IMG/VR virus record: IMGVR_UViG_3300020437_000333
Location: 1 to 21,662 of that record
DNA: 21,662 bases
From: a virus
Direction: 5' to 3' (one strand)
In this document: one piece after another, positions 1-21,662 of the stretch
Layout: each line of letters starts with the position of its first letter
Position numbering within the stretch: position 1 is the first letter of the stretch
Position numbers and translations under genes: made by a program
Notes under the pieces: generated by a model
The model's input: the letters and a program-made list of their open reading frames with translations, nothing else
Databases searched by the model: none
Told to the model about the DNA's origin: nothing

Positions 1-1
1 A

Positions 2-274
2 GGAAAAGATAGTTCAGGTATCAGAAAGGCAGTAGGCAAAGATAGTGATTCAGGCGGCGGTATGGACAACAAAGAAAAAGTTGGTTACAACGCAATCAAG
101 TCTCTATCAAAAAAACTTTACAAAGCTTTGGATGATGAACGAAATGCTGACGATGAAGAACAAGAAGAAAGAGCTCGAGACATGGTAATCAAATTGAGAA
201 GTCAGATTGATGCAAAATCGAGATTCTATAAAGATGCAACTGTAAAGAAGGCAAAAGCAGACGCTAGAGGTTAA
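2..274 (+). CDS. C-terminal end of a phage protein of unknown function (5' partial)
   Basis: The reading frame is open from the left edge, so this is probably the last 90 codons of a longer gene. An internal ATG at 62 would give 70 residues, but it has no Shine-Dalgarno sequence in front of it and the codons upstream (a Gly/Ser/Asp-rich stretch) stay open. The visible part is highly charged and probably alpha-helical, with a run of Glu/Asp followed by Lys/Arg (about residues 45-90). I recognise no domain. It ends just before the next gene, and the last codons carry that gene's ribosome site (AGAGG at 266-270). By position it belongs to the virion-type block that follows. Confidence 0.6.
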   Translation, partial: GKDSSGIRKAVGKDSDSGGGMDNKEKVGYNAIKSLSKKLYKALDDERNADDEEQEERARDMVIKLRSQIDAKSRFYKDATVKKAKADARG

Positions 275-276
275 GT

Positions 277-2283
277 ATGAACTTATTTCACGAGTCAAAA
301 AAGATTTTAGATAAAGACGGTAAGGTCAATCCCCTTGGTCCTTACGGAAGACAAAAACTTACAGGTCGTGAAGTATCAACTTACTTTAGAAGAAATCCTG
401 TCAAAGACGCTCAGATTAAAAAGGCAGTAGAAGTTGCACTTGATTTACAAGGTGCAATGACAGTTGCATCTAAAGAAATCAAAAAGTTCTATGGTGATAA
501 GATTCTTCGTTCTAAAGAAGTTCAAAAGGCATTGAAGTATGCAAATGAATCAGTAGAACACGATATCAGAGAAGACTTACAAGAAGTTGCACTTGGTCCT
601 AATATGTTAAGAAAGGACTTTCCTAATGTATGGGCAACAAAAGATGCAAAACTATACAGAGTATTAGCAAAATCAATATCACAAGATGGTTTTATTGACA
701 ATTTGAAGGCATACAAAAGAGATAAGAAAAAGTTTGTTGATGATTTAAAAAAGATTGCAAAGAATCCTAAGAAGTATGAAAAATCATATGGTCCTAATTT
801 CTCACAATATATCAACAAACCAAAACCAAATCAAAACTTTGCAAAACTTCCAGAATCAATAAACGAAGACTACAGAAAACTTGCAAAATATGGTATGGGC
901 ACAGAGACATCTAAAACTGCGAGAGTTGGTCTAGAGTTAGATTTTTATAACTCTAAAGGCAATAAACAATTTGGTAAAATCTTACAAAAAACAAATACAG
1001 GTTATCTTGTAAAAGATGACAAAGGTAAGAAACATGTATTTAAGTATCATGATAGAAAGAAAGCAAAAGAGATGCTTAAACCAAATTATGTTCATACAGA
1101 AAGTATTAATGAAGTCACCGACAAAGAAATAAACATGGCGAAGAAACTTTCTAAAGACATGGAAAAAGTCAAGAAAGGTTATCAACAAATCGCAAAGACA
1201 GGTGACAAGACACTCAAAGATACAAAGTTCAATGACACATACGAGTCAATACTAAAGGCACAACAGAAAGTGTTATCATTGATTGGTCAATTAAACAACT
1301 CGAAGATGATAGGAACAAGTGGTGTCAAACTAGCACCATATAAAGTTAAAGGCAGAGTTGGTAAACCACAAAGAATCAATAATTCTTTTGACATGATGGA
1401 CACATATAGAAATATGCATGATGCTGAACATTGCGAACTTGTAGAAGGCAAAGTTCTTAAATTCACAAAAGTAAAAGACAAGAGTTTAGAGAAACATTTA
1501 AAAGTAGTCACCAAGAAGGTTGGTGCAAAACTAGAAAAGATTGCAGGTGGGTTTGCAGTATCAGATACAGATATGAGAGGTTTCACCGCAGTTGTTGATT
1601 ACATATTTGACAAGTCAATCAAGAAGAACATGTTAGATGGTGGCGGTATGTCAGATGTCAACATGGTTAGTGAAGACTCTATAATGTCCTATCCAAAGAA
1701 AAACGAGAAAAAGATTCGACCTATGTTAATGAAGATTGCAAAGAAACACCCTAAAGTTAAAGTATCATTTGGCACTCATTCAAAGGGTAAATTTGTAGAT
1801 GACAATAACATAAATTTTAAAGGTCAAGAAAAAGATATTGATATGTTAATGAAAGACATTCAAAACAACCATAAGAATCTTGTTAAGATGATGGAAGATA
1901 ATAAACTAGATGTCATGGATGAATATGCAAAGATGTATGAAGACGCTGTTCAAAAGGCAAGAGAGAAACAAAGACTATCAGATACACATAAAAGAGAAAA
2001 AGAGGCACTTGCAAAGAAACATGCAAGAATGAAAGAACAGAAAGAACTCGATGAAGGAATGATGGACTTAGATAAGGCACGAAAACTTCCTGATAATATT
2101 CAAAAACAAATCGTAGATGCAAAAAAAGAATATGATAGAACATGGGACGGAGTATTTGTACCTATGGGTAAAGAGGGAAGTTCTCAAAGAAAAGAATACG
2201 AGAGAAGAGGTAAACTTTTCAAAGCTGCAAGTAAAAAATACAAAGACTTGTTAAAGAAACATAAAGTCGCAACTTTCAAGTAA
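277..2283 (+). CDS. 668-aa multi-domain virion-associated-type protein
   Basis: A good ribosome site (AGAGG, 6-nt spacing) supports the start. Residues about 1-100 contain a stretch (GPYGRQKLTGREVSTYF, then a helix with VKDAQIKKAVEVALDLQGAM) that I associate with T4-like cyanophage and pelagiphage proteins of unknown function. The middle (about 205-275) looks like a small SH3-like beta domain (a KQFGKILQ...GYLVKDDKGKKHVF pattern). The C-terminal third is a lysine-rich coiled coil. The pentapeptide ESINE occurs twice (ending at residues 197 and 279), and LPE, LVE and LDE occur near 193, 390 and 593. These fit the (L/I)xE consensus of T4 gp21-type prohead proteases, although such tripeptides are also common by chance. 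The neighbours are virion-like genes. A head-associated or internal protein is my inference; function is unknown. Confidence 0.75.
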   Translation: MNLFHESKKILDKDGKVNPLGPYGRQKLTGREVSTYFRRNPVKDAQIKKAVEVALDLQGAMTVASKEIKKFYGDKILRSKEVQKALKYANESVEHDIREDLQEVALGPNMLRKDFPNVWATKDAKLYRVLAKSISQDGFIDNLKAYKRDKKKFVDDLKKIAKNPKKYEKSYGPNFSQYINKPKPNQNFAKLPESINEDYRKLAKYGMGTETSKTARVGLELDFYNSKGNKQFGKILQKTNTGYLVKDDKGKKHVFKYHDRKKAKEMLKPNYVHTESINEVTDKEINMAKKLSKDMEKVKKGYQQIAKTGDKTLKDTKFNDTYESILKAQQKVLSLIGQLNNSKMIGTSGVKLAPYKVKGRVGKPQRINNSFDMMDTYRNMHDAEHCELVEGKVLKFTKVKDKSLEKHLKVVTKKVGAKLEKIAGGFAVSDTDMRGFTAVVDYIFDKSIKKNMLDGGGMSDVNMVSEDSIMSYPKKNEKKIRPMLMKIAKKHPKVKVSFGTHSKGKFVDDNNINFKGQEKDIDMLMKDIQNNHKNLVKMMEDNKLDVMDEYAKMYEDAVQKAREKQRLSDTHKREKEALAKKHARMKEQKELDEGMMDLDKARKLPDNIQKQIVDAKKEYDRTWDGVFVPMGKEGSSQRKEYERRGKLFKAASKKYKDLLKKHKVATFK

Positions 2284-2861
2284 TGAAAAAAGAATTATCA
2301 AATGCACAGATTGAGAAGATTCTCACTACTGATGCAAGAAGAAAGAGTTTCAAACAGAAATTGTTGAAACTTGGCTATGTCAAGAAAAAGGCAGGCGAAG
2401 TCAACAAGATTATGGAGAAAATCGCCGACTTTGGCATGATGTCAGATGCCGGCAACAAGAAAGTCGCTCGTGCTGTTGCACAAGCAAAAAACGAGAAAGA
2501 CTTGAAAGCCAAACTAGAGAAAATCTCTACAATGGCAAAGGGTAAGTATTCAGAGGCACAAGAAGACGAAGTTTTTCAAAGGGCCTTAGATGCGATGCAA
2601 TCAAAGGCAAAGGGTGTTCAGAACAGACCAGATGCTTCTATGTTGATGCAACTTCGTAAGTTTAAAGATATCACTAAAGATGGTGAAGTCAGAACAGACG
2701 ATATGAAGAAAATCAAGGTAAAAAGAGCAGATGCAGTCAAAGTTCATGACGCTTTAATGTCGATTAGAGCGCCAATTCGAACTAAATACTTACAATTACT
2801 ACAAAAAGATAAAACAAATTTCGATAAAGTTTTTAAAACAGTATTGAAATATGCAAAATAA
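2283..2861 (+). CDS. 192-aa basic helical phage protein, function unknown
   Basis: The ATG shares one base with the stop of the 668-aa gene (TAATGA), so the two are probably translationally coupled; no strong ribosome site is visible. The product is very lysine-rich and predicted mostly helical, with a pattern of short amphipathic helices (LSNAQIEKIL, KLLKLGYVKKKAGEVNKI, VARAVAQAKNEKDL). No cysteines, membrane segments or known catalytic motif are visible. Composition resembles the preceding gene, which suggests a shared role, perhaps as an internal head or scaffold-associated protein, but this is inference. The next gene begins 14 nt downstream with its own ribosome site. Confidence 0.65.
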   Translation: MKKELSNAQIEKILTTDARRKSFKQKLLKLGYVKKKAGEVNKIMEKIADFGMMSDAGNKKVARAVAQAKNEKDLKAKLEKISTMAKGKYSEAQEDEVFQRALDAMQSKAKGVQNRPDASMLMQLRKFKDITKDGEVRTDDMKKIKVKRADAVKVHDALMSIRAPIRTKYLQLLQKDKTNFDKVFKTVLKYAK

Positions 2862-2875
2862 GAGAGGAAAATAAA

Positions 2876-3427
2876 ATGGCATTATGGGGAGTATCAGACT
2901 CAGATGAGTCAAAACCAAAATACTTATCTACTGCTGACAAGAAAAACTGTATTGCAAAACCTGAAGGTTGGGTTTTAAAGAAAACAGTTGGTTCAAGAAA
3001 TCTCGAAGAGATTCTAGTCGCTACTGGTGCTGACCTTGCTGTTGGTATCGGACAGGCAGACATCACTGAGATTGATTTTGTTTCTACAGCATTTGATAAA
3101 TCAGATGGTGGAACATTATCAGTTAAAGTATTCTTTAACGAGAATGTGACTGTCAGTGGAACACCACAATTAACTGTTGTTAATGACCAGAGAGCAAACC
3201 ATACATTATCGTATGCAAGTGGTTCAACAACCAACGAACTAGTATTCGAACTTGCAATAGGGGCTAATAACGCCGCTACATCAGCAGGTGACGAACTAAG
3301 TATTGGTGCAAACGCAATATCACTCAATGGTGGAACTATTGTTGATACTGCTGGTGGTGGTAACGCAACTATCACAAACAGTGGTGCAATAGGAACAGCA
3401 GCCGGCACAATAACAGTCGCCGCTTAA
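2876..3427 (+). CDS. Virion structural protein with an Ig-like (SwmB-type) domain
   Basis: The start is fixed by AGAGAGG eight bases upstream. The N-terminus (MALWGVSDSDESKPKYL) is of a type I associate with structural proteins of marine T4-like phages. Residues about 61-165 read as one bacterial Ig-like repeat of the SwmB type: an odd/even beta pattern with FFNENVTVSGTPQLTVVND, a middle YASGSTTNELVFELAIG strand pair, and LSIGANAISLNGGTIVD at the end. Such domains are usually exposed adhesive or decoration modules. The C-terminus is Gly/Ala/Thr-rich. A virion surface (head, neck or tail decoration) role is inferred from domain and context. No membrane segment or signal peptide is seen. The 87-aa beta-rich gene follows. 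Confidence 0.75.
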   Translation: MALWGVSDSDESKPKYLSTADKKNCIAKPEGWVLKKTVGSRNLEEILVATGADLAVGIGQADITEIDFVSTAFDKSDGGTLSVKVFFNENVTVSGTPQLTVVNDQRANHTLSYASGSTTNELVFELAIGANNAATSAGDELSIGANAISLNGGTIVDTAGGGNATITNSGAIGTAAGTITVAA

Positions 3428-3440
3428 TTAGGGAAAGATT

Positions 3441-3704
3441 ATGAGAATTAAAGTATTAGGTTCAGAAGCAGCTTGTGGAACATCCACAACAAACGGTTCA
3501 AACTTTGGCAGTGCAACTGCTGTAAGATTAGTGAACTCTGGTGGAACAGATAGACTTGTTTCAATAGAGAATAGCTCTAATAGTTTAATTGGGACTTTCA
3601 CATTGAAGGCAAATTCATCAGAGGTTGTTGAAAAAGAACCTTCTGATGAAATCTTCGCCGCCAACGCAGAAGTATTAGGTGTTGGTGTTGCAATAACAGG
3701 ATAG
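3441..3704 (+). CDS. Small beta-rich phage structural-type protein (87 aa)
   Basis: The start is supported by AGGGA with 6-nt spacing. The product alternates short beta strands and Gly/Ser/Thr turns: RIKVLGSEAACGTSTT, then TAVRLVNSGGTDRLVSIEN, IGTFTLKANSSEVVEKEPSDEIF and VLGVGVAIT. This layout (strand, NTG-like turn, a negatively charged VEKxPxD loop) matches small beta-sandwich proteins that I recall next to structural genes in marine T4-like phages. I cannot assign a location in the particle. The preceding Ig-domain gene and the following CTS-bearing gene have similar spacing and ribosome sites, which suggests joint late expression. Confidence 0.65.
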   Translation: MRIKVLGSEAACGTSTTNGSNFGSATAVRLVNSGGTDRLVSIENSSNSLIGTFTLKANSSEVVEKEPSDEIFAANAEVLGVGVAITG

Positions 3705-3708
3705 AATT

Positions 3709-4140
3709 ATGAAATCATTTAAAGAATACATTCAAGAAGAAAATATGGTAGGGTTTCAAGGTGCAGGATTATCCTCATCTAAAGTTCCTTATGATATAGA
3801 TGACTTAGAAGTTAAGAACAAAGTAAACGCAATATTAGGACATACTGCTGTTTCTGAGTTCATGAACCCTAAGGCTGCTATCGCACAAATGGAATCAAAA
3901 CTATCCATGTTAGGTCTTCATAAGAAAAACTCAGTTGAAGGTCATGGTGAAGTTCAAGAAGAAGAGTTCTCAGGTTCAGGAGAAATGAACTTAGAGTTTT
4001 CACTTCGAGGCGAAACAATTGGTAAATCAGTTGACACACCTATTGACCAATTAGACAAAGAAGAGAAAATCGTTTCTCTAAAAGTCAAATACGAACAACT
4101 AGAATCAGGTTCGTTCAAAGTATACGGTTCTTTAGTATAA
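3709..4140 (+). CDS. Putative internal head (capsid-targeted) protein, 143 aa
   Basis: AGGA six bases before the ATG supports the start. The first ten residues, MKSFKEYIQE, closely resemble the capsid-targeting sequence of T4 internal proteins (MKTYQEFIAE in IPIII). They end in IQE, which fits the (L/I)xE cleavage consensus of the T4 gp21 prohead protease, so a cut after residue 10 is expected. The remainder has a helical segment (about 30-70) and a beta-rich C-terminal half (about 85-143; EMNLEFSLRGE, KIVSLKVKYEQLESGSFKVYGSLV) with an acidic linker. No catalytic motif is visible. A product packed in the head and possibly delivered with the DNA is my inference; it could instead be a minor capsid or core protein. 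A hairpin follows the stop codon. Confidence 0.65.
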   Translation: MKSFKEYIQEENMVGFQGAGLSSSKVPYDIDDLEVKNKVNAILGHTAVSEFMNPKAAIAQMESKLSMLGLHKKNSVEGHGEVQEEEFSGSGEMNLEFSLRGETIGKSVDTPIDQLDKEEKIVSLKVKYEQLESGSFKVYGSLV

Positions 4141-4151
4141 GAACCTCTGTT

Positions 4152-4180
4152 AATTGTCTACTATATATTAGTAGACAATT
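4152..4180 (+). terminator. 12-bp perfect hairpin after the virion-type block
   Basis: AATTGTCTACTA (4152-4163) and TAGTAGACAATT (4169-4180) are perfect reverse complements around a 5-nt TATAT loop. The stem lies in the 60-nt gap between two genes. It is not followed by a clean U-tract (TAACAACTACAATTT), so termination may be weak, or the hairpin may be an mRNA-stabilising or processing element. The right arm also contributes the TAGACA hexamer described under the 4201 gene. Confidence 0.5.
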
Positions 4181-4200
4181 TAACAACTACAATTTATATT

Positions 4201-4572
4201 ATGGGTCTATTTGACAAAATCACAGCAAAAAACTTTAACGCATTTGCACAAAAACATTATGATGACCCCCAATGTGAAGACATTGAGGACTTCAATGAAG
4301 ACTTGCGTAGGTTTAGATATCTAAAACGATTACTACATCGTTATCACGAAAATGGTGAAATGAGAGAACGCCTCATGTTGAACCATATCATATGTCTCTT
4401 CAATGTATTTGGTTATAAACCATGCATGAGAATGTTAGAATTCAAAATCAAAGATGAACAACACTGGTCATCAATCAAGACAATGTTATTGTATCTAGAC
4501 CTTATAGAAGAGGGTTGGTTGATAGATTATCCCATAGACGAGAAACTTGCAACAAGACTAAGAGAACTGTAG
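4201..4572 (+). CDS. Conserved T4-like marine phage protein, 123 aa, unknown function
   Basis: The N-terminal half (MGLFDKITAKNFNAFAQKHYDDPQC, then an acidic helix with DLRRFRYLKRLLHRY) matches my memory of a small protein common in T4-like cyanophages, which supports the ATG at 4201. The protein is helical, with two cysteines in ICLFNVFGYKPCMRM, and has no membrane segment. There is no Shine-Dalgarno sequence; the ATG directly follows TATATT, which with TAGACA (4172-4177, 17-nt spacer) resembles a promoter, but that promoter would start inside the gene, so I do not annotate it. The gene follows the hairpin at 4152-4180 and therefore probably begins a new unit. Confidence 0.7.
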   Translation: MGLFDKITAKNFNAFAQKHYDDPQCEDIEDFNEDLRRFRYLKRLLHRYHENGEMRERLMLNHIICLFNVFGYKPCMRMLEFKIKDEQHWSSIKTMLLYLDLIEEGWLIDYPIDEKLATRLREL

Positions 4573-4584
4573 TCATTCAGATTG

Positions 4585-4592
4585 CATAAATA
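4585..4592 (+). promoter_or_regulatory. Candidate T4-type late promoter (CATAAATA)
   Basis: CATAAATA fits NATAAATA, the form of the T4 late promoter (TATAAATA, recognised with gp55) described for T4-like cyanophages. I found no other ATAAATA in an intergenic position in this window. It lies in the 25-nt gap before the gene at 4598, with its last base five bases before the ATG. Transcription would be expected to start at about the ATG itself. Confidence 0.5.
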
Positions 4593-4597
4593 GATAT

Positions 4598-5227
4598 ATG
4601 GTCGGAAGAGTAATAGACAGTTTAATCGTATTCAGGATTTTGAAGATGTTGACAACAGACTTCAAAAAAACTCCTGCATATAAGTTTGGGTTCATAGATA
4701 AAGATGGTAATCGTATTAAGTTTTTACCAGACCCAAAGAATAAAAATCAAATGTTACCTAACAACCCAATCACAAAAGACGAAAAGAATTCACTCACACC
4801 ATTACATAGATTAGTATTCAATCTAAAGAAACTAATTAGAATGGTGCCATTTGGTAAGACTGCATTTGCATCATATGCCGTTGCACTTGCATTACTCAAA
4901 GAAGAATCAAATTTAGACTCAGAACAAACAGACCAATTATACGAAGACTTCTATAAACTTCTCAAAGAAGAAGATGTATTTGAACCTGATATGTTATCAG
5001 AGGCAACAGAAGTTGGTAAACTTTGTAGTCTGAGAATGAATGGTGGTGATTATCATCTGAGAAGACAAATTAAACAAAACTTTGATGAAGATGGTGAAAT
5101 CAAAATTTATCCAGAAAAGACAAAAATAACAGATGTCAAAGAATCTTGCATAGGTTATGGTGTCATTATTTACGAAGGAAGAATAGAAGAAGACAAAGTT
5201 CTATTCACTGCCGAAGATGTATATTGA
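4598..5227 (+). CDS. Conserved T4-like phage protein, 209 aa, probably late/structural
   Basis: The region about residues 8-100 (IVFRILKMLTTDFKKTPAYKFG-FIDKDGNRIK, then LHRLVFNLKKLIRMVPFGKTAFASYAVALALLKEE) resembles a protein family I recall from T4-like cyanophages; function is unknown to me. The C-terminal part is charged with short beta strands. There is no ribosome site; a late-promoter-like CATAAATA ends five bases upstream. If transcription starts at the ATG, either the mRNA is leaderless or translation starts at Met17 (4646). The gene overlaps the next by 11 nt, so both should be co-expressed. No catalytic or membrane motif is visible. Confidence 0.7.
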   Translation: MVGRVIDSLIVFRILKMLTTDFKKTPAYKFGFIDKDGNRIKFLPDPKNKNQMLPNNPITKDEKNSLTPLHRLVFNLKKLIRMVPFGKTAFASYAVALALLKEESNLDSEQTDQLYEDFYKLLKEEDVFEPDMLSEATEVGKLCSLRMNGGDYHLRRQIKQNFDEDGEIKIYPEKTKITDVKESCIGYGVIIYEGRIEEDKVLFTAEDVY

Positions 5228-7031
5228 AGAAGTATTATATCACATAGACGAAGACTATAGAAGATGGTGCAACACTGTTGACTATGTATGCGAACAGATT
5301 CTACTAGAAGGCATAGAAGACAAAGAGAAATGGTTCTTCGACATGTCGCCAGAGAAACAGAAAGAGTATATCAAAAAACATCCAGATTCAGAAAAGACAA
5401 AACAATTCAAAAAGGCACTTGCAAAGAAAGACGCTGAATCAGAACAAGAACCAGAAGATAAAGAGGCAGATGACTATGCAGATGGTGTTGCCGATGGTGC
5501 AGAGGCGAGTGAAGAACAACCAGAGATTGAATTACCAGATACAGTCAAAGATTTAAAACAACATGTTCAAGGTGTTATAGATGCAGTTGGCGCCGATTTA
5601 GAAACAGTTGCGATTGCATTTAAACAACCATCAGTATACAATACAGTTAAGGCAATAGGTGGTTCTATATCCGCATCATCAAGAGTTGTTATGGGAACAC
5701 TTAGAACAATTGGTAAATCTCTTACAGTTGGTGGTGCATATATTCATGACACAAAGGCATTTCAAAAATTAGAAAAAGGTATCGTCAAAACTGATGAGTT
5801 TATGCAGTCAAACCCAGCACTATCAAAACTATCTGCTGTTGCAGTATCAGGTCTTGCAATAGGGCAATGGTTGAGAATGTCATTCTCAGGTGATATCGAA
5901 TCAGATTTTGACCTTACGATTATTCCCCAGGCGTTTGCCGGAGAGGCAGGTTTTAGAGAACTAATCGCCACACCTGATGGTATAAAAGGTATGGGTTTAT
6001 TATCTGTAGGTATGGCAACAGGTGGTCTTCCTATCTGGATGGGTGGCGCCACAGGTCTTGCACTTGCATTGACTTATTCAGGATTACAGAGTGCAGGTGA
6101 GACTGAGGCAGGTAAGACTATGAAAGAAAGAATGGTCAAATGGGCAGAGTCTATGGGTGGCGCAATAGAAAAGGGAACTAAGGCAGTCGATAAGAAACTT
6201 GGTCTAGATAAAAACAATGAAGTCAAAGAGATGTATATCGAGTCAGTTCAAAAATTAGATAGTCTCAAATCACAATTCAATGCAAAGAATGTTAAGAAGA
6301 AAGAACTAGGTAAATATTTTGATATCAAATGTCTAAATGAACTAGAGATGAAAGACCCGCCTGCGAACACATCAAAAGAGACAAGATTAGAAATAGAACA
6401 GATGAATAAAACAATTAAGAATTTATCTGATGCCAAGAAGAAAGAGTATACTGATACAGACCATGACACTGCATACTATATCAAAGAATACATGGAAGAC
6501 AATGACTTAGAGTTCAACGAGAACTTTATGGAACTATTAATAAAAAGTGCAAGAAATGTAGGCAGACATTTTAAAAACAAATACATGAGACCAAGACCAT
6601 ATGTTATTGCAGAGAAACTTGGTATGCCTATGAAATATCTAGACACTGAAACTGCACACTCGCCTGCATATCCTAGTAATCATGCATTACAGGCGAAAGT
6701 AGTTGCAAACTATTATAGTAAGATATATCCTGCACATCAAGATAAACTATTTGAAATGGCAGACAAGTCAGGTCAAGGAAGAGTCAATGCAGGTATTCAC
6801 TATCCTAGTGATAAGACCGCAGGTTATAAAGTTGCAGATGACATGATGGAATACATTCTAGATTGGGATGCCCATAACAATGTCATAGATGAAGATGCAC
6901 CAGTGAACGCAACAGGCGCCGCTGTATCAACAGATACGCCACTTGTCAGAAGTAGAAATAGATATAAAGACAAGAACAAAAAAGAGGCCGAGAAACTCTA
7001 TACAAGAATTCTCAAAAGATACGACTACTAA
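5217..7031 (+). CDS. Large phage protein with C-terminal PAP2-type phosphatase domain
   Basis: Residues about 450-540 carry the full type 2 phosphatidic-acid-phosphatase signature: K453-x6-R460-P461, P486-S-N-H489 and R522-x5-H528-x3-D532. In this family the second histidine forms the phospho-enzyme and the other residues bind phosphate, so all catalytic residues appear intact; Asn replaces the usual Gly in PSGH. Substrates of PAP2 enzymes include lipid phosphates, undecaprenyl pyrophosphate and small phosphomonoesters. The N-terminal 450 residues are unlike a PAP2 enzyme: an acidic linker (about 75-105), helices, and a Gly/Ala-rich hydrophobic region (about 225-300) that may touch a membrane. 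A cleavage-like LLE-G lies near residue 31. The neighbours are virion-type genes, so a particle-borne phosphatase is possible; a cytosolic enzyme cannot be excluded. Confidence 0.75.
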   Translation: MYIEEVLYHIDEDYRRWCNTVDYVCEQILLEGIEDKEKWFFDMSPEKQKEYIKKHPDSEKTKQFKKALAKKDAESEQEPEDKEADDYADGVADGAEASEEQPEIELPDTVKDLKQHVQGVIDAVGADLETVAIAFKQPSVYNTVKAIGGSISASSRVVMGTLRTIGKSLTVGGAYIHDTKAFQKLEKGIVKTDEFMQSNPALSKLSAVAVSGLAIGQWLRMSFSGDIESDFDLTIIPQAFAGEAGFRELIATPDGIKGMGLLSVGMATGGLPIWMGGATGLALALTYSGLQSAGETEAGKTMKERMVKWAESMGGAIEKGTKAVDKKLGLDKNNEVKEMYIESVQKLDSLKSQFNAKNVKKKELGKYFDIKCLNELEMKDPPANTSKETRLEIEQMNKTIKNLSDAKKKEYTDTDHDTAYYIKEYMEDNDLEFNENFMELLIKSARNVGRHFKNKYMRPRPYVIAEKLGMPMKYLDTETAHSPAYPSNHALQAKVVANYYSKIYPAHQDKLFEMADKSGQGRVNAGIHYPSDKTAGYKVADDMMEYILDWDAHNNVIDEDAPVNATGAAVSTDTPLVRSRNRYKDKNKKEAEKLYTRILKRYDY

Positions 7032-7032
7032 T

Positions 7033-7851
7033 ATGTTAAAATTTTTAAACTGGCTAGCCCTATTTACCTCTATAGGTATTGCAGGTATCGCCGCCTACTT
7101 TTCAATCATAGGTATGGCAACTATATTTGCAGGTGCCTATCTAGGAACTATTGTCATGATGAGTGCATTAGAAGTTGGTAAGTTAGTGACTGCCGCCTTC
7201 TTACATCTTGCGTGGGATAAATTAAACTACATGAAATACTATCTAGTCACCGCAGTTGGTGTCTTGATGTTGATAACATCACTAGGTATATTTGGTTATC
7301 TATCTAAGGCGAACATAGAGACAACACTTGTTGGTGATTCATATTCATTAGAGATGTCAATTATAGACAAGAGAATAGAATCAAAAGAAGGACAATTACA
7401 GAGACTAGAAGATAGAGTTGCAGGTCTAGATAATATTATCAATACTGCAAGACCACAAGACAGAAACTATATCGATAGAAGACAACAAGACGAGAGACAA
7501 GAAATCGCAAATGATGTTGACATATTGATAAGTGATATAGTAAAATTGAATGAAGACAAATTACCTTTACAGAGATTGCAATTAGAACAAGAAGCGGAGA
7601 TTGGCCCAATCAAGTATGTTGCAGAGGTAATATATGGGGAAGATGAGAGTGTCAAGTATCTTGACAATGCTGTTAGGTGGGTGATTTACGCACTTATCTT
7701 TGTGTTCGACCCACTTGCGGTGTTATTATTAGTATCAACAACTGGTCTGATTGCAAGACGAGTCGAACAAGAAAAACCTAAAGTTGTTGAGAACAGATAT
7801 GTCATTCAAGTACCTAAAAATAAGGTCCCAAAAGTAGAAAAAACCAAGTAG
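7033..7851 (+). CDS. Four-helix membrane protein with central coiled coil (272 aa)
   Basis: I start at ATG 7033, two bases after the previous stop. The frame is open farther upstream, but those codons lie inside the PAP2 gene and add a charged segment before the first membrane helix. Three hydrophobic segments (about residues 6-33, 34-58 and 68-92) are followed by a charged coiled coil (about 100-190) and a fourth segment (about 213-240; VIYALIFVFDPLAVLLLVS). The Lys/Arg-rich tail should lie on the cytoplasmic side. Similar proteins occur in marine T4-like phages, but I know of no assigned function. A role in membrane remodelling, superinfection exclusion or anchoring replication is possible, without direct evidence. 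There is no clear ribosome site; translational coupling is likely. Confidence 0.7.
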   Translation: MLKFLNWLALFTSIGIAGIAAYFSIIGMATIFAGAYLGTIVMMSALEVGKLVTAAFLHLAWDKLNYMKYYLVTAVGVLMLITSLGIFGYLSKANIETTLVGDSYSLEMSIIDKRIESKEGQLQRLEDRVAGLDNIINTARPQDRNYIDRRQQDERQEIANDVDILISDIVKLNEDKLPLQRLQLEQEAEIGPIKYVAEVIYGEDESVKYLDNAVRWVIYALIFVFDPLAVLLLVSTTGLIARRVEQEKPKVVENRYVIQVPKNKVPKVEKTK

Positions 7852-7877
7852 ACAAAACGACCATATTACTGTATAAT
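7849..7877 (+). promoter_or_regulatory. Sigma70-like promoter before the primase gene
   Basis: TAGACA (7849-7854) and TATAAT (7872-7877) are separated by 17 nt. The -35 box has one mismatch and the -10 box is consensus. It lies mostly in the 34-nt gap after the membrane protein gene. Expected transcription start is near 7884-7885, directly at the primase ATG (7886). It suits early or middle expression by host RNA polymerase. Confidence 0.55.
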
Positions 7878-7885
7878 GAATAGTA

Positions 7886-8923
7886 ATGTTATGGTTAGAG
7901 CGAAAATATTTGTCGATGGTTATGGCGAATCTCGACAGGTCAAAATGGGTCAATGAGAATACACTGAACCACAGATGTCCCTATTGTGGTGACTCTCAAA
8001 AGAACCTATATAAGTCCAGAGGTTATCATTTTGTCAAAGAACAATCGTTCATCTACAAATGTCATAACTGTGGTAAGACTACATCAAGTGTAAACTTTAT
8101 AAAAGAAAACTTTCCTACAGTTCACAGAGAATACTTAAAAGAGTTTCTTGCAGAACAAGGGCATAAACCTAAAAGAAAAATGCCTTCGAGTGATAAATTT
8201 AAGTTCACTCCACGAACAGATATTCTAAATAAAAATGAGACTAAGGAGAAAAAGACTATGCTTGAAGCGATTTCATTTCCTGTAGTCGAGAAACATGAGG
8301 CACGCCAATATCTACTAGATAGAAAAGTGCCTGAGTTCGCAATGAAAGACTTGTGGTTTGTACCACAGGCACAAACTCTAAGTTTGTTATCACAAAAATA
8401 CAAAGATAGAGTTTTGGGTAAAGACCCAAGAATAGTATTACCATTCTATGATGAGAATGGGAAACTGGTTGGGGTATCTGGTCGTGCAATAAACGATTCA
8501 CCACTCAGATATCTTACACTCAGATTTCGAGATGACTTTCCACTCATCTTTAATCTTAACAAAGTGGACAGAACAAAGACAATCTATGTGACAGAGGGAC
8601 CCATAGATAGTCTATTCCTTCCGAATAGTATCGCAGTTGCAGGAAGTGATTTTAAGAAGATACCAGAAGATATAAAAGACAACGCAATACTTGTATATGA
8701 TAATGAACCACGCAATACAGAGATAATTAAAAAAATCGAACAGGTCATCGACCTAGGGTATAATGTGTGCATTTGGAATGATAGAAGAATTACAGAGTGT
8801 AAAGATATTAATGACATGATAATGAGTGGTTTGAGTGAGAGTGAGGTTGTTGAAATCATCAATCGTAATACAGTTAAAGGTCTCTCGGCAAAATTACAAT
8901 TGATGGAGTATAAGAAAACATGA
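7886..8923 (+). CDS. 61: DNA primase, T4 gp61 type
   Basis: Synthesises the RNA primers for lagging-strand replication, in T4 together with the gp41 helicase. The length (345 aa) is close to T4 gp61 (342). A zinc-binding site is formed by C31-PY-C34 and C59-HN-C62. A TOPRIM domain follows, with E237-G-P-I-D-S as the glutamate motif and YDNE (D272) as the acidic motif. The start agrees with the family, whose N-terminus also reads as a short helix with a KYLS motif before the zinc site. The start has no ribosome site but lies just after a strong promoter. The stop overlaps the nrdA start by 4 nt (ATGA). No gp41-type helicase lies in this window, so the partner must be elsewhere. Confidence 0.92.
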   Translation: MLWLERKYLSMVMANLDRSKWVNENTLNHRCPYCGDSQKNLYKSRGYHFVKEQSFIYKCHNCGKTTSSVNFIKENFPTVHREYLKEFLAEQGHKPKRKMPSSDKFKFTPRTDILNKNETKEKKTMLEAISFPVVEKHEARQYLLDRKVPEFAMKDLWFVPQAQTLSLLSQKYKDRVLGKDPRIVLPFYDENGKLVGVSGRAINDSPLRYLTLRFRDDFPLIFNLNKVDRTKTIYVTEGPIDSLFLPNSIAVAGSDFKKIPEDIKDNAILVYDNEPRNTEIIKKIEQVIDLGYNVCIWNDRRITECKDINDMIMSGLSESEVVEIINRNTVKGLSAKLQLMEYKKT

Positions 8924-11211
8924 ATACAGAAATAAAAGTCATCAAATCAGATGGCAGTAAAGTCAGTATAGATTTAGACAAGATACATAAAATGGTTGAG
9001 AAGTCCTGTAGAAATATTACAGGTGTATCAGAGTCATTAGTAGAGATGAATAGTGGCCTACAGTTTTATGATGGCATTACAACACAAGAGATACAAAAGA
9101 TACTTGTTAAAAGTGCAAGTGACCTTATCAGTTTAGAATCACCAAACTATCAATTTGTGGCGGCCAGACTATTACTATTTGCAGTTCAGAAACAAGTATT
9201 CAATACGAAGTGGAAAGATGCAGAGATATACCCACCACTCAAAGATATCGTAGAAAGAAATGTAGAGAAAGGTTTGTATACAGAAGATTTACTTAATGAT
9301 TATACAGATAAAGAATATGAAAAATTAAATAGTTATCTAAGACATAGTAGAGACTATGAATTTACATACGCAGGTCTACAACAAGTAGTAGATAAGTATC
9401 TCATTCAAGATAGGTCAACAGGCACATTGTTTGAGACACCACAGTTCATGTATATGTTAATTGCAATGACACTGTTTAGAAACTACGATAAAGATAAGAG
9501 ATTATCTTACATACAAAAATACTACAACGCAACATCGACATTCAAGATAAACATACCTACGCCTATCATGGCAGGTGTGAGAACACCACTAAAACAGTTT
9601 GCGAGTTGTGTTTTAGTAGATAGTGATGATACATTAGATTCACTATTCGCCAGTGATATGGCGATTGGTCGATATGTCGCCCAAAGGGCAGGCATTGGTA
9701 TCAACGCAGGAAGAGTTAGAGGTCTTGGTGCAAAGATAAGAGGTGGTGAAGTGCAACACACAGGTGTTATACCATTCTTAAAGAAGTTCGAGTCAACAGT
9801 AAGATGTTGCACTCAGAATGGTGTAAGAGGGGGAAGTGCAACAGTTCATTTTCCTATCTGGCACCAAGAAATCGAAGACATTATTGTTCTAAAGAACAAC
9901 AAGGGAACAGAAGACAACAGAGTTAGAAAACTAGATTATAGTATTCAGTTATCAGAATTATTCTACAAGAGATTCTTAAACAATGAAGAGATAACTTTGT
10001 TTAGTCCTCATGATGTGCCTGGTTTATACGAGGCATTTGGCACCGATACATTTGATGAGATGTATGAGAAATATGAGAACGCATATTCTATCCCTAAGAA
10101 AAAGATTAGTGCAAGAGAACTAATTACAGATTTACTCAAAGAGAGGGCGGAGACTGGCAGAATCTATATCATGAATATAGACCATAGTAATACTCATAGT
10201 TCATTCTTAGACAAGGTGAACATGAGTAATCTATGTCAAGAGATTACATTACCTACAGACCCAATACAACATATTGATGACCATTCAGGTGAGATTGCAT
10301 TATGTATATTGAGTGCTGTGAATGTGGGTGTAGTCAAAGATGAAGAACTAGAAGAGATTTGTGACCTTGCAGTAAGAGGTTTAGAAGAGTTGATTGACTA
10401 TCAAGAGTATCCTGTATCTGCCGCCGAGATGTCTACTCGTGCAAGAAGAAGTTTAGGTATAGGGTATATTGGTCTTGCACATTATCTGGCGAAAAACAGA
10501 GTCAAATATAGTGACCAGAACGCCTGGAATCTCGTCCACGAGTTGACTGAGAAGTTTCAATACTATCTACTCAAATCAAGTAATGAACTCGCCAAAGAGA
10601 AAGGTGCGTGTGATTACTTTGATAGAACAAAGTATAGTCAAGGTATATTACCAATAGATACATACAAGAAAGATGTAGATGATATCGTAAAACCAAACTA
10701 CAACATGGATTGGGAAAAACTAAGGGCAGAGATTATGACCAATGGTTTGAGACACTCGACACTCACCGCACAAATGCCAAGTGAGTCATCTAGTGTATCA
10801 TCAAACGCAACAAATGGTATCGAACCACCAAGAGATTATTTGTCAGTTAAGAAGAGTAAGAAAGGAACACTGAAACAAATCGTGCCTCAATACTCACACT
10901 TGAAGAGTGCATACACCTTGTTATGGGATATGCCAGACAATACAGGTTATATCAATATTGTTTCAGTGATGCAGAAGTTTTTCGACCAAGGTATCAGTGG
11001 TAACTGGTCATACAATCCTGAGAACTATGATAATAATGAAGTGCCTGTATCAGTTATGGCGAAAGACTTACTGAATACATATAAGTATGGTTGGAAGACA
11101 TCATACTATCAGAACACTATGGATGGTAAAGTAGAAGATGTAATTCAAGAACCATTGCCACAAGACCCATTTGATGATGACGGAGAAGATTGCGATGCCT
11201 GTGCCATTTGA
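8920..11211 (+). CDS. nrdA: Ribonucleoside-diphosphate reductase class Ia, large subunit
   Basis: Reduces ribonucleoside diphosphates to deoxy forms for phage DNA synthesis, together with NrdB. The length (763 aa) is close to E. coli NrdA (761). An ATP-cone-like region occupies about residues 1-90, so allosteric control of activity is probable. The active-site residues fall at almost E. coli numbering: C230 (E. coli C225), N437, C439 and E441 in NLCQE, and C462. The Tyr pair of the radical pathway is seen in TSYYQNT near the C-terminus. The tail ends DCDACAI, giving the C-x-x-C pair (C758, C761) that glutaredoxin or thioredoxin re-reduces. The start overlaps the primase stop by 4 nt. It is followed directly by an oxygenase gene rather than nrdB. 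Confidence 0.97.
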   Translation: MNTEIKVIKSDGSKVSIDLDKIHKMVEKSCRNITGVSESLVEMNSGLQFYDGITTQEIQKILVKSASDLISLESPNYQFVAARLLLFAVQKQVFNTKWKDAEIYPPLKDIVERNVEKGLYTEDLLNDYTDKEYEKLNSYLRHSRDYEFTYAGLQQVVDKYLIQDRSTGTLFETPQFMYMLIAMTLFRNYDKDKRLSYIQKYYNATSTFKINIPTPIMAGVRTPLKQFASCVLVDSDDTLDSLFASDMAIGRYVAQRAGIGINAGRVRGLGAKIRGGEVQHTGVIPFLKKFESTVRCCTQNGVRGGSATVHFPIWHQEIEDIIVLKNNKGTEDNRVRKLDYSIQLSELFYKRFLNNEEITLFSPHDVPGLYEAFGTDTFDEMYEKYENAYSIPKKKISARELITDLLKERAETGRIYIMNIDHSNTHSSFLDKVNMSNLCQEITLPTDPIQHIDDHSGEIALCILSAVNVGVVKDEELEEICDLAVRGLEELIDYQEYPVSAAEMSTRARRSLGIGYIGLAHYLAKNRVKYSDQNAWNLVHELTEKFQYYLLKSSNELAKEKGACDYFDRTKYSQGILPIDTYKKDVDDIVKPNYNMDWEKLRAEIMTNGLRHSTLTAQMPSESSSVSSNATNGIEPPRDYLSVKKSKKGTLKQIVPQYSHLKSAYTLLWDMPDNTGYINIVSVMQKFFDQGISGNWSYNPENYDNNEVPVSVMAKDLLNTYKYGWKTSYYQNTMDGKVEDVIQEPLPQDPFDDDGEDCDACAI

Positions 11212-12115
11212 TGCAAAGACAATTGAATATTACATAACAGACGAAGGAAGAAAAGTTAGAGGCAGAACTAATCCTGAAACATGGAAACTTGTCAAAGATA
11301 GATATGTTGTTCTAAAAGATTTCTTACCAAAAGAAATCATAAGATTTGCAATGGACATATGGAAGGCAGATGAAGAGAATGGTGGTTTGTATACGAATCA
11401 AGAAGTAAAAGATATCACATACAAGAATCCTCAGTCATCAATAGGTAAATCTAAAGGTGGTTATTGCACACCATGGGGTGTTGCACTTCACGGTTTTATA
11501 CATAATAAACTTAAAGATTATATCGACTTAGATTTAAGAGAAACATACTCATATACTAGAAGATATGAAAGAGGTGCATATCTAGGCAGTCACACTGATA
11601 GACCATCATGTGAGATTAGTGCAACACTATGTTTAGATTATCAAACAGATGATAATAAACCGTGGAAGATATGGGTTAGAAATGATAAGAACTATGCGAA
11701 TGTCAGTGCAGAGACAGTAAAGAATGAATCGCAAGACTTAACTCAGAGAGAAAGATTAAAGAATAATTGTAAGTCTATATCACTTGAACCAGGAGATATT
11801 CTGTTGTATCAAGGACCAAATATACCACATTGGCGAGACTACTTATTAGGTGAGTATAGTTATCATCTATTTGTTCACTTCTTCAATGCAACATCTAAGA
11901 TGAATCAGATAGATGATTTCATAATAGGTCGTAATCATGATGTAGAAACGGCCCAAGAAAAATTTGCATTAGAATTAGATGGTCGCCCAAACAGATGGAC
12001 AAAAGAACAAACAAGTGAAGAGTTCTCGATATTTGATGATAACTATTATAAGTCTGAATATCAAGACATGGTAAACAATTATGATGATTGGAAATTAGTA
12101 GAGAAAAAGAAATGA
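11195..12115 (+). CDS. 2OG-Fe(II) oxygenase (prolyl 4-hydroxylase-like) between nrdA and nrdB
   Basis: I choose ATG 11195 because GGAG lies nine bases upstream; codons farther up (TTG 11171, ATG 11174/11177) lack one. The gene overlaps nrdA by 17 nt and nrdB by 4 nt. The 306-aa product has the jelly-roll signature: H133-T-D135 in GSHTDRPSCEISATLCLDY, a PGDILLYQGPNIPHWR strand pair with distal H212, and a following HLFVHF strand. These enzymes use O2 and 2-oxoglutarate to hydroxylate or demethylate proteins, nucleic acids or small molecules. T4-like cyanophages often encode prolyl-hydroxylase-like genes. The operon position suggests a link with nucleotide metabolism or joint timing only; the substrate is unknown. 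Confidence 0.85.
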   Translation: MPVPFDAKTIEYYITDEGRKVRGRTNPETWKLVKDRYVVLKDFLPKEIIRFAMDIWKADEENGGLYTNQEVKDITYKNPQSSIGKSKGGYCTPWGVALHGFIHNKLKDYIDLDLRETYSYTRRYERGAYLGSHTDRPSCEISATLCLDYQTDDNKPWKIWVRNDKNYANVSAETVKNESQDLTQRERLKNNCKSISLEPGDILLYQGPNIPHWRDYLLGEYSYHLFVHFFNATSKMNQIDDFIIGRNHDVETAQEKFALELDGRPNRWTKEQTSEEFSIFDDNYYKSEYQDMVNNYDDWKLVEKKK

Positions 12116-13209
12116 CAGTATTTAATAAGAACAAAATTGACTTCACAAAGAACAAGTTATTCTTCGGTGAAGAATTAAACACGCAAAGATTTGATGAGTT
12201 CAAATATCCCATATTTGATAAACTCACACAAACACAATTAGGGTATTTCTGGAGACCAGAAGAAGTATCATTACAGAAAGATAGAAATGATTATGCGACA
12301 CTCAACGATGCACAAAAACATATCTTTACTTCTAATCTCAGATACCAAACTTTACTCGACTCAGTTCAAGGTAGGGCGCCGTCCATAGCATTTTTACCAT
12401 TCGTCACCTTACCTGAACTAGAGTCTTGTATCATCACATGGGACTTCATGGAGACTATTCATAGTAGAAGTTATACACATATCATCAAGAACATATACCC
12501 AAACCCATCCGATGTATTTGACACTATTTTAGACGAAGATGCAATCATTAAGAGGGCTGTTATGGTCACAGAAAAATACGACCATTTCATTGAATTAGGT
12601 CGTAGAAGACTCTTAGGGTTGAAAGTCGATGAATACGAACTATACAAGGCATTATACCTTGCATTAGTGTCAGTAAACATACTAGAGGGTATCAGATTTT
12701 TCGTATCATTTGCATGTAGTTTTGCATTTGGTGAACTTAAACTTATGGAAGGGAGTGCAAAGATTATATCATTCATCGCCAGAGATGAGGCACAACACCT
12801 TGCAACATCACAACATATACTAAAGGCATATCAGAATCATGAGAAAGATAAGATGATGTTAAAAGTTATGAAAGATTGTGAGAAAGAAGTATATCAAATG
12901 TATGAAGATGCAGTGAATCAAGAAAAAGAATGGGCAGAGTTCTTGTTCAAAGATGGTTCTATGATAGGTTTATCAGTGCCACTATTGAACAAGTATGTTG
13001 AGTATATTGCAAACAAGAGACTAAGAATGATTGGTCTTGACCCAATATATGATGTATCATCTGCCAACAATCCTTTACCATGGACTAGACATTGGTTAAA
13101 TAGTAGAGGGTTACAGAACGCCCCACAAGAGACAGAGATTGAGTCTTATGTCATTGGTGGGATTAAACAAGATGTCAGCGATGACACATTTTCGGATTTT
13201 AAATTATGA
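12112..13209 (+). CDS. nrdB: Ribonucleoside-diphosphate reductase class Ia, small subunit
   Basis: Holds the di-iron/tyrosyl radical that starts catalysis in NrdA. I use ATG 12112, which overlaps the preceding stop by 4 nt; the 365-aa length is close to E. coli NrdB (376). Metal ligands are all visible: D83 in YQTLLDSVQG, E114 and H117 in METIHSRSYTHI, E192 in NILEGIRF, and E226 and H229 in ARDEAQH. The radical tyrosine is Y121. A canonical diiron-Y class Ia enzyme is therefore expected, one that needs O2 for cofactor assembly. The C-terminus (DDTFSDFKL) resembles the tail that docks in NrdA. The gene is uninterrupted by an intron. It overlaps the next small membrane gene by 4 nt. Confidence 0.97.
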   Translation: MTVFNKNKIDFTKNKLFFGEELNTQRFDEFKYPIFDKLTQTQLGYFWRPEEVSLQKDRNDYATLNDAQKHIFTSNLRYQTLLDSVQGRAPSIAFLPFVTLPELESCIITWDFMETIHSRSYTHIIKNIYPNPSDVFDTILDEDAIIKRAVMVTEKYDHFIELGRRRLLGLKVDEYELYKALYLALVSVNILEGIRFFVSFACSFAFGELKLMEGSAKIISFIARDEAQHLATSQHILKAYQNHEKDKMMLKVMKDCEKEVYQMYEDAVNQEKEWAEFLFKDGSMIGLSVPLLNKYVEYIANKRLRMIGLDPIYDVSSANNPLPWTRHWLNSRGLQNAPQETEIESYVIGGIKQDVSDDTFSDFKL

Positions 13210-13424
13210 AAAAATGGTACCAAATATTATGGGGAAGTAGAGAAGAAAGAGAACTCGAACAGAAAGTTCGAAACTCAGATGGTTCACCTGACCCCGATGA
13301 ATTAAACATAGAAAACGCATATAAAACTAGATGGATATGGTATCACACAATACTAGGATTATTGATGTTGATGGCAAACATGATTATGTTGGCGATTTTC
13401 TTACTACTGGCAATTAAACTATGA
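13206..13424 (+). CDS. Small single-span membrane protein (72 aa)
   Basis: The ATG overlaps the nrdB stop by 4 nt and the stop overlaps the cytochrome start by 4 nt, so it is part of the same polycistronic unit. Residues 1-40 are charged and soluble (a helix with REERELEQKVR); residues about 44-70 form one long hydrophobic helix that begins with RWIWYHTILGLL and ends at the C-terminus. The tail-anchored layout places the soluble part in the cytoplasm. There are no cysteines or heme motif. Its position directly before a membrane-anchored cytochrome c raises the possibility of a physical partner, which is inference only. Confidence 0.7.
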   Translation: MKKWYQILWGSREERELEQKVRNSDGSPDPDELNIENAYKTRWIWYHTILGLLMLMANMIMLAIFLLLAIKL

Positions 13425-13864
13425 GAGAATTAGGCATGACTTTATTTGGTGTAGGTTTGATTGCAACATTCTTTGCAGTCAAAATATATCCCAACTTAGA
13501 ATACACTGGTGTTGGCGGTGGCCACTCTTGTTATGGCGAATGTTATGAAGAGTATGTCAGAGTCAATGGCACAGTAGTAGAGATTGAACAGAGAAAGAAA
13601 GAAATCGCAAACGCAGATGAGTTCTCATCAATCAGAGGTTTATGGGCAGGTTGTGCGGCCTGTCATGGTCAGAATGGTGAGGGTATGGGTGCATTCCCTA
13701 AACTCGCAGGTCAAACTAGTGATTACATATCTGATAGATTATATGCATATAAGAACAGAGAACAGATTGGTGCAATGTCTTCTACAATGTGGGCACAGGC
13801 AAGTATGTTATCTGATAGTGATATTGAAACTTTGAGTGAATTCATTCAAAAGGAGTTAAAATGA
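13421..13864 (+). CDS. Membrane-anchored class I-type cytochrome c
   Basis: Carries one covalent heme: C78-A-A-C81-H82 is the attachment site and H82 the proximal ligand. M119 or M123, in GAMSSTM before LSDSDIETLSEFI, is the likely distal ligand, as in cytochromes c4/c5/c553. Residues 3-23 form an N-terminal hydrophobic helix without a clear cleavage site, so the domain should sit in the periplasm on a membrane anchor, after Sec export and host cytochrome c maturation. A linker (24-70) holds C37 and C41. The 147-aa protein would pass electrons to or from the respiratory chain. Its ATG and stop overlap both neighbours by 4 nt, so it is co-transcribed with nrdB and glutaredoxin. Its partner and purpose during infection are unknown. 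Confidence 0.88.
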   Translation: MRELGMTLFGVGLIATFFAVKIYPNLEYTGVGGGHSCYGECYEEYVRVNGTVVEIEQRKKEIANADEFSSIRGLWAGCAACHGQNGEGMGAFPKLAGQTSDYISDRLYAYKNREQIGAMSSTMWAQASMLSDSDIETLSEFIQKELK

Positions 13865-14094
13865 TAGAGATATATGGAAAACCACAATGTCCGTTTTGCG
13901 ATAGGGCAAAGGCATTATGTGAACAGAAAGGTTATGAATACACCTACAAACAACTAGGTGAAGATTTTGATAGGGAGTTTATGTTAGAAAAATTTCCTAC
14001 TGCAAGAACTTTTCCACAAATTGTCGCACATGGTGAGGCGATTGGTGGGTTTACAGAACTAGAAATCTGGTCACAAGGTTATAGAACTGTATAA
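13861..14094 (+). CDS. Glutaredoxin
   Basis: A 77-aa thioredoxin-fold protein with the dithiol motif C10-P-F-C13 near the N-terminus, the cis-proline motif T50-F-P52 and a GGF turn (62-64) that binds glutathione in the family. It probably re-reduces the C-terminal cysteines of NrdA and so closes the ribonucleotide reductase cycle, like NrdC or Grx in T4-related phages. The start has the strongest ribosome site in this operon (AAGGAG, 6-nt spacing) and overlaps the cytochrome stop by 4 nt. Length is normal for short phage glutaredoxins. Electrons would come from glutathione, which assumes a glutathione-using host. Confidence 0.93.
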   Translation: MIEIYGKPQCPFCDRAKALCEQKGYEYTYKQLGEDFDREFMLEKFPTARTFPQIVAHGEAIGGFTELEIWSQGYRTV

Positions 14095-14351
14095 TGAACT
14101 CTTACATCTTATATCTAAATACAGAATCAGAACAAGATGTTATAGATATGAGATGGAAACATGTCATTAGGACTATAAATCATGATGAACATGAAGTAAG
14201 AGTTTATGTAAAAGGTCAAGACTTTCACAAAGAAGAGAGAGAATTACCTTACGCCACAATAAATGGCAAACCTAAATCATTCGATAACTTCTACAAAGAA
14301 GTAATCGGAGAAAAGAAACTAGACGAAGAGGAAAACAACGATGACAATTAG
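14094..14351 (+). CDS. Small unknown protein with acidic tail (85 aa)
   Basis: The ATG shares one base with the glutaredoxin stop (TAATGA), so it is probably translated by coupling. Residues 1-60 appear to form a mixed alpha/beta fold with alternating strands (SYILYLNTES, HEVRVYVKG, LPYATING) and the C-terminal 15 residues are almost all Glu, Asp and Asn. I recognise no family. The final codons include the ribosome site (GAGG, 14328-14331) for the next small gene, with which it overlaps by 11 nt. Confidence 0.6.
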   Translation: MNSYILYLNTESEQDVIDMRWKHVIRTINHDEHEVRVYVKGQDFHKEERELPYATINGKPKSFDNFYKEVIGEKKLDEEENNDDN

Positions 14352-14496
14352 ACTAGTATATTATAGTGAAGAACTTGATACAGAGGTCACAGTTTATGTT
14401 GAAGAAGATATTGATATCGAAGAACTTGAACCAAAGAACTGTATCTTTACAGGTGAACCTATTGATGACTATTGGTTTGATGAAGTTGATGAATAA
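14341..14496 (+). CDS. Very acidic 51-aa protein
   Basis: Read directly from the sequence: ATG at 14341, stop TAA at 14494-14496. GAGG lies nine bases upstream and the ORF overlaps the previous gene by 11 nt, as elsewhere in this operon. The product begins MTIRLVYYSEELDTEVTVYV and is about one third Glu/Asp, with one cysteine. A longer ORF in another frame (14366-14548) is less likely, because it lacks a ribosome site and runs into the next gene. Small acidic phage proteins often bind host nucleic-acid-binding proteins as DNA mimics, but nothing here shows that directly. Confidence 0.6.
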   Translation: MTIRLVYYSEELDTEVTVYVEEDIDIEELEPKNCIFTGEPIDDYWFDEVDE

Positions 14497-14513
14497 TATT
14501 ATGACTTTATATT

Positions 14514-14837
14514 ATGGAAATATATTGCAAGAACGCACTATTACTTGAAAAGGCGGTAACATTTTCTAAGACATTAGGTATCGACCACCATAATGCGGTC
14601 ATAAACATCAAGAGATTACCGCCATCATTCTCACAAATGGGTATCATAGAACACCCACGAGTTCTTGGACAACGCACATATATCAACATATATGTAAGAC
14701 TCAACAAAGAAAGATACATTACACTGGCACACGAAATGGTGCATGCCAGACAGGTTTTAAACGGTGAACCTTTAGATGAAAACGAGGCGTATTTACTAGA
14801 AACAACCCTTGACAATGACCCCCAAAAAAGACTATAA
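14514..14837 (+). CDS. Minimal HExxH zinc metalloprotease-like protein (107 aa)
   Basis: H73-E74-M-V-H77 in ITLAHEMVHARQVLNG is a zinc-protease motif inside a hydrophobic helix. E91, in the following NEAY motif, could be the third zinc ligand, as in gluzincins, where a Glu lies some 14-25 residues after the motif. The N-terminal 70 residues look like a small alpha/beta domain with strands (AVINIKRLPP, TYINIYVRL). The size is far below classical metalloproteases but fits small phage and bacterial 'minigluzincin' or SprT-like proteins. A role in trimming a phage or host protein is inference; the substrate is unknown. There is no ribosome site; TATATT directly precedes the ATG. Confidence 0.65.
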   Translation: MEIYCKNALLLEKAVTFSKTLGIDHHNAVINIKRLPPSFSQMGIIEHPRVLGQRTYINIYVRLNKERYITLAHEMVHARQVLNGEPLDENEAYLLETTLDNDPQKRL

Positions 14838-14838
14838 T
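14809..14838 (+). promoter_or_regulatory. Consensus sigma70 promoter before the HAD gene
   Basis: TTGACA (14809-14814) and TATAAT (14833-14838) are both perfect consensus boxes, separated by 18 nt. The promoter lies over the end of the metalloprotease-like gene. Expected transcription start is at about 14845, coinciding with the ATG codons at 14845/14848. It would allow early expression independent of the upstream operon. Confidence 0.6.
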
Positions 14839-14844
14839 CCAACC

Positions 14845-15354
14845 ATGATGAAAGGAAAAATAAAAAGAATATTTATTGATATGGACGGTGTTCTTGCCGA
14901 CTTTCTAAGGGGTGTAGAAATGCCTCAGTATTTGGGTGAACCTTTGACTAACGATGCAGAGGGTCATACTACATACGATTTAAGAAAAGAAGAACTTACT
15001 AACAAAAGACTATTCGCAAACTTACCGCCTATGGTTGACATGTATGACTTACTTGCATATGTCAGACATTGTGAGACACCTTGGGAGATATTGACTGCCG
15101 CTGGTGAAGTCAACAGAGAGTTGGTTGTGTATGATAAGAACGAATGGATTAAGAGATATGTTGACCCTACTGTGCCGGTGACTTGCACATTTACAGGGAC
15201 ACAAAAGGCGGCATACGCCTATGAGGGTTCTGTTCTCATCGATGATAGACCAAAGAATATCGATGCATGGGAGAAGGCAGGTGGTATTGGTATCGTTCAC
15301 ACTAGTGCGAAGAATACTATCAATGTTCTAAAAGAACTCAGAAATAACAACTAA
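14845..15354 (+). CDS. HAD-family 5'(3')-deoxyribonucleotidase-like phosphatase
   Basis: The N-terminus shows the HAD motif I in RIFIDMDGVLADF: the first Asp (about residue 12) is the nucleophile and the second (14) the acid/base. Motif IV is LIDDRPKNIDAWEKAGG in the C-terminal third, with the Asp pair that binds Mg2+. Overall layout and the 169-aa length match the NT5C/YqfW-like nucleotidases common in phages. They dephosphorylate deoxynucleoside monophosphates, so this enzyme may balance nucleotide pools or recycle host DNA products with RNR. The frame is open upstream to a TTG at 14809, but those bases form the promoter, and ATG 14845 or 14848 is preferred. No ribosome site is visible. Substrate preference cannot be told from sequence. 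Confidence 0.82.
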   Translation: MMKGKIKRIFIDMDGVLADFLRGVEMPQYLGEPLTNDAEGHTTYDLRKEELTNKRLFANLPPMVDMYDLLAYVRHCETPWEILTAAGEVNRELVVYDKNEWIKRYVDPTVPVTCTFTGTQKAAYAYEGSVLIDDRPKNIDAWEKAGGIGIVHTSAKNTINVLKELRNNN

Positions 15355-15362
15355 ATATAATT

Positions 15363-15620
15363 ATGAACAAGTTAAAAAAATGGGTTAAGTATATCTACGA
15401 GTGGATAAAATCTCTATTCACTACTAGATATAGAGTGACCGTATCTTTCAACAGTGTTTATGGTGATGCAGACGATAGAACTTTTATCGCCAAGAAGATT
15501 ATAACTCAGAAAGAAAAACATTTAAAGTTCAGAGATGAAGATAATAGGATAATAGAATATAGAAGTTCAGGTGGTCTGAACTTTATTATAGAGGATTGGG
15601 ATGGCACCGAAGAGATTTGA
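15363..15620 (+). CDS. Conserved small T4-like phage protein (85 aa), unknown function
   Basis: The N-terminal 20 residues (MNKLKKWVKYIYEWIKSLF) form a basic, Trp-rich amphipathic helix that may attach to the membrane. A beta-rich part follows (RYRVTVSFNSVYGDADDRTFIAKKII, then a LKFRDEDNRIIEYRS hairpin). I associate this layout with a small protein frequent in marine T4-like phages. TATAAT (15356-15361) ends one base before the ATG, but no good -35 box is seen 17 nt upstream. The gene overlaps the 26-aa ORF at 15601 by 20 nt, and that ORF's ribosome site lies inside it. Confidence 0.65.
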   Translation: MNKLKKWVKYIYEWIKSLFTTRYRVTVSFNSVYGDADDRTFIAKKIITQKEKHLKFRDEDNRIIEYRSSGGLNFIIEDWDGTEEI

Positions 15621-15681
15621 CGAGAATGATTTAATCGTTGCAGGTCTTCTACTGATTTGTCTTATCATAGTAATCTTATAG
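15601..15681 (+). CDS. 26-aa single-span membrane peptide
   Basis: Read directly: ATG 15601, TAG 15679-15681. AGAGG six bases upstream makes translation likely. The peptide has a short charged start (MAPKRFDEND) and one hydrophobic helix of about 16 residues (LIVAGLLLICLIIVIL) with a single cysteine. It overlaps the previous gene by 20 nt and lies nine bases before the inner-spanin gene, so it may belong to the lysis group, for example as a holin-like or regulatory peptide; this is inference. It is too short for family assignment. Confidence 0.6.
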   Translation: MAPKRFDENDLIVAGLLLICLIIVIL

Positions 15682-15690
15682 GGAGAAAAT

Positions 15691-16074
15691 ATGAATCAAT
15701 TTACAATGGGCCTATTAGTGGTCTTGGGTTTACTTACATTCTATTTGTATACTCAGAATCAAACATTGACTGAGAATAACATAAAATTAGAGGCGGCCGT
15801 TGAAGAACAACAGAAGACAATGGCAGTCATGAAAGAACAATATGAGAAACAAGGTAAGTCTCTCATGAATATGACTCGAAGAAACGCAGAGATAGAGGCA
15901 GAGAAGGCAGAATACTTAGAAATATTTTCAAGACACAATTTAGATAATCTTGCATTAAAGAAACCTGGTCTGATAGAGAACAGAATGAACAATGCAAGTG
16001 AACTAGTAATGGAGGGCATAGAGGGTGACACTAAAGAATTATATAATCTTACCAATCCTGATACTAACGACTAG
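15691..16074 (+). CDS. Inner-membrane spanin-like protein (i-spanin, Rz-type)
   Basis: One N-terminal membrane helix (residues 6-20) followed by a long coiled coil (about 25-80) that would lie in the periplasm: the Rz/i-spanin layout. The periplasmic tail contains KPGLIENRMN (91-100), which I recall from spanin-like genes of T4-like cyanophages. With the outer-membrane lipoprotein encoded next, it should fuse inner and outer membranes in the last step of lysis. GGGAG five bases upstream supports the start. The next gene begins inside this one in another frame, a typical Rz/Rz1 overlap. Length (127 aa) is in the usual range. The assignment rests on topology and context. Confidence 0.75.
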   Translation: MNQFTMGLLVVLGLLTFYLYTQNQTLTENNIKLEAAVEEQQKTMAVMKEQYEKQGKSLMNMTRRNAEIEAEKAEYLEIFSRHNLDNLALKKPGLIENRMNNASELVMEGIEGDTKELYNLTNPDTND

Positions 16075-16567
16075 TTGTTCGTTATTACCAAACAAAAAAA
16101 TACAAATAGATTCTAGACCTATTCAGATTGATATCATGCAACCTGATTTGCCTAGACCAGTTCAACTCACTGCACCAAAATGGTATGTTGTATCAGAGGC
16201 GGTGATTACAAATCCATGTAGACCATCAATATCATTTGACCCTAAAAAATTCAATGACGATGGCACAGAGAAACTTAAAAGACCAAAGGCGTGTGATTTA
16301 TCTGAGAGAGATAATCCAGATTGGCCTGAGGGTTATACATATCTCGATAGGTTCTTAGATGAGATGAAAGAACAAAATGCAGGTGAAATACTGTTTGTTG
16401 CAACTTCTATTGGTGACTACAAAGTCATGGCAGAAGATATGCAAGAGTTAAAGAGATACATCAAACAACTAGGAGAAGTTGTAATATATTATAGAAATGT
16501 AACCATGCCTGACGGAAGTGATGGAGTCGGTGTGGCAGTGAAAAAGAATGAAACCAATTCAGACTAG
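16025..16567 (+). CDS. Outer-membrane lipoprotein, o-spanin-like (Rz1-type)
   Basis: Starts with GTG at 16025; GGAGG nine bases upstream, inside the i-spanin gene, fixes this start. The first 18 residues are a lipoprotein signal peptide ending LTTSC, with C18 as the lipidated residue; Thr at -3 is not the usual Leu/Val. A proline-rich stretch follows (RPIQIDIMQPDLPRPVQLTAPKW), as in o-spanins. The remaining 120 residues form a larger domain with helices (YLDRFLDEMKEQ, VMAEDMQELKRYIKQL), unusual for the short Rz1 but, as far as I recall, common in marine T4-like phages. The two genes overlap by 50 nt. The end overlaps the first tandem oxygenase gene by 20 nt. Confidence 0.75.
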   Translation: MTLKNYIILPILILTTSCSLLPNKKIQIDSRPIQIDIMQPDLPRPVQLTAPKWYVVSEAVITNPCRPSISFDPKKFNDDGTEKLKRPKACDLSERDNPDWPEGYTYLDRFLDEMKEQNAGEILFVATSIGDYKVMAEDMQELKRYIKQLGEVVIYYRNVTMPDGSDGVGVAVKKNETNSD

Positions 16568-17291
16568 TAAACAGAATAATACATATCAACCCGCCAGAGG
16601 AGAATATCTTCAAGTCTTCCCTACTACTATATTCGAGGGTCAAGTAAATCTAAATCACTTAGATGTAGCACATCATTGTAGACAAATAGTAGGTTCATTA
16701 CCAAAGGGCGACCCACTAACAGAATACACCACATACTTTCATCCTGATGCAAGAGAAGAGACACACCAACAACCTTGGTATAATGACTTTGCGAATCAGA
16801 TGAAAGATACCTATGTTGAGTTTTGTAGAAGTCAATATAATATAGATTTTACAAATGTCAGTAGACATGACATACATTTCTTTGCATGGGTCAATGTGTA
16901 TAATGAACCACATGAACATGAATGTCATAATCATGTGAAGTCTAGACTATCAGGCACTTACTATGTATCAACAGATGATTCATCAGAACCAATCAAGTTT
17001 TGGAATCCTAATATGTCTGCATTACATAGTCAGTCAGGTAATGATGATGTGATACGACCACAAGACTCAAAGTATGAGTTTACAGGTCAACAACATACAT
17101 CATTCAATTTTTACCCACAAGATGGCAACTTTTTATTGTGGCCATCGTATCTAATGCACTCAGTACCACAGGGTCACCCACGAGAAAATGAATCTTATGA
17201 ACGCATAAGTATTTCTTTTAACTTACAACACGCCGAAGATTTAGAATCATATCATCACGGTACACCATTTGACTACGGAGTTCTTACATGA
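16548..17291 (+). CDS. Putative 2OG-Fe(II) oxygenase, PF13759-like (tandem array 1)
   Basis: A 247-aa jelly-roll protein. ECHNHVKSRLSGTYYV gives the metal motif H127-N-H129 and the SGxYY strand typical of the 2OG-FeII_Oxy_5 type (PF13759). A WPSYLMHSVPQG segment holds the distal H204, and ERISISFNLQ ends the core. A His replaces the Asp of the usual HxD triad, which from memory is usual for this type, so chemistry and cofactor should be tested. The ATG lies 20 nt inside the o-spanin gene; no strong ribosome site is seen, so coupling is likely. It overlaps the next oxygenase by 4 nt. The substrate is unknown. Confidence 0.78.
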   Translation: MKPIQTSKQNNTYQPARGEYLQVFPTTIFEGQVNLNHLDVAHHCRQIVGSLPKGDPLTEYTTYFHPDAREETHQQPWYNDFANQMKDTYVEFCRSQYNIDFTNVSRHDIHFFAWVNVYNEPHEHECHNHVKSRLSGTYYVSTDDSSEPIKFWNPNMSALHSQSGNDDVIRPQDSKYEFTGQQHTSFNFYPQDGNFLLWPSYLMHSVPQGHPRENESYERISISFNLQHAEDLESYHHGTPFDYGVLT

Positions 17292-18004
17292 ATCACATAG
17301 ATGATATCGAAAGAGTAATAGACTTAGACCAACTATACAAAATGAGAGGGTCATTTGACAATCACAAGTTTGATGGTTTCTGTTTGACCATAGATGATTT
17401 CTATGAAAACGCCGAAGACCTATATCAACATCTAATCAACAGACAATACCCACTATGGAAATACAATTCAGAATCTAACACACGCAATGGTATAGATTAC
17501 TTTGACTGTAGAATCGTAGACAAGGTTGGTCATCCTACTAGACTATATGAGAACGACCAACAGAGACTACTAAATTTATGCAGACGATACTTTTGGAAAG
17601 GTGACTACAATTGGTCACGCCTATATGAGTTCAACTGTTTTAAGACGGCAGAAGTATTCTCTAAAGATATGCAACACTATCCTCATATCGATAGTGCATT
17701 GAATACGCCTGACCATCTATCAACACTCAATATGTTAGTTTACATGGACAAACAAGAAGATGGTGGCACTGCAATATATGATGGTGAATGGATTACTAAC
17801 GATGAGAATATGGCATTGTTATATCCTGTAGAAGAGAGATTTAATCTCAGACAGGTCATACCTGCAAAGTTTAATCGATGTGTTGTATTTCCTGGCAACT
17901 GTATGCATGGTGCATATATCAATGACTATCATAGATACTTAGAAAACTGGAGATTTACGCAGGTAACTTTCTATCATCCACAAGGGGGCCATAATGCCAA
18001 TTAA
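17288..18004 (+). CDS. Putative 2OG-Fe(II) oxygenase-like, DUF6445-like (tandem array 2)
   Basis: Start overlaps the preceding stop by 4 nt; GGAG lies seven bases upstream. The 238-aa product has H133-I-D135 in HYPHIDSALN, a dominant beta strand with a GGTAIY turn, the distal H207 in FPGNCMHGAYI, and R222 in the last strand as the probable 2-oxoglutarate ligand. The complete triad plus Arg suggests an active iron enzyme. The N-terminal 100 residues are a helical cap unlike the other three genes (YENAEDLYQHLIN, LYEFNCFKTAEVF), so this is not a simple copy of its neighbours. It resembles the DUF6445 group as I recall it. Substrate unknown; it could act on protein, nucleotide or small metabolites. 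Confidence 0.72.
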   Translation: MNHIDDIERVIDLDQLYKMRGSFDNHKFDGFCLTIDDFYENAEDLYQHLINRQYPLWKYNSESNTRNGIDYFDCRIVDKVGHPTRLYENDQQRLLNLCRRYFWKGDYNWSRLYEFNCFKTAEVFSKDMQHYPHIDSALNTPDHLSTLNMLVYMDKQEDGGTAIYDGEWITNDENMALLYPVEERFNLRQVIPAKFNRCVVFPGNCMHGAYINDYHRYLENWRFTQVTFYHPQGGHNAN

Positions 18005-18704
18005 AATAGGTGGGTTTGCACAATCAAAGATGGATGGTGCAGAAGACCCAAACATGGAAGAAGTTTTATCAGTTGACTCTATCAATGGCACAGACCAATC
18101 AGAAGTTGTTGTAGACAAATATTCAGGTGAAGAGTTTGAGATAGAACGCAACAGTGATTTCATTACAATATTACCACACATAATTACGCCAGAGGGTTGT
18201 GAACATATCATAGAACAATTTATCAATTTGCCATTCAGTGAGTGTGAATATGCAGACTCACAGGTCACACCACCAAAAGAGATAGAAGACAGAAACTTAT
18301 CATACAAATATGAGGCAGACCATAACAAAGACCATGCGACTATCGCCGATGGTTCAAAAGAATACAATGCAGTATTAGATGTTATGGGTCATTTGATACC
18401 AGACCATCCTGACTTTAGAAGAATCACATATATGCAGATTGTTCACTATAAAGAAGATTCATTCTTCCCTTTTCATAGAGATGTTGCAGAAGATACAGAC
18501 TTTGGCACATGCATCATGCAACTCAACGATGGTTATCAAGGTGGTCAACTCAATGTGCAAGGTAATCTAATCGCAAAAGATATAGGAACAATTACATTTT
18601 TTAACAATTCAACCAAGATGTGGCATGGTGTTGAACCAATATATGAAGGTCAACGATTTGTTCTACTCATATGGTTTGGGAGAGAAGAACATGGCGGACA
18701 ATAG
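17994..18704 (+). CDS. 2OG-Fe(II) oxygenase, prolyl-4-hydroxylase-like (tandem array 3)
   Basis: AGGGGG five bases upstream fixes the start, 11 nt inside the preceding gene. The 236-aa product carries H161-R-D163 in FPFHRDVAED, a GYQGGQLNV strand, the distal H211 in KMWHGVEPI and R221 in GQRFVLLIWFG, the complete set of iron and 2-oxoglutarate residues of the P4H-like (PF13640-type) fold. The first 55 residues are acidic and apparently disordered. Neighbour on both sides is another oxygenase. No membrane segment or signal peptide. Like other phage members it might hydroxylate a host or phage protein, or oxidise a metabolite; the sequence does not show which. Confidence 0.82.
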   Translation: MPIKIGGFAQSKMDGAEDPNMEEVLSVDSINGTDQSEVVVDKYSGEEFEIERNSDFITILPHIITPEGCEHIIEQFINLPFSECEYADSQVTPPKEIEDRNLSYKYEADHNKDHATIADGSKEYNAVLDVMGHLIPDHPDFRRITYMQIVHYKEDSFFPFHRDVAEDTDFGTCIMQLNDGYQGGQLNVQGNLIAKDIGTITFFNNSTKMWHGVEPIYEGQRFVLLIWFGREEHGGQ

Positions 18705-19323
18705 AGAACAAGTAAAAGATAGACCAGAATTGCCATGGGACGATTCATTCGGTGACCATATAAGAATACTAGACAATGTATTAGACCATGCAATATGTGA
18801 TGATTGTATCGATATGTTTGATGATTTAGAATACAGAGGTCTATGTCATACAAGAAAAGATTTAGGTATGCACTTTGGTCAAAGGTCAGATACCGCAATC
18901 TACTGGACAGAAATGGATGCGATGGTGAATCGCCCTATGCAAGAGATAGGTGATTGGATTCACAATGATGTCATAGAGTCATGGCAGATAAAATATCCTA
19001 TAATAGATTCAGGTGTATATGCAGGTTTGTATAATGCACAAATGAAAATGCAGAAGACTAGACCAAGTGAGGGGTATCACAATTGGCACTTCGAAGGTGG
19101 TCACACTGCATATGATAGAACGAGTATACTTGCATGGATGATATACCTGAATGATGTAGAAGATGGTGGTGAAACAGAGTTCTTATATCAAGGTGTAAGA
19201 GTTCCGCCAGTAAAGGGTCGACTGATAGTATGGCCTGCTGGGTTTACACATGTGCATAGAGGTAACCCACCATTGAAAGAGACTAAGTATGCAATCACTG
19301 GTTGGATAAATTATGTTATGTAA
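18691..19323 (+). CDS. Putative 2OG-Fe(II) oxygenase with HxE motif (tandem array 4)
   Basis: GGGAGAG six bases before ATG 18691 supports this start; the frame is open farther up, but there it lies inside the preceding gene. The 210-aa product has H133-F-E135 in NWHFEGGH, then SILAWMIYLNDVEDGGETEFLYQG, a common strand pair of phage and cyanobacterial 2OG oxygenases, and FTHVHRGNPP with H187/H189 as distal ligand candidates. The usual Asp of HxD is Glu here. HxE is accepted as a facial-triad variant in this fold, so activity is plausible. The gene ends the tandem array; a 45-nt gap with a promoter follows. Confidence 0.82.
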   Translation: MADNREQVKDRPELPWDDSFGDHIRILDNVLDHAICDDCIDMFDDLEYRGLCHTRKDLGMHFGQRSDTAIYWTEMDAMVNRPMQEIGDWIHNDVIESWQIKYPIIDSGVYAGLYNAQMKMQKTRPSEGYHNWHFEGGHTAYDRTSILAWMIYLNDVEDGGETEFLYQGVRVPPVKGRLIVWPAGFTHVHRGNPPLKETKYAITGWINYVM

Positions 19324-19332
19324 AAAAAGTGG

Positions 19333-19361
19333 TTGAAAGAATGACATACATATATTATAAT
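19333..19361 (+). promoter_or_regulatory. Sigma70-like promoter before the 112-aa gene
   Basis: TTGAAA (19333-19338) and TATAAT (19356-19361) with a 17-nt spacer lie in the 45-nt gap after the oxygenase array. One mismatch in the -35 box. Expected transcription start is about 19368, directly before ATG 19369. The -10 region lies within an AT-rich palindrome (TATAATTATA). Confidence 0.55.
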
Positions 19362-19368
19362 TATATAC

Positions 19369-19707
19369 ATGGGAACAATTAATTTAGTAGGCAGTTTACG
19401 ATATGATATGACTGGTCGAAAGAGAAAGACCAAATCATTGAGAACTAAATCAAAACGAACTATATATAATGAACTAATCGCAACTCAACAAAGACAATAT
19501 GATAAAGTGGTCAAAGAAGTTGCACAAGAATATCCTAGTTTTGTATCGAAGAACACAACTGGTGCGATTACACCAAAGAAAGAACCGATGCAATACACAG
19601 GTGAAAGAAAGTTATTAGGTATAGCGGCGATGCATAAATCAAACCTTGTACCTGTATTTGAAGACGATAAACAATACGCCAAAGATTTGGCACGAATGAG
19701 GAGATAG
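19369..19707 (+). CDS. Small basic phage protein (112 aa), unknown function
   Basis: No ribosome site; the promoter just upstream predicts a leaderless message. The N-terminal 35 residues are very basic (a patch with GRKRKTKSLRTKSKRT), the middle is helical (NELIATQQRQYDKVVKEVAQEY) and the rest polar, with a GERKLLGIAAMHKSNLVPVF stretch. Basic proteins of this sort occur at similar places in marine T4-like phages. Binding to nucleic acid is suggested by charge only. The end holds the ribosome site (GAGGAG) of the next gene. Confidence 0.6.
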   Translation: MGTINLVGSLRYDMTGRKRKTKSLRTKSKRTIYNELIATQQRQYDKVVKEVAQEYPSFVSKNTTGAITPKKEPMQYTGERKLLGIAAMHKSNLVPVFEDDKQYAKDLARMRR

Positions 19708-19710
19708 AAA

Positions 19711-20601
19711 ATGGCATTTAATTTTGCTACGGTTTGCATGAAAGATGACCCAACGACAACACCAGAAGATGTCGTCAATCTTAAAATGCATATGGATAAA
19801 CAAAGACTAATCATGCATGAGGGTATGCAGATAAGTAGATTTGTGGTGTTCAGTGATTATGATGAGTCAGATTTCGTTGATGCATCTGTATGGTCAGATG
19901 ACCCAAACAATCATTCACCTGCACGATTCATGGAAGTCAAACCCTTACCAGAGGGAACTCACCCTAGTTTTGCAGTGAGAAGTTTGTTCAAGAATAATCT
20001 ATTCAGTGAACATGATAAGACAATGTATTGTCACCCACGATGTATTCCTATGGAATTGACACATAGTATTCTATTCTCTACATTACCAGACAAGGGTAAT
20101 CCTAATCATACATCGTATGTGTTGGCAGAAGAAGATAGAAAGTCAATCATTGAGAACAATTGGGCGACACTCAATCTTGCATTTGACTGGACTAATACAG
20201 AAGACACTCAGTTTATGCCTTACTTCTTTCAATTCATCTACTCAGAACAACCTGCATTGACAGAGAAAATGTTTGATGATGAGATTATCGCCAAGTATGA
20301 TACATTCATGCATTTCGTAGAAGGCGAATACGATGAGTTCGTATTACCAATGTTACCTGCGACTGTAGGTAAATACTATTGTGGTGATAAAGAGATGAAC
20401 GATAGACTCATAGAAGAATACGAAGAGTCAAGAGAACTCATAGAATCAAACTGGAGAGGGACTGGTGGTGAACCAGATGCAAAATATATTGCATGGGACC
20501 ATGACTATCGTGGTATGACCAAACAAACATCAATAGTATATTTCGATGAAACTAAATGTAAGAAAGAGGAAGACTATTGGGCCAGACTTAGACTACTATG
20601 A
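19711..20601 (+). CDS. 296-aa soluble phage protein, unknown function
   Basis: GAGGAG seven bases before the ATG gives a confident start. The protein is acidic, with no membrane segment and several Cys (about residues 9, 109, 113, 226 and 282). It mixes strands (SRFVVFSDYDESDF, ARFMEVKPLP) and helices (a 225-250 stretch with NDRLIEEYEESRELIESNW). I recognise no family or catalytic motif. The stop overlaps a 33-aa membrane peptide by 4 nt. It follows a new promoter and not the oxygenase array directly, so a functional link with the oxygenases is uncertain. Confidence 0.75.
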   Translation: MAFNFATVCMKDDPTTTPEDVVNLKMHMDKQRLIMHEGMQISRFVVFSDYDESDFVDASVWSDDPNNHSPARFMEVKPLPEGTHPSFAVRSLFKNNLFSEHDKTMYCHPRCIPMELTHSILFSTLPDKGNPNHTSYVLAEEDRKSIIENNWATLNLAFDWTNTEDTQFMPYFFQFIYSEQPALTEKMFDDEIIAKYDTFMHFVEGEYDEFVLPMLPATVGKYYCGDKEMNDRLIEEYEESRELIESNWRGTGGEPDAKYIAWDHDYRGMTKQTSIVYFDETKCKKEEDYWARLRLL

Positions 20602-20699
20602 TGGAACCATTTGCAAATGTAGGAGAGTTGATAACATTTATATCACTCTTCTTCGTTGCAGTAGTAGTTATACCATACGCATTTAGTAAAATAAAATGA
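20598..20699 (+). CDS. 33-aa single-span membrane peptide
   Basis: Read directly: ATG 20598 (a second ATG follows at 20601), TGA 20697-20699. It fits exactly between two genes with an ATGA overlap at both ends, the same coupling used throughout the window, which makes it a real gene despite its size. One hydrophobic helix (about residues 11-29; LITFISLFFVAVVVIPYAF) is flanked by a polar start and a KIK end, so the C-terminus is probably cytoplasmic. Function unknown. Confidence 0.62.
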   Translation: MMEPFANVGELITFISLFFVAVVVIPYAFSKIK

Positions 20700-20890
20700 C
20701 AGAAACATTATCAGAATACAGAGGTCACGATAGACTAAAGAATAGAACATCTAATATTGTTCTCAGTGCATGGGGTTATGAAGTAGAACTCTATGAGGGT
20801 GATACACTTGTTGAGACACGCAAGGTGCATGACAAGTCTTTATCATATGCTGAGTCAGTTGCAGAGAATTGGACTTTAGGTGTTATCTAA
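20696..20890 (+). CDS. Conserved small phage protein (64 aa), unknown function
   Basis: Starts with a 4-nt overlap with the 33-aa peptide gene. The sequence (NIVLSAWGYEVELYEGDTLVETRKV, then LSYAESVAENWTLGVI) predicts a beta hairpin followed by a C-terminal helix; I recall small proteins of this kind, with the AENW motif, from T4-like cyanophages. No catalytic residue is evident. It is the last plus-strand gene seen, and its stop codon overlaps the stop of a minus-strand gene by 4 nt. Confidence 0.68.
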   Translation: MTETLSEYRGHDRLKNRTSNIVLSAWGYEVELYEGDTLVETRKVHDKSLSYAESVAENWTLGVI

Positions 20891-21662
20891 CCTAATTTAG
20901 TTTTACCGACTGCCGGTTTAGATTCATAATCCATCATGATATGTGAGGGGTATATGCCAGACTGTTTATTACGAATGTTGACCTTGAAGTCATAATACGC
21001 ATTACTGAACTCTATATCAACCCTTTTACCTTTACCACTCTTACCACCATAGTATGCAGTCATAGTTGCATTAGAGATATCGGCATACTTCTTATTTTCT
21101 GCATCACCAACAAACCAATAATATACACTGCCTTGTAATTCATGTACCATATGATAGTTGGCGCCGATTGCAGTTCGCATGAAGTTTTTAAGTTTACTCT
21201 TATCTGGTTTGACTTCGACTGTAGGGAACTTACGACCTGAACCATAATGATTGAATACACTACAGAACAACGCATTATCTAAACCAAACGCATCGAGTAA
21301 TGCAATTCCTGGTTTAAGTGTGACCATTCCCTTTTCCATATCTTGTTGAGTAAAGTAATCTTTTGATACACCTGCATTAATGAATGTGATTGTCTTAGTT
21401 GATTTCAATGATAGATATGATTCGTCCCTATTTCCATGAGTGACGGTGATGTCGGTGAGGAGTTCGCCATGCGACATCGCCCTATTTGGTGCAATATAAG
21501 GTGCACCTGATGACACCTTAATTGGTCTAGATGTATTTGCACCACCCATAAGTTCGGCAGATTTACAAGGACTTCCGACATGACTAGAGAGTAATTCAAT
21601 GAGGTGTTTACCTTCTTTTGCATATGTTCCTTTACAACATACACTAGAGAGACACTCATCAA
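20887..21662 (-). CDS. Unknown minus-strand phage gene (5' end beyond the window)
   Basis: The frame is open to the right edge: upstream of the ATG at 21549 another 37 codons continue without a stop (including SSVCCKGTYAKEGKH and SSHVGSPCKSAEL), so the true start is probably outside. At least 257 residues are visible. The protein is soluble, with Cys in the N-terminal part, a central PGIALLDAFGLDNALFCSVF helix, and a C-terminal beta-rich part (GSVYYWFVGDAENKK, VDIEFSNAYYDFKVNI). I recognise no family. It is the only clear minus-strand gene in the window and converges on the plus-strand genes. Composition resembles the rest, so there is no sign of recent transfer. Confidence 0.7.
   Translation of the reverse strand, partial: DECLSSVCCKGTYAKEGKHLIELLSSHVGSPCKSAELMGGANTSRPIKVSSGAPYIAPNRAMSHGELLTDITVTHGNRDESYLSLKSTKTITFINAGVSKDYFTQQDMEKGMVTLKPGIALLDAFGLDNALFCSVFNHYGSGRKFPTVEVKPDKSKLKNFMRTAIGANYHMVHELQGSVYYWFVGDAENKKYADISNATMTAYYGGKSGKGKRVDIEFSNAYYDFKVNIRNKQSGIYPSHIMMDYESKPAVGKTKLG

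Follow-up and report, generated by a model that had tools for sequence, protein, structure and literature searches.

The window analysed here, a 21,662-base IMG/VR virus record taken at its full length, carries a tandem array of four distantly related Fe(II)/2-oxoglutarate (2OG)-dependent oxygenases, referred to as A to D, and we are highly confident of its anatomy, family assignment and conservation. Regarding their function, A−D could well be protein hydroxylases, C and D working in the manner of prolyl hydroxylases, a reading that we favor tentatively. The first-pass annotation had described four consecutive, overlapping oxygenase genes behind the spanins, and the ORF check, the profiles and the spanin matches (phrog_739, phrog_812) all agree with this picture: four plus-strand ORFs directly follow the spanin pair (Table 1). 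The Rz1 gene and A overlap by 20 bases, while the A/B, B/C and C/D overlaps amount to 4, 11 and 14 bases, respectively. D is taken to start at the ATG at 18691 rather than at the upstream ATG at 18625.

Table 1. Array genes, neighboring genes and promoter-like sites, with positions counted in the window.
Feature	Position	Strand	Basis
E: probable fifth oxygenase between nrdA and nrdB, HTD...H	11195..12115	+	phrog_2954; invariant triad 53/53
sigma70-like promoter TTGACA-N18-TATAAT (12/12) before dNT	14809..14838	+	motif scan; conserved in relatives
5'(3')-deoxyribonucleotidase-like gene (dNT), first gene of unit	14845..15354	+	phrog_2643 E 4e-35; start placed from the promoter
conserved 85-aa protein	15363..15620	+	order kept in relatives; no Pfam/PHROG match
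i-spanin (Rz-like)	15691..16074	+	phrog_739 E 1e-11
o-spanin (Rz1-like), lipobox-like LTTSC near N-terminus	16025..16567	+	phrog_812 E 4e-9; sequence
A: TIGR02466/PF13759 2OG-Fe(II) oxygenase, HxH...H, R219	16548..17291	+	profiles; like 3bvc/2rg4 by sequence and fold
B: DUF6445 oxygenase, HID...H, R222	17288..18004	+	PF20043 above cut-off; model matches 2OG oxygenases
C: PF13640 oxygenase, HRD...H, R221, intact in window	17994..18704	+	profile; matches to prolyl hydroxylase structures
D: PF13640/phrog_61 oxygenase, HFE...H...K, prolyl-4-hydroxylase-like C-terminal half	18691..19323	+	profiles
second promoter-like site (11/12), between D and next gene, start of next unit	19333..19361	+	motif scan; conserved in relatives

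All three families proposed for profile searches (PF13640, PF13759 and DUF6445) were found above their curated cut-offs. A matches PF13759 (E 7e-18, 65.4 bits against a cut-off of 27) as well as TIGR02466 (66.8 bits, cut-off 62.5), B matches DUF6445/PF20043 (E 5e-10, 40.2 bits, cut-off 24), and both C (E 2e-10, 42 bits) and D (E 2e-11, 45 bits) exceed the PF13640 cut-off of 27, with D additionally matching phrog_61 (E 4e-43). The different metal motifs described for the four genes are likewise all present, namely H127-N-H129 in A, H133-I-D135 in B, H161-R-D163 in C as part of HxD...H, and H-F-E in D as part of HxE...H. Structures of A and B were predicted with AlphaFold from alignments of their own clade and both adopt oxygenase folds, while the fold assignment of C and D rests on profiles. 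The model of A (pLDDT 83) contains the double-stranded beta-helix and finds its best PDB matches in 3bvc (TM 0.78 by target length) and 2rg4, followed by other 2OG oxygenases. Its metal triad consists of three His residues (HxH...H) instead of the canonical HxD/E...H and is invariant in 53 sequences; as 3bvc and 2rg4 also have HxH, this motif is typical of the family. These two TIGR02466-like proteins of the Roseobacter group share sequence, fold and HxH with A, but they are bacterial and uncharacterised. The model of B, at a middling pLDDT of 70, shows a beta-helix oxygenase fold with 2OG oxygenases in the top rows of its matches (VIA Z up to 11.9), and H133, D135, H207 and R222 are present in 53/53 sequences. 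A sequence-based PDB search returned no relevant match for B, we found no literature on DUF6445, and a functionally characterised close relative was found neither for A nor for B. Bacterial homologues of B were discarded as a guide to function, as the genome scan yielded two matches only, on MAG contigs labelled Synechococcus and Sphingobacteriales that both carry the same phage genes.

C and D show profile matches to prolyl 4-hydroxylases in the PDB (5hv0/3itq/5iax and the PBCV-1-type 5c5t), and C also to prolyl 3-hydroxylase 1. In D, the distal His and Lys align with the corresponding prolyl 4-hydroxylase residues. This likeness is one of sequence and of low identity, and it differs in detail, since D has HxE in place of HxD and C has Arg in place of Lys. 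An extra invariant His three residues before HFE leaves some doubt as to which His would serve as the first metal ligand of D. Over 40−53 distinct sequences, A (HxH...H, R), B (HxD...H, R) and E (HxD...H) show no variation in their metal residues, while D retains HxE...H in all full-length copies and the Lys in nearly all of them.

The gene at 11195, which had been counted as a fifth member, is a probable oxygenase because HxD...H is kept in 53/53 copies and because of its PHROG matches (phrog_2954 and phrog_3531); neither a significant Pfam match nor, in a sequence-based search, a PDB match was obtained for it. The label 'ferrochelatase' of these two PHROGs looks wrong, given that C and D are matched by phrog_3531 as well. 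Overlapping nrdA on one side and nrdB on the other, E stays beside nrdB in nearly all relatives. The window furthermore encodes a phage c-type cytochrome at 13421−13864 (PF00034 E 5e-10, CAACH motif, N-terminal membrane segment), which is adjoined by a glutaredoxin gene.

Pairwise BLASTP among A−E reached a best E of 0.025, and profile-profile comparison gave weak matches in the core. Because pairwise similarity is not significant and profile similarity is weak and located in the core, A−D are old relatives rather than recent copies, which upholds, together with their different profiles, the initial description as separate families. A recent tandem duplication is excluded by the absence of significant pairwise similarity.

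To follow the array in relatives, contigs from two scans were searched with profiles. The order E-nrdB-dNT-Rz-Rz1-A-B-C-D was found in about 50 distinct marine contigs, its full form being E, nrdB, a variable stretch, a small gene, dNT, the 85-aa gene, Rz, Rz1, A, B, C, D and two more genes, and the identical order in many independent contigs excludes chance or an assembly artefact. Neither of the two outcomes that would have contradicted the initial description was therefore seen, the array being conserved and the folds holding up in the models of A and B and in the profiles of C and D. The large relatives (114−153 kb) carry T4-like genes, e.g. those for terminase, portal, capsid, DNA polymerase and nrdA. 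Between the window and its relative L001, dN/dS amounts to 0.19 for A, 0.08 for B, 0.18 for C and 0.21 for D, and all array genes are under purifying selection. Among the distinct complete loci, four oxygenase genes per stretch are found in 24, five in five, three in five and two in two, and two contigs retain A and B alone.

This variation bears on the somewhat unlikely alternative that oxygenase genes simply collect at the site behind the spanins, each being an auxiliary gene in its own right, with a separate substrate and no place in a common pathway. The number of oxygenase genes ranging from 2 to 5 per array is in its favor, as is the position of D, which precedes the 85-aa gene in some relatives and follows inserts in others, and an extra 84073-type gene inserted in four loci (L002−L004 and L013). 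In L017 (9379−10005), identity to the window is 82% for D but 39−62% for A, B and C, a pattern that points to separate exchange, with D as the only gene recombined. However, A and B are adjacent in every contig running past A, with C next nearly always, even though the identity of A falls to about 36%; arbitrary gathering would be expected to shuffle the genes more. The stepwise pathway suggested at first finds no support in these loci, considering that D moves, extra oxygenases come and go, C loses ligands and A-B occurs alone in two contigs.

One or more metal ligands of C are missing in five groups of loci (L022/L094, L092, L077/L081/L085, L074/L089 and L070/L083), whereas the remaining domain is kept. 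The metal-less C copies are not dead genes, since dN/dS between them is about 0.2 in three pairs and 0.46−0.49 in two close pairs, which would fit a structural or partner role. Ligand loss at C with retained selection is a new observation of this work. Comparing the loss of the C metal site by eye with the displacement of D gave no clean pattern.

The promoter-like sites suggest how the array is expressed. The site before dNT scores 10/12 or better in 36/46 distinct relatives, 34 of which reach 11 or 12, and the one before the gene after D in 20/26, versus about 5% of shuffles in both cases, while among relatives no promoter-like site at 10/12 or better precedes A, C or D and only 5/44 show one before B. 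Several relatives retain the dNT site although the upstream gene differs or stops short of it, so that coding constraint alone is insufficient as an explanation. With promoters before dNT and after D and none conserved before A−D, the array is most likely the distal part of one predicted unit comprising dNT, the 85-aa gene, Rz, Rz1, A, B, C and D. About 7 bases separate the −10 box from the ATG of dNT (window 14809−14847), and many relatives show similar spacing, which suggests that the message has no leader or almost none. The T4 late promoter motif ATAAATA was considered as well and dismissed, as it occurs below the expected number in the window and not at all near the array.

High numbers and tandem runs of such genes are already known, and the remark that single genes occur in T4-like marine phages therefore understates the matter. 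Cyanophages carry 1−5 2OG-Fe(II) oxygenase genes as a rule, and a count of 24 is reported for S-SCSM1 (PMC9602691, PMC3037559). By profiles built in this analysis, for which a few misses or over-calls are possible, we count 12 oxygenase-type genes in the near-complete relative G002, 8 in G009, 11 in G010 and 10 in G011, about 14 in pelagiphage HTVC008M including five in tandem, and none in C48C1, the closest deposited relative by terminase. The HTVC008M run (KC465899, 56808−59681) resembles the array in being five consecutive unlike 2OG-type genes of a marine T4-like phage with D-like and E-like members. In contrast to the array, it is encoded on the strand opposite to its neighbors, between fibre genes and the neck gene, has no spanins ahead and contains no B (DUF6445-type) match, and HTVC008M itself is distant (TerL 41%). 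A tryptophan halogenase, which adjoins a TIGR02466-type gene in HTVC008M, was considered as a partner and is absent from the five large relatives. T4-like cyanophages such as S-SCSM1 share the abundance of PF13640 and PF13759 genes, but B has no match in 50,697 phage records and the order behind the spanins was not seen in these phages. New to the collections searched are thus this set of genes, its place and the B family. By eye, G002 also contains genes resembling CsgF, CsgG and a CHASE2-type cyclase (L027, about 49500−56200), as in pelagimyophages.

We found no tested phage substrate for such oxygenases in the literature. If A−D act as protein hydroxylases, C and D would bind Fe(II) and 2OG, activate O2, hydroxylate one C-H and release succinate and CO2. 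B and C may act as a pair, in which a C that has lost its ligands would be the non-catalytic member. Candidate substrates are proline-rich repeat proteins of the same genomes that are encoded beside fibre and neck genes. They are built of units such as QEPNIRNAQ, QQPYPYIANA and HRSPFTYQ, with about 8−14% Pro, and occur in 5/5 large relatives with the array (G001, G002, G009, G010 and G011), three or four per genome and near fibre genes; those of G002 (L028−L030) lie at 92016−95625 and 103010−105700. Some of them look as if they end in a Hint (intein-like) domain. We nevertheless consider it unlikely that these proteins are the substrate. HTVC008M and C48C1 have no proline-rich repeat proteins, and HTVC008M, despite its D-like gene and its set of about 14 oxygenase genes, is repeat-free, hence the repeats are not required for oxygenase genes. 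As the repeat-carrying genomes form one clade, co-occurrence of repeats and array is not independent evidence and serves as a lead, not as a test. A separate conserved oxygenase pair adjoining the fibre genes is moreover better placed than the array to modify the repeats. The most far-reaching version, in which A-B-C(-D) would form one assembly with C as a recurrent pseudo-oxygenase partner and would hydroxylate the phage's proline-rich repeat proteins, is speculative and in our judgement quite improbable.

A role in the host envelope, whose small molecules, lipids or glycans would be hydroxylated to aid lysis or the exclusion of other phages, is a decidedly unlikely alternative. Judged by position, A−D would be co-transcribed with the spanins, and many fold neighbors of the B model are natural-product oxygenases. 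At 10−17% identity, however, these neighbors are uninformative on the substrate, C and D resemble protein hydroxylases, and no envelope-enzyme gene was seen within the unit.

More doubtful still is a modification of nucleic acids, for instance the stepwise modification of a DNA base that had been among the initial suggestions. The position of E between nrdA and nrdB and the deoxynucleotidase gene at the beginning of the unit would suit such a role, and a sub-threshold Tet_JBP match of C is seen in the window (E 0.09; PF12851 12.4 bits against a cut-off of 34.9), G010 and G009. A true Tet_JBP gene above the Pfam cut-off is present in G011 outside the array (G011:C1:89966−90364). On the other hand, C scores far better with PF13640, PF12851 (TET/JBP) is absent or sub-threshold in 5/6 records searched, and PF00303 (thymidylate synthase / dCMP hydroxymethylase type) is missing from all six, that is the five large relatives and HTVC008M, leaving DNA base modification with little support. 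Least probable appears a role proposed for cyanophages (PMC3037559), in which 2-oxoglutarate, iron or oxygen is drained or sensed so as to redirect the nitrogen metabolism of the host, as that proposal rests on cyanobacterial NtcA and would leave four unlike families with conserved distinct sequences and the ligand loss at C unexplained.

In marine T4-like phages, 2OG-Fe(II) oxygenases rank among the commonest auxiliary genes. The array provides a small testable system for them, in which four genes form a fixed set under a predicted common promoter, A and B make up a stable core and C offers natural active-site losses. For protein hydroxylation, the proline-rich repeat proteins offer a concrete first substrate to try, and should an A-B-C(-D) assembly indeed act on the repeats, the result would be a hydroxyproline-rich phage fibre.
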